This document shows, one piece after another, positions 1 through 58,500 of a DNA stretch of 58,500 nucleotides. Under the pieces are notes generated by a model that saw only the letters and a program-made list of their open reading frames with translations, made no database searches and had not been told where the DNA came from. The stretch spans positions 1 to 58,500 of the forward strand of contig JAGSGY010000028.1 in assembly GCA_023954855.1 (NCBI GenBank), read 5' to 3'. The first letter of the stretch is position 1. The number at the start of each line of letters is the position of its first letter. The DNA comes from Pseudomonadota bacterium (GTDB taxonomy: Bacteria; Myxococcota_A; UBA796; GCA-2862545). The position numbers were made by a program, and so were the translations under genes.

Positions 1-174
1 AAGCCCGAGCCTGCGCCGATGGTCCGTCCCGACCCGAAGCCCGAGCCTGCGCCGATGGTCCGTCCCGACCCGAAGCCCGAGCCTGCGCCGATGGTCCGTC
101 CCGACCCGAAGCCCGAGCCTGCGCCGATGGTCCGTCCCGACCCGAAGCCCGAGCCCGTTCCCGAGCCGGCTCCG
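1..174 (+). repeat. 36-bp in-frame tandem repeat
   Basis: Three exact 36-bp units begin at 19, 55 and 91. A half unit lies before them at the window edge, and a longer variant unit begins at 127. Each unit encodes MVRPDPKPEPAP. The identity at the DNA level, including third codon positions, points to recent expansion by slippage or unequal recombination. Because 36 is a multiple of 3, copy-number change would lengthen or shorten the protein without a frameshift. Confidence 0.95.
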
Positions 175-840
175 ATGGTTCGTCCGGATCCGGTTCCCGC
201 ACCGGCTCCCGAGCCCGTTGCGGTGGCCGAGCCAAGCGGACCCGTGACCTGCACCGACCTGAAGGCACTCGAGCCGGCGGCCATGCTCGGACGGCTCAGC
301 GCCGAACAGAGTGCGTGCCTCGAGTCTTCTCTACAAACATCTGCTCTGCAGACCGACAAGAAGAAGATCTCGCTGCTGATGATGCAGAACGCCTGGTCAA
401 AGAGCGACAAGAAGACTTGGGAGACCCTGGTCAAGCGCCACCTCGCCGAGATCGATCAGTCCGATCCAGACCTCTGCTACAAGTACGCGCAGGTGCTCTA
501 CAAGATGGGCTCGAGCCGCGCGACCGGCGTCATTCGCTGGGCCGATGTGGCTCTCGAGAACAAGACTCGCTGGTCAGGGCAAACCTACACCTCGCGTGTT
601 TACAACCTCTACAAGCTCCGCGCTGGCGCCCAGAACAAGATCTGGATGGCCGCGGAGGATGCACACACCAAGGCACCGAGTGCCGAGTCTGACGCCAAGC
701 GCTCCAAGGCTCGCTCGAAGACCAAGGTGATGGCGCGTGAGTGGTACGACTACGCCAAGGGCGCAGGCAAGGACACGACCAAGGCGCTTCAGCTCTGTGT
801 CTCCGCCGCCGCCACTCAGGAATACTGCGAGGGAGGCTGA
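1..840 (+). CDS. Pro-rich repeat and TPR-like envelope protein (5' end missing)
   Basis: The frame is open from the first base of the window, so the true start lies upstream. Residues 1-75 are a low-complexity Pro/Lys/Glu region built from 12-residue units of the type MVRPDPKPEPAP. Such regions often span periplasm or cell wall. The remaining 200 residues are mostly helical and Lys-rich, with Cys at several spots and a layout compatible with TPR-like repeats (for example the segment containing DPDLCYKYAQVLYKMG), but I recognise no named family. The stop codon overlaps the ATG of the next lipoprotein gene, so the two are probably translated together and belong to the operon that continues into the ABC importer. 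Function unknown; export is inferred from composition and neighbours because the N-terminus is not visible. Confidence 0.75.
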   Translation, partial: KPEPAPMVRPDPKPEPAPMVRPDPKPEPAPMVRPDPKPEPAPMVRPDPKPEPVPEPAPMVRPDPVPAPAPEPVAVAEPSGPVTCTDLKALEPAAMLGRLSAEQSACLESSLQTSALQTDKKKISLLMMQNAWSKSDKKTWETLVKRHLAEIDQSDPDLCYKYAQVLYKMGSSRATGVIRWADVALENKTRWSGQTYTSRVYNLYKLRAGAQNKIWMAAEDAHTKAPSAESDAKRSKARSKTKVMAREWYDYAKGAGKDTTKALQLCVSAAATQEYCEGG

Positions 841-2192
841 TGCGTCTGGCTCCTGCCTACGCACTGGTTGGACTGTGGGCCCTCGGGCTCACAGGCTGCA
901 CCGGCGACACCACCACGCCCGCCGCGACGATCAGCGAGGCTGACCGGCCTCCAGCCGAGCTTCTCGCTCAGAGCTGGATGCTTCAGGCAGCAAACGATGA
1001 AGTTCGTGCGCCTTTCGAGACGGACGGGTGGATCAAGCTCGTTACGCGTCGAGACATTCCCGGCGTAGTCCGTGTTCTCGGCAAGCAAGAGGGCCTGCCG
1101 GCTGCGCGCGCACACGCGGATGCTGCCGCCATGTACCGGCAAGCTGCGCTCGTCGAGGCGAACGCGCTGATCCAGTCCTACGTGGAACTGCCCAAGGAGT
1201 GGGACCCGGCAGGCGCATCTCATTTGCTCACGGTGTCCTACCTAGTGGTGGGCGACACCGAGAAAGCGAAGGCAGCAGGAGCACTTGCTTCCGCACTCAC
1301 GGACGACCCGTCCACGTCCTGGCACGCTGCATGGGCTGAGGCCTCCTGGCCGCCGGACATCAGCGCCATTCCGCTGTCTCTCGGTGAACCCACGGCAGGG
1401 GAGTGGCCTCACCAAGGCAACCTTCCGCACTACGACCTCCCCGAGCAGACCGACGAAAAACGTCCGGTCGGCATGGGCGACCCGGGTGCACTCGTCGCAG
1501 CGGCGCTGTGGCATGACGAGGTGGCTCGGATCGCCGCTGGCGATCAGGCCGCGCTCGTCGACGCCTATGATGCCCGGTACCTGCTTCCCGTCGAGGCGCT
1601 GCCAGAGGAGGCAGGGGACTTGCCGCTCGAGCTTATCTTCGGCTCCGAGCTCCTCCATCCGAAGGACGCTGACTTCCTGATCGCCGTAAAGCGTGACGGG
1701 TACCCAGCAGTCGACGCGTGGGCCGATAAGAGCCTGCTCGCCGACCTTGCCAAGCGTTCTTCCACCGACGGAAAGATTGACCCCGAGCGGGCGCGCGATG
1801 TCTCCCAGGCACTTCGTCGCACCATCTTGGATGAAATGGAAACCCTCGCGGGTTCCTCGGAGGACTTTCATAGGACCTTCGCGGACGTCGCTCGGACGTC
1901 CACACTTCGGGGTCTCGCACTGGTCGCGCGCGCAAGTGGCGACGAGTACACTGAGGGCGTTCTGAGGATCTCAGCACTTGATCACAGCGCATCTGCGGCC
2001 ACGGCGAATCTGCCTTGGTTGCTGTCGATGTGCGCGTACGATGCTGGAAACCGCTTTCCCGCCCGAGCCAACGAACTTCTCCACAACATGATCACGCGTG
2101 TCCCAGAACTTGAGACTGCGCGGTATGGTCTGGACGTCCTTGCCCTAAGAGTCAGCCGCGCCAATGGCGGCGGTCCTCCTCCAGGTATGTAG
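840..2192 (+). CDS. Exported lipoprotein of unknown function, 450 aa
   Basis: I chose the ATG at 840, which overlaps the preceding TGA. It gives a textbook lipoprotein signal, MRLAPAYALVGLWALGLTGC, with the lipobox Cys at residue 20. A longer open frame exists upstream but would destroy the signal peptide. The mature part is Ala/Leu/Asp-rich and probably all-helical, with repeated helix pairs that could be TPR-like; I see no catalytic motif. It sits 14 bases before the ABC importer's binding-protein gene on the same strand, so an accessory role in uptake or in the outer envelope is possible. That is inference from position only. Confidence 0.8.
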   Translation: MRLAPAYALVGLWALGLTGCTGDTTTPAATISEADRPPAELLAQSWMLQAANDEVRAPFETDGWIKLVTRRDIPGVVRVLGKQEGLPAARAHADAAAMYRQAALVEANALIQSYVELPKEWDPAGASHLLTVSYLVVGDTEKAKAAGALASALTDDPSTSWHAAWAEASWPPDISAIPLSLGEPTAGEWPHQGNLPHYDLPEQTDEKRPVGMGDPGALVAAALWHDEVARIAAGDQAALVDAYDARYLLPVEALPEEAGDLPLELIFGSELLHPKDADFLIAVKRDGYPAVDAWADKSLLADLAKRSSTDGKIDPERARDVSQALRRTILDEMETLAGSSEDFHRTFADVARTSTLRGLALVARASGDEYTEGVLRISALDHSASAATANLPWLLSMCAYDAGNRFPARANELLHNMITRVPELETARYGLDVLALRVSRANGGGPPPGM

Positions 2193-2206
2193 CAGAGGTG
2201 CCCACA

Positions 2207-3778
2207 ATGCGTCGGCCTCATCCTTTCATCTTCGTCGCAGGTCTTGCGAGCACGGTTTTCCTTACCGGCGCCGGACCAGTCTCCTACTTTGAGGAGGCAC
2301 TCCCAACGACGATGAACCCCTTGTTCGCACAAGCCATGGTGGACTTCCGATCTCAGGAGCTTGTCTTCGATCGGTTGTACTACCACTCGGCAGTCAACAA
2401 CGAGCTCGTGAGTCGACTCGTTGAGCGCTACGAGAAGATTGACGGCGGCAAGTCGGTCAAGCTTTACCTGCGTCCCAATGTGAAGTGGCATGACGGCCAG
2501 GCCTTCAACGCCGACGACGTCTGCTTCACGATTGACGCGATGCTCGACCCGCGGACGTCTTCGCCCATCGCGAAGAACTTCATCGAGTCGCTCGAGTCTT
2601 GCGACTCGCAGGACAAGGGTAAGACCGCGGTCATCACGTACCGCAAGGTCTATCACAACCCCTTGGACCGGCTGGGTTTCTCGATTCTTCCCGAGCACAA
2701 GTTCGAGTCCACGGCCATCAAGCCAGACTCTGAGTTCTCCAACCGGCCGGTTGGAACGGGTCCGATGACCGCCTCGCGCGGCACTCGTGGTGTGACGTTC
2801 AGCGCCTACGCAAACGAGCACCACAACGCGAAGATCGGATCGCTCAAGCTCCAAGAGGGCAGTGACCCGTTCGTCCAGGTCCGGACCGTCATCAACGCCG
2901 GCGTGCACGGCGTGATCAGCGTGGCCCCGAACTTCCGGCCCGAAATCGCTGCACAGGACGATGTCGCGCTCAAGTCCTACGACTTGCGCTCCTGGTGGTT
3001 CATCGCCATCAACACGAGCAAGCCGCACCTCGCGCCGAAGGAGATCCGTCAGGCTCTCGACGTCACGATTGACCGCACCGAGCTGCGGGAACTCTCGATT
3101 GGTGTCGATCCGAACGACCCACACCCGCCGTGTGAGTTCATCTCTGGACCGTTCGTTCAGTCTTCGCCGTACTACAACCGTGCGGTGAAGGTGAAAGAGC
3201 GCAGTGACATGGCCAAGGTCAAGGAGCTGATGGTCGCTGGTGGTGCCGCGGATTCCGGAGGGCGTTGGACCTTCGGTGGCGAGCCCATCAAGCTCAAGGT
3301 CGGCATGAACGCCCCCCTCGACAACGAGGCACGCGACCTGCTGAACCAGATCGGTAACCAGCTCGAGGCCGGTGGATTCGGTCGCGAGGTCTACCGCATC
3401 CCGTCGGATGACTGGAACCGCAAGGTCGTCACCGCCCAGATGCAGGACTTCGACCTGCTCATCGGTAAGTGGTCGTTCGGTACGGTCGAAGAAGTGAACC
3501 CGCTGTTCCACACCCGCGCTCGTGGGCAGGGCAGCTTGAACATCTTCAACTACTCGGACCCGAAGGTCGACGAGATGCTCGGCAAATACGATGTCGCGCG
3601 TACCGACACCGAGGCGCAGGACGCGTACCACGCGCTGCATGAGTACCTCGCCCAGGACTTGCCGTACCTCTTCCTCTGGAAGCTCGACACCAAGAGCGCC
3701 TGGCGAAACGAGATCCGCAGCAACATCATCGCCCCGTACTTCTACTTCACCGAGTTCGATGGCTGGAAGGCCGGCTGA
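2207..3778 (+). CDS. ABC transporter substrate-binding protein, family 5 (peptide/nickel type)
   Basis: The 523-residue product has the family SBP_bac_5 pattern seen in OppA, DppA and NikA. An N-terminal Sec signal (residues 1 to about 24, without a lipobox Cys) is followed by the typical early segment on the pathway to VRPNVKWHDGQ-like sequence, here LRPNVKWHDGQAFNADDV. Later segments match the second lobe (EIRQALDVTIDRTEL) and the C-terminal ACHELWxY-type helix region. I prefer the ATG at 2207 over the GTG at 2198, because AGAGG at 2194-2198 is well placed for it. The lack of a lipobox suggests a soluble periplasmic protein. The ligand cannot be read from sequence; oligopeptides, nickel-chelates and sugars are all used by this family. 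It heads the five-gene importer at 2207-7226. Confidence 0.9.
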   Translation: MRRPHPFIFVAGLASTVFLTGAGPVSYFEEALPTTMNPLFAQAMVDFRSQELVFDRLYYHSAVNNELVSRLVERYEKIDGGKSVKLYLRPNVKWHDGQAFNADDVCFTIDAMLDPRTSSPIAKNFIESLESCDSQDKGKTAVITYRKVYHNPLDRLGFSILPEHKFESTAIKPDSEFSNRPVGTGPMTASRGTRGVTFSAYANEHHNAKIGSLKLQEGSDPFVQVRTVINAGVHGVISVAPNFRPEIAAQDDVALKSYDLRSWWFIAINTSKPHLAPKEIRQALDVTIDRTELRELSIGVDPNDPHPPCEFISGPFVQSSPYYNRAVKVKERSDMAKVKELMVAGGAADSGGRWTFGGEPIKLKVGMNAPLDNEARDLLNQIGNQLEAGGFGREVYRIPSDDWNRKVVTAQMQDFDLLIGKWSFGTVEEVNPLFHTRARGQGSLNIFNYSDPKVDEMLGKYDVARTDTEAQDAYHALHEYLAQDLPYLFLWKLDTKSAWRNEIRSNIIAPYFYFTEFDGWKAG

Positions 3779-3869
3779 GGCTGGTGCGGCCACCTAAACT
3801 CGCGAATCGCCGGGTTTGGGGGGGACGCTCGCGCACTCGTGATTTGAGGAACTCCCTCTCATCAAAACA

Positions 3870-3905
3870 ACAGGAGGCGGCGTTCACTCGAACGCCGCCT
3901 CCTGT
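3870..3905 (+). terminator. Strong hairpin between binding-protein and permease genes
   Basis: A perfect 15-bp inverted repeat (3870-3884 with 3891-3905) surrounds a 6-base loop. No T-run follows, so it is unlikely to be an efficient intrinsic terminator. A 3' hairpin after the binding-protein gene is known from other importers (malE-malF type), where it stabilises the upstream mRNA and lowers permease expression. That role is inferred here. Confidence 0.75.
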
Positions 3906-3939
3906 CGTATGATGCGAGGCCTAGACTGGAGACAGCCGG

Positions 3940-4866
3940 GTGCCTTGGTGGACACGACCGCTCGTACGCTTTGCAGCGGCAATCGCACTACCTCTCTTGA
4001 TCCCTGCACTGATCACGATCATCTTGTGGGCACTGCCGGGTAGCCCCGCAGAGATCATCTGCCCCCGAGAGATCTGTGGTTCTGGCACGGATGAACTCGA
4101 GGTCCACTTTCACTTGAACGAGGGGCCGCTGGCGTTCTACACCCACTGGCTCGGCAACGCCGTCCAGTTCGACTTCGGCACCAGCTGGCGTGTTGCGGCG
4201 GGCATGCGCGTCTCCGAGATGCTCGCAAGTGCACTCCCTGCGACGGTGCAGCTGATTCTCATCTCCATGACGCTGGTCATGGGCGCGAGTGCTCTAGCCA
4301 CCGCGGGTCTGTTGCCGCGGCAGCTCGACCCACTCTGGCAGGCCATCGGACTTCTGCCGGCAGTCATCCTCGCGCTGATCTGCGCAGCCTACGTCACCAT
4401 CACCTACGGTGCGGTGAGCTTCGATGGATGGCCGGGAACGCTCCGCCTTCTCTTTGGCGGACTCGTACTTGGAGTCGCCGACGGAACGCTCGGTTCAGCC
4501 ATCCAAGGAACGCGAAGCATCTTCGAAGAAGAAGTGAAGCAGCGGTACGTCGGAATCGCCGTCCTTCGCGGTGAGTCGGTGCTATCCAACACCCTGCCAA
4601 ACGTCATGCCTGCCTTGGCGGGTCAGCTTCGGGGGCGCGTGCTCCACATGCTCTCGGGCTCCGTCATCGTGGAAGTCGTCCTCGGCATTGACGGGCTCGG
4701 TCAGCTCGTCTGGGACGGTACGCTCAAGCAGGACTTCGGGCTGGTTCTCGCGGCAGCCTGGGCCTATGCGCTCATCTCCAGCGCTCTGCTGGCCCTGCAA
4801 GCCACCATCGAGATTGCGACGGCTTGGTACGTTCGCCGCAGCCCGGCCATTCCGGAGGCCGCATGA
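3940..4866 (+). CDS. ABC importer permease, DppB/OppB type
   Basis: This 308-residue polytopic membrane protein starts at GTG 3940, with GGAG 9 bases upstream. The layout fits the first permease of family-5 importers: one N-terminal membrane helix (residues about 8-30), then an outside loop carrying FGTSW, then a block of five helices. The cytoplasmic coupling loop (EAA-like) is visible as VGIAVLRGES near residue 207, followed by LPNVMPALAGQ. The segment GIDGLGQLVWDG resembles the conserved stretch in DppB homologues. The extracytoplasmic loop contains two Cys (CPREIC), which could form a disulfide. The gene overlaps the next permease by ATGA. It should form a heterodimer with that protein. 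Confidence 0.87.
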   Translation: MPWWTRPLVRFAAAIALPLLIPALITIILWALPGSPAEIICPREICGSGTDELEVHFHLNEGPLAFYTHWLGNAVQFDFGTSWRVAAGMRVSEMLASALPATVQLILISMTLVMGASALATAGLLPRQLDPLWQAIGLLPAVILALICAAYVTITYGAVSFDGWPGTLRLLFGGLVLGVADGTLGSAIQGTRSIFEEEVKQRYVGIAVLRGESVLSNTLPNVMPALAGQLRGRVLHMLSGSVIVEVVLGIDGLGQLVWDGTLKQDFGLVLAAAWAYALISSALLALQATIEIATAWYVRRSPAIPEAA

Positions 4867-5693
4867 ACGCGCGGACTTCTCGGATCCTGTGGGGCAGCAT
4901 CGCGGTCCTGATGCTCGGCATTCTGCTCGGCCTCGCCGCGACCGCCCCCGACCGTCTGCCGGGCATGGATGCGTCGCTTCGCGCCGTCGGACCAGGGGAG
5001 GTCTTCCCATTCGGTACCGACCGCGACGGGCGCTCCCTCCTGGTCTACGCCCAGCAGGGCGCTCGCATCGTCGCCCTGCCGTCGATTCTCGCGGGGCTCA
5101 TCGTCGCGGCCTTTGCGACCCTCGCTGGGCTCTCGCGTTGTGCAGGAATCGGATGGCTCGACAGTCTTCTCCAGGCCTTCCAAGAGCTCGTCGGCGCGCT
5201 GCCGCGGCTCGTGGTCGTGATGGTCGTCACCATGCTGCTGCCGTACGACTGGCGCACCCTGCTCCCGATCGCGCTGACATGGGCCGTCCTCGCCGCCCCC
5301 GCCGCGATGGATGAGGCCGCCGCCACTGCCGGACGCCTTGGCGGCGCCCGCTTTGTCGAGGCGCTGCGTGCCCACGGCTTCACAGCCGGTCGCATCTACC
5401 TCTATCACGTCACCCTGCTGAACTTGCGTGCCGTCATTGCGCGGCAGGCCGCCGAAGTCATGATGCAGGTCGTGTTCCTTGAGATCGCGCTGTCCTACCT
5501 TGCCGAGGCGGGACGCGAGGCGTCGTTCACGCACACGGCAGACACCAAGAGCTGGGCGTCGCTTCTGTACGAGGGGTACACCTGGCTCGTCGCCTCGTTG
5601 CCCCTGGCACACGCGATGTTCCTCGGTCTTGCTCTCGTCGGCTGTGTCGTGCTCGCCACGCAGGCCTTCCGTCTCGCTGCGAGGGCACGATGA
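4863..5693 (+). CDS. ABC importer permease, DppC/OppC type
   Basis: The 276-residue product is the second permease of the importer. The start at ATG 4863 overlaps the preceding stop. The N-terminal helix (residues about 8-27) is followed by PFGTDRDGRS, the hallmark of DppC/OppC proteins. The coupling loop reads FVEALRAHGFTAGRIYLYHV. The near-C-terminal segments VVFLEIALSYL and TKSWASLLYEG match the family's conserved end. Transmembrane helices are evident between these. The gene overlaps the downstream ATPase gene by 4 bases, so translation is coupled. Together with the partner permease it would make the membrane channel. Confidence 0.9.
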   Translation: MNARTSRILWGSIAVLMLGILLGLAATAPDRLPGMDASLRAVGPGEVFPFGTDRDGRSLLVYAQQGARIVALPSILAGLIVAAFATLAGLSRCAGIGWLDSLLQAFQELVGALPRLVVVMVVTMLLPYDWRTLLPIALTWAVLAAPAAMDEAAATAGRLGGARFVEALRAHGFTAGRIYLYHVTLLNLRAVIARQAAEVMMQVVFLEIALSYLAEAGREASFTHTADTKSWASLLYEGYTWLVASLPLAHAMFLGLALVGCVVLATQAFRLAARAR

Positions 5694-6430
5694 GCATCCT
5701 TCTCTCGGTCTCGGACCTCTGCATCCGCACCCCCGAGCGCACGCTGGTGGAGGGTGTGAGCTTCGACGTGCAGGAAGGGCGAGTCACGGCGATCGTCGGT
5801 CACTCCGGAAGCGGCAAGAGCCTGTCGGCCCGCGCGGCCATGGGCGTGCTCGACGTCGATCCGGGTCTGCATGCCGGCTCTCTTCGCTACCCAGGCTTCT
5901 CCGCCGAGCGCGACTGGTTTGAGGGCGTGCGAGGGCAGGGGATGCGTGCCCAGCGGCGCTTGGCACGCGACACCGCGAAGCTCCGCGGCTCCTACGTGAC
6001 CTACAGCCCGCAGTCCGCATCGTCGGCACTCAATCCCGGGCGAAGCATTGGCCAGCAGCTGGCTATCGCCATTTCGCGGCGCCAGGACCCCGCAGCGGAT
6101 GTCGGTGCGGCGATCCGTGACGTGCTGGAAGAGGTGGGCCTGCCCCCTCGCGCCGCCTATGCCGTCCCATCAGAGCTCTCCGGAGGCATGGCCCAGCGGG
6201 CCGCGGTCGCGATTGCGATCGCACCCCAGCCGAGGGTGCTCATCGCCGACGAACCCGAGACCGGTCTAGACCCGGTACTTAGGCGGGTCGTCACCGAACT
6301 TATGCTCGAGGTTGCCTCCAACCACGGCGTGGCGCTGATGCTCATCACTCACAACATGGACACCGTTCATCGCATCGCCGATGATGTCATTCGAATCGGC
6401 CCGTCCACGGGTGGAGCGCACGATGCCTGA
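5690..6430 (+). CDS. ABC importer ATPase, DppD-like short form
   Basis: The 246-residue nucleotide-binding subunit has Walker A GHSGSGKS (residues about 36-43), a Q-loop region (TYSPQSASSALNP), signature LSGGMAQR, Walker B VLIADEP followed by ETGLD, and H-loop ITHNMD. Family-5 ATPases such as OppD are usually about 320-340 residues with a Cys-containing C-terminal extension. That extension is absent here. The ATG overlaps the preceding TGA, and the end overlaps the start of the second ATPase. It powers uptake as a heterodimer with the 6423-7226 product. Confidence 0.9.
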   Translation: MSILLSVSDLCIRTPERTLVEGVSFDVQEGRVTAIVGHSGSGKSLSARAAMGVLDVDPGLHAGSLRYPGFSAERDWFEGVRGQGMRAQRRLARDTAKLRGSYVTYSPQSASSALNPGRSIGQQLAIAISRRQDPAADVGAAIRDVLEEVGLPPRAAYAVPSELSGGMAQRAAVAIAIAPQPRVLIADEPETGLDPVLRRVVTELMLEVASNHGVALMLITHNMDTVHRIADDVIRIGPSTGGAHDA

Positions 6431-7226
6431 GACCCCAATCGTCGAGTTCAGCTCGGTCAGCAAGACCTTCGTCTTGCCCGGGGCTTGGCCGTGGAGTGCG
6501 AAGCGCGAAGTGCATGCGGTTCGCGACGTGTCATTCGAAGTTGCGCCTGGAGAGGTCGTCGCCTTGGTCGGCCAGAGTGGCTCTGGTAAGACCACCGTGG
6601 CGCGCTGCGTGCTCGGCCTCGAGTCGATTTCCGCCGGCGAGATCAAGCTCGAGGGGTCCCGCTGGGACAACTTGAGCGAGCGTGAGCGCCGGGCCCGTCG
6701 CCTCAAGTACCAGTACATCCCGCAAGACGCTCTCTCAGCGCTTGACCCACAGCAGACCGCCCTCGAAGCCGTGGTCGAGTCGCTCACCGTTCTCGCCGGA
6801 GCGTCGAGAGAAGACGCCAACAAGCGTGGCGCTGAGATGCTCGAGAGCCTCGGTCTTGGCCACAGACTTGGCGCGTTGCCCCGCGAGATGTCTGGCGGCG
6901 AGCAACGACGCGTCACACTTGCGCGTGTCTTTGTGCTTCAGCCAGCGCTTGTCGTCGCGGATGAACCGACCTCTGGTTTGGATCCAGATCGCCAGGAGTC
7001 CGTGCTGGAGGACCTGATCACCAACCTGCCCGAGGGGGCAGGGTGCATCCTCGTCACCCACGACATGGCTCAGGCACGCGCATGGTGTCATCGCGCTCTG
7101 GTCATGCTTGAGGGTAAGGTGGTCGAAGAGCTACGATTCCCAGACGGACAACCTGCGCATCCCTACTCGCGCATGCTGTTCGATCCGTGGGGCGAACATG
7201 ACTTCGCCCAGTCCACGGCCTTTTAG
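6423..7226 (+). CDS. ABC importer ATPase, DppF-like short form
   Basis: The second nucleotide-binding subunit has 267 residues when started at ATG 6423, which lies within the end of the first ATPase gene. An upstream in-frame ATG at 6381 would add 14 residues antisense to no known domain and is less likely. Visible motifs are Walker A GQSGSGKT, Q-loop YIPQDALSALDP, signature MSGGEQRR, Walker B VVADEPTSGLD and H-loop VTHDM. The insert LPGAWPWSAKREVHAV before the first core strand is typical of DppF/OppF. The Cys-rich C-terminal tail of long family members is missing, as in its partner. Confidence 0.9.
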   Translation: MPETPIVEFSSVSKTFVLPGAWPWSAKREVHAVRDVSFEVAPGEVVALVGQSGSGKTTVARCVLGLESISAGEIKLEGSRWDNLSERERRARRLKYQYIPQDALSALDPQQTALEAVVESLTVLAGASREDANKRGAEMLESLGLGHRLGALPREMSGGEQRRVTLARVFVLQPALVVADEPTSGLDPDRQESVLEDLITNLPEGAGCILVTHDMAQARAWCHRALVMLEGKVVEELRFPDGQPAHPYSRMLFDPWGEHDFAQSTAF

Positions 7227-7234
7227 GAGCCTCG

Positions 7235-8404
7235 ATGTCGACATTCAACATTGCCCGCCTCGCGCTTCGGCTGACTGCGCCCGCTCTGATGGGGGCCATT
7301 CTGCTTCCGACAGCAGCATTCGCTCAGTCCGCCGACCAGGCTGAGGCCTACCGGCTCGAGCAGGAGATCAAGCGACTCGCCGATCGAAATGCTTGGGCAG
7401 GTGTCGAGCGCGCCTACGAGGACCTGGTCAACCTCGACGCCCAAGTCAGCGTCGAGATTCACAACGTGGGCGCACAGTCCGCGCGCTTCCTGGGCAAGAC
7501 CTTCGAGGTCTACCAGCGCCTTGAGCGCGCACAGGCCATCGAGCCCACCGAGACCACCACGGCGGACCTCGCTGGCTTTGACCAGCAGTACGGGCGCGTG
7601 CGCATCAAGGGCGACGCACGGCGTCGGCCCGAGCTCACCCGCGAGGCCATGCCGTTCCTCCCTGACCAGCGCAAGAGCATTGAGTGGGCGCAGCGAGTGG
7701 TCACCGAGACCGGCTCCTTCGAGGGCATGCTTCCGCTTGGCGACTACGCCATCGCCGGAAAAGCCTTCACCGTCGAAGCCGGACCCGAATGGCAGGACGT
7801 CTCTGTCAGCCGCAAGGAAGCGACCGCTGCCGGCGCTTCGGGTGAGGGCGTGGTCTACAAGGGCCCCGTTGCGGTCGTTGGCTACAGTTTCTACACCAGC
7901 GGAGCACCCTCCGATCCGAAGCCAAACGTCGAAGTTGCCTCACCCGAAACGTTCTCGGGCTCGGGCTTTCACGTTGCTGGCGGCTACGAGATCGGTCTGA
8001 CCCGGCAGTTCGGGGTCGCGCCGACTGTCAGCTACCGGGGCATGTTCGGGTCCAGCACATTCCATCACTTCACCGCGTGGGCAGCCGCCGCATTCCGACC
8101 GGGCGATCTCCGAATCGCAGTCGGGCCGTCGTACGGCGTGATCCAGGGCAGCGGAACGGGCGTGGCCGATTGGTTCGATGTGGGCCAGAGCCAGACTCAG
8201 AACCCTGCCGATGGCATTCGCTACACCGGAATTTCCGCAGGCCCGGGCCTAAAGTTCTCCGCCGGATACGGTTTGTTGGACTTAGAACCGCTTCAGGGTG
8301 TTGTGGAATTGGGTGGCATCATTCAAACGGATGGTGCCCGCACGTACATGGGTTTCGGTCTCCACGTCGGGATCGTGCCTAAGATTCCTCGGTTCGAGGG
8401 CTGA
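7235..8404 (+). CDS. Secreted barrel-like outer membrane protein, 389 aa
   Basis: The protein has a clear Sec signal ending AAFAQS (cleavage near residue 33) and AGGAG 6 bases before ATG 7235. Residues about 35-100 look like a helical coiled or TPR-like stretch (VERAYEDLVNLDAQ). The middle carries GMLPLGDYAIAGKAFTV, similar in style to PEGA-type surface domains. The C-terminal 200 residues alternate hydrophobic and polar residues with many Gly and aromatic positions, as in an outer membrane beta-barrel. It follows the importer genes by 8 bases and is probably co-transcribed. It could provide the outer-membrane passage or a binding surface for the importer; this is inference. Confidence 0.75.
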   Translation: MSTFNIARLALRLTAPALMGAILLPTAAFAQSADQAEAYRLEQEIKRLADRNAWAGVERAYEDLVNLDAQVSVEIHNVGAQSARFLGKTFEVYQRLERAQAIEPTETTTADLAGFDQQYGRVRIKGDARRRPELTREAMPFLPDQRKSIEWAQRVVTETGSFEGMLPLGDYAIAGKAFTVEAGPEWQDVSVSRKEATAAGASGEGVVYKGPVAVVGYSFYTSGAPSDPKPNVEVASPETFSGSGFHVAGGYEIGLTRQFGVAPTVSYRGMFGSSTFHHFTAWAAAAFRPGDLRIAVGPSYGVIQGSGTGVADWFDVGQSQTQNPADGIRYTGISAGPGLKFSAGYGLLDLEPLQGVVELGGIIQTDGARTYMGFGLHVGIVPKIPRFEG

Positions 8405-8444
8405 TGCTCCTCATCAATCTTTCGAATACTCATAGGAGAGACCG

Positions 8445-9527
8445 ATGACGCCGTCTGGGAACCAGGCTGGACTCCTCCGAGTTCTAGCCGCGGCCGCGTT
8501 CCTCACGCTGGCTGCCCTTCCCGCAACCGCTGGGGAGGTGAAGCACACCTCTACCGGGCACGCGGAGAACCCCGTATGGAGCGCCAGCGGCGCCCATCTC
8601 GCGTTCGAGGTCAACCCGCTTGGCGGGAACATCGACCTGTTCGTGTCTGAAGTCACTGGTGGCGCCGCAAAGTCGGGTCGCCAGATCACGCTTCCAGGCG
8701 GAGGCTCCGGCTTCGGCGGTGGAAAGCGTGTGGCCGTGAACAGCAGCTGGCACCCATCCGGCTTTGTCGTCTTCGAGGCGACAAACAGCTCCGGTGAGTA
8801 CCGACTGTACTTCTCGCAGCCGCCCGCGGTGACCGCTTCTGAGCTTCGCACCCAGGCCCAAGCTCCGGGCTCGCTGCAGTACCCGAGCATCTCGAGTACC
8901 GGCAACGAGGTCGTGTTCACGTCGAGTGCGACTGGAAAGGGTGACATCCAGCTCTGGGAGCCGAACACCGACTCCACCCGCAACCTCACGTCGACACCGG
9001 GTACGGAGGTCTTCCCGTCCTTCTCGCCCAACGGCAGTGAGCTCGTCTTTACCCGCAAGAACAATGGCGGCGAAGATGTGTTTCTCGTCGACGTGGCTTC
9101 CGGCGCAGAGAAGGCCGTAGCCGGCGGCGGCGGCGACCAGACACGTCCGGCCTTCGCAATGGGTGGGTCACGGATCGTGTTCTTCTCGAAGGCAAGCGGC
9201 GCTTCCGATTGGGACTTGGTCTCAGTCGCAGCCAACGGCAGTGACAAGAAGACACTGGCCACCCAGGTGCGCCTGCCTTCTCGGGCCAGGCCTGCGATCT
9301 CGCCAGACGGCAACTGGGTCGCGTTTGGCTCAGTGGAAGGCAGCGGAATCACGCTCGTGAAGGCGGACGGCTCACAGACCGTGACCGTCGAAACCGGGCA
9401 CCGAACCGTGGGCGAGCCCGCGATGGCGATGTCTGCCGGACGCCTGATGTTGGCGTACACCGGGCTGATCAGCACCGATGCCGACTGGCGCCGCCTCTAC
9501 GTGGTCGACATCACCGGCCAGATCTAG
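8445..9527 (+). CDS. TolB-like beta-propeller protein (PD40 repeats)
   Basis: The 360-residue exported protein has a signal peptide ending LPATAGE and AGGAGAG just upstream of ATG 8445. Several repeats follow of the WD40-like PD40 kind: SASGAHLAFEVN, SSTGNEVVFTS, SPNGSELVFTRK, AMGGSRIVFFSK and SPDGNWVAFGS. This periodicity predicts a six- or seven-bladed propeller like the C-terminal domain of TolB, but the TolB N-terminal domain and the tol-pal neighbours are absent. It is the last gene before a terminator and lies 40 bases after the barrel-like gene. Such propellers usually bind proteins or surface ligands in the periplasm. Confidence 0.82.
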   Translation: MTPSGNQAGLLRVLAAAAFLTLAALPATAGEVKHTSTGHAENPVWSASGAHLAFEVNPLGGNIDLFVSEVTGGAAKSGRQITLPGGGSGFGGGKRVAVNSSWHPSGFVVFEATNSSGEYRLYFSQPPAVTASELRTQAQAPGSLQYPSISSTGNEVVFTSSATGKGDIQLWEPNTDSTRNLTSTPGTEVFPSFSPNGSELVFTRKNNGGEDVFLVDVASGAEKAVAGGGGDQTRPAFAMGGSRIVFFSKASGASDWDLVSVAANGSDKKTLATQVRLPSRARPAISPDGNWVAFGSVEGSGITLVKADGSQTVTVETGHRTVGEPAMAMSAGRLMLAYTGLISTDADWRRLYVVDITGQI

Positions 9528-9541
9528 AGTCGCCTTCAAGC

Positions 9542-9576
9542 AAGCGCCCGCTCATCAGCTGGATGAGCGGGCGCTT
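9542..9576. terminator. Rho-independent terminator between convergent genes
   Basis: A perfect 15-bp stem (9542-9556 with 9562-9576) has a 5-base loop and is followed on the + strand by TCTCTT. It closes the 1-9527 operon. The reverse strand has no convincing T-run, so its action on the opposing lipoprotein gene is less certain. Confidence 0.9.
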
Positions 9577-9597
9577 TCTCTTGGATCGGTGCGGAGA

Positions 9598-10200
9598 CTA
9601 GAACCAGTTGCAGGCAGAATCCGTCACGTAGGCAGCGCGGTCCGACGTGACCACGCCGTCTCCGAGGGTCGTGCCACTCTCGAAGGTCCAGGTGGCCTCG
9701 CCGCTCGACCTGCGCTGAATGAAGTACTTCAGGTCCAATTCGACCCCCTCGATCTCCTCCAAGGCAGTGGGGCAGTTCGAGGCGTCGGCGTCGAAGCTCC
9801 CGGTCGCGGTGAGCTCGTGCGTGCAGCCGACGCAGCTGTCAGGCTCGCCGAGAGTGCCCACGACATTCCAGCGCAGAAAGCAGCTGGTTGCGGGTCCACC
9901 GGCTTGCGTCCAGGTGGGGTTTGCAAAGAGAACCCATTCCTCGACGCCCTGGAGGTTCGAGCCATTGACGTCGAAGTCTCCGACGAAGAAGCCCGTTGCT
10001 CCCGCCACGGGCGAGCCGCTGACGTCGTTGCATGCGGTGTCGTGGACCAACCCATCGTAGGGGTCCCACGATGCGATGTCGTCCGTGACGCCTGTATCCG
10101 AGCCGCCACTGTCTACGCCGAGGCCGGAATCGTCAACCGAGGTGAGGGGACTGGTGCAGCCGACAAGGCCGACCAAGAGAATTGCCCGACCTAGAACCAT
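9598..10200 (-). CDS. Lipoprotein, downstream member of a tandem paralogous pair
   Basis: Started at ATG 10200, the product is 200 residues with a lipoprotein signal MVLGRAILLVGLVGC and a Ser/Asp/Gly-rich linker. A domain of about 150 residues follows. It shares with its upstream neighbour the motifs ACNDVSGSPVAGATGFFVGDF, GVEEWVLFAN, DSCVGCTHE, ATWTFESGTTLGDG and the end ACNWF. The even number of Cys in the mature domain suggests disulfides. The start lies inside the last codons of the upstream paralogue. I recognise no characterised family; the fold may be a beta-sandwich. A GTG at 10206 is an alternative start. Confidence 0.8.
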   Translation of the reverse strand: MVLGRAILLVGLVGCTSPLTSVDDSGLGVDSGGSDTGVTDDIASWDPYDGLVHDTACNDVSGSPVAGATGFFVGDFDVNGSNLQGVEEWVLFANPTWTQAGGPATSCFLRWNVVGTLGEPDSCVGCTHELTATGSFDADASNCPTALEEIEGVELDLKYFIQRRSSGEATWTFESGTTLGDGVVTSDRAAYVTDSACNWF

Positions 10201-10745
10201 TTGCACGCGGACTCCGAGACATACGCGGCGCGAGTGTCGTTGACGATCCCTTCGCCCAGGGTCGTGCCGCTCTGAAACTCCCAGGTGGCGGTTCCATCCG
10301 ACGATGCCTGCACGTAGTAAATGACGTTCAGGTCGCTGCCTTCCGCGTCCTCGAGGCCCTGGACACAGTCGGAGCCCTCACCGTCGAAGCTGGCGTCGAT
10401 AGCAATTTCGTGCGTACAGCCAACACAGCTGTCGGCTTCGGAAATCGTGCCGAAGACGTCCCACTTCAGCGAGCAGTCGGCGCCCTCATCGTTGGAATCC
10501 TTCCAAGCCTGATTGGCGAAGAGCACCCACTCTTCGACGCCTTCGACCACACCGTCGTCAATGCTGAAGTCACCGACGAAGTATCCGGTAGCCCCGGGAG
10601 TCGCGGTTCCACTGACCTCCTCGCAACCCGGCTGTGCGGCGAGCCCAGCGTAGGGGTCGAAGGTGTCGGGCGACGTTCCCGTGTCGTCGGTAGTCGATTC
10701 ATCGGTACAGGCCGTCAAGACCAAAGCCAGGGTCAGTATGCGCAC
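10191..10745 (-). CDS. Lipoprotein, upstream member of a tandem paralogous pair
   Basis: The 184-residue product has a short lipoprotein signal (MRILTLALVLTAC) and a Thr/Asp/Ser linker. Its domain is clearly paralogous to the next gene: GCEEVSGTATPGATGYFVGD, GVEEWVLFANQAWKD, DSCVGCTHE, ATWEFQSGTTLGEG, RAAYVSESACKWF. Shared Cys positions include the CVGC pair and the final Cys before W-F. The stop codon overlaps the start of the second copy, so the duplication left the two genes translationally coupled. Divergence is substantial (roughly half identical by eye), so the duplication is not recent. Function unknown; location is probably the outer membrane or periplasm. Confidence 0.8.
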   Translation of the reverse strand: MRILTLALVLTACTDESTTDDTGTSPDTFDPYAGLAAQPGCEEVSGTATPGATGYFVGDFSIDDGVVEGVEEWVLFANQAWKDSNDEGADCSLKWDVFGTISEADSCVGCTHEIAIDASFDGEGSDCVQGLEDAEGSDLNVIYYVQASSDGTATWEFQSGTTLGEGIVNDTRAAYVSESACKWF

Positions 10746-10788
10746 GCTTCCTCCAGAGCACAGAGACTACCCTGCAGGCTAGCCGGCG

Positions 10789-11799
10789 TCACTCACGCCG
10801 CAGGTCCCGGAAGGCATGCACGCCGCGGTCGACGACGATCTGGGCGAGGCGTCCCTCCGCGTCTGCATGGCCGGCCCTCTGTGCGCCCCGCCAGGCCCAC
10901 GCCTGCCACTCGGGTCCAGCAGCTGCGCGACCGGCGACATCTGCGGCTTCCACAAAGTGAGAAGAGGTGGGTATGGACCGAAGGCTCGACCACCCCGCAA
11001 ACAACAAGCGGTGCAGCGCACCACGGGCGCCGTCTACGCGTTCCAAGCAGCGCTCGAGCGCTGGGGCATACCCTGGAGAGTCCGCCCTCCCCAGCTGCCA
11101 CTGGGCGCTCACAACCGCCTCGAGGAACCAAGGGTCGGCGAGTCGTCGCAGTCCGGCATCCTCGGCAGCATCCTCGATTCCGTCAAGTGCCCGCCCGATC
11201 GCTGCATCGTCCTCGGTCCACGTGGCGCCGCGCAGGGCCGCTCGCCAGAGGTCAAGCTGCATCCAGGCCAGGCTCAGAGCCGCGCTCTCGGCTCGCGCAT
11301 GACGGAACTGTGAGTGGGCAACGTCGCGAGCACGCATGCGGTCAGCATTATCTGTGAGGGTTTCGAGGACCGCCAGTTCACCTCGACAGGCGAGGCTCCA
11401 TGCGCGCTGAACGTCAATCCATAGGGCGCGGACTGGGTCTGCACGGTCGCGCCAGGCCGCAGCTGCCCGTTGAAGCAACTCGTCGGGGAGCGGGTCAGCG
11501 TAGCCCCCTTGGTCTCGCATGCGCCGAACGAGGAGCTCGCAGGCGCCGAGCGCAGCCTCACTCCCGGCAAATGGAGCGTCCAAGTCGAGCACGGGCTCGA
11601 GCGCCTCGGAGATCCCGCGAGCATCGCCGAAGTCGTACTCAGCCTTCGCTCGGCGCCAGGCCACCTGGGCTACCCGCTCGGGCGCCACGCCTTCAGCGGC
11701 AATGCGCTGAGCTTCGCGGAGGGCGCGCCGGCATGCGGGGCCGTCACCGTCCGATCGCGCGCGTCGCGACGCTTCAAGTACCCGCTCCAGTGGTTCCAT
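10789..11799 (-). CDS. Helical-repeat protein of unknown function, 336 aa
   Basis: The start at ATG 11799 is supported by AGAGGGG in the preceding 14 bases. The sequence is Ala/Arg/Leu-rich and almost entirely helical, with helix pairs of TPR or HEAT character (LERVLEASRRARSDGDGPAC, VAWRRAKAEYDFGDARG, LLQRAAAAWRDRADPVRAL). It has no signal peptide or membrane helix, so it is probably cytoplasmic. It lies 28 bases after the TagO-like gene in a minus-strand run that starts at pheS. No catalytic residues stand out; a scaffold role would fit the fold but is not shown. Confidence 0.7.
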   Translation of the reverse strand: MEPLERVLEASRRARSDGDGPACRRALREAQRIAAEGVAPERVAQVAWRRAKAEYDFGDARGISEALEPVLDLDAPFAGSEAALGACELLVRRMRDQGGYADPLPDELLQRAAAAWRDRADPVRALWIDVQRAWSLACRGELAVLETLTDNADRMRARDVAHSQFRHARAESAALSLAWMQLDLWRAALRGATWTEDDAAIGRALDGIEDAAEDAGLRRLADPWFLEAVVSAQWQLGRADSPGYAPALERCLERVDGARGALHRLLFAGWSSLRSIPTSSHFVEAADVAGRAAAGPEWQAWAWRGAQRAGHADAEGRLAQIVVDRGVHAFRDLRRE

Positions 11800-11827
11800 G
11801 ACTGCCCCTCTGGCGCCGTCTAACAGA

Positions 11828-12334
11828 CTAGGTGCGACACTCGAGCGCAGTTGCAGCTTCGGACAGCCCATGAAGGTCGAAGGTCGTCTGCACGGGGTCC
11901 GATCCGAACGGCTGAAAGGCGAAGATCAGTCGCTGGTGCTCCATCAAAGTACGCAGCGCTGGCCGCGCCCTTCGAAAGTGGAGTGTCTCCTCCATGATGT
12001 CCTTGCGCATGAACTGGTTCGCGGCCGGCTCATCATCGAGTTGTTGGCGAGTCTTGGTCATGAAGCTGTCGAACTCATCGGCGTTGAGCTCAGGTCTCAG
12101 GTCGGGGGTCCGGACGTACACCGCCAGCTTCTTAGACACGCATGAGATCACCAAAACGGGCCGAGAGACGATGTCGGGGTGGCCCTGAACGTCCGCTTCG
12201 GCGTCGAGTTCCAACTGCACCCTGGTCTTCGAAGGGCTCACCACCGTACGCCACTCACCGGCCGAAGCAGCGGAGCTCAGCACACACGCCACAGCAGACA
12301 GCAGAACGCTACTTCTGAAGGGTGAACGGTCCAT
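11828..12334 (-). CDS. Secreted TagO-like protein
   Basis: The 168-residue product starts at ATG 12334 and has a Sec signal ending AASAGEW. The layout resembles the TagO family of type VI secretion-associated proteins. After the signal comes W, then S-P-S-K-T-R-V-Q-L-E, then the strand PVLVISCVSKKLAVYV. The C-terminal part reads FQPFGSDPVQTTFDLHGLSE, with a late Cys (ALEC). In TagO-like proteins the two Cys usually pair. No type VI genes are in the window. It overlaps the end of the phosphatase gene by 26 bases and is probably co-transcribed with it. Family assignment is by eye and moderate. Confidence 0.6.
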   Translation of the reverse strand: MDRSPFRSSVLLSAVACVLSSAASAGEWRTVVSPSKTRVQLELDAEADVQGHPDIVSRPVLVISCVSKKLAVYVRTPDLRPELNADEFDSFMTKTRQQLDDEPAANQFMRKDIMEETLHFRRARPALRTLMEHQRLIFAFQPFGSDPVQTTFDLHGLSEAATALECRT

Positions 12335-13394
12335 TTTCCTCGAGAATCGGGTTTCCACTGCAGTCGTCACGCCAGTGGTAGGTGTAGCCAGTCAGCGTCG
12401 TGCCCTCGATCTCAATCCAGACGAAGCCCTCGCCGCCTCCGCAGGCAAGCTCATCGCCATTGGTCTGGAAGCTTACGGGGTTTCGGGACTCGTCACCCCA
12501 TTCTGTGGTCTTCGCCGCGCTTCCGGCGACGATGAACTGGGTTCCGCACGTCGGCTCGAGCCACTGCAAGTTGTGATCGTGGCCGGACAAGTACACATCG
12601 ACCTTGCCGCAGATCTCATCGTCCATGAAGTCTTTGACGTAGGCTCCTCGGGGGATCTCCGAGAGCGGCACCCAGTCCGCGATGCCCTCGTAGTTGCCGG
12701 CGTTTCCGTGTCTTCCGTTGGAGATGTACGGGTGGTGGCCGAAGGCGATCTTCCAGGTGGAGTCGGAAGCGTCTCGTTCCTGGCGGAACCAGTCCTTCTG
12801 GTCGCCGTCGTTCCAGCCAAAGAAGATCTCGGTGGTGTTGAGAGCGAAGAACTGTGCGGGCTCGCGCGGCACTTTGACGTCGGGGATGGTGTAGTAGGGC
12901 GCCTCCATGTCCCACTTGTCGGAGAATTGGGAGTAGGCCACCTCGTACGATGCCTTGTTGGGGTCGAGATCCACACCCAGCCCGTCCCCGCCGAGGTCGT
13001 GGTTGCCGAGCACGACGTAGAAGGGCATGTCCACGGGCTGGTAGGGGATCTCGAACTTGGTGCTGAACTGGGCATCCTCGTCGGAGCTCACGCCGCTGTC
13101 GTAAATGTTGTCACCCAAGTACAGCGCAAAGTCGCAACCACGTGATGCGCAGACCTCGGCCAGAAGGTCGCCGACGAGGTGTTGTTCGTCGTTGCCTTCG
13201 CCGCCATCACCAAGCGCTACGAAGCGAACGATGGGCGGCGGATCAGAGTCGGTATCGGTATCGGCATCGGTATCGGTGTCCGAATCGGCGTCAGCATCTG
13301 TGTCCGTGTCCGTCTCACTGTCATCGTTCAGGCTGACGGGACCGCCATCGTCGCAGGCGACGGTCAGGAAGAGAAGGACGAAAAGACTGCGCAT
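12309..13394 (-). CDS. Lipoprotein metallophosphoesterase, purple-acid-phosphatase-like
   Basis: The 361-residue protein has a lipoprotein signal (MRSLFVLLFLTVAC) and an Asp/Thr/Ser-only linker at residues about 24-51. A calcineurin-like phosphoesterase domain follows with all metal-site motifs: GDGGEGN, YLGDNIYDSG, VLGNHDLGG, FGHHPYISN and SGHDHNLQW. The layout, with the aromatic residue after the GDN-type Asp-Asn, is closest to tartrate-resistant purple acid phosphatases. It should hydrolyse phosphomonoesters or diesters outside the inner membrane. It lies 39 bases after pheT and overlaps the following TagO-like gene. Confidence 0.85.
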   Translation of the reverse strand: MRSLFVLLFLTVACDDGGPVSLNDDSETDTDTDADADSDTDTDADTDTDSDPPPIVRFVALGDGGEGNDEQHLVGDLLAEVCASRGCDFALYLGDNIYDSGVSSDEDAQFSTKFEIPYQPVDMPFYVVLGNHDLGGDGLGVDLDPNKASYEVAYSQFSDKWDMEAPYYTIPDVKVPREPAQFFALNTTEIFFGWNDGDQKDWFRQERDASDSTWKIAFGHHPYISNGRHGNAGNYEGIADWVPLSEIPRGAYVKDFMDDEICGKVDVYLSGHDHNLQWLEPTCGTQFIVAGSAAKTTEWGDESRNPVSFQTNGDELACGGGEGFVWIEIEGTTLTGYTYHWRDDCSGNPILEENGPFTLQK

Positions 13395-13433
13395 CGAGGC
13401 CTCAGGATTGCCCTGAAGCCTATCCGATCGTCA

Positions 13434-15581
13434 TCAGCCTCGCAGCTGAACGCCCCGGTCGCCTAGTCGCTGGCCCACCACGCGCACCAAGTGCTCGCAG
13501 GTGGCGTTGACTTCCTCTGCCGTGCGTCCGTCCGGGCCGGGGGCGAACCTGAGCTCGTAGGTGAGCGTTTGAACCGCGACGCCCGCTTCGGTGTGGGCGT
13601 AGAGGTCGACGACCGTGGCGCCTTGGAACCAGCTTGGGGCACTGCCTGCCAAAACGGCGCCCACTTCGTCGCTGAACACGCCCGAGGGCAGCGTGAACGC
13701 CAAGTTCCGTACGATGTCGTGATGCACAGAGGGCTCGACATAGGGCACGTCTTCGGGAGCATGCTGCAGCGCGTCTTCGTCGATCTCGAGGTAGACGGGC
13801 CGCGTCTTCCCAAGCTTGAAGCGCTTGCGCACACCCGGGTGAATCTCGCCGATCGCTCCGACGACACGGCGGTCGAGCACGATGTCGGCGCGCCGTCCGG
13901 GATGTAGCAAGCCGTCGAACTGCGCGTCCACAGAAGTGGTCGACAAGGTGAGCGGAAGCTTGAGTTCCGCCCCGAGCTCGGCCACCAAGCCAGCAAAGAA
14001 GTGCGCATCAGCCGGCCGGCGGCTCTTTGCCCACGTGGGATCGGCATCGTGTCCTGAGGCGATGGCCCAGAGCACGTGTCGCTCGCGGCACAAACCGTTG
14101 CGGGCATCCGCGTCAGGGAGGAACACTCGTGTCCACTCATAGGCGCGCACTTCCTGCTGCTGCCGGCGCTGGTTGGCTGCGACAGCCTCCACCGCTTGGC
14201 CCACCGGGCTGTTCTTCAGCAGTGAGTAGGCGCGCTCGAGCGCGTTCGCAGTCTCGACGTGTTCGTAGAGCGAGTGGCCAGGGTGAACCTCCAACTTGTC
14301 GCGCAAGTCCCGGCCGTGAAAGCCGTTGGTGATGACTTCGTAGAAGCCGTTGCCAAGCAAGACCTCCTCGGCGCGAGCGCGGACAGCCTCGCGATGCGAC
14401 GGGACTTCGCCCATCTCAACGGGCGGGAGGCGGGTCGGCGAGTCGTTGTACCCGATGGACTTCGCGAGATCTTCGACGAGATCGGCCTGAAACTCGACGT
14501 CCCACAGCCGCGCTGGAGGAACACGGACGAGGAGCGTGTGGCGCAAGCGGTCTTTCGAGGTCTTGGTGGCACTCGGCGGCGCCGCCCAGCCTTCTGAGGT
14601 CTGCCAGTCCGGCCAGGCCGGGCTCACCGCAAAACCGTAGCGTACGAGTCTGTCTCGCGCCTCGGCCTCGGTCAGCGGGTGTTCCAGGAAGGCCGCGGCG
14701 GCGACCACGTCGAGGGCGATGATCCGGTTCGGGTCATTCCAGTCCCCAAACATTCCGGTCGGCCCGCGACGTTCCCATCCCGCACGCTCTAGGAGGTGGA
14801 CCACACGGCCTGCTCCAACGAGAACCCGTGAGAAGTCCGAGCCACGCTCGAAGCGGGCCGAGGCATCGGTGTGAATGCCCATTTTGCGACTCGCCTTGCG
14901 CACGGCCACCGGATCGAAGGCTGCGGCCTCGAGCAAGATGCGCGTCGTTTCCTCGGTGGTCTTCGACTCTTCACAGCCAATGACGCCGGCGATGGCGAGG
15001 ATCTTCTCGTCATCGGCAATCACCATTAGGCCTTCTTCGATCGGCACCGGGCCCTCGGTGAACAGCGGCCATGCGGACTCACCAGCTCGGGAGAGGCGCA
15101 CCCGCACGGGTCCCTTCAGCTTGTCGGCGTCAAAGGCGTGGGTGGGTTGGCCGAGCTCAATACTCGCGAGGTTCGTAGCATCCACCGCCGGAAGAACAGA
15201 TCCGAGGCCAGCGCACTGCAGCGGGAGGGCCTCGTCGCGGGACAAGCTCTGTTCGCTGGTACGCTCGAGCATCGTGAAGCTGAATAGCGAGCACAACTCG
15301 GTCTGAATCTCGACCGAGTAGGGGGATTCCCCCGTCTCGACAGAGGCCACCGGAGGCAAGATGACGCCGTCACCGGTGCGACCTGCGATCTCTCTGGCGA
15401 TGCCCTCGTAGCAGTAGTGGTCGCCACGATTGGCGAGCAGCTCCACGCTGAGAATCGGTCCGTAGTCCGAGGGCTCCACGCGCTTCACTTCGACGCCCAC
15501 GTCGTCGAGCAGGTCACGAAGTTCCGGAAGGGTCTCGGGCAGCTGAATGTAGCGTCGAAGGACGTCGGCTCCGATCTTCAC
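13434..15581 (-). CDS. pheT: Phenylalanyl-tRNA synthetase beta subunit, lacking the EMAP domain
   Basis: PheT partners PheS in charging tRNA-Phe in the cytoplasm. Started at GTG 15581, which overlaps the pheS stop as GTGA, the product is 715 residues. Bacterial PheT is normally about 790-800. The N-terminal B1 piece (KIGADVLRRYIQLPETLPEL, then VGVEVKRVEPS) runs directly into the second B1 piece (LANRGDHYCYEGIAREIAG). The tRNA-binding EMAP/OB domain that normally splits B1 is absent. The B3/B4 editing domain (DATNLASIELGQPTHAFD), the B5 region, the catalytic-like core and a C-terminal FDX-ACB anticodon-binding domain (SVHHDIVRNLAFTLP onward) are present. The frame is intact, so this is a domain loss, not a pseudogene. 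Confidence 0.93.
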   Translation of the reverse strand: MKIGADVLRRYIQLPETLPELRDLLDDVGVEVKRVEPSDYGPILSVELLANRGDHYCYEGIAREIAGRTGDGVILPPVASVETGESPYSVEIQTELCSLFSFTMLERTSEQSLSRDEALPLQCAGLGSVLPAVDATNLASIELGQPTHAFDADKLKGPVRVRLSRAGESAWPLFTEGPVPIEEGLMVIADDEKILAIAGVIGCEESKTTEETTRILLEAAAFDPVAVRKASRKMGIHTDASARFERGSDFSRVLVGAGRVVHLLERAGWERRGPTGMFGDWNDPNRIIALDVVAAAAFLEHPLTEAEARDRLVRYGFAVSPAWPDWQTSEGWAAPPSATKTSKDRLRHTLLVRVPPARLWDVEFQADLVEDLAKSIGYNDSPTRLPPVEMGEVPSHREAVRARAEEVLLGNGFYEVITNGFHGRDLRDKLEVHPGHSLYEHVETANALERAYSLLKNSPVGQAVEAVAANQRRQQQEVRAYEWTRVFLPDADARNGLCRERHVLWAIASGHDADPTWAKSRRPADAHFFAGLVAELGAELKLPLTLSTTSVDAQFDGLLHPGRRADIVLDRRVVGAIGEIHPGVRKRFKLGKTRPVYLEIDEDALQHAPEDVPYVEPSVHHDIVRNLAFTLPSGVFSDEVGAVLAGSAPSWFQGATVVDLYAHTEAGVAVQTLTYELRFAPGPDGRTAEEVNATCEHLVRVVGQRLGDRGVQLRG

Positions 15582-16618
15582 TTCGCACCTCGATGCAGGC
15601 GACGGACGACCCTGAGGTCGGGCTCGTAGATGGTGTTGACCTTTGTCACGCCGGCCCACTGAGCCGCCATGCGAGTGGTTCCCAGGCCGAAGGCGATGCC
15701 GCTGACCTCGGAGGGATCAAACCCGAACTGGGTGAACACCTTGGGATGGACCATGCCCGCGCCCAGGATGGTGACCCAACCCGCTTGGTGGCAGGCCTCA
15801 CAGCCGGCGCCGTCGCAGTGAACACACGCGAGGTCAACGCCGATCGAGGGCTCGGTGTACGGGTAGAACTTCGGCTTGAAGCGAATGCGCCGGTCCTTGC
15901 CGTACAGCTCCCGAGCGATGAAGGCGAGCACACCCTTCAGATGGGCAAAGGTTAGGCCACGGTCGATCCACAGCCCTTCGAGCTGGTGGAACATCGCGAG
16001 GTGCGTCGCATCCACGGCTTCGTTTCGATACACACGACCCGAGCTCGCGATCCGGATGGGAAGCTCGGACGAACGCTCGAGCACACGCGCCTGCACCGTA
16101 GTGGTGTGGCTACGTAGGAGCAGGTTGTTCGGGAGCCAGAACGTGTCCTGCATGTCGCGGGCAGGATGGTGTTCGGGGATGTTCAGGGCATCGAAGTTGT
16201 AGAAGGGGTCTTCGACCTCGGGACCGTCCACGAGAGTGAATCCCAGTCGACGCAGTACTTCCATGCACTGGCGCTCAACGAGGGTCACAGGATGCCGAGC
16301 GCCACGGGTCGCCGACACTCCCGGAAGCGTGAGGTCTTGCCACTCAGCGTCGAGCTCAGCCGCAAGAGCCGCAGCCTGCGCTTCGGTCAGCGCCGTCGCC
16401 ACCCGCTCTTCCATCACACGGCGGGCCTCGTTGATCGCCTGCGCGACTTGGGGCCGCTCATCGGGAGGCACGTCGCGAAGGCCCTTTAGGGCAGCCTTGA
16501 CCGCACTCTTCTTACCAGTGTGCAGGCGGCGAACCTCTTGCACGTCATCGGGCGTCGAGGCCTCGGCTAGAGCGGCGTCGAAGGCGGACAGGATGGCATC
16601 GACATCGGGTCGGGACAT
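15578..16618 (-). CDS. pheS: Phenylalanyl-tRNA synthetase alpha subunit
   Basis: PheS is the catalytic class II subunit that activates Phe with ATP and transfers it to tRNA. The 346-residue length from ATG 16618 is normal. An N-terminal coiled-coil of about 90 residues precedes the core. Motif 2 reads GRVYRNEAVDATH, followed by FHQLEGLWID. The segment CVHCDGAGCEACHQAGW is the small Cys cluster seen in many bacterial PheS, and motif 3 is IAFGLGTTRMAA. A longer open frame upstream of 16618 has no family counterpart. It is translationally coupled to pheT. Divergent promoters must lie in the 158 bases between it and the small gene at 16777. Confidence 0.97.
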   Translation of the reverse strand: MSRPDVDAILSAFDAALAEASTPDDVQEVRRLHTGKKSAVKAALKGLRDVPPDERPQVAQAINEARRVMEERVATALTEAQAAALAAELDAEWQDLTLPGVSATRGARHPVTLVERQCMEVLRRLGFTLVDGPEVEDPFYNFDALNIPEHHPARDMQDTFWLPNNLLLRSHTTTVQARVLERSSELPIRIASSGRVYRNEAVDATHLAMFHQLEGLWIDRGLTFAHLKGVLAFIARELYGKDRRIRFKPKFYPYTEPSIGVDLACVHCDGAGCEACHQAGWVTILGAGMVHPKVFTQFGFDPSEVSGIAFGLGTTRMAAQWAGVTKVNTIYEPDLRVVRRLHRGAK

Positions 16619-16764
16619 GGATTTCCTCGCGACCGCACGCGTAACCCGGACAGGCCCCGACGGCCCTGAGACGCGTCGTGACATCGCAAGACGAACCCGA
16701 ACTGAAGAAATGCGTCTGACGAGCGTAAGAAGTGAATGTAAGCGACGTTCACCACGCACAACAC

Positions 16765-16770
16765 CAGGAG
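16765..16770 (+). promoter_or_regulatory. Consensus Shine-Dalgarno site of a small gene
   Basis: AGGAGG lies 6 bases before ATG 16777. It is one of the few perfect sites in the window and is the main reason to accept the 35-codon frame that follows as a real gene. Confidence 0.8.
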
Positions 16771-16776
16771 GACAAC

Positions 16777-16884
16777 ATGACCATCACCGACACCTACATG
16801 GCGCGTATCACCGGCACCGTCCTTCTCTGGTTCGTGGTCGTGGCAACCGTCGTGATCACCAATCCGGCCCTGGCCGGCAACTGA
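16777..16884 (+). CDS. Small hydrophobic membrane or secreted peptide, 35 aa
   Basis: A perfect AGGAGG precedes ATG 16777 by 6 bases. The product begins MTITDTYMARITG, continues with about 15 very hydrophobic residues rich in Val and Leu (TVLLWFVVVATVVI), and ends TNPALAGN. It can be read as a single membrane-spanning small protein, or as a signal-peptide-like peptide with a cleavage motif (ALA) just before the last two residues. A strong terminator lies 72 bases after the stop, giving a self-contained transcript between pheS and the sulfatase-like gene. I know of no family match. Expression is inferred from the translation signals and terminator. Confidence 0.6.
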   Translation: MTITDTYMARITGTVLLWFVVVATVVITNPALAGN

Positions 16885-16955
16885 CCCTTTGGGAAGAAGT
16901 CCGGGCGTAGCACCCTCCAGTTTCGTCGCAGCAACTCGCATCGTCCAGGCTTCTT

Positions 16956-16995
16956 GGCCCGCGCCCCCTCACGGAGGCGCGGGCCATCCTCTTTT
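16956..16995 (+). terminator. Terminator after the small gene
   Basis: A 10-bp GC-only inverted repeat (16956-16965 with 16976-16985) has a 10-base loop and is followed by ATCCTCTTTT. It would end the transcript of the 35-residue peptide before the sulfatase-like gene. Confidence 0.8.
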
Positions 16996-17051
16996 GGGGG
17001 CTGAGCGGAGTGAGTTATGCGCGTGCCCGAGGGGTGTACGCCGTGGCCGAG

Positions 17052-19559
17052 ATGCCAGAAACAGCGAACGCAGGGTTGAGGCGGCGCTGGCCTGCCGTCT
17101 TCGGCGTTGTGTTCGCGGGAGTCCTGGGAGCCGGCCTCAGCTGCGGTGAGCCGGAAGGGCCCCATGGCGGAGTCGCCGAGCTGCAGGGGACCTTCCTGTT
17201 CTCGCGACATCCGGCGGCGGTGACCAAGCTCGTAAACGCGAGCCACAACCGACCCGAGGGCCGCCTTCGTGCACCTTCACGCTTCGCCCTCACCGCGCGG
17301 TTCGCTCAACACGAGACCAAGGCGAAGTCGGTCACCTGGAAGACCCTGGCCCCCATTGGGGGCGTCTGGCTCGCAGAGCACCGGGGCAAGCGGCCCAGCG
17401 GCATGTCGATCTTCCACCACGGCAAGGCCCTGGAGTACGCCAAGCACGATGCGGGACCCAACACCTGGTGGACCGACGGAGATACGCTCTACGTGCGGCT
17501 GGAGCCGGATGTGAGCCCAGCCGCGAGTGACTTCGAGTGCGCCTTTCCGCGGGCGGCCGCCCATAGCCGCATGCTCAACGACGCAACCGATCCTCGCAAT
17601 GGCAAGAAATTCGCCCTGCGTAGCCAGGCGATGGGCGACGACGAACGACGCGGGATCTACCTCCCGGCACCGTCCGCCATCACGTACAAGGTGGATGTCG
17701 CATCCTCATCTGCCATTCGGGGCCGCGTCCACCTGCTCCCCCCCGGGATCGGCGAAGGCCTAGTCTCAGACGGCGCGTCGCTGACCCTGTCGGTGCGCAG
17801 CGTGGACGGCACAGAGCGCACGAAGACGCTTGAAGTCAATCCCGGTGACTCCCTCGATCTGGAGCTGGTCCTCGAAGGCATCGAGGGGCCCTCGGAGGTC
17901 ACCTTCACGACCGATCCTGGAGAGGACCGGGTCTTCGACTACCTCTTCGTTGAAGAGCCAAGCCTCGAGCCTGCGGAGCCGGGCCACGGCCGCCGCGTGG
18001 TGCTCGTCTTCCTGGACACGGTTCGCTACGACCACCTCTCGATCGCGGACCATCACCGCGACACCACACCCGCACTGGCTGCGTTCGCGAAGGATGCGGC
18101 AGTCTTCACCGAAGCCCGAACCGTCGCCGCCTGGACCCTTCCTTCGGCGCGCGCGGCCTACACGGGTCGCCAGCCCGAGCACTGGCCACAGGCGAAGACG
18201 CTGCCAGCCATCCTGGGCGAGCATGGCTTTGTGTCGTCGCACATCGCAACCAACGGATTCACAGCCGCTGAGTATGAGATGCATCGGGGTTTCTCCGAGC
18301 ACCTGATGCGCTTTCTCGAGCCTGCGGATGCGCTCACGACGCGCGCGGTGCGTATGCTCGAGGAGCACAAGTCCGACGACTACCTGATGGTCGTGCAGTA
18401 CATGGACGCGCACCTTCCGTACCTGGAGCCGCCCTCGCACGCGACCCTCTGGGCTGCAGCCAAGCCGCCCCCATCGCTGGGCAAGCGGCCCAAGGCCATC
18501 ACGCTCAACACACTGCAGAGGCTCCCGAACACTCGCGGAGCTCGGGCCGAAGCGCTGCCGTACCTCAAGGCCCGCTACGATCAGAACCTCCGCTTCATCG
18601 ACGACCAGCTGGTGCGCCTGTTTGCCGAACTGGACGAGAACGACGTGGTGGTCGTATTCGCCGACCACGGCGAGGAGTTCCTGGACCACGGCTACTGGGA
18701 ACACGGCCAGTCCCTGCACGAAGAGATCGTCCACGTGCCGCTCGTCATGCGGGGCCCAGGCATTGGGGCAGGGCGGTTTGATTCCCCCTCGTCGCTGATC
18801 GACATCGTGCCGAGCGTTCTCGACGCACTCGGCATTGACTCGGGCGAAGAGCTCGACGGCGAGTCCCTGCTGCCCGTCACCCGCAGTGACCCGGAAGCCG
18901 TGGAGGCCTTCTCACATCGCTCCATCGCTCTTGGAAGGACGCTGTACTTTGGGGACCACTGGGGCGTCATCAGCGAGCGCAAGAAGTGGATCACCACCGA
19001 GGGGCGTGAGCGTCTTTACGACCTGGACCGCGACCCCACTGAGCGCGTGGACCTCGCCGGGTCCGAAGATCTTGACGTGTACCCGGCTCTACTCGCCGAA
19101 GCGCTCGGAGGACAAGTCGAGGAGGTGTGGCTGCTTCAGGGTCCCGGTCGGCACAAATTCATCACCCCGGGTGAGGTCGAGGTCGAAGTCACTCACCCCG
19201 ATGGATTCGCAGCGTCGTGGCGCCCCTCGGCGATCTCTGCCGTCGTCAATGAGCCCAGGCTCAAGGACGGCAAGCTCAAACTCCGGGTCCGGGCCAAGGG
19301 CAAGGTGATCCGCGAGGTGTACCTGATGGGACAGCCCGGCAGCACGCCGGAAGGTCTGACTCTCACCGTCACCATCGACGGCGAGACCCACACTGCGACG
19401 GCGACGGCGGCCGCTGGCAATGTCCTGGTCGAAGCGGGTTCGGAGAAGAGGCGCTACCGAATTGTGCGCGCCCGAACACCGGTCTTCACCGACGGCACGC
19501 TCGACACCTACTCAGAGGCGATGACCGGCGCGCTGCAGGAACTCGGGTACCTCGAGTAA
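17052..19559 (+). CDS. Sulfatase/alkaline-phosphatase-fold lipoprotein with Thr nucleophile
   Basis: Started at ATG 17052, the product has 835 residues with a lipoprotein signal whose lipobox Cys is residue 31 (VLGAGLSC). GTG codons at 17010, 17034 and 17043 are alternative starts. Residues about 35-310 form a beta-rich N-terminal part unlike known sulfatases. The catalytic domain begins RRVVLVFLDTVRYDH, and a later metal site reads FADHGEEFLDHG (Asp538-His539). At the nucleophile position the sequence is WTLPSARAAYTG: Thr362 stands where sulfatases have the Cys or Ser that becomes formylglycine. Thr is the nucleophile in phosphoethanolamine and glycerol-phosphate transferases of the same fold. 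A beta-sandwich-like tail follows. Substrate unknown. Confidence 0.85.
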   Translation: MPETANAGLRRRWPAVFGVVFAGVLGAGLSCGEPEGPHGGVAELQGTFLFSRHPAAVTKLVNASHNRPEGRLRAPSRFALTARFAQHETKAKSVTWKTLAPIGGVWLAEHRGKRPSGMSIFHHGKALEYAKHDAGPNTWWTDGDTLYVRLEPDVSPAASDFECAFPRAAAHSRMLNDATDPRNGKKFALRSQAMGDDERRGIYLPAPSAITYKVDVASSSAIRGRVHLLPPGIGEGLVSDGASLTLSVRSVDGTERTKTLEVNPGDSLDLELVLEGIEGPSEVTFTTDPGEDRVFDYLFVEEPSLEPAEPGHGRRVVLVFLDTVRYDHLSIADHHRDTTPALAAFAKDAAVFTEARTVAAWTLPSARAAYTGRQPEHWPQAKTLPAILGEHGFVSSHIATNGFTAAEYEMHRGFSEHLMRFLEPADALTTRAVRMLEEHKSDDYLMVVQYMDAHLPYLEPPSHATLWAAAKPPPSLGKRPKAITLNTLQRLPNTRGARAEALPYLKARYDQNLRFIDDQLVRLFAELDENDVVVVFADHGEEFLDHGYWEHGQSLHEEIVHVPLVMRGPGIGAGRFDSPSSLIDIVPSVLDALGIDSGEELDGESLLPVTRSDPEAVEAFSHRSIALGRTLYFGDHWGVISERKKWITTEGRERLYDLDRDPTERVDLAGSEDLDVYPALLAEALGGQVEEVWLLQGPGRHKFITPGEVEVEVTHPDGFAASWRPSAISAVVNEPRLKDGKLKLRVRAKGKVIREVYLMGQPGSTPEGLTLTVTIDGETHTATATAAAGNVLVEAGSEKRRYRIVRARTPVFTDGTLDTYSEAMTGALQELGYLE

Positions 19560-20378
19560 CTAGCGACTCTGGGCGCAACGAACGCCCATTCCGCCGTAGT
19601 AGAAGTCGTCGGGGTGGTAGGTCCTCTCGCGGGTCCGGAGTGACTGCTCGCTGCCGACAGCTCCGCCGCGCATGACGCGGAACTCGAGGCCCGTCTCCCA
19701 GGCTGAGCCATCCACCGGGGCGCCCTGGTAGTCCCAGTTCATGCGGTCCTGGACCCACTCGAACACGTTGCCGGCCATGTCGCACAAGCCCTGCTCAGTG
19801 TTTCCCGCAGGACGTGTGCACGGAGGATTCGCCGAGCCGTAGCCACAGCCGACACCCGCGGGAATGTCGATCACCGCATAGTCACACGACGGTTCCTGCT
19901 CGCCCCACGGGAACTCGCGGTCGAGGCCCCGCGACCGGGCCGCGAACTCCCACTCCGACTCTGTGGGAAGTCGACCGCCCGCCCATTCGCAGAAGGCCAC
20001 CGCTTGGAACCAATTCACACAGGTCAGGGCCCGATCAGAAGCGGCACTGTCGGCCCAGAAGCATTGCTCGCTACTCGGAAGCTCGACGCAACCTCCGTCC
20101 TCGTGGCAGGCGACGTAGTCCGCGGCGGTGACCTCGGTCCGCATGATCGCGAAGTCAGGCACCTCGACCGTGTGTGCGGGCCACTCCCAGTTCGACGGCT
20201 CGGAGCCCATCACAAAGCTTCCGCCAGCGATCTCGACCCAGTCCACGCGTTCGGGCGCCGCAGCCGACGTGTCGAAGGTGTCAGACGGGGCCTCTGACTC
20301 ATCGGCCCCGGAAGGTCGACAACCAAGCAAGCTGAACGCCACTAGAGTGGCCAGTAGGGGACGTCTTGGGGCGTACAT
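19560..20378 (-). CDS. Formylglycine-generating-enzyme-like (FGE-sulfatase domain) lipoprotein
   Basis: The 272-residue product has a lipoprotein signal with Cys20 (FSLLGC) and a linker rich in Ser, Asp and Ala. An FGE/SUMF1 domain follows: VEIAGGSFVMGSE, FAIMRTEVTAADYVAC, CVNWFQAVAFCEWAGGRLPT, ESEWEFAAR, CDMAGNVFEWVQD and RVMRGG. The domain belongs to a large family in which only some members oxidise a sulfatase Cys; others bind or modify other substrates. Export as a lipoprotein argues against a role in maturing a cytoplasmic nascent sulfatase. It starts 9 bases after the polytopic membrane protein gene, so these two are an operon. Its stop abuts the convergent sulfatase-like gene. Confidence 0.88.
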   Translation of the reverse strand: MYAPRRPLLATLVAFSLLGCRPSGADESEAPSDTFDTSAAAPERVDWVEIAGGSFVMGSEPSNWEWPAHTVEVPDFAIMRTEVTAADYVACHEDGGCVELPSSEQCFWADSAASDRALTCVNWFQAVAFCEWAGGRLPTESEWEFAARSRGLDREFPWGEQEPSCDYAVIDIPAGVGCGYGSANPPCTRPAGNTEQGLCDMAGNVFEWVQDRMNWDYQGAPVDGSAWETGLEFRVMRGGAVGSEQSLRTRERTYHPDDFYYGGMGVRCAQSR

Positions 20379-20387
20379 CAGGAGAGC

Positions 20388-22121
20388 TTACCCGGCAGCC
20401 GGCTCGGCTGTGTCCTCTTCCGGAAGCTCCGTGTACAGGAGCCAGCCGACCATGAGGAAGTACGCGATGAACATCCATGAGAGCGTCGCCGTGGTGGTGT
20501 AGCGCTCATAGCCCTGCAGCTTGGTCCAGTGACTGACCACCTCCATCACGAACAGCCAGGTCAGGCCGACCACGTTGCTGCGCTTCTTGAGGTCCTCGGC
20601 GTGGAACAGCACCAAGACGATGCGGAGGATGTAGTAGTAGTAGCTGGGATTGGTGAGCACGAAGAGCGGCAATACGGCGAGCGCCGGAAGCTGGTGCAGT
20701 GGCCGCTTCGAGCGGATGGCGTAGGCGCAGACCAACAGGATGATCAGCACACCGAACACGCGGAGGTCCGTCTCGATGAGGTCGATCAGCTCGCCCTTTC
20801 CAGCGATGTTGTCGTGCTCCTTGCAGTCTGACCCGACGAAGCGCTCGAAGGGACCACAAGGCTGATGCCGCATCTCGTCGCGATTCACCTCGCCGCGGAA
20901 GAATAGGGCGTCACCGAGTCCGACCTTTTGCGAGGAGTATTGGCTGCTGTGCTTGACGGCGTTCTCTGCACCGTCGACGAAGCCTGCGGTGCCCGTGTAC
21001 GCCCACGCTGCAAGCACGAGCACGACCGTCGTGAGTACGCCGCCCGTGAGGAACTTCCGAGTGCTCGGAGCCACCTCGCGCGTCTGGTAGACATCCCAGC
21101 CCATCTTGGCGATCAGCGGCACGCCGAAGATGAATGGGAAGATCCGCGACAGCGCGGACCAGGCGAACAGACCGCCTGCCAACGAGTGCCTTCGAGCCTT
21201 CAAGGCCACGACACCGCCGGCGAGGGCTACGACCCAGTCAAAGCGGAGCAGGGAGTGCGTGAGCACGGGCCACCGACTCGAGAAGGTCGCGACGTACCAG
21301 ACCGCTGCGATGAGCGCGACATCGGGGCCGAAGACCCAGCCGATCGCCAGAAAGAGCAGTAGCACCAGCACCAGGTCGACACTGGCGATGCCCTTCATGT
21401 TCTCGACCGAGACCAGGTTGGAGAGGGTGCCCCCAAACAACGTCCACGTCGGAGGAGGATTGTAGCCGTGATCCACGAAGAAGTTCTTCTGAAGGCCGCG
21501 TATGCCGTGCTCCTGCACGCGCCGAGACAGGAACCAGTCGGTGTCGTGTTTGAACGAAGCCCAACGCTCGGGGGAGAACTCTTCTTTGGCCGTACTCTCG
21601 GCGAGAGCCTGCTTTGCCCGAACCTCTTTGTAGGTGACTAGACTCCGAATGGTGCGAATCTTGGGGGCAACCCGCTTGGGGCCCTCGAGATCGGCGAGGA
21701 GCATGGCCTCGTAGAGGTTCGTGTAGCCAAGCTCATCGAAGTACTTCGAGTTCAGGTAGTAGTAGGTGATGTCCGTGTAGTCGTCGAAGCCCTCGGCCCA
21801 CTGCTTGTTGAAGCCGTAGTAGTTGAAGCTGCCGTAGACAATCGAGAGCAGCGCGACCATTCGCCAGAGGTTGTGCGCGGGCCCCGTGGGTCGGTCGCTG
21901 GTCCGCAAGAAGCCAAAGTAGGACAGGGTGAGCAGCGCACCCACGAAGGACAGCATCATGCGACCCTCGTGTGACTCCGTGCGACTCAACGTCGGCCAGG
22001 TGGACAGCCAGGCGGCCCAGAGAGCAGCGATGACGAGGCCGAGCCAGTTCGCTTTCAAGAAGCCGACGACACGCTGGGCGACCCCCTCGTGGCTGGACTC
22101 TGGCTGCTCGCTCTCCGACAT
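20388..22121 (-). CDS. Polytopic membrane protein, possible GT-C-type glycosyltransferase
   Basis: The 577-residue protein has about ten hydrophobic helices. A long first outside loop contains WAEGFDDYTDITYYYLNSKY, an acidic/aromatic pattern typical of the first periplasmic loop in lipid-linked sugar transferases (GT-C fold, ArnT/GT87/DUF2029 types), where Asp residues bind metal or donor. A second loop near residues 385-430 has two Cys. No definitive family motif is visible, so the glycosyltransferase idea stays tentative. The SD site sits inside a perfect palindrome. It is co-oriented with the FGE-like lipoprotein 9 bases downstream. Confidence 0.7.
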   Translation of the reverse strand: MSESEQPESSHEGVAQRVVGFLKANWLGLVIAALWAAWLSTWPTLSRTESHEGRMMLSFVGALLTLSYFGFLRTSDRPTGPAHNLWRMVALLSIVYGSFNYYGFNKQWAEGFDDYTDITYYYLNSKYFDELGYTNLYEAMLLADLEGPKRVAPKIRTIRSLVTYKEVRAKQALAESTAKEEFSPERWASFKHDTDWFLSRRVQEHGIRGLQKNFFVDHGYNPPPTWTLFGGTLSNLVSVENMKGIASVDLVLVLLLFLAIGWVFGPDVALIAAVWYVATFSSRWPVLTHSLLRFDWVVALAGGVVALKARRHSLAGGLFAWSALSRIFPFIFGVPLIAKMGWDVYQTREVAPSTRKFLTGGVLTTVVLVLAAWAYTGTAGFVDGAENAVKHSSQYSSQKVGLGDALFFRGEVNRDEMRHQPCGPFERFVGSDCKEHDNIAGKGELIDLIETDLRVFGVLIILLVCAYAIRSKRPLHQLPALAVLPLFVLTNPSYYYYILRIVLVLFHAEDLKKRSNVVGLTWLFVMEVVSHWTKLQGYERYTTTATLSWMFIAYFLMVGWLLYTELPEEDTAEPAAG

Positions 22122-22126
22122 TCACG

Positions 22127-22142
22127 CCTCCGCCGGCGGAGG
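22127..22142 (-). promoter_or_regulatory. Palindrome containing the ribosome binding site
   Basis: A perfect 16-base palindrome lies just upstream of ATG 22121 on the minus strand. Its inner bases can form a 6-bp stem with a 4-base loop. The GGAGG used as the Shine-Dalgarno site, 5 bases before the start codon, forms one arm. The hairpin could therefore hide the ribosome binding site. Confidence 0.55.
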
Positions 22143-22177
22143 ATAACCCCACGAGGCCTAGCCTGAGGGCTCACCGC

Positions 22178-23146
22178 GTGTACCCTCCTGATGATGGTTC
22201 TCCTTCTTCGGAAAATCGAGTGAGCGCACACCAGTGTCCACAATGCGGCGCCTCTGTGGACGTCGACACCAGCAAGCTCTCGGCCACCTGCGCCTTCTGC
22301 GACTCTCCCCTCGAGGTCAGCACCGCCGAGGAGGCCGAACCCGTCGATGCTGTGGCCCCATTTCAGCTCACGCAAGAGCAAGCGTCTCAGCGCTTGAGGA
22401 CGCATCTCTCGTCCCAATGGTTGGCACCGAGCGCGCTCCAGAAGCTCGCTCGCCCCGGTGAACTCAACGCCGTACTCGTGCCGTTCTACCGCTATGACGC
22501 CACGGTCCGCACCCAGTTCAGCTGCAGTGTGGGCTGCTACTGGTACCGCACCGAGACCTACACCACGACGGTGAACGGAAAGACCGTCGTGCGCACGCGT
22601 CAGGTTCGTGAGACTGAGTGGAGCCCGCTCTCTGGGACACACGGAAGAACCTGGATCGACCACCTCGTCAGCGCCTCCAAGGGCCTACCCGAGAGCGAAG
22701 CCAACCAGCTCGAGCCCTTCGATGTCGGCGCAGCCCTGCCCTTCGCTCCATCGCTCGTGGCCGGCATCATCGCCGAGCGGCCGACGATCGGCCACACCGA
22801 AGCGCGGGCCACCGCGAACAACGAACTCTCCGCGCTTGAGAAGCGTGAGATCGCCGGAGCCCATCTACCCGGAGACACCCACTCGGGCCTCAAGACCTCA
22901 TCCCAAGTCCAAGTCGACGCAGTCCGCCTCGTCCTCTTGCCTGTCTGGGTCGCTGCCTACCCGCTCGGCAAGGGCAAGGCACTACGTCTGCTGGTCAACG
23001 GCCAGACGGGAGAGGTGGTGGGCAAGATCCCGCGCTCAACCACAAAGGTGGTGTTGTTGGTGCTGGCCATCATCACCGCCATCGTGGCGGTCGTCGGCGG
23101 ATTTTTGGTCTGTGGTGGTCTCACCAGTGCGCTGGGGTCGATGTGA
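22178..23146 (+). CDS. Zinc-ribbon membrane protein, first of a paralogous pair
   Basis: The 322-residue product starts at GTG 22178, with GAGGG 8 bases upstream; GTG 22220 is an alternative. It begins with a TFIIB-like zinc ribbon, CPQCG then CAFCDS (residues about 20-43). A beta-rich middle domain follows (LNAVLVPFYRYDATVRTQF; VLLPVWVAAYPLGKGKALRL) and then the motif VNGQTGEVVGKIPRS. A C-terminal membrane helix of about 25 residues ends the protein. This architecture occurs in bacterial zinc-ribbon proteins of unknown role. The gene overlaps its paralogue by 4 bases (GTGA), so the products are probably made in fixed ratio and may form a heteromer. Confidence 0.8.
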   Translation: MYPPDDGSPSSENRVSAHQCPQCGASVDVDTSKLSATCAFCDSPLEVSTAEEAEPVDAVAPFQLTQEQASQRLRTHLSSQWLAPSALQKLARPGELNAVLVPFYRYDATVRTQFSCSVGCYWYRTETYTTTVNGKTVVRTRQVRETEWSPLSGTHGRTWIDHLVSASKGLPESEANQLEPFDVGAALPFAPSLVAGIIAERPTIGHTEARATANNELSALEKREIAGAHLPGDTHSGLKTSSQVQVDAVRLVLLPVWVAAYPLGKGKALRLLVNGQTGEVVGKIPRSTTKVVLLVLAIITAIVAVVGGFLVCGGLTSALGSM

Positions 23147-23988
23147 GAGCGATTCGCTGCAAAGGCTGCGGAGGCGCGGTTGCCGTCCGTCCCGGCGAGA
23201 AGCTTCCCGCCTGCCTGTTCTGCGGCTCACCGGCTTCGGACCTGGTCGAGGAGGAGGTCGAGCAGGTCGAGCAGCCGGAGCTCTTCGCGCCCTTCGCCGT
23301 CGAGCAAGACACGGCGGACACCGCGTTTCGGAAGTTCACCAAGAGCAGCATTTGGTACCCGAGCGACCTGAAGCGGGCGCGTCTCGAGTTGAAGCGGCTT
23401 CTGGTTCCGGCATGGGCCTTCGGTGGTCGCATCGAGGTGCACTGGACGGGCCTAGAGCGGGCTTCAAACCGCGCGGGTAAGCGTCCCGTTGCCGGCAACG
23501 AGACCGTCGACATCGAACAAGTCCTCGTGACTGCGTCCCGGTCGCTGCGACAGGCGGAGCTTTTCCGCCTTGGCGCCTTCGACGAGGGGAAGCTCGAACC
23601 CTTCTCGCGGGAGGAGGCTTCAGCGCCCTTCGAGCTGTCGGAGATGTCGCGCTCGGCGGCCAAGGAGCGGGCGATCGGCGCGATGGAGGACCACAGAAAG
23701 CGCTCGATTCAGAATCAGCATGGCCTGCTGCTCGTGCGGGCAAGCACGATCTTGCACCACATTGCGGGTCGGCCGGTCCTTGTACCGATCTGGATCGGCG
23801 CCTACCGCTACAACGACGTGGTCTACCGCATCCTCGTGCACGGACAGACCGGCGCCCTGGTCGGGAAGGCCCCGAAGAGCCTCTGGAAGATGCTTGGCGC
23901 AGGACTTCTGGCGTTGATGCTCTTGGGCTTCATTGCCATGTGCGTACTCGGAGGCGGAGGCTTCGCGGCCCTTATCGGTAGCCAGTAG
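23143..23988 (+). CDS. Zinc-ribbon membrane protein, second of a paralogous pair
   Basis: The 281-residue product repeats the plan of its upstream neighbour: a zinc ribbon (CKGCGG then CLFCGS), a beta-rich middle with LKRLLVPAWAFGGRIEVHW and VLVPIWIGAYRYNDVVYRI, the motif VHGQTGALVGKAPKS, and a C-terminal membrane helix. It starts at GTG 23143 inside the previous stop. The acidic stretch VEEEVEQVEQPE follows the ribbon. Both ribbons should face the cytoplasm if the tail helix is the only anchor. The shared G-Q-T-G motif just before the membrane helix is the best handle for the family. Function unknown. Confidence 0.8.
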   Translation: MRAIRCKGCGGAVAVRPGEKLPACLFCGSPASDLVEEEVEQVEQPELFAPFAVEQDTADTAFRKFTKSSIWYPSDLKRARLELKRLLVPAWAFGGRIEVHWTGLERASNRAGKRPVAGNETVDIEQVLVTASRSLRQAELFRLGAFDEGKLEPFSREEASAPFELSEMSRSAAKERAIGAMEDHRKRSIQNQHGLLLVRASTILHHIAGRPVLVPIWIGAYRYNDVVYRILVHGQTGALVGKAPKSLWKMLGAGLLALMLLGFIAMCVLGGGGFAALIGSQ

Positions 23989-24963
23989 CTACTGGGATGC
24001 CTCGACGAGCTCTTCCAGGCCCCGCCGCATCTCGACGCGTGCCATGTGACGGCGCCAAGCGGGGTCCCCGTGCAGGGAGCGCTGCGGACGGACCTGCTTA
24101 AAACAACGCTCGGCCAGGTGCTCGATCATCGCTTCGTCTAGGGGCTTTCCGACCGCGGCATCCATGCCCTTGAGCACCTTGGGCTGCGGCATCAGGGCGC
24201 TCGCGACGGCCGAGAGCTCGGTCACGACGCCATCGACGATGGCTCCAGCCAGGCCGATGCCGAGCTGCGGGAAGTCAATCGCCGCGCGGGTGCGGACCTT
24301 CCGGTAAGTCGAGACGTGCCCAGCGGGCAGGGGAGGCAGGACGATGGCGGTGAGCAAGGTGCGGTCGTCGAGCTGCACAGGGTCTCGACCCTCTTGGCGG
24401 TAGAGCTGGCGCATGTTCACTGCACCCTCGCCCTCGGGTCCGACGAACTCAACGGCTGCGTCTAGAGCGAGCAATACGGGCACGGTGTCGGCGGAGTGGG
24501 CGGCGACGCAGCGCTTGTCTGACCCGATGACGTGGCAGAACGTGCCCTCGGCCTTCAGGCAGTAACCAAGGGCCTCGCGCCACTGCGTGCTCTGGTTGTA
24601 GAACAAGCAGCGCGTGTCGAGCATCACGTTGCCGCCGAGCGTGCCCATCTTTCGATGCTGCGGCCCCGCGACGAGACTCGCGGCCTTGGCCAAGCCAGGG
24701 GGTACGTCTGTCGAGTTGGCCACCACATCCAGAGACGTTCCAGCGCCAATGCGAATGGCGCCATCGACCACCGAGATCCCATCGAAACCGTCGATATGGG
24801 ACAGGCTGATCAGATGCTTGGGCGTGAAGAGCCCGTGCTTGATGTTGGGGAGCAGGTCGGTGCCGCCGGCCACGAACAGGCTGTCGGCGAGCTCCGAGCG
24901 AAGCTTGCACGCCTCGGCGACCGTCTCGGGAAGGTGGACCTCAAAGGGCTGCATACGAAGCAT
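23989..24963 (-). CDS. hcrB: FAD-binding subunit of a 4-hydroxybenzoyl-CoA reductase-type molybdenum hydroxylase
   Basis: The 324-residue protein matches the CoxM/HcrB FAD subunit of xanthine-oxidase-family enzymes. FAD motifs are VAGGTDLLPNI and the pair GPQHRKMGTLGGNV, with a CO-dehydrogenase-flavoprotein C-terminal domain. The extra segment after residue 115 carries four Cys at 119, 135, 143 and 152 (spacings 16, 8, 9). In 4-hydroxybenzoyl-CoA reductase this insertion binds an additional 4Fe-4S cluster, and the spacing agrees with what I recall of the Thauera enzyme. AGGAGG precedes ATG 24963. The stop of the fused large subunit lies 8 bases upstream. The gene symbol is by resemblance. Confidence 0.8.
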   Translation of the reverse strand: MLRMQPFEVHLPETVAEACKLRSELADSLFVAGGTDLLPNIKHGLFTPKHLISLSHIDGFDGISVVDGAIRIGAGTSLDVVANSTDVPPGLAKAASLVAGPQHRKMGTLGGNVMLDTRCLFYNQSTQWREALGYCLKAEGTFCHVIGSDKRCVAAHSADTVPVLLALDAAVEFVGPEGEGAVNMRQLYRQEGRDPVQLDDRTLLTAIVLPPLPAGHVSTYRKVRTRAAIDFPQLGIGLAGAIVDGVVTELSAVASALMPQPKVLKGMDAAVGKPLDEAMIEHLAERCFKQVRPQRSLHGDPAWRRHMARVEMRRGLEELVEASQ

Positions 24964-24971
24964 GGGTCCTC

Positions 24972-27770
24972 CTACTCTGCGGCGTGCTTGGCCTGAATGG
25001 CCGCGAGCACGCGCTCTGGGGTGAAGGGCATCTCGCGCAGACGGACACCGACCGCATCGAAGATGGCATTCGCGATGGCGGGAATCGCCGGGTGGAGGGG
25101 GCCTTCACCGGCTTCCTTGGCCCCATAGGGGCCCGCGGGGTCGACCGTCTCAACGATGTCGGCCTCGAGAAGCGGCGTGTCGAGGCTGGTGAGGATGCGA
25201 TAGTCGAGCAGGTTCGGCCCGAAGTGAAGCCCGTCGTCGCGGTAGGTCATGTCCTCAGTCAGGGCCTCGCTAGCGCCCATGTAGACGCTGCCCTCGATTT
25301 GTCCCTCGACCAGCGTGCGGTTCAGCGCGCGGCCGCAGTCGTGGGCTGCCCAGATGTTGTGCAGCGTGACCTTGCCCGTGTTCTCGTCAACGCTGACTTC
25401 GGCGACATGTGCGGTGGCCGAGTAGGCCGGCGAGGCTCCAATGGTGCCGCCGCGGTAGTCGCCGCCGCGGTCCTTGGTCCAGTAGCCACCATGCTCCGCA
25501 AGGGTTCCGCTCGCCGACTCCGTGAGCCAGAGCACTTCGCGGACCGGCAAGACTTTCTCGGGCTCATCGGTGTCGTAGTACTCGCCGGGTCGTACCCCCA
25601 CCTGCTCAGTGGGGACTTCCCACTGCGCGGCGACGGCCTCAACCATGCGCTTGCGCAGCTTGCCACCGGCTTCCTTTGCCGCTGTACCCGCCATCAGCGT
25701 GATGCGAGAGGAATAGGCGCCAAGGTCGACAGGGGTGAGGTCGGTGTCTGCGGAGACGACGATGATGTCGTCCATCGGCACACCCGTCTCTTCAGCGACC
25801 ACGATCGCCAGCATCGAGTCGGAGCCCTGACCAATGTCGTTCGTGCCTGCGAAGATGGTCAGGGTGCCGCTGCGGTCACCGCGGAGGACCACCGAGCTCT
25901 GCGGCATCTTGTTCGGGTAGATCGGGTAGTTCGTGCCCGAGATGTACATGCTCGTCGCCACGCCGACACCGCGCCCATCGGGCAGCTTGCCATGCTTCTC
26001 GAGCCAGCCTGAGGCCGCTTCGACGGAGTCGAGGCACTGCAGGATGCCGCAGGTCTCAGCCTTCATTCCGGTGATGGTCTCTTCACCGTCAACCATGCCG
26101 TTGACCCGGCGAATGGCGATGGGGTCCATGCCAAGCTGTTCGGCCAGCTCGTCGATGGCCGTCTCGAGCGGGAAGCGCGGCTGCACCGAGCCATGGCCGC
26201 GCTTGGGGCCACACGCCGGTTTGGTCGTGTAGGCGCGGCGGCTGCGGTAGCGGTACGAGCCGAAGCGAATCGGCCCAGGAAGCAGCTGACCCGCGTAGTA
26301 GGTCGTGACCAGGCCGAACGAGTGGTACGAGCCGCCGTCGAGCACGATGTCGTTTTCGACTGCGGTGATGTTGCCCTCTGCGTCGGCGGCAATCGTGAAG
26401 TCGAACTCCATCGGGTGGCGGCCGCGGTGCGCGTAGAACACTTCTTCACGCGTATAGAGGATTTTCACCGGCCGCCCAGCCTTCTTGGCGAGGACGGCGA
26501 CACAAAACTCGAGGTCGAAGGGCTCGGACTTGCCGCCGAACGCGCCGCCCAGAGCGGGCTGGATGACGCGGATCTTGGTCTCGGGCACATCGAGCACCTT
26601 GGCGAGCTCACGGTGCAGGTAGTGGCTGACCTGGGTGGCTGACCAGACGGTCAAGCGGCCGTCCGGCTCCCACCGCCCGATGGCGCAGTGCGGCTCGATC
26701 GGGGCGTGTGTGGAGCCCGAGTAGCGCCAGGTCCCGCTGACCTTCGCTGCGGCGGACTCGAGCGCTGCATCGACCTCTCCAAACGAGAGCTCGACCTTCT
26801 TGCAGAGGTTGGTCTTGCGCGGACGTCCCTTCCAGTCCTCGTCGTGCACAAGGGGAGCGCCTTCTTCGAGGGCAGCCCGCGGGTCGAGAACGGGTTCGAG
26901 CAGCTCGTAGTCGACCTCGATAGCCGCGATGGCGCGATTTGCGGTCTCTTCATCGACCGCAGCCACAGCCGCAACGCCGTCGCCGATGTAGCGAACCTTG
27001 TCGATGCAGAGCGCGTGCTCGTCAGGGGTCCAGGGGATGACGCCAAACGACGTGGGCAGCTCTGCGCCCACCATGACTGCCTTCACACCCTTCATCGCCT
27101 CTGCGGCAGACGTGTCGATCGAGCGAATCCGCGCGTGCGCATGGGGCGAGCGCAAGATCTTGCCGTGCAGCATGCCCGGAAGCTGGATGTCGTCTGCGTA
27201 CTGGGTGGCGCCGGTGGCCTTGCCGATGGCGTCGAGCTTCCGAGCACGAGACCCGATGACGGTAAAGCCCTCGGTGGGCGTGCCCGTGACCCGCTCGACG
27301 GGCTGCTTGAGGCCCTTGGCGGCGAGTTGGACGGCCTCGTAGATCTTGGTGTAGCCCGTGCACCGGCAGAGGTTTCCTGACAGGGCCTCTTGGATCTCGG
27401 GAATCGACGGGTCGTCATTCTTCTCAAGCAGTGCGGCGGCGCTCATGATCATGCCGGGCTGGCAGAAGCCGCACTGAAGGGCACCGGTGACGTCGAAGGC
27501 CTGCTGAATGGCCGCGGGGGTCACGCCGTTGGCGATACCCTCGATCGTGCGAACCTCGCGTCCCACAGCCTGCATGGCAAGGGTGCAGCAGGAGAGCACA
27601 GGCTCACCGTCGAGGAGGACCGTGCACGCGCCGCAGTCGCCCTTGTCGCAGCCCTGCTTGCTACCCGTGAGCTGCGCCTCGTAGCGAAGCACCTCGAGCA
27701 GTGTCCAGTGGTGGGGGATCGCAAGCTCGCGATCTTCCCCGTTGATTGAGAGCGTCCGCAGCTCCTTCAT
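24972..27770 (-). CDS. Molybdenum hydroxylase large chain: fused 2Fe-2S and molybdopterin subunits
   Basis: The 932-residue product joins two proteins that are separate in typical three-subunit enzymes. Residues 1 to about 160 are the 2Fe-2S subunit, with the plant-type cluster Cys41, Cys46, Cys49, Cys61 and the second cluster in CGFCQPG and NLCRCTGY. After a short linker the Mo-binding subunit starts (ATQYADDIQLPGMLHGKIL). It includes GGAFGGKSEPFDLEF, the region HRGRHPMEFDF, and the C-terminal GAKEAGEGP that holds the catalytic Glu. With the downstream FAD subunit it would transfer electrons Mo-FeS-FAD-4Fe-4S. The 4-hydroxybenzoyl-CoA reductase type is inferred from that FAD subunit. GTG 27773 is an alternative start. 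Confidence 0.88.
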   Translation of the reverse strand: MKELRTLSINGEDRELAIPHHWTLLEVLRYEAQLTGSKQGCDKGDCGACTVLLDGEPVLSCCTLAMQAVGREVRTIEGIANGVTPAAIQQAFDVTGALQCGFCQPGMIMSAAALLEKNDDPSIPEIQEALSGNLCRCTGYTKIYEAVQLAAKGLKQPVERVTGTPTEGFTVIGSRARKLDAIGKATGATQYADDIQLPGMLHGKILRSPHAHARIRSIDTSAAEAMKGVKAVMVGAELPTSFGVIPWTPDEHALCIDKVRYIGDGVAAVAAVDEETANRAIAAIEVDYELLEPVLDPRAALEEGAPLVHDEDWKGRPRKTNLCKKVELSFGEVDAALESAAAKVSGTWRYSGSTHAPIEPHCAIGRWEPDGRLTVWSATQVSHYLHRELAKVLDVPETKIRVIQPALGGAFGGKSEPFDLEFCVAVLAKKAGRPVKILYTREEVFYAHRGRHPMEFDFTIAADAEGNITAVENDIVLDGGSYHSFGLVTTYYAGQLLPGPIRFGSYRYRSRRAYTTKPACGPKRGHGSVQPRFPLETAIDELAEQLGMDPIAIRRVNGMVDGEETITGMKAETCGILQCLDSVEAASGWLEKHGKLPDGRGVGVATSMYISGTNYPIYPNKMPQSSVVLRGDRSGTLTIFAGTNDIGQGSDSMLAIVVAEETGVPMDDIIVVSADTDLTPVDLGAYSSRITLMAGTAAKEAGGKLRKRMVEAVAAQWEVPTEQVGVRPGEYYDTDEPEKVLPVREVLWLTESASGTLAEHGGYWTKDRGGDYRGGTIGASPAYSATAHVAEVSVDENTGKVTLHNIWAAHDCGRALNRTLVEGQIEGSVYMGASEALTEDMTYRDDGLHFGPNLLDYRILTSLDTPLLEADIVETVDPAGPYGAKEAGEGPLHPAIPAIANAIFDAVGVRLREMPFTPERVLAAIQAKHAAE

Positions 27771-27836
27771 CACGACCCCAAGCGCTGTGGCCTCGCCGCC
27801 ATGGACGATGCCTTGGCCGGGCCTGTAACCAGTTGT

Positions 27837-29285
27837 TTAGGCGCCGACGCCGAGCATTGTCAGCAAGAGCGCCGGACCCCAGCCCGTGGCGCGCTGAGCA
27901 GCGAAGCCCGGACCTGCCATGTCGACGTGAAGCCACTCGCCCTTGTATTCGCCGATGTGCTCGTAGATGAACTGTCCGGCGCAGCTGGACTGGCCATTCG
28001 CGCGATCCTTCACCGAGTTTCTGAGGTCTGCGACCTTGCTCTGAAACTCTTTGCGGAACAGCTCGGGTGCGAACGGCAGCGGGTGCACGAGCTCTCCCGA
28101 GGCGCGTCCGGCTTCGATGGCCCGCCCTTCGATCTCGGCGCCATTTGCATACAGCGCGGCATGCAGGCGGCCGGTGGCCACGAGCTGTGCACCTGTGAGA
28201 GTCGCGAGATCGATCACCGAGTCAGGCTCGCGGTTCGCGACAACCCACGCCAGGCCATCGGCGAGTACCAGCCGGCCCTCAGCGTCGGTATTGTTGACCT
28301 CGACCTTTTTGCCGGACAGCATCGAGAGCACGTCGTCTGGGCGAATAGCCCGGTGCCCAATCGCGTTCTCGGCGACGCAGAGCACCGCTGTGAGGCGCTG
28401 CGGGGCCTTGAGCTCGACTGCGGCCAGGAAGCTCGCGAGGACGGCGGCGGCACCCGCCATGTCGGACTTCATGCCCGGCATACCCGTCTTTCCCTTGATG
28501 GACAGGCCGCCGGTGTCGTAGACGATGCCCTTTCCAACCCAGGCTTGGTGGCTCGTGGCACCCTCGGGCGCCCAGTCGAGCACGATTAGGGCAGGGGGCT
28601 CGGTCGCGGCACGGCCCACACCGTAGAGGCCTCCGAGGCCCGCTTCGCGAAGCTCCTCGCCACGAATGACCGTGATGTCCACGTCACCGCGTGCGTCCGC
28701 AAAGGTCTTCGCCGTCGAGACAAACGCGTCGACATTGAAGATGTCCGGCGGGGTGTCGACCATGCGGGCAGCCCTGCGGACAGCTTCGGCGACCGTGTCG
28801 AGGGGGCCCGTGTCCTCGAGTGCGCCTTCGGATCCGAGGAGGACCGCGGTGGCCTTCCACTTGTTCGAGGGCGATGCCATGTTGAATAGCGGAAGAGCCC
28901 GCGCGATCGCCGCCGCAACTGCGAAGCCGTGGCCCGGGTCCTCGAGCGCCGCGAGAACACCGAGTGTTCCCTTGCGAAGAGCAGCCTTGACGATGCCGGG
29001 AATCGCCCAGGCACGCGTCGGGCTGTTGTGCCGTGAGCACGCCTCGGGAAGCACACCAATCACAACCTTGGCCGGCTTGTCCGTGGTCCAGCTCGACGTC
29101 GTACGCCCCGAATCACCGCCGCGGGTGGCGTTCACCATGGCCTTGTACACGTTGACGTCAAGCGACGCGGGCAGCGCAGCCAGCACGTCATCGCGCAACA
29201 ACTCGTTCTTACGCCCGAACACGAGAAGCGTGTCGACGTCGTTCAGGTCGGCGAGCGATGAGGAAAACGCGAGGTCGGCGGGCAT
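27837..29285 (-). CDS. pepA: Leucyl aminopeptidase, M17 family
   Basis: This is a cytosolic dinuclear-metal aminopeptidase that removes N-terminal residues. From ATG 29285 (AGGAG 5 bases upstream) the product is 482 residues, normal for M17. Metal and catalytic residues are all visible: KGIVYDTGGLSIK (Lys and Asp), MKSDMAGAAAV (Asp), NNTDAEGRLVLADG (Asp, Glu, Arg). The N-terminal domain is divergent, as usual. PepA homologues can also bind DNA in some bacteria, but nothing here tests that. The gene is upstream of the molybdenum hydroxylase by 66 bases on the same strand, without obvious functional link. Confidence 0.9.
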   Translation of the reverse strand: MPADLAFSSSLADLNDVDTLLVFGRKNELLRDDVLAALPASLDVNVYKAMVNATRGGDSGRTTSSWTTDKPAKVVIGVLPEACSRHNSPTRAWAIPGIVKAALRKGTLGVLAALEDPGHGFAVAAAIARALPLFNMASPSNKWKATAVLLGSEGALEDTGPLDTVAEAVRRAARMVDTPPDIFNVDAFVSTAKTFADARGDVDITVIRGEELREAGLGGLYGVGRAATEPPALIVLDWAPEGATSHQAWVGKGIVYDTGGLSIKGKTGMPGMKSDMAGAAAVLASFLAAVELKAPQRLTAVLCVAENAIGHRAIRPDDVLSMLSGKKVEVNNTDAEGRLVLADGLAWVVANREPDSVIDLATLTGAQLVATGRLHAALYANGAEIEGRAIEAGRASGELVHPLPFAPELFRKEFQSKVADLRNSVKDRANGQSSCAGQFIYEHIGEYKGEWLHVDMAGPGFAAQRATGWGPALLLTMLGVGA

Positions 29286-29365
29286 GGGCACTCCTGGGCG
29301 GTAGAGCTAGTAACCCCCGTGAGCGTCGCGCCTGAACCAAAGCGACCCGCTCAGATGGGGAACCC

Positions 29366-30280
29366 GTGGATTCGCAGATCGTAGCGAGCTTCGACATCGG
29401 CCCAGACGACGCCGACACGCACTGGGACGTCTGGTGTGTAGGCCGCCGACATGATCTGCCCACCCGTAGCTCCGTACGCAAGGCGATTCGCCGCGGCGAC
29501 CTGAAGCTGAATGGGGCTACGGTGGAGTCGTGTCGATGGCTTAAGGAAGGCGACACGGTCACCTTTCACGAGGACCGACGCCCACTCGCAAAGGTGTACG
29601 ACCGAGATCTTGATGTCCTCTTCGAGGACGAACACCTCGCCGTGGTCTACAAGCCCGCTGGCATCCGGGTGAATGGCAATGAGTGGAAGACCCTCGAGCA
29701 CGCACTTCCACACAACCTCGAGCCGAGCACGCTGCCCGGAGCACTTCGGAGCCCGCGAATCGCACACCGCCTCGACCGGCCCACTCAAGGACTGGTCCTA
29801 TGCGCCAAGACGGCTCCGGCCCTCGTCGGTCTGAACCGCGCCTTTCAACAGCGCGAGGTGCAGAAGACCTACGTTGCACTGCTCGCCGGAAGACTCGACG
29901 GGGAGGGGATCTGCACCACCGCCATTGACGGGCGAAACGCCGAGACACACTACCGAGCCATGGAGCACGTGCACTGCCTGAAGGTCCCAGACACTTGGCT
30001 CACCACGGTGGAGTTACGCCCCGTCACCGGGCGGAAGCACCAGCTGCGTCGGCACATGGCGGAGCTTGACGCACCGGTGCTCGGCGACCCCCAGCACACG
30101 CCGGAGGGCATGCCTGTGCTTCAGAGCAAAGGCCTGTTCCTCGCGGCCGTGGGGCTCATCCTCACCCATCCGATCCTCGAAGCCCCAATCTCGGTGACCG
30201 CCCCCGAGCCCGCAAAGTTCGGCTCCATGCGGCGGCGAGAGGCTCGTCGCTGGCTGAACTACTTCCCCGAGACTCCATGA
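29366..30280 (+). CDS. RluA-family pseudouridine synthase
   Basis: The 304-residue enzyme should isomerise uridine to pseudouridine in RNA. It has an N-terminal S4-like RNA-binding segment (SSVRKAIRRGDLKLNGATVE, residues about 36-60) and the catalytic motif HRLDRPTQGLVL with the essential Asp. The family segments KTYVALLAGRL and VTGRKHQLRRHMA follow, then LGDPQ near the C-terminus. The start is GTG 29366. The target RNA (23S, 16S or tRNA) cannot be told from the sequence. The stop overlaps the next gene's ATG. Confidence 0.9.
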   Translation: MDSQIVASFDIGPDDADTHWDVWCVGRRHDLPTRSSVRKAIRRGDLKLNGATVESCRWLKEGDTVTFHEDRRPLAKVYDRDLDVLFEDEHLAVVYKPAGIRVNGNEWKTLEHALPHNLEPSTLPGALRSPRIAHRLDRPTQGLVLCAKTAPALVGLNRAFQQREVQKTYVALLAGRLDGEGICTTAIDGRNAETHYRAMEHVHCLKVPDTWLTTVELRPVTGRKHQLRRHMAELDAPVLGDPQHTPEGMPVLQSKGLFLAAVGLILTHPILEAPISVTAPEPAKFGSMRRREARRWLNYFPETP

Positions 30281-30642
30281 TCTGGCTTCTTCTCGCTGCT
30301 TGTTCGAGTACGCCCACCATGTCCGAGACGCGGCCGCCCACTCCGGTGCAGGTCGATCCAGTGCTTGGGCGCCTTCGCGCTCGACCGCTCGACTACACCC
30401 GACACGCCGAGTGCCGCATGGACTGCCGGCACGTGTCAAAGGACGAAGTGGAGGAGATCCTTCGCGTCGGTGAGGTCGACCCCGAGCGCACCCGCTCGGA
30501 TGGAGAGTGCCCAAGCTACGCGGTCGAGGGCACTAGCTCCGACGACCAACGCCTGCGCATCGTCTACGCGGGCTGTGCCACCGAGACACGGGTCGTCACC
30601 GCGATCGACCTCGACACTGACTGGCCCTGCGACTGTCGCTAG
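30277..30642 (+). CDS. DUF4258-like lipoprotein
   Basis: The 121-residue product begins with a short lipoprotein signal, MIWLLLAAC. The remainder resembles DUF4258: YTRHAECRMDCRHVSKDEVE, then a strand pair ending LRIVYAGCATETRVVTAIDL and the tail WPCDC. Some soluble DUF4258 proteins resemble RelE-like toxins in fold, but the lipoprotein signal and extra Cys residues argue for an exported, disulfide-bonded relative. It is coupled to the pseudouridine synthase gene by ATGA. Its stop codon overlaps that of the convergent FG-GAP gene. Confidence 0.75.
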   Translation: MIWLLLAACSSTPTMSETRPPTPVQVDPVLGRLRARPLDYTRHAECRMDCRHVSKDEVEEILRVGEVDPERTRSDGECPSYAVEGTSSDDQRLRIVYAGCATETRVVTAIDLDTDWPCDCR

Positions 30643-32705
30643 TCCTTGTCGCGGAACTCGGGCTCTTTCCAAGGGTCCCAGGAGAAGCCGTACAGGAGCA
30701 TCGCCTCGCCAGCGGGAGCTCCTCGATACAGGCCCAAGGCCCGAAGCTCGATGTGGTGACGAAGGCCCTGCCGGTCCTTGTGCAGCCCGATCACGGTGCG
30801 GACACCGCCGCCGAGCTCCCAGATACCCGCTGCGCCGATCAGGCCGAAGCGGAACTGCTCTACGCCGACATCGACACCGACCGTGAACGTGCCGTACTGG
30901 TGCAGCTTTGCGTCGGCGGGGCCCAAGTATCGAAGGAAAGGCGCGGTCTCCATGCCTAGGACCAGCCCCAGACCGGGCGCTCCACTCTCACAGGCGAAGG
31001 CCAGGGCGGGAGAACCACCGAAGGCCACCTGGGAGTCATTGCCTACGAAGCTCCAGCTGTAGCGCGTCGAGGACACCGACATCGCACCGCCCGCGCCCAC
31101 GCGGAAGGTCCCGCAAATCGGCAGCTTGGCGCGGCCGCGTGGTTCTCCCTTTACACGAATGCGAGCGAGCTCGGGATAGTCCTCGGGCTCTTCGACGGGC
31201 ACCTCTTCGGGCGGCGCCTCATAGACTACCGACCTCCGCTTCAGGCGCTGGCTCCAGACGTAGAGCACCATCACTTCGCCAGTAACAGGTCCGAACACGG
31301 TCAGACGCGCCTCGAGGCCCTTGTATGCTCCGCCCGAGAGCCACGGAGTCAGCACGGTACGAATTCCGCCGCCGTAGTTGAAGACGCCGCCGGTGAGGAA
31401 CGGCCCGGCACGAAGTCGGGGGCTTCCGACCGTGACGCCCGCAGTGGCGTTCAGCAAGTGAATGCCGCCAGTGTCGTTCTCGCGAATCCAGAAGAACAGC
31501 GCCGCTGAGTCGACGCCGAGGAAGGCGCGCACGTGGGGCCCGCCGATTTCGTATCCGAGCGCGAGCGCTGGGAAGAAGGGGATCTGCACCGAGACGGGGC
31601 CGAGAGTGCGGCCCATCGCCCAGCCAGAGCCGACGACCACGTAGCGCTGGCGACGGTCCCGTTCTCTTTCCAGCGCCATGTCGTCGCCAAGGAAGGAAGG
31701 CACCTCCACCCCGAGCACGGTCCGCTTGCGACTGCGCTTGGCCTCAGCCAGGCGCGGAACGTCGTTCGGCCTAGCCTCTGGCTCTGGAGTCGGAGCCTCG
31801 ACTTCAATGCAGACTGCATTTAGGGTCGTCACGCCTGCCGCCCCCGCCAGCACGAGGTCCGCACAGCCATCCCCGTCGATGTCGCCGTGCTCGACGTGCA
31901 ACACACCGGTGGGCGTTGAGAAGGCCTCGACGGTCGTTCCCACGATCCACGTCGACACGCCTTCGCCGAGCACCAACAGGTCTTCGCCCACAGGCACGAG
32001 CTTACGCGCGTCCGGAAGGGGGGTTGACTGGTGCGCCATATCGGCCACCGCGAAGCTGTCCGGGAGAGTCCAGGTCCAGCCGCGGCGACTCCAGGCGAGG
32101 TCCGAAATGGGGCCGCCCGTCGCAAAGGACGAGAGGCCCGCCGCGCCGCGCTCGCTGACGAGCTCACCGCCAACCACCGAATAGGCGACAAGGCCCTGGT
32201 GGGAGGCGAGGAGGGGGGTCCCGGGCTGGCCATCAAACGGCGCTTCGGAAGAGGCGGAAGCGACACCCTCGCTCACCGAGTAGTGCCGAACCTCTCCCCC
32301 GCCAGCGGTGACGAGCCCGCGGTAGGGCCCCTCGTCCACTGCAACAATGGCCTCGCAGGCCTCGGACGAGAGCTCGAGAGCTTCGCCTCCGTACCGACCG
32401 GTCCACGGGACAGACCAGAGTCCCCCCGGTCCACACCCAACCAACTCGAGACGCCCGTCGCCATCGGTGTCGTAGAGCACCATATCGAGGCCACCCCGGT
32501 CCAGGGTCCGGACGACCTCTCCGTGCAGGGGATCCACGATCCACGACGCATTCGCGCCGAGAGCGATGACCACGTCGCGTTCCCCCATGGGGGCGGTGAT
32601 CATCGCCTGCACGGCGGCGGGCGTCTCGGTAGGACCGACAACCACATGGTCCCAAGCGAGGGCGGGCGTCCAGGCGACCAGTAGGGGGAGCAGCAGCGTT
32701 CTCAT
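30639..32705 (-). CDS. Exported FG-GAP/beta-barrel protein
   Basis: Started at ATG 32705 the product has 688 residues and a signal peptide ending TPALAWD. The N-terminal half contains FG-GAP/VCBS-type repeats with calcium-loop-like motifs, DTDGDGRLELVGCG and HGDIDGDGCADLVLAG, suggesting a propeller. The linker is rich in Glu, Pro and Arg. The C-terminal half alternates polar and hydrophobic residues with many Gly and aromatics (VVVGSGWAMGRTLGP; FFPALALGYEIGG), in two similar halves that could be outer membrane barrels. It ends WKEPEFRDKD. A surface-exposed propeller on a membrane anchor is a reasonable model, but the family is not recognised. Confidence 0.75.
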   Translation of the reverse strand: MRTLLLPLLVAWTPALAWDHVVVGPTETPAAVQAMITAPMGERDVVIALGANASWIVDPLHGEVVRTLDRGGLDMVLYDTDGDGRLELVGCGPGGLWSVPWTGRYGGEALELSSEACEAIVAVDEGPYRGLVTAGGGEVRHYSVSEGVASASSEAPFDGQPGTPLLASHQGLVAYSVVGGELVSERGAAGLSSFATGGPISDLAWSRRGWTWTLPDSFAVADMAHQSTPLPDARKLVPVGEDLLVLGEGVSTWIVGTTVEAFSTPTGVLHVEHGDIDGDGCADLVLAGAAGVTTLNAVCIEVEAPTPEPEARPNDVPRLAEAKRSRKRTVLGVEVPSFLGDDMALERERDRRQRYVVVGSGWAMGRTLGPVSVQIPFFPALALGYEIGGPHVRAFLGVDSAALFFWIRENDTGGIHLLNATAGVTVGSPRLRAGPFLTGGVFNYGGGIRTVLTPWLSGGAYKGLEARLTVFGPVTGEVMVLYVWSQRLKRRSVVYEAPPEEVPVEEPEDYPELARIRVKGEPRGRAKLPICGTFRVGAGGAMSVSSTRYSWSFVGNDSQVAFGGSPALAFACESGAPGLGLVLGMETAPFLRYLGPADAKLHQYGTFTVGVDVGVEQFRFGLIGAAGIWELGGGVRTVIGLHKDRQGLRHHIELRALGLYRGAPAGEAMLLYGFSWDPWKEPEFRDKD

Positions 32706-32748
32706 GCTTGAAACGTGCCACCTTTTCGAGCCGGGCGCACGTCGACTG

Positions 32749-34755
32749 CTACTCGGGAGCGTCATCGATGACCGCGCGGAGGTCGTCATAGGCATCGTCT
32801 TCCATGGCCGAGAATCCCGTGATTCGCTCGAGATCGCCGAGTCGATCGGCGCCGACCGCATCCTGCGGGCTGAAGGCCAAGAGAGCCGCGCGCACGGCCT
32901 CGGCCTCTTCGGGGTCCGCCCCGAGGGACACAATCGCATCGTGCGGCGTGCGGCCGGTGATCATCAGTGTTCGCGCAGTCGACACCGTCACGCCGATCTC
33001 GTCGGCAGTACGAACGGCGCCCGAGTAGGTCGCAGCCAGTTCGCACTTGCCGTCGATGAGATCGCGGAGGACCTGGTGGTGGTTGCCGCTCTCGAAGAGG
33101 ACAAAGTCGGTCTCGGGGTCAAGGCCGGCCTGGCGCATGCGGTAGGTCGGCAGCACGAAGCCGGAGGTGCTCGCGGGGTCCGGGTAACAGAAGCGCCCTC
33201 CGACCAGGTCCTCGAGGCCCTTGGCCTTCGACTCTCCAGGCACGAGCAGCACACTGTCATGACCAGTGCTGTGGTCGAAGACCTTCATGGCCAGTAGCTC
33301 AAGGTCAGGGTGCTTCCGCTTGGTCTGCACGTACAGGTTCGGAGGAAGTGACGCGTACTGGGCGCTACCGGTACCGAGGTGCATCGCGGCCTGGTGGTAG
33401 CTCTCGACGATCGGCATCGCGACAGGTCGATTCAGCGCTGTCTCGAGGTAGCGGCGCAGGGGTTCGAGTTCGGCTGCGTAGGCCTCTTTGTCGAGAACCT
33501 CCGGGAAGACCAGTGTGATCTCCTCGCCCTCGGTCGGCGACACGTACGTATCGACCACCGGCGCGGTCCGGTAGATCTGCACCAACAGCAGAATGACCAG
33601 GACCCCAACGAGAGTGAGGATGACTCCAGTCACCGCTGCGGCACCCATCATGCCCACCGCCGAGGTGGTGGCCACACTTCCGCCGCGGGTCAGCGTCGTG
33701 GCATTGGTCGCATCTGTCGCGCCGCTCGCACTGCGCTCAAGCGCCACACCGACAGCACTCTGACGAGCCTTGTGGTGCTCACCAAGAACGGTGGCGATGA
33801 AGCGCGCCGTCTGGTCCTGGTCGATGAGCACATCGGACACCCGGGCGGCATCGAGAATCGCGCGCTGCATCGCTGCGGCAGTCTCGAAGCGGTCGTCCCG
33901 CTTCGCCGCGAGGGCTCGGTCGATGACCGCGACCAGGGCTTCCGGAACGTCGGGTCGGACCTCGGCGAGGGAACGCCGTTTGCCGGTGACGATCGCCTGA
34001 AGGGTCCCGAGCTCGGTCTTGGCCGAGAACAGCTTCTCGCCGGCGAGCAGCTCCCAGAGCACGGTACCGAGAGTGAAGATATCGCTGCGACGGTCGAGGT
34101 CTTCTTGGTGGCACTGCTCCGGGGACATGTAGGAGAGCTTGCCCTTCAGCACCCCCGTACGCGTTCGCTCACCTTGCTCACTCGCCTTGACGATGCCGAA
34201 GTCGAGCAGCTTCACGTGCCCGCCCGCCGTCACCATCAAGTTGTGCGGGGTCAGGTCTCGGTGCACCAGCCCAAGCCGACGACCGGAGCTGTCCATCGCT
34301 TCGTGCACTGCGTGCGAACCAGCGCAGGCTTGGGAGACCAGGTTGACCGCGACGCCAATCGGGATCGGGAGGTCCGCCGCGTCTGCCCCGCGCACCAGGT
34401 CGCGCAGGGTCGAGCCGTCGACGTACTCCATGGCGATAAAGGGTAGCCCTTCCGCCTCATCGAGTTCGAAGATCTGGACCACGTTCGGGTGGTTGACCCG
34501 CGCCTGCACCCGGGCTTCCTGCAGGAACATCCGAATGAAGTCGGGGCGCTCGGCAAGGTGAGGGAGGATCCGCTTGATCACCACCAGGCGTTCAAAGCCG
34601 TGCGAGCCCCTGTCGGAGGCAAGATGCACTTCGGCCATCCCGCCTACAGCGAGCCGCTCTACGAGCAGGTACCGGCCCACGGTCGAAGTGGGCGCCGGAG
34701 TCGGCAATGAGATGGGTGAGCCTCCGCGGTGATTGTATCGAAGGTCGCGTGCCAT
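32749..34755 (-). CDS. Ser/Thr protein kinase with transmembrane helix and PhnD-like periplasmic binding domain
   Basis: The 668-residue protein starts at ATG 34755; an upstream open extension runs antisense to mutY and is rejected. Residues about 27-300 are a Hanks-type kinase: GGMAEVHLA glycine loop, VVIKRILP lysine, VHRDLTPHN catalytic loop, LLDFG metal motif, KLSYMSPEQ activation segment. One membrane helix follows at about 370-400 (VTGVILTLVGVLVILLLVQI). The remaining 265 residues look like a phosphate/phosphonate-type binding protein (PhnD): ITLVFPEVLDKEAYAAELEP, YASLPPNLYVQTKRKHPDLE, DSVLLVPGES, FCYPDPASTSGFVLPTY, DLIDGKCELAATYSG. It is probably a receptor that senses an oxyanion-like ligand outside and signals by phosphorylation inside. 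Ligand and substrates are unknown. Confidence 0.85.
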   Translation of the reverse strand: MARDLRYNHRGGSPISLPTPAPTSTVGRYLLVERLAVGGMAEVHLASDRGSHGFERLVVIKRILPHLAERPDFIRMFLQEARVQARVNHPNVVQIFELDEAEGLPFIAMEYVDGSTLRDLVRGADAADLPIPIGVAVNLVSQACAGSHAVHEAMDSSGRRLGLVHRDLTPHNLMVTAGGHVKLLDFGIVKASEQGERTRTGVLKGKLSYMSPEQCHQEDLDRRSDIFTLGTVLWELLAGEKLFSAKTELGTLQAIVTGKRRSLAEVRPDVPEALVAVIDRALAAKRDDRFETAAAMQRAILDAARVSDVLIDQDQTARFIATVLGEHHKARQSAVGVALERSASGATDATNATTLTRGGSVATTSAVGMMGAAAVTGVILTLVGVLVILLLVQIYRTAPVVDTYVSPTEGEEITLVFPEVLDKEAYAAELEPLRRYLETALNRPVAMPIVESYHQAAMHLGTGSAQYASLPPNLYVQTKRKHPDLELLAMKVFDHSTGHDSVLLVPGESKAKGLEDLVGGRFCYPDPASTSGFVLPTYRMRQAGLDPETDFVLFESGNHHQVLRDLIDGKCELAATYSGAVRTADEIGVTVSTARTLMITGRTPHDAIVSLGADPEEAEAVRAALLAFSPQDAVGADRLGDLERITGFSAMEDDAYDDLRAVIDDAPE

Positions 34756-34772
34756 GGGGTTATCGCCGCCCA

Positions 34773-35855
34773 ATGACTGACGCTGAAACCCTCCGAAGCG
34801 CGCTGTTGGGCTGGTACGACGCCAATGCGAGAGACCTGCCGTGGCGGCAAGCGCCAACCCCATACAACGTGCTCTTGTCCGAAATGATGCTCCAGCAGAC
34901 CCGAGTCGACACGGCGCTGCCGTACTTTCATCGTTTTCTCGATCGATGGCCGACGCTGGCGGATCTCGCTGGCGCGACAGAGGAACAGGTGGTCGAGCAG
35001 TGGGCGGGCCTCGGGTACTACCGAAGGGCGCGTTTCCTACATCGCGCAGCTGTGGCGGCATCGGATCTCGGCGGGCTGCCCAACACCGTAGATGAGCTAC
35101 GCAAGCTCCCCGGCATCGGCCCTTACACGGCGGGAGCGATCGGTTCGATCGCGTTTGGTCTCGTGACCCCGTTGGTGGACGGAAACGTCGAGCGTGTGCT
35201 CTCCAGAGTCGACGATCGAGGCGCAGATCCGCGTTCCAAGGACGGCCGACGGGAGCTCTGGGGGCGGGCCACCGAACTCGTCGATCCCGAGCGACCCGGA
35301 GACTCCAATCAAGCCCTGATGGAGCTGGGGGCCCTGGTCTGCAAGCCCCGCAACCCCAACTGTCCGTCTTGCCCGTGGGAGACCCTCTGCACAGGTCAGT
35401 ACCGAGCCACCGAACTGCCGAAGAAGGCGCCACGCAAGAAGCCCGTTCCCATCCGCGAGGTGGCGGCCATCGTCCGCGGACCTGGGGGTTGGTTGCTTGG
35501 GCGGCGGCCCACCGGAGGCATGCTCGCGGGTCTCTGGGAACCCCTTCGTGTCACGCCGCACGACGGTGAGGGGACGCTGCCCGCGGCAGAGCGTGCACTC
35601 CTCGAGGGTGCCGGGCTCCGCGGCCACGCCAACGCTATCGTCGGAAGCATCGTGCACGTATTCAGCCACCGACGCCTCACTTTGGACCTCGTAGCGGTGG
35701 AGGCTACCGGCGCTCCGACAGCCGGCACCTACGCGGACGCGCGCTGGACGAGTCCAGAGGACGTAGCGCTCTCCTCACTCGCCAAGAAGGCCATCACCGC
35801 CGCCGATGTACCGCAGACGGTGCTCTCCTTCGCAGCGGATTCGGATGGTCACTGA
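34773..35855 (+). CDS. mutY: Adenine DNA glycosylase
   Basis: MutY removes adenine mispaired with 8-oxoguanine. From ATG 34773 the product is 360 residues. Visible are the N-terminal catalytic Glu segment (SEMMLQQTRV), the helix-hairpin-helix LPGIGPYTAGAI, the catalytic Asp in PLVDGNVERVLSR, and the 4Fe-4S loop CKPRNPNCPSCPWETLC with spacing 6-2-5. A C-terminal Nudix-like domain (AAIVRGPGGWLLGRRPTGGM) recognises 8-oxoguanine. Start codons of mutY and the divergent kinase are only 17 bases apart, so their promoters must overlap one another or the kinase coding region. Confidence 0.95.
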   Translation: MTDAETLRSALLGWYDANARDLPWRQAPTPYNVLLSEMMLQQTRVDTALPYFHRFLDRWPTLADLAGATEEQVVEQWAGLGYYRRARFLHRAAVAASDLGGLPNTVDELRKLPGIGPYTAGAIGSIAFGLVTPLVDGNVERVLSRVDDRGADPRSKDGRRELWGRATELVDPERPGDSNQALMELGALVCKPRNPNCPSCPWETLCTGQYRATELPKKAPRKKPVPIREVAAIVRGPGGWLLGRRPTGGMLAGLWEPLRVTPHDGEGTLPAAERALLEGAGLRGHANAIVGSIVHVFSHRRLTLDLVAVEATGAPTAGTYADARWTSPEDVALSSLAKKAITAADVPQTVLSFAADSDGH

Positions 35856-35903
35856 GCCAGCACCGCCCTTCGTCCCGCCAGGTAAGGTGGGCGCGGAGGC
35901 GGC

Positions 35904-36623
35904 GTGGCCACAGCAGCGGCGATCATCATCGGAAACGAGATCCTGTCCGGCAAGTTTGCCGATGAGAACGGCCCCTTCCTGATTGAGAGGCTGCGCGCCA
36001 TCGGGGTGGATCTCGAGCGCATCGTCGTCATCCCCGACGTCGTCGAACGGATCGCCGCTGAGGTACGCCTCGCAGCGGGAAGCTTCGACTATGTGTTCAC
36101 CTCGGGTGGAGTCGGCCCGACACATGACGACCTCACGCTCGAGGCCGTCGCCCGCGGGCTCGACACCGAACTAGAGCAGCGCGAGGAGCTGGTCGAACTG
36201 ATCCGCTCTTTCGGGATGGAGATCACGGCTGCTTCGCTGCGCATGGCCTGCGTTCCGAAGGGGACCGAGCTCCTCCAGGCGGGCCCGAGTCGCTTCCCCG
36301 TGATCCGATGTGGAAACGTGTTCGTCCTTCCCGGAGTGCCAAAGCTGTTTCGCCGGAAGTTCGAAGAGCTCGCGCCGCTGCTTGTGGGAATTCCCATCCG
36401 AACAGCCCGCTTGTTCACAGACGAATACGAGACGGCGATCGCCACGCGCCTGAATGAGGCGGACGCCCAGTTCCCGTCCGTGAGCATTGGCAGCTACCCT
36501 CGGTTCGACGAAGGGGCCCACCACGTGATGGTGACCCTCGAGTCAAGGGACGAGGGAGCGCTCGATCAGGCCGTCGCCCTGCTCGCAGACCAGCTCTCGC
36601 TGATCGCTCCAGTCGAACACTGA
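35904..36623 (+). CDS. CinA-type molybdopterin-binding domain protein
   Basis: The 239-residue product is a single MoaB/CinA N-terminal domain without the C-terminal amidohydrolase half of full CinA. The start GTG 35904 is followed by AAIIIGNEILSGKFADENG, and the central motif TSGGVGPTHDDLTLEAVA is diagnostic. VFVLPGVPKLFRRKFEEL follows. Stand-alone members act in flavin or NAD-related housekeeping (the same domain occurs in eukaryotic FAD synthase), or are annotated as competence/damage-inducible proteins. It lies 48 bases after mutY on the same strand. The precise reaction cannot be read from the sequence. Confidence 0.88.
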   Translation: MATAAAIIIGNEILSGKFADENGPFLIERLRAIGVDLERIVVIPDVVERIAAEVRLAAGSFDYVFTSGGVGPTHDDLTLEAVARGLDTELEQREELVELIRSFGMEITAASLRMACVPKGTELLQAGPSRFPVIRCGNVFVLPGVPKLFRRKFEELAPLLVGIPIRTARLFTDEYETAIATRLNEADAQFPSVSIGSYPRFDEGAHHVMVTLESRDEGALDQAVALLADQLSLIAPVEH

Positions 36624-36740
36624 TCGGACTTCGCGGATGAAGACGGCGTGTCAAACCCTGTCCCGTCGCGTTGCCTGCGACGCAAACGGAAGACACCCTG
36701 AAAGATGTAGGCCTCTTCGAGCGTTCTGTCCGCGAGCCCA

Positions 36741-38264
36741 ATGAACCAAGCGACTGCCACTGCTGCGACCCGACCGCCAACCTCGAGCCGGTGGGCCCTC
36801 CACGCGACCGCGACCTTCTTTGGCGAGCAAGTCGAGGATGTACTGGTTCCCCGCGGAGATGTACTCCAGATCGGCAATAGCGACCTTCTCGCCGTGCCCG
36901 TCCCCGAGGGCGCCCCGTACCTGGCGCGCGTCGAGTTCTCGGGTAGAAACCACGCCAGGGTCCTCGACGGACGCGGCCAGAGCTACGAGCTCGGCACGGA
37001 CAACTCCGTGCGCATCTCCGTGGGCCCCATCGAACTCAAGCTCGAGCTCGTCAGACAATTCCCGCTTCGTCGGCTCGGCGGCGTCCCCGTACTCGGCAGT
37101 CTCGCCTGGCTCTGCGTCGTACTGATGACCTCCTCGCTGACGATGCAGGTCGGCGTGGTGAGCAACCATCTCTGCGACTGGTTCGGCGTGAACTGCCCGG
37201 TGCGGCAGCAGAGTGGCATCCCTGGCGAGACCGCTGATTACCTGACCCGTCTACTTGCGATGGACCTCGAAGGTGCTGACGACGGCGTGCTCGAAAAGCA
37301 CAAGCCAGACGATCTCGAGGAAATGGGCGACGTCTACATGCCCGCGGGCGATGACGGCCCCATGGATGAGATGGGCGGCGCCGAGGAGATCGCCCCGGAG
37401 CCCGACCGCAATCCTGACGTCGATGAGGCTACCGATCCGCTTCCCGAGAAGCAGGAAGAGACCGAGCCGGAGGTCGACCTGGCCGTCGAGGTCGGCGAGC
37501 CTATCGCACCGCCGACCTCCCCCGAAGACGCTATCGAAGAGGGCGTCGCAGACGCGGATGGCGTCGAGGACAGCCTCGAAGAACCGAAAGACCCGACCGT
37601 CGAAGACATCGAAGGTTGGGGGCTTCCAGACTGGTACGACGCGCGCGACAAGGTCCAGGACGACCTCGAGATCGAGATGATGGAGGCCCTCTCCAAGGAG
37701 CGGCTACGCATCGACCCCAACGACCTCGAGGCACTCTCCGTCCTCTCCTACTACCAGTACCTAAAGATGGACTTTGACGCGGCCGAAGAGACTTACGACC
37801 GCTACATCGCCATCGATCCCGAGTCGAGCGCTGGGTACAACAACAAGGCGCTCATCTACAAGCGCCTGGGCGACTACACTCGTGAGGAAGGGCTGTACCG
37901 AGTCGCTCTCGCGCTGCGGCCCAATGATCCCACCGCCATCAACAACCTGGCTGTGAACGTGGCTCACCAGGGTCGCTACGACGAGGCCCTGGCGCTGATG
38001 GCGCAGCTGGAGACTCTGCAGCCAGACGACCCCTACGCCGAGCTACACCGGGCGAAGATCTACGCCGAGATGGGCGAAGAAGAGCTCGCCTACGAGTACA
38101 TCCGCAAGGCACTCGAAGGCATGAAGAAGCTCGACACCCTGCACCACATCGAGTTTCGCCAAGACATTCGCGTCGACCCGAGCTTCGCGAAGATGCGCGC
38201 TGCACGCCGCTTTCGTGAACTGCTGCTCGAGTACTATGGCGACGACACCCCACTGCCCGACTGA
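36741..38264 (+). CDS. TPR membrane protein with acidic linker and possible FHA-like N-terminus
   Basis: The 507-residue protein has three parts. Residues 1-110 form a beta-rich domain (GDVLQIGNSDLLAVPVPEG; ARVLDGRGQSYELG) that recalls an FHA domain by its pattern, but without the canonical phosphothreonine-binding residues I would need to be sure. One membrane helix lies at about 115-140 (LGSLAWLCVVLMTSSLTMQV). A long linker with more than 30% Asp and Glu spans about 165-310. TPR repeats occupy the C-terminal 180 residues (LSYYQYLKMDFDAAEETYDR, NNKALIYKRLGDYTREEGLY). Similar plans occur in myxobacterial motility and envelope proteins. No operon partner is obvious. Confidence 0.75.
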   Translation: MNQATATAATRPPTSSRWALHATATFFGEQVEDVLVPRGDVLQIGNSDLLAVPVPEGAPYLARVEFSGRNHARVLDGRGQSYELGTDNSVRISVGPIELKLELVRQFPLRRLGGVPVLGSLAWLCVVLMTSSLTMQVGVVSNHLCDWFGVNCPVRQQSGIPGETADYLTRLLAMDLEGADDGVLEKHKPDDLEEMGDVYMPAGDDGPMDEMGGAEEIAPEPDRNPDVDEATDPLPEKQEETEPEVDLAVEVGEPIAPPTSPEDAIEEGVADADGVEDSLEEPKDPTVEDIEGWGLPDWYDARDKVQDDLEIEMMEALSKERLRIDPNDLEALSVLSYYQYLKMDFDAAEETYDRYIAIDPESSAGYNNKALIYKRLGDYTREEGLYRVALALRPNDPTAINNLAVNVAHQGRYDEALALMAQLETLQPDDPYAELHRAKIYAEMGEEELAYEYIRKALEGMKKLDTLHHIEFRQDIRVDPSFAKMRAARRFRELLLEYYGDDTPLPD

Positions 38265-38302
38265 GCTGCGGCGCTTGGGCTATGAATGGGGCAGGAGACA
38301 CC

Positions 38303-38782
38303 ATGGGTAAGACCGCCATCTACGCCGGTTCCTTCGACCCGATCACAGTCGGGCACTTGGACATCGTGCAGCGAGCCGCCTCGATCTTCGACCGCGTGAT
38401 CGTGGCCGTTGGAAACAATCCCGCCAAGCGCTACTTCTTCGAACTCGAGCAGCGCGAGGCCTTGGTCCAAGAGGCCGTCGCCGCCAGCACCAACGTAGAG
38501 GTCGTGCGCTTTTCGGGCCTGCTCGTGCACACCTGCCAAGAGCTGGGTGCAGATGTCATTCTGCGAGGACTCCGCTCGGTCTCGGACTTCGAGCCAGAGT
38601 TCCGCTACGGCCTCGCAAACCGAGACCTCTCGGGCATCGAGACCATGTTCCTGATCTCGGACCCTCAGCACCTGTTCGTGAGTTCCTCGATCGTGAAGGA
38701 AATCGCAACCAATGGGGGGGATGTCGCAAAGTACGTCCCCGAGTGCGTGTTGGCCGCCATCCTCGACAAAGAAAGCACGTGA
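38303..38782 (+). CDS. coaD: Phosphopantetheine adenylyltransferase
   Basis: CoaD transfers AMP from ATP to 4'-phosphopantetheine, the penultimate step of coenzyme A synthesis. From ATG 38303 (AGGAG 5 bases upstream) the product is 159 residues, the family norm. The nucleotidyltransferase motif GSFDPITVGHLDIV is at residues 9-22. The pocket segments RGLRSVSDFEPEF and FVSSSIVKEIA are present; most homologues have an Arg where this protein has Lys in the last motif. The stop overlaps the GTG start of the following TPR-thioredoxin gene. Confidence 0.95.
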   Translation: MGKTAIYAGSFDPITVGHLDIVQRAASIFDRVIVAVGNNPAKRYFFELEQREALVQEAVAASTNVEVVRFSGLLVHTCQELGADVILRGLRSVSDFEPEFRYGLANRDLSGIETMFLISDPQHLFVSSSIVKEIATNGGDVAKYVPECVLAAILDKEST

Positions 38783-40647
38783 TCTGGCTCACCCTCGGCC
38801 TCGGCCTCGCGCTGGCAGACGACGACGCTGTGCTTGCGGTCGAACGTGCCAAAGCCGCGCTGCTTGAAGAGCAGTACGAAGAAGCCCTGCATCAAGCCAC
38901 CATCGCGACACAGCTCGATGGCGGTGCCTGGCCCGCACTTCAGGTCTACCTAGACGCCTGCCAGGCGACCGGCGTGCTCGAGCGCTGCGAGGGCGAGTTC
39001 CGCGGCTTTGCCCTCGAAGACCCCATTGCTGCGACGGTGCTCACCTGGCATCGCGTCGACCGCGGCGCAGAGCCAGCATCGAGTCTTGCCTCCCTCGATG
39101 GTCAGGACGCGGATCTGACCGTGCTGGCGCTGGCCGACCTCGCTCTCCGAGACGGGAGCTACCCCGTGGTCGATGTGATGCTCGACGACGTCAGCGACCC
39201 GTTCGGTGAGACGCTCCGCATCCAGAGCCTAATGGACCGAGAGCTCTACAGCGACGCTTCAAGGGTCGCCCGTGCAGCCGCACTCGCGCACCCCGATCAC
39301 CCCGAGATCGCCGCCCGGCTCGTCGAGAGCCGTGAGCGAGGCGTTCGGCGGGCAAAGAAGGCGATCAGCAAGGATCTGAGAGCGACGGCATCCACCACCC
39401 TTGACCCTGTGCTCCTCTGGCGTATTCGCCAGGTCGCGCTCGCCAGTGGCGAGGCCGAGTTCATCGGGCATATCGACGAAAACCTACGCAGGGTGGGGGA
39501 GCTTCCTGGCCTGGCCCGTCTGGCGTGGAGCCCGGTGATGCGAAAGCGCCTCGCCCGGACGCTCTCCTTGACCCGGAGCCCTGAACTTCCCGTCGCCACG
39601 CCCTCTGAGACCCGTGATCTCGCCGCGCACATCGCCGTCGTGTTTCGCGACATGGGACGAATTCCCGAGGCCCTCGCCATCTACGAGGCCGCCCGGGACC
39701 GCTCTGACAGCTCGGCACTCGCCGCCGACCACGCCAACCAGCTTCTGCGGACCCGAAACTACGAGGCGGCCAAGGTCGTCGCGGAAGAGTCACTCGCACT
39801 CGCACTCCGCCCGAGCTCCGAAGATCTAGGACGCATGCACACCCCTGAATGGCGGGCCGAAGTCGGCTTCGCGTACGCAACCTTGGCCACCGCCGAGGCG
39901 GGCCTGGGCGACAAAGAAGCGGCCCTCGAGCACATCACGACGGCCACTCTGCTCGCGCCTTCCGCGGATTGGTTCGCTCTCCGGGGCATGCTTCAGAACC
40001 AGGAGGGCTACTCCGACGCGGCCTTCACCTCCTTTGCGATCGCGCACTCCCTAGGCTCACCATCGCTCGAGGCCATGTCGAGCAACTGGCGAGGTGCCGG
40101 GGACCCGGTCGACGCGGCGATGGCCATCGCCGAGCACTGGGCTGTCACCCAGCAGGGCCAGACAGTGCCCCTCACAGACGAGCTCGATCCCGAGGCACGC
40201 GAGACTCGGCAGAGGCCCCGGGTGGGCGTCCCGTTCCCAGAGTGGTCTGTCGAAGTCGGCGATGTGACCGTCGACTCTGCCTCCACCGAGGGCGAGGTCG
40301 TGGTCCTCTCGTTCTGGGCGTCCTGGTGCGGCCCTTGTCGAGAGGAGCTTCCTGCCCTCGACCGCATCGCCGCGCGCGTGAAGGAAGAAGGTCTCCCCGT
40401 GCGGTTCATCGCGATCTCCACGGATGAACAGGGGCGCGACTACGAGCGGTATCTCGAGAAGTACCCGCTGAAGACCGTCTCGACAGCACTCAACCGGGAC
40501 CTCGCGCAGAGGCTCAGCATTCGCAGCATCCCCACGACCTGGGTCATCGGCCCAGACGGCCGGGCACGCCACAAGCACCTGGGCTACACCCCTGGTAGCG
40601 AGGCACGCCTGGAGACCGAAGTGAGGGAGCTCGCAACAAGCGAGTAG
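38779..40647 (+). CDS. Exported TPR protein fused to a TlpA-type thioredoxin
   Basis: Started at GTG 38779, inside the coaD stop, the product has 622 residues. A short N-terminal hydrophobic stretch (MIWLTLGLGLALAD) looks like a signal peptide. About 450 residues of helical TPR-like repeats follow (KAALLEEQYEEALHQATIAT; AVVFRDMGRIPEALAIYEAA). The C-terminal domain is a TlpA/ResA thioredoxin with active site WASWCGPCREELP (Cys517, Cys520) and the cis-Pro loop SIRSIPTTWVIG. It would reduce or exchange disulfides in the periplasm, with the repeats as a binding platform. That pairing is less common than stand-alone TlpA. Confidence 0.85.
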   Translation: MIWLTLGLGLALADDDAVLAVERAKAALLEEQYEEALHQATIATQLDGGAWPALQVYLDACQATGVLERCEGEFRGFALEDPIAATVLTWHRVDRGAEPASSLASLDGQDADLTVLALADLALRDGSYPVVDVMLDDVSDPFGETLRIQSLMDRELYSDASRVARAAALAHPDHPEIAARLVESRERGVRRAKKAISKDLRATASTTLDPVLLWRIRQVALASGEAEFIGHIDENLRRVGELPGLARLAWSPVMRKRLARTLSLTRSPELPVATPSETRDLAAHIAVVFRDMGRIPEALAIYEAARDRSDSSALAADHANQLLRTRNYEAAKVVAEESLALALRPSSEDLGRMHTPEWRAEVGFAYATLATAEAGLGDKEAALEHITTATLLAPSADWFALRGMLQNQEGYSDAAFTSFAIAHSLGSPSLEAMSSNWRGAGDPVDAAMAIAEHWAVTQQGQTVPLTDELDPEARETRQRPRVGVPFPEWSVEVGDVTVDSASTEGEVVVLSFWASWCGPCREELPALDRIAARVKEEGLPVRFIAISTDEQGRDYERYLEKYPLKTVSTALNRDLAQRLSIRSIPTTWVIGPDGRARHKHLGYTPGSEARLETEVRELATSE

Positions 40648-40653
40648 AAGAAC

Positions 40654-42477
40654 ATGTGTGGAATCATCGCGTACATCGGTGATCAGGAAGCGCTCCCGCG
40701 CCTGATCGAAGGCCTGCGTCGACTCGAGTACCGGGGCTACGACTCCGCCGGGGTCGCGCTCATCGAGCCGGACGGCGTCTGGCTTCGGCGCGCTGTCGGG
40801 CGGGTCGCTGGCCTCGCGGCAGAGACCAGTGACGGCTGCACCTCCAAGGTCGGCATCGCACATACCCGCTGGGCTACGCACGGCGGCGTCACGCTCGAGA
40901 ACACCCACCCCCACCTCGACGCGACGCATCGCATCGCAGTGGTGCACAACGGCATCATCGAGAACATGGAGGCGCTCAAGGCCGTCCTGATCGCCGATGG
41001 CGTCGAGTTCCTCAGCGAAACCGACACCGAGGTGCTACCGCACCTGATCCGCAGGCACTACACCGGCGACCCTCTCGAGGCCGTGCGGGCCGCACTGTCC
41101 CACGTGCACGGCACCTACGGCATCGCCGTCGCCTTTGCGGATCATCCTGACGTGCTCATCGCAGCGCGCTTCGGTTCGCCGCTGGTCATCGGCCTCGGAG
41201 ACGGCGAGACTGTCCTCGCCTCGGACCCGCAAGCCATCGTGGCTCACACACGCCGGGTGCTCTACCTGGACGACCGCGAGATCGCGGTGATCTCGGCCGA
41301 TGGAGCCAAGGTCCAGCGCCTCAGCGGTGGCGACGTCAACCGGGACGTGTCGCTGATCGAGGCAGACTACGCAGTCGCCGAGCTCGGTGGACACGAGCAC
41401 TTCATGGCCAAGGAGATCTGGGAGCAGCCGGATGCGCTGCTGCGCTGTCTTCGCGGCCGCGTCCAGATCGAGCGCGGGAACGCCAAGCTCGGTGGCCTAA
41501 ACATGACGCCCCGCGACATGGTCAACATCCGCGAGGTCGTCACCGTTGGCTGCGGCACGGCCTACCACGCCGGCATGGTTGGCTCGATGGCCATCGAGCA
41601 CCTCGCTCGACTACCCGCCCACGCCGAGGTCGCGAGCGAGTTCCGCAATCGCCATCCGATTATCCCGCCCGATGCGCTCTACTTCGCGGTGAGCCAGAGT
41701 GGCGAGACCGCCGACACCCTGGGGGCCGTCGAGGAGATTCTCGTCAAGGGCGGCCAGGTCATGGGCGTCGTGAACGTCGTCGGCTCGAGCATTGCCCGGA
41801 CCTGTGGTGCCGGCGTCTACGTCTACGCAGGACCCGAAATCGCGGTCGCGTCGACCAAGGCCTTCACCTCGCAGGTCACCGCGCTGCTGGTGTTCACCCT
41901 CATGCTCGCGCGCACTCGCAACCAGTCGCTGGCCCAGGGAGAGAACATCGCACGCGCGCTGCTCGAGGCGCCCGACAAGCTCCAGGAGTACCTGGACGAT
42001 CCGGGCCCGATCGATGCCGCCGCTGACCTCGTCAAGGACGCCAAGTACTGCATGTTCATGGGCCGCGGCTTCTCCTACCCAGTGGCCCTCGAGGGCGCGC
42101 TGAAGCTCAAGGAGATCAGCTACGTGCCCTGCGAGGCGTACCCGGCCGGCGAGATGAAGCATGGCCCCATCGCGATGCTCGAGGATGGCACGCCAGTCAT
42201 CGTCATCGCCCCCCGCGGAAGCCAGCGCGACAAGGTGATCTCGAACATCAAGGAAGTTCAGGCTCGCGGCGCCCGCACGATTATCGTCCACACCCGCGGC
42301 GACGACGAGATGGCGCGCCTCGCGGATGTCTCGATTCCGGTTCCCGAGGTCCGCGAGTTCATCAGCCCGCTGTTGACCGTGGTCCCACTTCAGCTGCTCG
42401 CCTACAAGGTCGGCATCGCGCTGGGTCGAGACATCGACAAGCCGCGCAACCTCGCAAAGAGCGTGACCGTCGAGTAG
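40654..42477 (+). CDS. glmS: Glutamine-fructose-6-phosphate aminotransferase
   Basis: GlmS makes glucosamine-6-phosphate from fructose-6-phosphate and glutamine, the entry to peptidoglycan and LPS sugars. The 607-residue length is normal. The N-terminal nucleophile Cys follows the initiator Met (MCGIIAYIGD), with the glutaminase motifs EYRGYDSAGVAL and HTRWATHGGV. Two SIS domains carry CGTAYHAGMVG, SQSGETADTLGA and MGRGFSYPVALEGALKLKE, and the C-terminus ends NLAKSVTVE as in E. coli GlmS. It lies 6 bases after the TPR-TlpA gene. No glmS ribozyme-like leader is apparent, and the spacing leaves no room for one. Confidence 0.97.
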   Translation: MCGIIAYIGDQEALPRLIEGLRRLEYRGYDSAGVALIEPDGVWLRRAVGRVAGLAAETSDGCTSKVGIAHTRWATHGGVTLENTHPHLDATHRIAVVHNGIIENMEALKAVLIADGVEFLSETDTEVLPHLIRRHYTGDPLEAVRAALSHVHGTYGIAVAFADHPDVLIAARFGSPLVIGLGDGETVLASDPQAIVAHTRRVLYLDDREIAVISADGAKVQRLSGGDVNRDVSLIEADYAVAELGGHEHFMAKEIWEQPDALLRCLRGRVQIERGNAKLGGLNMTPRDMVNIREVVTVGCGTAYHAGMVGSMAIEHLARLPAHAEVASEFRNRHPIIPPDALYFAVSQSGETADTLGAVEEILVKGGQVMGVVNVVGSSIARTCGAGVYVYAGPEIAVASTKAFTSQVTALLVFTLMLARTRNQSLAQGENIARALLEAPDKLQEYLDDPGPIDAAADLVKDAKYCMFMGRGFSYPVALEGALKLKEISYVPCEAYPAGEMKHGPIAMLEDGTPVIVIAPRGSQRDKVISNIKEVQARGARTIIVHTRGDDEMARLADVSIPVPEVREFISPLLTVVPLQLLAYKVGIALGRDIDKPRNLAKSVTVE

Positions 42478-42489
42478 GGCGCAGGCGCC

Positions 42490-43614
42490 TTAGGCGTCCG
42501 CATCCAGACGGATCTCGTAGGTCCGGTAGGTCTTGTAGATCTCACCGCCGAGCTTCTCGAGGGCACCGCGCATCTGCACGTTGTTCTCGAGGACAAGCGA
42601 GGCATCTGCGCCCCGGATGTCGCGGGTGAGGCCTTCCTTCCAGGTGGCGATGTAGAGCGGAGCGCCGAGGGGCATGCGTCGGTACTTCTGCTTCACGCCG
42701 AGCACGAAAACGCGGAGGGCATCGACCTTCGAGCGCCCGAACAGCCAGTGGTACCAGCCGAACGGGAACAAGCCGCCGTTCATCTTCTTCACGATCTGGT
42801 TGTACTCGATGAAGGTGATGCTCGCGGCAGCGGGCTCCCCATCGACGAACGCCCACCAGCACAGCTTCGGGTCGATGATCTGCTTGAGGTCCTTGCCGCG
42901 GGCGAGGAACTCCTCCTTCGAGATCTTGACGTGGCCCCAGTTCTGTTCCCAAGCATCGTTGTAGATGTCGTAGAACCACATCAGCTCTTCGTCGTAGTTG
43001 GCCATGTCCATGTGGCGAACGGTGACTTCGGGATGGCGGCTCATGAAGCGCTCGGAGATCGCCTCGATGCGCTTAGGCACAGGACCCTTGTCCATCCAGT
43101 AGCAGTACCAGTCCATGGCCTTATCGAGCCCGAGTGACTCGTAGATGCCCTGGTAGTACTCGCGGTTGTGCGGGTTGAACAACGAGGGGTCGCTGTCGAA
43201 TCCGTCGACCAACAGGCCGAACTCGTGGTTTGGCGACAGGTTGTACGGACCGCGCGCGACGGTCATGCCTTCTTCGGCCAACCAGGCGGTGGCGGCGTTG
43301 AACAAGGCACGAGCGATGTCGGTGGAGTCAACGAACTCGAAGAAACCGAAGTAGCCGACACCGGGTTCTTCGTGCTGCTGGCCCTCGTCGATGGTCGCGG
43401 CGATGGTGCCGACTGCCTCACCATCGCGAAACGCCATCCAGAAGCGCGAGCGAGCCGTCTTGAAGTAGACGTTGTCAGGGGAGAGGGTGGACTTGAGGTC
43501 GAAAAGCACCGGCGGGACCCAATGGGGGTCATCGGCGTAGATGGGCCACCAGCACTTGGCGAAACGCTTGAAGTCTCCGGGCATCGTGACTTCGCGGACT
43601 TCGACTCGAATCAT
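42490..43614 (-). CDS. GNAT-family acyltransferase-like protein, 374 aa
   Basis: The long single-gene protein resembles GNAT-type acyltransferases with a double fold. The N-terminal half has RFWMAFRDGEAVGTIAATID and the C-terminal half CWWAFVDGEPAAASITFIE. RRMPLGAPLYIATWKEGLT and ASLVLENNVQMRGALEKLG look like the acceptor-side end of the fold. An AGGAG site precedes ATG 43614. The repeated two-half layout suggests an internal duplication, as in other large GNAT proteins. The substrate is unknown. It is co-oriented with and 67 bases downstream of the response regulator gene, which could indicate joint expression. Confidence 0.75.
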   Translation of the reverse strand: MIRVEVREVTMPGDFKRFAKCWWPIYADDPHWVPPVLFDLKSTLSPDNVYFKTARSRFWMAFRDGEAVGTIAATIDEGQQHEEPGVGYFGFFEFVDSTDIARALFNAATAWLAEEGMTVARGPYNLSPNHEFGLLVDGFDSDPSLFNPHNREYYQGIYESLGLDKAMDWYCYWMDKGPVPKRIEAISERFMSRHPEVTVRHMDMANYDEELMWFYDIYNDAWEQNWGHVKISKEEFLARGKDLKQIIDPKLCWWAFVDGEPAAASITFIEYNQIVKKMNGGLFPFGWYHWLFGRSKVDALRVFVLGVKQKYRRMPLGAPLYIATWKEGLTRDIRGADASLVLENNVQMRGALEKLGGEIYKTYRTYEIRLDADA

Positions 43615-43681
43615 GGGGAAGACTCCTACGGGCGCGGAAATAGCCTTGCGGGCGCGCGCTCACAACCCCAGGAACCGCAGC

Positions 43682-44359
43682 TCAGTCCTCGTCTGGGACA
43701 AAGCGGTACCCAACGCCGCGCACAGTGCGGAAATGCCGTGGTTTGCCAGACGTGTCGAGCTTCTGGCGCAGGCGGGTGATGAAGTTGTCCACGGTTCGGT
43801 CGGTGCCGAAGTAGTGAAAGCCCCAGACTGCGTCGAGAATCGTCTCCCGAGTGAGGGCCCGGCCGGCTCGCTGCACCATGAACGCGAGAAGGTCGAACTC
43901 TCGTCGGGTGAGGGAAACCTCTTCACCACCCCGCCGCACCACACGCTCGTCGAGATCGACCTCGACATCGCCAAAACGGACGGCACTAGGGGTGGCCAGA
44001 CGGCGCAGATGTGCCTTGATCCGAGCGAGCAGCTCGCCGAGCGCGAAGGGTTTCGTGACGTAGTCATCTGCCCCCTGATCGAGGCCCATGATCTTGTCGA
44101 ACTCGGTCGCCTTTGCCGAGAGGATGATGATCTTCACCTCGGAGCCACGCCGACGAAGTGCGGAGCAGACCTCGAAACCGTTCACCTTCGGGATCATGAC
44201 GTCGAGCACGACCAGATCGACCGGCCGCTCCTCAGCGATTCGCAGCGCTTCGGCGCCATCTGAGGCCACTTCCGTGGCGTATCCCTCGACTTGGAGGTTC
44301 ATCTCCAGTCCGCGAAGGATTGCCGGGTCGTCTTCGACGATGAGAATGCGGTGGGCCAC
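43682..44359 (-). CDS. OmpR/PhoB-family response regulator
   Basis: The 225-residue protein starts at GTG 44359. An upstream extension of the frame would run through an unrelated stretch and is rejected. The receiver domain has acidic pocket residues Asp10-Asp11, phosphoacceptor Asp53 (VVLDVMIPK) and Lys103 (VTKPF). The winged-helix DNA-binding domain (residues about 130-222) has the family motifs LTRREFDLLAFMV, LLDAVWG-like ILDAVWGFHYFG, and VRGVGYRF. It is the probable partner of the histidine kinase at 45350-46792, from which it is separated by an opposite-strand gene. Targets unknown. Confidence 0.95.
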   Translation of the reverse strand: MAHRILIVEDDPAILRGLEMNLQVEGYATEVASDGAEALRIAEERPVDLVVLDVMIPKVNGFEVCSALRRRGSEVKIIILSAKATEFDKIMGLDQGADDYVTKPFALGELLARIKAHLRRLATPSAVRFGDVEVDLDERVVRRGGEEVSLTRREFDLLAFMVQRAGRALTRETILDAVWGFHYFGTDRTVDNFITRLRQKLDTSGKPRHFRTVRGVGYRFVPDED

Positions 44360-44404
44360 GGCGCGAGCGTAGCGCAGCGGTCGGCTTGGAGCTACGGTCC
44401 ACAG

Positions 44405-45349
44405 ATGCGTCGAGCCCTCCTGTTCCTCAGCATCACGGGTTGCCTGGGACCGAAGGCTGGCATTCAGCACTGGCCTACGCCCCAGATTCAGTCGAGCGAG
44501 CCCGTGCGCATCGCGGTCCTCGGTGCGGCGGAGTCCGTCGGACCCGTTCTCGACCTGCAGGCAGACATCTCGACACGCCAGCCGGATGCACTCGTGCTCA
44601 CTGGAGATCTCAGCGGGGACCGAAGGCGCGACCTTCTGGTGCGCCGGACGTGGCTCGAGCGACTCGGCGTCCCCGCACTCGCGACCGTAGGACCCCTCGA
44701 GCAAGACGCCCGCGCCGGGTTCGTCGCGCTTCATGGAATGGGACCCGTCGCCCACGCCACCTGGGGTTCCGTCGACATTGAGTCCCTCGGCGCGTCCTGG
44801 AGGGTATTGGTTCTCGACCCCACGGCGACCGGTAATGCGTGGCAAGACCAGATGTTCTGGGTTCCGAAGGCGGCTTCACAGAGTTCCTTCGACCACCTGA
44901 TCGTTCTCTGCTCCACGCCGACCTACACCCTAGCCGAGGCCTTCGAGAGCGAGAGCCAGAGCAAGTCGAGGGAGCTGTTGGCGGCCGTCGAGGCACACAG
45001 TGGCCTCGAGCGCATCCGGCTCGTCATCAGCGGAACGACACGCACACAGGAGGCCATTCTTCCCGCGGGTCCATGGGGCGAGTTGTGGCTAAATGCCGGC
45101 ACGAGCGGGGCTAGCGGGCGTGCGACCCAGCCCGTTGTGGCCGGTCCGCGCAGCACCGAGCTCCGTCTGGTGGCAGGCCTGCGCGAGGAACTTGGGGATG
45201 GAGCCGCACCGGCCGCATGGTGGGAGCTGCAGCTCGAAGGGGACCTCGCGAGCCTGCGCATGCGGCGGGCAGTGGAATCCGGCCGCATCGAAGAGGTCTG
45301 GCGGATCCACTACGATGACAACGATGGCTGGAGCCGCGCGGTGGAGTAG
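44405..45349 (+). CDS. Lipoprotein with degenerate metallophosphoesterase-like fold
   Basis: The 314-residue product starts at ATG 44405 and has a lipoprotein signal, MRRALLFLSITGC. The pattern VRIAVLGAAES, then PDALVLTGDLSGDRR, then VPALATVGPLEQ resembles a calcineurin-like phosphoesterase (usual motifs D-x-H, G-D-x-x, G-N-H-[DE]). Here the first Asp-x-His and the Asn-His pair are replaced, so the metal site is probably lost. LVISGTTRTQEA stands where G-H-x-H is expected and lacks the His residues. It is likely a non-catalytic binding protein. It sits divergently from the response regulator and convergently, with no gap, to the sensor kinase. Confidence 0.65.
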   Translation: MRRALLFLSITGCLGPKAGIQHWPTPQIQSSEPVRIAVLGAAESVGPVLDLQADISTRQPDALVLTGDLSGDRRRDLLVRRTWLERLGVPALATVGPLEQDARAGFVALHGMGPVAHATWGSVDIESLGASWRVLVLDPTATGNAWQDQMFWVPKAASQSSFDHLIVLCSTPTYTLAEAFESESQSKSRELLAAVEAHSGLERIRLVISGTTRTQEAILPAGPWGELWLNAGTSGASGRATQPVVAGPRSTELRLVAGLREELGDGAAPAAWWELQLEGDLASLRMRRAVESGRIEEVWRIHYDDNDGWSRAVE

Positions 45350-46792
45350 CTACGGCGCCACTGGAAGCCAGAGCGTGAACCGACTGCCCTCGCCGAGCTC
45401 CGAGTCCAGCTCAACCCGTCCCTTGTGGGCATGAATCACAGCGCGGACGATCGACAAGCCCAGACCCGAGCCCTCGACCGACCGGGAAAGCAGCGTGTCG
45501 GCCTGGTAGAACTTCTCGAAGATTCGGCGGCGGTCACGCGGGGCGATGCCTGGACCGTTGTCGGCCACCGACAAGCCCACCCGGCCCTTGCTCTCCTCGG
45601 CGGTGATCTGGATGCTCCTGGGCTCAGGCGTGTACTTGAGCGCATTCGAGATCAGGTTGAGGAGCGCCTCGACGATGGCGTCACGGTCGACCAGCATTGG
45701 CGAGAGATCATCCGGAATCGAGACGTCGATTTGCTCGGTGGCATCGCGGTGCTCGAGGCGCTGGCTGCGGATTGCCGAGAGGGCCTGAGCGATGATCTCT
45801 TCAGCATCTACGGGCTCGACCTCGTAGACCCGCTTTCCCGCTTCCATGCGAGCCCAAGACAGCACGCGCTCGATACGACGGGAGAGCCGGTCGGTCTCGC
45901 TCGCCAGCAGGTCCAAGCACTCTTCGACGCGTTCTGGGTCCTCGAGCCGGCCGGAACGCAGCGTCTCCACGAACATCGAGATGCTGGTGAGCGGCGTCTT
46001 CAGCTCGTGGGAGACATTGGAGACGAAGTCGGTCTGGAGGCGCGAGAGGCGGATCTCGCGCATCGCCGACCGGAGCGTGACCACGGTTCCCGCAAGCACC
46101 GTGAGCACCAGCGCCACTAGCCCCATGCCGAGCAAGCTGGACCGCTTGGAGAAGGCGGCGTCCTGCGGATCGTCGGGTCCGATCGAGAGGTGGTAATCGG
46201 TCAGCGGTGCCTCAAGGGGGAGAACCGGCCGATAGCTGTGCCAGCGATCAAAAGTGTCGAGAGGATTGAGGTCCGCGCTCAGCTCGAGCACGACCGGGGC
46301 TGACTCTGGCCAACGGGATGCGGTCTCGCTCTCGAGCTCATCGGCGAGCGCGCGGAGATCCGGGACCCAGGCCACAAAGACCTCGCCGCTGCGCACCAAG
46401 TGGATCTGCTCGCCATCCGCGTGACGCTGCCACCCTTCGGCAAGCTCCAGGCTTTCAAGCCCGGACGGGCCGGCCTCGGCTGCAGGCCAGGCGTACCAGC
46501 GTTCCACACCATCCAGGGTGGGGGAGCAAGGGGCGGTGCTGTCACCACAGAGCGGCGCGGTCTCGACCACGCGCGACTCAGCTTCGGCGAAGGAAGGGGT
46601 GATCAACGCGTGAGCCCACTGCACCCGCTCCATGCGCTCGGTGCGGACCCGCTCACCCATGGCGTGCCGCTCGTTTCGAATCGCGACGACACCGTACAGC
46701 GCAAGCAGCGCAGTCGGCACCACGACGGTTCCGACGAGCAGCCAGAGCAAGCGCTGAAAGGCAAAGGCATCACCGATGCCGCGAATGGCCAC
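45350..46792 (-). CDS. Membrane sensor histidine kinase
   Basis: The 480-residue protein starts at GTG 46792 with GGAGG 4 bases upstream. Two membrane helices (about 14-37 and 217-241) frame a periplasmic sensor part of about 180 residues that contains two Cys (CGDSTAPC). The cytoplasmic core has the H-box SHELKTPL with His262, N-box LNLISNALKY, G1 VADNGPGIAP, F FEKFYQ and G2 GSGLGLSIV. It belongs to the group that pairs with OmpR-type regulators, such as PhoR. The regulator gene lies further along the same strand at 43682-44359. Confidence 0.95.
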   Translation of the reverse strand: MAIRGIGDAFAFQRLLWLLVGTVVVPTALLALYGVVAIRNERHAMGERVRTERMERVQWAHALITPSFAEAESRVVETAPLCGDSTAPCSPTLDGVERWYAWPAAEAGPSGLESLELAEGWQRHADGEQIHLVRSGEVFVAWVPDLRALADELESETASRWPESAPVVLELSADLNPLDTFDRWHSYRPVLPLEAPLTDYHLSIGPDDPQDAAFSKRSSLLGMGLVALVLTVLAGTVVTLRSAMREIRLSRLQTDFVSNVSHELKTPLTSISMFVETLRSGRLEDPERVEECLDLLASETDRLSRRIERVLSWARMEAGKRVYEVEPVDAEEIIAQALSAIRSQRLEHRDATEQIDVSIPDDLSPMLVDRDAIVEALLNLISNALKYTPEPRSIQITAEESKGRVGLSVADNGPGIAPRDRRRIFEKFYQADTLLSRSVEGSGLGLSIVRAVIHAHKGRVELDSELGEGSRFTLWLPVAP

Positions 46793-46913
46793 CTAACCTC
46801 CATGGACGCGCCCTTTCGAGCGCGCTAATCGGTAACGCTCGCGGCACCAATAGGCCCCCCAGACGGACGTATCCCCGTCCCAAGCGGGTCAAACACGGTG
46901 GTCTGGAGAGTCG

Positions 46914-49550
46914 ATGAACGTCGAACAGGTCCTGCACTCCGAGATTCTTCCCAGGGTCGAGAAGCCCTCGCGCTACCTCGGCACCGAAGTCAACGCCGTC
47001 CAGCGGGACTGGAGCGCCCTCGAGGTCCGACTCGCGGTGGCCTTTCCCGATCTCTACGATCTCGGCTTGGGAAACCTCGGCATCCACATTCTCTACGCGT
47101 GCGTCAACAAGCTCGACTGGGCCGGCTGCGAGCGTCTGTACGCACCCGCGCCCGACATGGAGAAGGCGCTGCGGGACCGTGAACTGCCGCTGTTCGTGCT
47201 CGAGAGCAAGGACACGGTCGATGTACTCGACGGCATCGGCTTCACGCTTCAGAGCGAGCTGACCTACACGAACATCCTGAACATGCTCGACCTCTCGAGC
47301 ATTCCCCTGCGCACCAAGGACCGCGACGACTCGCATCCCATCGTGTTTGCCGGCGGGCCGGCGGTGTTCAACCCGGAGCCGGTCGCGCCGTTCATCGACT
47401 TCTTCCTGATCGGCGACGGTGAAGACGCCATCATCGAAATCGCGGAAGTCTTCCGAAAGACGAAGGGCCAGGGGCGGGCAGCCATCCTCACCGAGATGGC
47501 GAAGCTCGAGGGCGTCTACGTGCCCGCGCTGTACCCGTTCATTACCCACCCCGACGGCCGGGTCCTGCCCGACCCATCGGCACCCAAGGTCCGTAAGCGC
47601 ATCACGCGAGACCTGAACGGTGCGACCTTCCCGACCGACTACATCGTGCCCTACACCCAGCAGGTGCATGACCGCATCAGCCTCGAGGTGTTGCGTGGCT
47701 GCACGCAGGGGTGCCGCTTCTGCCAGGCCGGCATGGTGACCCGACCCGTCCGCGAGCGAAAGCTCGAGAACGTCGACGAGCTGCTCAAGAAGTCGCTTGC
47801 GACCACGGGCTACGAAGAGGTCAGCCTCGTCAGCCTCTCGACGTGCGACTACAGCCGCGTCAAGCAGCTCGTCGCGAACACCGTCGAGGTCGCGCGCCCC
47901 CAGAACGTCGCCGTCAGCTTGCCGTCGCTACGCCTGGACTCGTACTCGGTCGAACTCTCGGACATGGTCGCCGAGACCCGCAAGACCGGCGTCACCTTCG
48001 CTCCCGAGGCCGCCAGTCCTCGGCTACGCGCCGTGATCAACAAGTGGATCCCCGACGACGACCTGCTCGACATGTCGGCTCAGGTCTACAAGCGCGGCTG
48101 GGACCACGTGAAGCTGTACTTCATGATCGGCCTGCCGACCGAGCGCGACGATGACGTCGAAGCCATCGCCGATCTCGCCATTCGCACACAACGTCAGGGG
48201 CGAGGCCACAATGACCGTGCACGCGTAAACATGGGCGTGTCGACCTTCGTGCCCAAGCCGTTCACGCCGTTCCAGTGGGCGCAGCAGCTCGACATTCCCG
48301 AGATCGAGCGGCGTCAGGACCTGATCGCAAACAAGCTGTACAAGAAGGGCGCCATTAAGTTTGGCCGGCATGAGCCCCAAGAGACCTTTCTCGAGGGCTT
48401 GGTCACGCGTGCGGACCGGCGCGGTGGCGACCTCATCGAAGCCGCTTGGCGCAACGGAGCCCGCTTCGATGCCTGGCGCGAGCACCTCGACGTAGCCGCG
48501 TGGATGAAGGCCATCGACGACATCGGCTACGACGTGAAGGACGCGCTTCGAGAGCGTTCCGTGTACGAGCGATTGCCCTGGGACCACATCGACATCATGA
48601 TCGACAAGGAGTGGTTTGTCGCCGACTGGCAGCGAGCCATGGAGCTGAAGTGGGCACAGGACTGCAGGCACCGCCGCTGCCACGCCTGTGGAGTCATCGA
48701 TCAGGAGCGCGAGCTCTGCGCATCGATGATGCGAAACAGCCACCAGGGCCGCAAGGAAGAGAAGGACTGGGTTCGCCCCGAGCTTCCGTCTGCCGACCCG
48801 GGTGAGCCCGTCCAGCGTCTTTGGTTCCGAATCGCACGCACGGGCCCCGCACGGTTCTTGTCGCATCTCGAGGCCATGAACGCGTGGATTCGCTCTCTTC
48901 GACGCGTCGGAGCCCCGCTCGCATACTCGCAGGGATTTCATCCCCATCCGAAGATCGCCTTTTCGTCGGCCACCCCGTCGGGACAAGAGACGGTCGGGGA
49001 CTACATGGACATCACCCTGAAGGAGCGCCTGGACGCGGCGGAGCTGCTCTCGACACTGCGCGAGACTCTGCCTGAAGGCTTCGATGTGCTTGCGGTGACC
49101 GAGGTCGAGCGCAAGGCGCCTTCGCTCATGGGACTGAACGATGGCGGCGACTACACCTTGTTCTTCGAAGGTGTCGACCGCGACGCCCTGAAGGACCGCC
49201 TCGATGCGCTCCTCGCGGAGGGCGAACTCCTGGTTTCGCGTCGCTCCAAGACTCGAAAGAGCAGCAAGACCCGCGGCCGGTACCGCCGACGTACGCCGGT
49301 GCAGATCGAGGTCGACATCCGCCCAATGGTGGTGACGGCAAGCCTACGCCCCGGCGAGCTGGCGGCCATCGACCTTCGCGTCAAGACCGTCGATGGCAAG
49401 CCCCCGAAGGCGAAGGAATTCGCCGCACTGCTGAGCGAAGATCCGGCCTCGGTCCGAGTCCTGCGCCGCGACACCCTGGACCCGAGCGGGAAGCCACTGT
49501 CAACGGGGTGGGTCGATGGCGCGGTCTTGCCCAAAGACGCGCGCTTGTGA
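46914..49550 (+). CDS. Radical SAM protein with C-terminal DUF2344 domain
   Basis: The 878-residue product combines two known neighbours. A B12-binding-like N-terminal region is followed by a radical SAM core with CTQGCRFC (Cys263, 267, 270), which ligates the 4Fe-4S cluster, and continues VSLVSLSTCDYSR. A linker with several Cys (CRHRRCHACGVIDQERELC) precedes the C-terminal domain (LWFRIARTGPARFLSHLE; YSQGFHPHPKIAFSSA), a radical-SAM-linked DUF2344 region found with ribosomal and ribonuclease genes in other bacteria. The reaction is not established. GGAGAG precedes ATG 46914. Its stop overlaps the YidD-like gene's GTG. Confidence 0.88.
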   Translation: MNVEQVLHSEILPRVEKPSRYLGTEVNAVQRDWSALEVRLAVAFPDLYDLGLGNLGIHILYACVNKLDWAGCERLYAPAPDMEKALRDRELPLFVLESKDTVDVLDGIGFTLQSELTYTNILNMLDLSSIPLRTKDRDDSHPIVFAGGPAVFNPEPVAPFIDFFLIGDGEDAIIEIAEVFRKTKGQGRAAILTEMAKLEGVYVPALYPFITHPDGRVLPDPSAPKVRKRITRDLNGATFPTDYIVPYTQQVHDRISLEVLRGCTQGCRFCQAGMVTRPVRERKLENVDELLKKSLATTGYEEVSLVSLSTCDYSRVKQLVANTVEVARPQNVAVSLPSLRLDSYSVELSDMVAETRKTGVTFAPEAASPRLRAVINKWIPDDDLLDMSAQVYKRGWDHVKLYFMIGLPTERDDDVEAIADLAIRTQRQGRGHNDRARVNMGVSTFVPKPFTPFQWAQQLDIPEIERRQDLIANKLYKKGAIKFGRHEPQETFLEGLVTRADRRGGDLIEAAWRNGARFDAWREHLDVAAWMKAIDDIGYDVKDALRERSVYERLPWDHIDIMIDKEWFVADWQRAMELKWAQDCRHRRCHACGVIDQERELCASMMRNSHQGRKEEKDWVRPELPSADPGEPVQRLWFRIARTGPARFLSHLEAMNAWIRSLRRVGAPLAYSQGFHPHPKIAFSSATPSGQETVGDYMDITLKERLDAAELLSTLRETLPEGFDVLAVTEVERKAPSLMGLNDGGDYTLFFEGVDRDALKDRLDALLAEGELLVSRRSKTRKSSKTRGRYRRRTPVQIEVDIRPMVVTASLRPGELAAIDLRVKTVDGKPPKAKEFAALLSEDPASVRVLRRDTLDPSGKPLSTGWVDGAVLPKDARL

Positions 49551-49963
49551 TTCTGCTCTGGGCCACGCTCACCCTGGGCGCAGAGTCCGACTGGGGTCCG
49601 TGGGGTGACCGCTGGGCGCCCGTCGGCGACGTCGAGGCCGTCGAGCGACACGAGCACGAGCCCGCAGGAGCCTTCGAGAGTCTCTACCGCTGGTACCGAC
49701 AGCTTCCCGACAAGAGCGCGGGTGGCTGTCCGTACTACCCGACCTGCTCCGGCTACTTCATCCTAAATGTCCGCGAGAACGGCCCACTGCTCGCAGGCCT
49801 CTACACCTGGGACCGGCTCATGCGGGAATACCCGTTCATGGAGAAGGCCGACCACTACCCACTGGTGACACCGCATGGCACGCCGCGCTTCTATGATCCC
49901 GTTCCTGTGCGCCTTCCTCGCGACGAGCGCCGTCGCAGAAGAGCCGAGCGTCGACGTCGTTAG
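49547..49963 (+). CDS. YidD-like protein with Arg-rich tail
   Basis: Started at GTG 49547 inside the radical SAM stop, the product has 138 residues. An N-terminal hydrophobic stretch (MILLWATLTLGAES) could be a signal or anchor. The core CPYYPTCSGYFILNVRENGP, followed by GLYTWDRLMREYPF, matches the YidD/DUF37 family, small membrane-associated proteins linked to YidC-dependent insertion. The protein ends in a run of Arg codons that overlaps the start of the next gene. Typical YidD is about 70-90 residues, so both ends are extended. It is not next to yidC or rpmH here. Confidence 0.75.
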   Translation: MILLWATLTLGAESDWGPWGDRWAPVGDVEAVERHEHEPAGAFESLYRWYRQLPDKSAGGCPYYPTCSGYFILNVRENGPLLAGLYTWDRLMREYPFMEKADHYPLVTPHGTPRFYDPVPVRLPRDERRRRRAERRRR

Positions 49964-50819
49964 CGGACTGGACGCCTCAGGGGCCGAGTCCTTTGCCGAT
50001 GACCTCGTCCGGCGCGGCGACCCGTTCAACGCGCTGACCTTCTACCGCCTGAGCGGTCACCTCTCAGGGACGCCCGAACCGTCCATCGCCTTCCGCACAG
50101 CGCTCTGCTACGAGCTTGGCGAGCGATTCTCCGCCGCCGAAGAGTCCTACCTCGATCTTGCTGGACGCTTTCCCGACTGGTCGGCCCGAGCCACCTGGCG
50201 CGCTGCGATGAGCGCGCGACACGACGGGCGCTTCGGGGAGGCTGCGCTCCATCTCTCGGATGTGAGCCTCGAAGGCCAGGGGACCGAGCTCGCCACCCGT
50301 GCTCAGTTCATGCAAGGGGTGCTCGCGCTGGACCAGGTCGAGCTCGAGCGCGCCGACCAGTCCTTCGAGCAATTTGTCCTCACCCACCCAGACCACGCCA
50401 TGGCTCCGAGGGCGGTCGCAGCGCGCTCAGTTCTGGCCGACAGGGTGCCAAGACGTTCACCCGTTCTCGCGGGAATCCTCAGCGCTGTCATTCCGGGGTC
50501 GGGCCAGCTCTATGCGGGACACCCGGGTGATGCGGCCATGGCCTTTCTAAGCAGCGGGGTGCTTGGCCTGTGGTCCTACACCCTGGTTCGGAGCGGCGTA
50601 GAAGACCAGCAGGGCTGGCGGGTCGGGACTGGAACGGCGCTGGGGACCGTCGCGGCCTTCACCTGGACCAGCAACGTCTTCGGCTCGGTTCGTGGGGCGA
50701 AGCGAAGCAACAGCTATCTACGCCGAGGACGTGCCCAGAGTGCCCTTCGAGAGACCGCCGACCCCTCCCTCGAGGAACACGGAGAAGACGTGCTCCGCGA
50801 TGAACACCTCTTCGACTAG
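49875..50819 (+). CDS. Exported TPR-like protein with C-terminal TM2-like membrane domain
   Basis: From ATG 49875 the 314-residue product has a signal peptide MARRASMIPFLCAFLATSAV; ATG 49893 is an alternative. Helical TPR-like repeats follow (ALCYELGERFSAAEESYLDL, LERADQSFEQFVLTHPDH). The C-terminal part has AVIPGSGQLYAGHPGDAAMA, a Pro-Gly-x-Gly-x-x-Tyr motif typical of TM2-type and DUF5683 membrane hairpins, and then two membrane helices. The first 89 bases overlap the YidD-like gene in another frame, an unusually long overlap that also encodes its Arg tail. Pairing of YidD-like and PGxGQxY proteins suggests work in membrane protein assembly; this is inferred. Confidence 0.8.
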   Translation: MARRASMIPFLCAFLATSAVAEEPSVDVVSGLDASGAESFADDLVRRGDPFNALTFYRLSGHLSGTPEPSIAFRTALCYELGERFSAAEESYLDLAGRFPDWSARATWRAAMSARHDGRFGEAALHLSDVSLEGQGTELATRAQFMQGVLALDQVELERADQSFEQFVLTHPDHAMAPRAVAARSVLADRVPRRSPVLAGILSAVIPGSGQLYAGHPGDAAMAFLSSGVLGLWSYTLVRSGVEDQQGWRVGTGTALGTVAAFTWTSNVFGSVRGAKRSNSYLRRGRAQSALRETADPSLEEHGEDVLRDEHLFD

Positions 50820-50821
50820 GC

Positions 50822-50851
50822 AAAAAAAGGGGAGCGCCCGTGGACGCTCCC
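50822..50851 (-). terminator. Intrinsic terminator for the minus-strand gene at 50874
   Basis: A 7-bp GC-rich stem (50830-50836 with 50845-50851) has an 8-base loop. On the minus strand it is followed by seven T residues (the A-run at 50822-50828). The + strand has only a weak T-tract, so it mainly ends the minus-strand transcript of the small secreted protein. Confidence 0.9.
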
Positions 50852-50873
50852 TCATTTGTGACTCGGATGCGTC

Positions 50874-51173
50874 CTAGTTGGGCGAGGCCCAGAAGTTGAA
50901 GCGCAGTCCGTCGTCGGTGCGGCCGGCGGCAGCATCGATGACCGACGCGAGGTTTACGCAGGGACAGATGGTTCCGAGGATGCACTCGACGAGCGGGAAG
51001 CCCCCCGAGAAGCCAGCGTTGTACCACTCGCCAACGCCTGGAAGCGCTGCTGAGAGGAGGATTGCGGCGGTGTCATCCGACTCGGCTTGGGCCCGCTCTG
51101 CAGGGACGAAGGTGCCGCCGGCGAGAAAGCCGATGAATGCGAGAACTGTGGCCGTCTTCTTGAGGGCGTTCAT
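50874..51173 (-). CDS. Small secreted protein with hydrophobic Cys-containing segment, 99 aa
   Basis: The product has a Sec signal (LAFIGFLAGGTFVPAERAQA) with likely cleavage after AQA. A short mature part follows with ALPGVGEWYNAGFSGG and then a hydrophobic segment LVECILGTICPCV containing three Cys. The P-G-x-G-x-x-Y motif echoes the one in the convergent gene at 49875-50819. It is translationally coupled to the LolA-like gene (ATGA overlap at 51170-51173). No family is recognised. Membrane insertion through the hydrophobic segment, or a disulfide, is plausible. Confidence 0.72.
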   Translation of the reverse strand: MNALKKTATVLAFIGFLAGGTFVPAERAQAESDDTAAILLSAALPGVGEWYNAGFSGGFPLVECILGTICPCVNLASVIDAAAGRTDDGLRFNFWASPN

Positions 51174-51973
51174 GGTTTCTCCTCGACCGGGATCGACGGA
51201 TCCAGCGTGGTCGTGAATAGCTTTTCGGGACTATCGGCTACGGCGGACACCTTGGTCAAGCGCACAGATACACGCGCCAACCCACCTTCGTCTGGAGTCT
51301 CCATCTCCACAGCATGCGGGAAGTACACACCGGGGTGAATCTCGCGCAGATCAGAAGGCCGGGCATCGAGGATGGTCTGTCCAGCTTGCTTGATGAGCAT
51401 GTGTCTCACCGCGACCATCTGCTTGTCGATGACGTAGCTAAGCTCGGTCTCATCCGAGCCGGCACCCACCAAGCGCACGACGGGGCGTCCCTCGAGGACC
51501 TCATCGGTCAGTGACCAGCTCACGCCATGTGCCTCACCGAGGCGAAACCCAGCCACGCCGACGCGCTTGAGAACCGCCTCGAGCATCGACCGGCGGTCTT
51601 CGCTCGGAAGCGCATCGAGGTCCCACCGCACGGCCTTGCCCATCGCGGGCACGTAGTCCAGGAGGATGTGGCCATCGCAAGTGATCTGCCGCGCCGTGTC
51701 CCCGAAGTAGTCGACGCGGAAATGATCGCCCTCGGCGAGAATCAGTCGCCAGCGTTCCTCGAAACGCACATCGCCTCGCACCGTCGTTCGACGGGCCGAG
51801 TAGCGCAGCCCGGGAAGCTGATCGGCCCGCGCGTCAACCTCCCCAATCCAGCGCACCGCATCCCAGCTGGCTCGCTCTTCGACGACCCTAGCCTCCATCG
51901 ATGCGTCACCGACCGGAGCGGCGATAGCGGGAGCCACGACGAGCAGGTGGAGCAAGATACCGAGAGTCTGCAC
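51170..51973 (-). CDS. Exported LolA-like (lipoprotein-sorting) protein
   Basis: From GTG 51973, with GGAGG 5 bases upstream, the 267-residue product has a signal peptide ending APAIAAPVG. The rest has the layout of LolA/LolB-like half-barrels: GLRYSARRTTVRGDVRFEER, ILAEGDHFRVDYFGDTARQ and ITCDGHILLDYVP, then LVGAGSDETELSYVIDKQ and HPGVYFPHAVEM. These carry lipoproteins or lipids through the periplasm. An upstream extension of the open frame is antisense to the acyl-CoA dehydrogenase and is rejected. It is co-transcribed with the small secreted protein; whether it serves that protein is unknown. Confidence 0.7.
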   Translation of the reverse strand: MQTLGILLHLLVVAPAIAAPVGDASMEARVVEERASWDAVRWIGEVDARADQLPGLRYSARRTTVRGDVRFEERWRLILAEGDHFRVDYFGDTARQITCDGHILLDYVPAMGKAVRWDLDALPSEDRRSMLEAVLKRVGVAGFRLGEAHGVSWSLTDEVLEGRPVVRLVGAGSDETELSYVIDKQMVAVRHMLIKQAGQTILDARPSDLREIHPGVYFPHAVEMETPDEGGLARVSVRLTKVSAVADSPEKLFTTTLDPSIPVEEKP

Positions 51974-52078
51974 AGGGCCTCCGTCAGACAGCACGGCTTG
52001 CCTCGTCGGCTGCACTCCGTCAACAGAGTCGCCGGGACGTGGACTGCCGGATACGAGCCAAACCCTGAGGAGAGCACG

Positions 52079-53221
52079 ATGTTCCAGCTGACCGAAGATC
52101 AAGTCGACCTCGCCGAAGCCGTCGCCGGATTCTGCCGTGAGACCCTCGCGCCGACCGTCGAAGCCGACGATGAACACCAGGTCTTTCGGCCAGAGTTGTT
52201 CCGCGCCATGGGCGAACAAGGCTTTCTGGGTGTTCCAACCCCTGAGGAGCATGGTGGCCTTGGACTCGGCTACTTCGAGTACTGCGTGGTGCTCGAAGAG
52301 ATCGCGAAAGTCTCCGCCTCATACGCAGTGACCGTCGCCGTCAACGGCCTTCCCCAGGTGATCCTGGGCCAGTTCGGCACCGAGGAGCAGAAGGCGGAGT
52401 GGCTTCCGAAGCTGGCCGCCGGTGAGGCCCTCGGCGCCTTCGCGCTCTCCGAGCCTGAGAGTGGGTCCGATGCAGGCGCAATGAAGACGACGGCAGAGCG
52501 CCGCGGCGACACGTACGTGCTCAACGGCACGAAGTTCTGGATCACTCACGGCGGCGTCGCCGACATCTACATCTGCATGGCGCGAACGGGTGGCCCCGGC
52601 CCCAAAGGGGTCTCGGCGTTCATCCTTCCCGGCGATGCCACGGGCCTCTCCTTCGGTAAGAAAGAGAACAAGATGGGCCTGCGCGCCTCGCCCACGGTGG
52701 AGCTCGTGCTCGACGACGTGGTGATTCCTGCCGCCAACCGGATCGGGGAAGAGGGGTTCGGATTCAACGTCGCGATGGCGGCGCTCGATTCCGGTCGCAT
52801 CACCATTGCAGCGAGTGGGGTCGGGCTGAGTCAGGCGGCACTCGACTACGCCGGCGTCTACGCCACCGAGCGCAAGCAGTTCAAGAAGCCGATCATCGAC
52901 TTCCAGGGCGTCAGCTTCATGTTGGCCGACATGGCCTGCAAGATCGAGTCGTCCCGGCTGCTGGTCCACAAGGCCGCCTGGCTGCGCGATCAAGGACTTC
53001 CATACGCCAATATCGCCGCCATGGCCAAGTGCGTCGCCACCGATACAGCCATGAGCGTCACCACGGACGCGGTGCAGGTTCTCGGCGGCTACGGCTACAC
53101 GAAGGAGCACCCAGTAGAGCGCTACATGCGTGACGCCAAGGTGATGCAGATCGTCGAGGGCACGAACCAGATCCAGCGCCTGGTCATTGGGCGTCACCTC
53201 AAGCGCGGCTGGATGCGATAG
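52079..53221 (+). CDS. Acyl-CoA dehydrogenase
   Basis: This flavoenzyme should oxidise acyl-CoA to the trans-2-enoyl product and pass electrons to ETF. From ATG 52079 (GAGGAGAG upstream) it has 380 residues, the family norm. Motifs include LSEPESGSDAGAMKTTAER (FAD and substrate region), GTKFWITHGG, DSGRITIAASGVGL, ERKQFKKPIIDFQ, and VQVLGGYGYTKEHPVERYMR near the C-terminus. The catalytic Glu is expected at IVEGTNQIQR, as in short-chain enzymes. Chain-length preference cannot be told. No beta-oxidation partner lies next to it. Confidence 0.95.
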   Translation: MFQLTEDQVDLAEAVAGFCRETLAPTVEADDEHQVFRPELFRAMGEQGFLGVPTPEEHGGLGLGYFEYCVVLEEIAKVSASYAVTVAVNGLPQVILGQFGTEEQKAEWLPKLAAGEALGAFALSEPESGSDAGAMKTTAERRGDTYVLNGTKFWITHGGVADIYICMARTGGPGPKGVSAFILPGDATGLSFGKKENKMGLRASPTVELVLDDVVIPAANRIGEEGFGFNVAMAALDSGRITIAASGVGLSQAALDYAGVYATERKQFKKPIIDFQGVSFMLADMACKIESSRLLVHKAAWLRDQGLPYANIAAMAKCVATDTAMSVTTDAVQVLGGYGYTKEHPVERYMRDAKVMQIVEGTNQIQRLVIGRHLKRGWMR

Positions 53222-53288
53222 AGCCCGCGGCGAGCGCCTGTGGGCCCATGAGCTGGGCCCCCAACGCTGTCGCTCGCGCAACCCTCCA

Positions 53289-53317
53289 TTGCCCCCGGCG
53301 AGGCCTCTATCTATAAT
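53289..53317 (+). promoter_or_regulatory. Sigma-70-type promoter of the PEGA gene
   Basis: TTGCCC at 53289-53294 and a perfect TATAAT at 53312-53317 are separated by 17 bases. This is the clearest vegetative promoter in the window and lies 33 bases upstream of the ATG at 53350. The -10 match is full; the -35 matches four of six consensus positions. Confidence 0.8.
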
Positions 53318-53349
53318 TGTGCGCGCGCCGGACAGCGCATCGAGGGCAA

Positions 53350-54723
53350 ATGAAAGCCTGCAAGCTCTGCGGAGCTGAGTACAGCGAACGAATCAGCTTC
53401 TGCTTCAACGATGGGGAGGTCCTCGTTCTTACGGGAGCGGGAGACGTCGATGTGGTCTCCGACCCGTTCGACGTGCCAAACCCGGGCTCAGCTGCCCCCG
53501 CCATGCCGCCGACGCATGTCGCGCGTACGCCTGTGCCGAGTGAGCGGCGCGAACGCTCCTTGGTGAACCAGCAGACGCCACTCGAGTCGCCGAACTTTCA
53601 GCGTCCGCCCGCCCAGCCCGAGCCTGACGACTTCACGCCCCGCCCGCTTCAGACTCTCGATGTCGACCCGAGTTCGGGGCCAGCCACACCGATGTACTCG
53701 CCTCCGGCTGGCATGGATCTGGACGAGGTCCCGCTCGCACCCGAACCAGCGCCGGTGACCAGCGCGCCGCCGCCAAAGCCAAAGCCGACGCCAGCGCCTC
53801 AGAAGGCACAGAGCACGCCCGTGCCTGCCCCTCCGTCGCAAGACAGCACCCAGAAATCCACGTTGGTGCTCTTGGTAGTCGCCGGTGTGGCCGTCATTGC
53901 GGCACTGCTCTTTCTCATCACCGTAGTGATGGGCATGGGCATCTCGAGCAGTGGCGAAGACGAGACCACATCACTAGCCGGCGCCATCGAGGCGGCACCC
54001 GCCGAGGTTGTGGAGGCACCAGATCCCACGCCGGAGCAAGAGCCCGAGGACATGGAGATTCCGATACCGGACCCGCTCGACCTCGGACTCCCGGCAGAAC
54101 CGACGCCAGAGCCGGTGGCGTCTGTAGAGCCAGACCAAGTCGCCCCCACCGAAGGGGACCCCGAAGGTGAAGCCACTGGCGAGGAAGGTACGGGCGCCGA
54201 CAACACCGCGCCCGAGCCTGACCCCACGGACGCCGTGGCGGTCGTTGAGCCCGTACCGGTCACCGATGACAACCCTTGGGGTACTCCTGAGCCCCCAGTC
54301 GAGCCTGCTCCGGCCAGCGAAGGACGTGTCGCGTTCTCGAGCAGCCCATCCGGCGCCGAGCTTCTGATTGATGGAGAATACCGAGGCGCCACGCCGCTCA
54401 CCCAGGTGCTCTCGTTCGGCGATCACGAAGTCATGCTTCGCCTCGCCGGCCACGTGAGCCAGCGCCAGACCCTAGCGGTGGGCGAACCCACCATGTCACT
54501 GGCCATGACCCTGCCGAAGATCGAGGTCTCCAAGACCCGTTTCGAGGCACCCGGCCGCGACGGTGACACGCTGTTCATCGACGGCCGGCCGGTTGGCACG
54601 ATCCCCCGTGAAGTCGAGCTCAGCCCCGGCTCTCACACGTTCACTGTCGAAGGCCCAGGCGGACCGCGTCTCACCGTCACGCGCGAAATCACGGCAGGGG
54701 ACTCGACCGTCACCCTCCAGTGA
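53350..54723 (+). CDS. Zinc-ribbon and PEGA-domain membrane protein
   Basis: The 457-residue product starts at ATG 53350 (GAGGG upstream). Residues 1-25 form a short zinc-ribbon-like unit (CKLCG, then ISFCFNDGE). A Pro/Ser/Thr-rich cytoplasmic linker follows, then one membrane helix (about 180-203, TLVLLVVAGVAVIAALLFLI). An acidic Pro/Glu-rich stretch leads to two PEGA domains, RVAFSSSPSGAELLIDGEYR and DTLFIDGRPVGTIPREVELS. PEGA domains occur on surface or periplasmic proteins of many myxobacteria. The arrangement places the ribbon inside and the PEGA part outside. It has its own promoter and is followed by the YfgM-like gene. Confidence 0.85.
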   Translation: MKACKLCGAEYSERISFCFNDGEVLVLTGAGDVDVVSDPFDVPNPGSAAPAMPPTHVARTPVPSERRERSLVNQQTPLESPNFQRPPAQPEPDDFTPRPLQTLDVDPSSGPATPMYSPPAGMDLDEVPLAPEPAPVTSAPPPKPKPTPAPQKAQSTPVPAPPSQDSTQKSTLVLLVVAGVAVIAALLFLITVVMGMGISSSGEDETTSLAGAIEAAPAEVVEAPDPTPEQEPEDMEIPIPDPLDLGLPAEPTPEPVASVEPDQVAPTEGDPEGEATGEEGTGADNTAPEPDPTDAVAVVEPVPVTDDNPWGTPEPPVEPAPASEGRVAFSSSPSGAELLIDGEYRGATPLTQVLSFGDHEVMLRLAGHVSQRQTLAVGEPTMSLAMTLPKIEVSKTRFEAPGRDGDTLFIDGRPVGTIPREVELSPGSHTFTVEGPGGPRLTVTREITAGDSTVTLQ

Positions 54724-54837
54724 ACTGAAGGGTTGGCCGTCCGGTGACACCATGGGGACCAGACACCGCTGAGTTGTGCTGCCCCCTGCGCTCTACAAGG
54801 TCGCAACGCGGCGCAGAACCGGTTACCCGCCGGCTCC

Positions 54838-54845
54838 TGAGGAGG
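54838..54845 (+). promoter_or_regulatory. Ribosome binding site deciding a TTG start
   Basis: TGAGGAGG is the best Shine-Dalgarno match in this stretch and lies 5 bases before TTG 54851. It favours that codon over GTG 54776, which has no comparable site and would add 25 basic/Pro-rich residues. Confidence 0.7.
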
Positions 54846-54850
54846 CCCTT

Positions 54851-55567
54851 TTGGCCGAAAGCCCCGACATTCCGCTGCCCCAAGACGAGGACGCCGGCTT
54901 CGCGTTCCGCGCACAGATGGCAGGCTACAACTTCCTCATGCGCTTCTGGCGTGAGGGCATCGCACTCGTCGCGATCTTCCTGGTCGCCATGCTCGTGTTC
55001 TCGTTCTGGCAACAGAAGCAGACGGCAGACCAGCGGGGATGGACCGGCGAGACTGCCGAGATCGAGTCCAAGCTCCCCGACGTGGTGCGCTTCGGGCTCA
55101 CGAGCCAGAACGTCAGCGACGAAGACAAAGCCGCCACACGCGAAGTCGCGGATCGGCTCACCGAGGTCGGTAAGAAAGCCTCTGGCGTCGCCGCTGCAGA
55201 AGCCTGGCTGAAGGCCGCCGAGTACTACCGAATCTCTGGCGAGTCCACGCAGCGTCGCGCTGCCATCGAGGCCGCTGTGCCCCACGCCACTGGCATTCTG
55301 CGCTACAGCGCAGAGGGCGGTCTGGCGAATCTCGACCTCGAAGAAGGCCAGGGCGATAGCGCTGTCAGCCGGTTGCGCAGCCTGTCGACCGAGCTCGACA
55401 GCTTCCTCGCCGAGCAAGCCAGCTTCGACCTCGCCGTGACCCTCGAGAACCTCGAGCGGAAGGACGAGGCGGTCACGGCCTACGATGACTTCCTCACCCG
55501 CTTCCCGGAGTCCGCGCGCACAGATGACGTCTCGAAGCGCAAGGCTCGTCTGGCCGGCGAAGGATGA
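54851..55567 (+). CDS. YfgM/BamD-like membrane-anchored TPR protein
   Basis: From TTG 54851 the product has 238 residues. A membrane helix near residues 35-57 (GIALVAIFLVAMLVFSFW) anchors a C-terminal domain of helix pairs (EAWLKAAEYYRISGESTQRR; FDLAVTLENLERKDEAVTAY). This one-anchor, periplasmic-TPR plan is that of YfgM, a partner of the Sec translocon and periplasmic chaperones. The next gene is a BamB-like propeller, the same neighbour yfgM has in E. coli. The 4-base ATGA overlap couples the two. The functional assignment rests mainly on layout and synteny. Confidence 0.75.
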   Translation: MAESPDIPLPQDEDAGFAFRAQMAGYNFLMRFWREGIALVAIFLVAMLVFSFWQQKQTADQRGWTGETAEIESKLPDVVRFGLTSQNVSDEDKAATREVADRLTEVGKKASGVAAAEAWLKAAEYYRISGESTQRRAAIEAAVPHATGILRYSAEGGLANLDLEEGQGDSAVSRLRSLSTELDSFLAEQASFDLAVTLENLERKDEAVTAYDDFLTRFPESARTDDVSKRKARLAGEG

Positions 55568-56763
55568 GACTCCTCGTCCTCGCGGCGCTGCTCGCGGGCA
55601 GTGCCGAGGCGCGCGACATGCGCTTTCCGGACCCGCAGCCCTTCACTCCACGTGAAGCCAGCTACCCGGGCGCCTTCGACAAGGCCCCCATCCCGCACTG
55701 GGACACCGTATTGCCGGGCCCGACCGTCAATGCGGCGACTCACACCGAGCGCTCCCGGCCAGTGGTCGAGGGTGGCCACATCTACGTTGGCTCCGCAGGC
55801 GGTGAGGCGCTCTTCGTGCTCTCCCGACGCGATGGCGCACTCGTTCGCGAGCTCAGGGCAGATGCCAGCGTAGAGGCAGAGCCTGTCGTATCGGGAGGCC
55901 GCGTCTACTTCGCCGATACCGGCGGGACGACCTGGTGCTACGGCACTGACGGAGAGCTGGTCTGGCGGCAGCCATCCACCGCTCCCGTCCTCGTTCGCCC
56001 GACGCTCTCAGACGGCGTGATCTACGTGACCAACGTCGCAGACCAGGCCGTCGCCTACGACGCCGAGAGCGGAACGGTCCTGTGGCGCTTCGAGCAGCCC
56101 AAGGACCTCACCCGGGACGCAGAGCTCGCTCTGTACGCAGCACCTCCTGCCATGGTGGACCAGGGTCGCGTACTCCTCGGCTTCTCGGACGGCACCATCG
56201 TTGCTCTCGAGGCCGACGGCGGCGACCTGCTCTGGAGCCAGCGAATCGGGGAGGGGAGATACCCCGACATCGTCGCCCCCGTCGTCGCAAACGGTTCTGA
56301 CGTCTACGCGTCCGGCTACCTCGCCCCCCTCGTGGCCTTTGTCCCAGACACACGCAGCGTCCGATGGCGCCTCGATGTAGGAGCCGCTGCAGCTCCGTTG
56401 CTGCACGTCGATGGCGATGCAACCATCCTCTACCATCCCGGAACCGACGGCGTTCTCCGTGCAGTCGACACCCGTACCGGTGACGTGCAGTGGGAGTGGG
56501 ACTCGCTGACCAGCGGAGCGCTCACCGAGCCCATCTGGACAGAAGCCGGGCTCTTGGTCGGCTCGTCGGATGGCACGCTCTACCTGGTCGACCCGACCAC
56601 AGGCACCGAAGCCTGGCGTTACCATGAGCCGGCGCAGCTCGACGGACTCAGTGCCAGCCCGGTAGTCACCGGACGGCAGCTCGTCTTCGTGACGAACGCG
56701 GGCCACATCTACAGCATGCGTGCACCTCGCGGTCGCTTGCCCTGGCTCCACGCCAAGCGCTAG
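55564..56763 (+). CDS. BamB-like PQQ beta-propeller protein
   Basis: The 399-residue product has a short signal peptide (MRLLVLAALLAGSAEA). PQQ-type repeats follow: RPVVEGGHIYVGSAGGEALF, EPVVSGGRVYFADTGGT, RPTLSDGVIYVTNVADQAVA, GTLYLVDPTTGTEAWRYHEP. This predicts an eight-bladed propeller like BamB of the outer-membrane protein assembly complex. No lipobox Cys is evident, whereas E. coli BamB is a lipoprotein, so it may be soluble. Its stop codon overlaps the stop of the convergent MopE-like gene. Confidence 0.85.
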   Translation: MRLLVLAALLAGSAEARDMRFPDPQPFTPREASYPGAFDKAPIPHWDTVLPGPTVNAATHTERSRPVVEGGHIYVGSAGGEALFVLSRRDGALVRELRADASVEAEPVVSGGRVYFADTGGTTWCYGTDGELVWRQPSTAPVLVRPTLSDGVIYVTNVADQAVAYDAESGTVLWRFEQPKDLTRDAELALYAAPPAMVDQGRVLLGFSDGTIVALEADGGDLLWSQRIGEGRYPDIVAPVVANGSDVYASGYLAPLVAFVPDTRSVRWRLDVGAAAAPLLHVDGDATILYHPGTDGVLRAVDTRTGDVQWEWDSLTSGALTEPIWTEAGLLVGSSDGTLYLVDPTTGTEAWRYHEPAQLDGLSASPVVTGRQLVFVTNAGHIYSMRAPRGRLPWLHAKR

Positions 56764-58184
56764 GGGCAACTCTCCGCCGCGCCCGGCGTTCCCATGGCCG
56801 AATTGGCATAGACGGTCGTCGCCGTGCACCACGAGGCTTCGAGGTCGTTCGAGACTTCGTCTTCGCCCGCAGGAAGCTCAAGTGCCGCGCCAGTAGGAAG
56901 CGACCAGCCGGAGGCATCTACGCCGTCGAGCAGGGCAGCGCGGAGGCGTAGCTCCACGCTGTCGCCAGGCCAGGGGGCCAACACGGCTGCACAGTTGTTG
57001 ACGCCGCCGTTCTCGACGACGTCCGCATGCGCGCAGAGCACCACGCGTTCTCCGGCTGCGACCGGGTTCACGCCCAGCACCTGGCTCTCGCCCCCCACAA
57101 GCTGGAGACCTACCAAGTCACGGGTCGCGCTCGAGGTGTTGCGGAGCTCCAGCCATTGGCCGTTCTGCGCCGTAGGCCGCAACATCACCTCTGAGACGAC
57201 CCAGTCGCCGACCAACACGAAGTCCTCATCGACGAGCACATCGCAGTCCTGATCGAGACCATCCTCGACCTCCACAAGGCCAGGGGCCTGGCGAGGCTCG
57301 ATGTCGTTACAGTCCGTCCCTCCAAAGGCCTCCGCGTCGACGCCATCACCGTCCGCGTCGAAGTCGGATCCACCGCTACAGTCCGCATCGACGCCATCGT
57401 AGGGCACATCGACAACGTCGGGATGGATCGACGCCGACACGTCATCGCAGTCGAGCCCACCATGGTCCGCGGAATCAAAACCGTCGCCGTCGGCATCGAA
57501 GTCGCTATCGCCAAGACAGTCCGCGTCTACGCCATCGTAGAAGACCTCGGCCACGTCGGGTGCAATGGTCGCTGTCGAGTCGTCGCAGTCACCATCCACC
57601 GCAGCAGAACCGCTTGGAAGGTCACAGACCAGAGCGGATTCACCAGCCCCAAACCCGTCGCCGTCACCATCGACCCAAGTCTCGAACACATCCAGGGCGG
57701 ACTCATCAACAACGCCGTCACAGTCATCGTCCGTGTCGTTGCAGAACTCATCCGCCGTTGGGTGAACGTTTGCAGAGCGATCATCGCAGTCAAGTCCACC
57801 CGCGCCAACGGCGTCTACGCCATCACCATCTGCATCGGTGAGCACAAGACCTTGAACCGCAATGGCTCGCGCGGCGGCGTCGACCACGAGTGTCAGCGTC
57901 GCGTCGGCCGTGTCGTAGGACGAGGGCGTGTAGGCGAGCGGAATGACCATCGAGCCCTGGGCAGGCACGCGGAAGGTCGCAGATGGCACCGAGAACGGCG
58001 GCTCAATCGCCGCAGAGACTTCAGACTCCGCAGCACCCGAGTTGGTCAGCACCAGGTCGACGGTCGACGTCGCACCGAACACTCCGCTTGGAAACGCAAC
58101 CGAGTCAGGGTGAGACACCCGAGCGGCGGGCACACCCACAGGAGTACAGGCCGTGGTCAGCGCGAGGAAGATCAGCGTACGCAT
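56760..58184 (-). CDS. MopE-type metal-binding-repeat lipoprotein with lamin-tail domain
   Basis: The 474-residue product starts at ATG 58184, with a lipoprotein signal MRTLIFLALTTAC. Residues about 30-120 look like an ASPM/HYDIN-type Ig domain. Five Asp-rich units of the putative metal-binding (MopE) type follow, for example GLDCDDRSANVHPTADEFCN, DTDDDCDGVVDE, DGDCDDSTATIAPDVAEVFY and DGVDADCSGGSDFDADGDG. A C-terminal lamin-tail domain (WVVSEVMLRPTAQNGQWLEL) follows. Calcium or another metal is the likely ligand. The N-terminal part and tail suggest a surface adhesin. It has an AT-rich promoter island upstream. Confidence 0.87.
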   Translation of the reverse strand: MRTLIFLALTTACTPVGVPAARVSHPDSVAFPSGVFGATSTVDLVLTNSGAAESEVSAAIEPPFSVPSATFRVPAQGSMVIPLAYTPSSYDTADATLTLVVDAAARAIAVQGLVLTDADGDGVDAVGAGGLDCDDRSANVHPTADEFCNDTDDDCDGVVDESALDVFETWVDGDGDGFGAGESALVCDLPSGSAAVDGDCDDSTATIAPDVAEVFYDGVDADCLGDSDFDADGDGFDSADHGGLDCDDVSASIHPDVVDVPYDGVDADCSGGSDFDADGDGVDAEAFGGTDCNDIEPRQAPGLVEVEDGLDQDCDVLVDEDFVLVGDWVVSEVMLRPTAQNGQWLELRNTSSATRDLVGLQLVGGESQVLGVNPVAAGERVVLCAHADVVENGGVNNCAAVLAPWPGDSVELRLRAALLDGVDASGWSLPTGAALELPAGEDEVSNDLEASWCTATTVYANSAMGTPGAAESCP

Positions 58185-58228
58185 AGGAGCGGAGGTAACC
58201 CCCTGACCCACCCAGATCGAAAACCCTG

Positions 58229-58246
58229 ATAATGTATATTATGTAA
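58229..58246 (-). promoter_or_regulatory. AT-rich palindromic promoter region of the MopE-like gene
   Basis: An abrupt AT-only island contains the inverted repeat ATAAT-GTAT-ATTAT (58229-58242) in otherwise GC-rich DNA. It lies about 45 bases upstream of ATG 58184, and an AT-rich element such as TTTACATAATATAC fits a minus-strand promoter. Exact -35 and -10 positions cannot be assigned with confidence. Confidence 0.5.
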
Positions 58247-58301
58247 AGTGCTCGATAGGTCCCGTTTGCGGCCCGTTCCCCTCGTGGGTTCGCGGCGCGA
58301 A

Positions 58302-58332
58302 GGCAAAAGAAAGCCACGCCCGAGAGCGTGGC
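58302..58332 (-). terminator. Terminator of the Bax-inhibitor-1-like gene
   Basis: A perfect 7-bp stem (58313-58319 with 58326-58332) has a 6-base loop, and on the minus strand it is followed by a T-rich tail, TTTCTTTTGC. It lies 21 bases after the stop at 58354. Confidence 0.85.
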
Positions 58333-58353
58333 CGTCTGTCCCTGATTCGAGGA

Positions 58354-58500
58354 CTAGCGATCGTTCAAGCGAAGCAGGAGCGAGAGCAAGTTCCAGAACA
58401 GGATGAGCATGCCCATCATGATGGTGTACGAACCGGCGATGACCATGTCCGTCCGGAAGCGATGCATGACGTCATTGACCTGGACCAACAGCCCTGCCGC
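58354..58500 (-). CDS. Bax-inhibitor-1/YccA-like membrane protein, C-terminal 48 residues
   Basis: Only the 3' end lies in the window; the frame is open to the last base. The visible part ends with a hydrophobic helix and a basic tail (YTIMMGMLILFWNLLSLLLR, then LNDR). This resembles the end of BI-1/YccA family membrane proteins, where a last helix is followed by L-L-R-L and a short basic tail. The terminator downstream confirms that a transcript ends here. Family assignment from 48 residues is tentative. Confidence 0.55.
   Translation of the reverse strand, partial: AAGLLVQVNDVMHRFRTDMVIAGSYTIMMGMLILFWNLLSLLLRLNDR

Follow-up and report, generated by a model that had tools for sequence, protein, structure and literature searches.

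A Myxococcota receptor-type Ser/Thr kinase with a PhnD/PtxB-type binding domain, a probable direct sensor of a small oxyanion

Can a single bacterial protein couple a Ser/Thr kinase directly to a phosphonate-type binding domain, and what would such a protein sense? The question is raised by a minus-strand open reading frame in a 58,500-nucleotide stretch of a Myxococcota genome (contig JAGSGY010000028.1, positions 1 to 58,500; hereafter the window). The frame is open from an ATG at 34755, encodes 668 aa (32749-34755, stop codon included) and is assigned as a receptor Ser/Thr kinase gene from the ORF itself, Pfam and orthologs. The Hanks-type kinase domain (aa 25-299; 33859-34683, minus strand) gives a Pkinase match over residues 33-298 (E 5.5e-31) and contains the G-loop, K61, E80, HRD (165-167), N172, DFG (185-187) and the activation loop. 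None of the catalytic residues K61, E80, H165-R166-D167, N172, D185 and G187 is lost, and an alignment of 14 relatives shows no variation at these positions, so that by sequence and fold the protein qualifies as a Hanks-type Ser/Thr kinase and the original prediction that all kinase motifs are intact is borne out. A membrane helix follows, placed by the predicted model at approximately residues 369-396 (33565-33651, minus strand). A hydropathy scan, which took in part of the 38 genomes with confirmed fusions described below, likewise places a peak after the kinase and before the binding domain in each fused relative it covered; two of the relatives show one extra, weaker peak inside the kinase. 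The C-terminal part (aa 405-668; 32752-33543, minus strand) is a PhnD/PtxB-type periplasmic binding domain, identified by Pfam, AlphaFold2 (AF2), the match to PtxB and pocket mapping. Its Phosphonate-bd (PF12974) match covers residues 422-656 (E 3.9e-37; 128.4 bits against a cut-off of 27).

Structure prediction supports both ends of the chain. The AF2 model of the whole protein, based on an alignment of nine sequences, has a pLDDT of 77, and its kinase superimposes on Mycobacterium tuberculosis PknB with Z 31.9 and rmsd 1.7 over 256 aligned residues. Folded alone, the C-terminal domain reaches pLDDT 91.9 and pTM 0.86, and this model matches phosphite-bound PtxB with Z 29.3 and rmsd 2.3 over 252 residues; AioX, ArrX and HtxB fall within one Z unit of PtxB, PhnD and GpxB score slightly lower, and Foldseek agrees. 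The binding-protein fold that the original prediction had proposed for residues 405-668 is thus predicted, of type II, and with Pfam, the predicted helix and hydropathy it confirms the proposed order of kinase, single membrane helix and PhnD-like domain in one chain. The model also contains a juxtamembrane helix of 40 residues (313-352). As a side observation, a profile of the fused domain matches transferrins weakly.

The fusion is neither an artefact nor confined to one gene. An ortholog from the same genus is about 71% identical, with dN 0.12 and dS 0.95 in the kinase and dN 0.28 and dS 1.20 in the binding domain; ortholog conservation, these dN/dS values and the predicted fold lead us to reject a chance or artefactual origin. 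That the fusion is unique is likewise rejected by a second copy in the same genome and by relatives across Myxococcota. The second copy, of the same domain order, is a 621-aa frame (C160; L017:2095-3948, minus strand), and full-length relatives were found through the family and order. Domain matches at E<=1e-20 occur in 138 of 379 sampled Myxococcota genomes, a count that includes non-kinase proteins; kinase followed by PhnD domain in a single ORF was confirmed in 38 of these genomes, from 11 families. A scan of named genomes with closest-type patterns, which reached close relatives only, returned nothing but Myxococcota or MAGs labelled 'Deltaproteobacteria/Proteobacteria', and no relatives were found among viral contigs. 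These relatives are what places the window in Myxococcota. Some kinase relatives carry an internal TAG; in the one checked (L100), translation probably begins only after this stop, and there is no anomaly. Some Myxococcota PF12974 frames of 330-445 aa have no kinase in the same ORF (L084, L087, L089-L092); they are the closest relatives outside the fused clade.

The branching pattern of the two domains provides clues on how the family arose. In the binding-domain tree all kinase-fused sequences form one clade (99/94), and the only unfused members inside it are those cut by contig ends or L023. In the latter, from an Archangiaceae MAG (L023:4755-6768), a single stop codon separates the kinase from the membrane-helix and binding part, the frame staying the same. 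The kinase tree, which rests on a limited sample and in which long branches meet near L014 and L017, likewise unites most kinases in one clade (98/95). Different kinases are carried by a six-member group and by the window genome's second copy (L017, together with L014). The binding domain of this second copy nests inside the clade of the window family, whereas its kinase is only distantly related to those of the main lineage, which suggests that the kinase was exchanged. Most simply, the sequences point to an early fusion, after which the binding module would have been re-paired at least twice with other kinases.

What the domain might bind can be approached through its pocket. We mapped ligand residues by comparison with PhnD of E. 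coli and PtxB of P. stutzeri; the residues that grip the phosphorus head by its three oxygens are known in PhnD/PtxB-type proteins (PMC5700983, PMC12718374). E. coli PhnD Y47, S127-T128-S129, H157 and D205 correspond to Y453, S529-T530-S531, H559 and D606 of the window kinase, giving the signature Y453, S529-T530-S531-G532, H559 and D606. The set required for a phosphorus head (Tyr, Ser-x-Ser/Thr, His) is therefore present as Y453, S529, S531 and H559, and across 46 fused sequences the Tyr is kept in 45, the first Ser, the Ser/Thr and the His in all, and the Asp in 45. The original prediction had instead singled out YASLPPNLYVQTKRKHPDLE as the conserved stretch of the binding domain. As a family ligand motif this was mistaken: its LPP core alone is conserved within the clade, but the rest is not, and the ligand signature lies elsewhere. 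Other positions have changed. The PhnD hinge tyrosine Y93 is replaced by H499 and mostly by Ser/Thr across the fused clade, and the adjoining residue 500 is acidic or Gln in 44 of 46 fused sequences, while the tyrosine persists in 12 of 14 non-fused relatives. PhnD E177, which binds the amine of 2-aminoethylphosphonate, corresponds to G579, so that only D606 remains of the amine pair E177/D205; the position of the capping tyrosine of phosphite-specific PtxB (Te_PtxB Y208) is also D606, as in E. coli PhnD. With the hinge tyrosine changed and E177 lost, the pocket is not fully that of a phosphite-specific protein, nor that of one specific for 2-aminoethylphosphonate. Since the head-group residues are kept, the pattern favours a three-oxygen anion with a hydrogen-bond-donating tail; the predicted ligand fitting best is such an anion, for example a phosphonate, phosphite or phosphate ester.

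The fused domains further carry a cysteine pair, C523 and C571, present in 46 of 46 fused and 0 of 14 non-fused domains. In the predicted model C523 lies within a strand and C571 just ahead of one, and a disulfide between them is plausible. The kinase also has a possible operon partner. Downstream on the same strand, across a 43-base gap, lies a gene for a 688-aa protein (30639-32705, minus strand) with a signal-peptide-like start and a weak FG-GAP match; a promoter and terminator scan was uninformative and found no terminator in the 43-base gap. A homolog adjoins the kinase in five other genomes (G001, G005, G010, G013, G017). The 688-aa protein has two similar C-terminal stretches. On the other side, a divergent mutY-like gene (HhH-GPD and NUDIX; 34773-35855, plus strand) begins 17 bases from the kinase start, an order shared with G001 and probably G013, and is given here as context only. 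The distribution of the cysteines, together with a secreted-type neighbour gene beside the kinase in six genomes, the window's included, could mean that the domain no longer senses a small ligand and instead reports redox state, by way of C523 and C571, or the binding of a partner such as the FG-GAP protein. We consider this quite unlikely: all the head-group residues are kept, although a domain with only a structural or redox function could do without them, and the pair is most simply read as a structural disulfide.

A lipid-related ligand deserves similar scrutiny. In 6 of the 15 kinase-bearing genomes of the family (G005, G009, G011, G012, G014, G018) the gene immediately upstream of the kinase is phosphatidylcholine-synthase-like, of a kind with a single copy per genome; the PF12974 match of the G014 kinase is weak (28.1 bits against the cut-off of 27). 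In G005 the row comprises the phosphatidylcholine-synthase-like gene, the kinase and the FG-GAP-like gene. By locus, the linkage is recorded at L069:5268-9679, where these three genes stand in a row, and at L006, L009, L013, L016 and L067. It would suit a kinase that monitors the state of membrane lipids by binding a sterol, glycerol phosphate or the head group of a phospholipid. Ligands of this sort are known for GpxB, which has the same fold and takes glycerol phosphates (PMC12718374), and for the PF12974 relative BstB, whose binding of sterols (PMC10942540) counts against a small anion as ligand. However, the window genome has its phosphatidylcholine-synthase-like gene elsewhere (C145), and a single sub-clade holds five of the six linked kinases (the sixth, from G014, is not placed there), so that common descent of the gene order may account for the link. 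Retention of the polar head-group residues, moreover, favours a small anion over a hydrophobic ligand, and we regard a lipid-related ligand as improbable. At the C145 locus (L108:739-6083) the gene stands among genes for transporter-like membrane proteins resembling an SSF symporter and an OPT transporter. In the distant family f16 an FHA-GAF-HD protein is often a neighbour of the kinase, either adjoining it or one or two small genes away (L057-L063), and is a possible phosphothreonine reader of the kinase's phosphorylation. All these neighbour-gene links to the kinase are suggestive only, and the neighbours point to no particular ligand.

The wider gene repertoire bears on whether the domain serves sensing or uptake. 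The original prediction of neighbours without phosphonate genes holds for the ten proteins scanned between 24972 and 42477, among which there is also no cognate permease or ATPase as would accompany the binding protein of an ABC importer. A PF13714 match (C146) was considered as a phosphonate biosynthesis gene and rejected, as it carries the isocitrate lyase motif KKCGH. The 97%-complete genome encodes only two PF12974 domains, both kinase-fused, and lacks phnJ, the gene for C-P lyase. On these grounds direct sensing is the better reading than transport, and the suggestion of a receptor that works without an importer gains support. A kinase working with a separate ABC importer, which would receive its ligand or control it in the manner of uptake with signalling that depends on a binding protein, recalls a distant relative (L073) whose kinase adjoins a betaine-type ABC system, but it is very improbable here given the membrane-tethered binding domain, the scanned neighbours without phosphonate-type importer genes and a genome with no further PF12974 protein.

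In this context, the best explanation, and in our view a likely one, is a one-piece transmembrane receptor Ser/Thr kinase that binds a small anion with a three-oxygen head. The N-terminal kinase would be cytoplasmic, the single helix would cross the inner membrane and the two-lobed C-terminal domain would be periplasmic. There, the head of a phosphonate, phosphite, phosphate ester or similar oxyanion would be held by Y453, the helix start at S529-T530-S531-G532 and H559, with D606 capping the tail of the ligand. Closure of the lobes would probably displace two helices, the one in the membrane and the long juxtamembrane one (313-352). Kinase pairing and autophosphorylation are general for PknB-like receptor kinases, and the helix shift may let two kinases pair, so as to phosphorylate themselves and their substrates; for the window kinase we infer orientation, ligand class, dimerisation and activation alike. 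The window kinase would then belong to an old, conserved family of myxobacteria and their relatives probably sensing a small oxyanion directly, without an importer. More speculatively, and we think unlikely, these ancient Myxococcota kinases might read a phosphorus-containing envelope molecule, such as a phosphonate, a phosphate ester or the head group of a lipid, and adjust the make-up of the membrane or envelope in response, the module having been re-paired with at least two other kinase types, as in the second copy of the window genome. What activates bacterial Ser/Thr kinases is described as an outstanding question (PMC6069109). The present family is widespread, and its outside domain has a fold of known ligand class and mapped ligand residues, so that the question of the ligand is directly approachable with the soluble domain, some 260 residues long. 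If true, the receptor model would place a direct oxyanion or phosphonate receptor among the many kinases of myxobacteria, most of which have no assigned role.

Comparison with known systems shows which parts of this arrangement have precedents. With PtxB, HtxB, PhnD and GpxB the window domain shares the fold and the residues that bind the phosphorus head, but those are free binding proteins of ABC importers, whereas the window domain is tethered by the membrane helix to a kinase, and the fused family has its own cysteine pair and has mostly lost the hinge tyrosine. AioX and ArrX, sensory binding proteins for arsenite and arsenate and the closest solved folds beside PtxB (Z about 29), work as proteins of their own upon histidine-kinase partners; the window kinase, in contrast, is one chain with its Ser/Thr kinase. 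A PF12974 domain serves as receptor sensor also in the tetrathionate and thiosulfate sensor histidine kinases TtrS and ThsS, there for a small anion (PMC5408782). In these the sensor precedes a HisKA/HATPase_c transmitter, the place of which is taken by Pkinase, a Hanks kinase, in the window protein. A binding protein also feeds a Ser/Thr kinase in GlnH-GlnX-PknG, via GlnX, but with three separate proteins and an amino-acid ligand (PMC6069109). Closest in plan are the Ser/Thr kinases with periplasmic solute-binding domains described by Krupa & Srinivasan 2005 (PMC1262709), such as those of the Glu/Gln-binding type in S. coelicolor and of the ANF-receptor type in Nostoc. They likewise combine kinase and periplasmic binding-protein domain in one chain, yet use other binding families, and the word 'phosphonate' is absent from the paper's text. 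A wide prior description of this exact architecture would have told against the original prediction; no description of a PhnD-kinase fusion was found in the literature searched (most subscription journals and database architecture listings aside). By its kinase, one membrane helix and binding-protein domain in a single chain, the window protein falls within this general kind, known since 2005 with other domains, of which the PhnD version is a real new variant.
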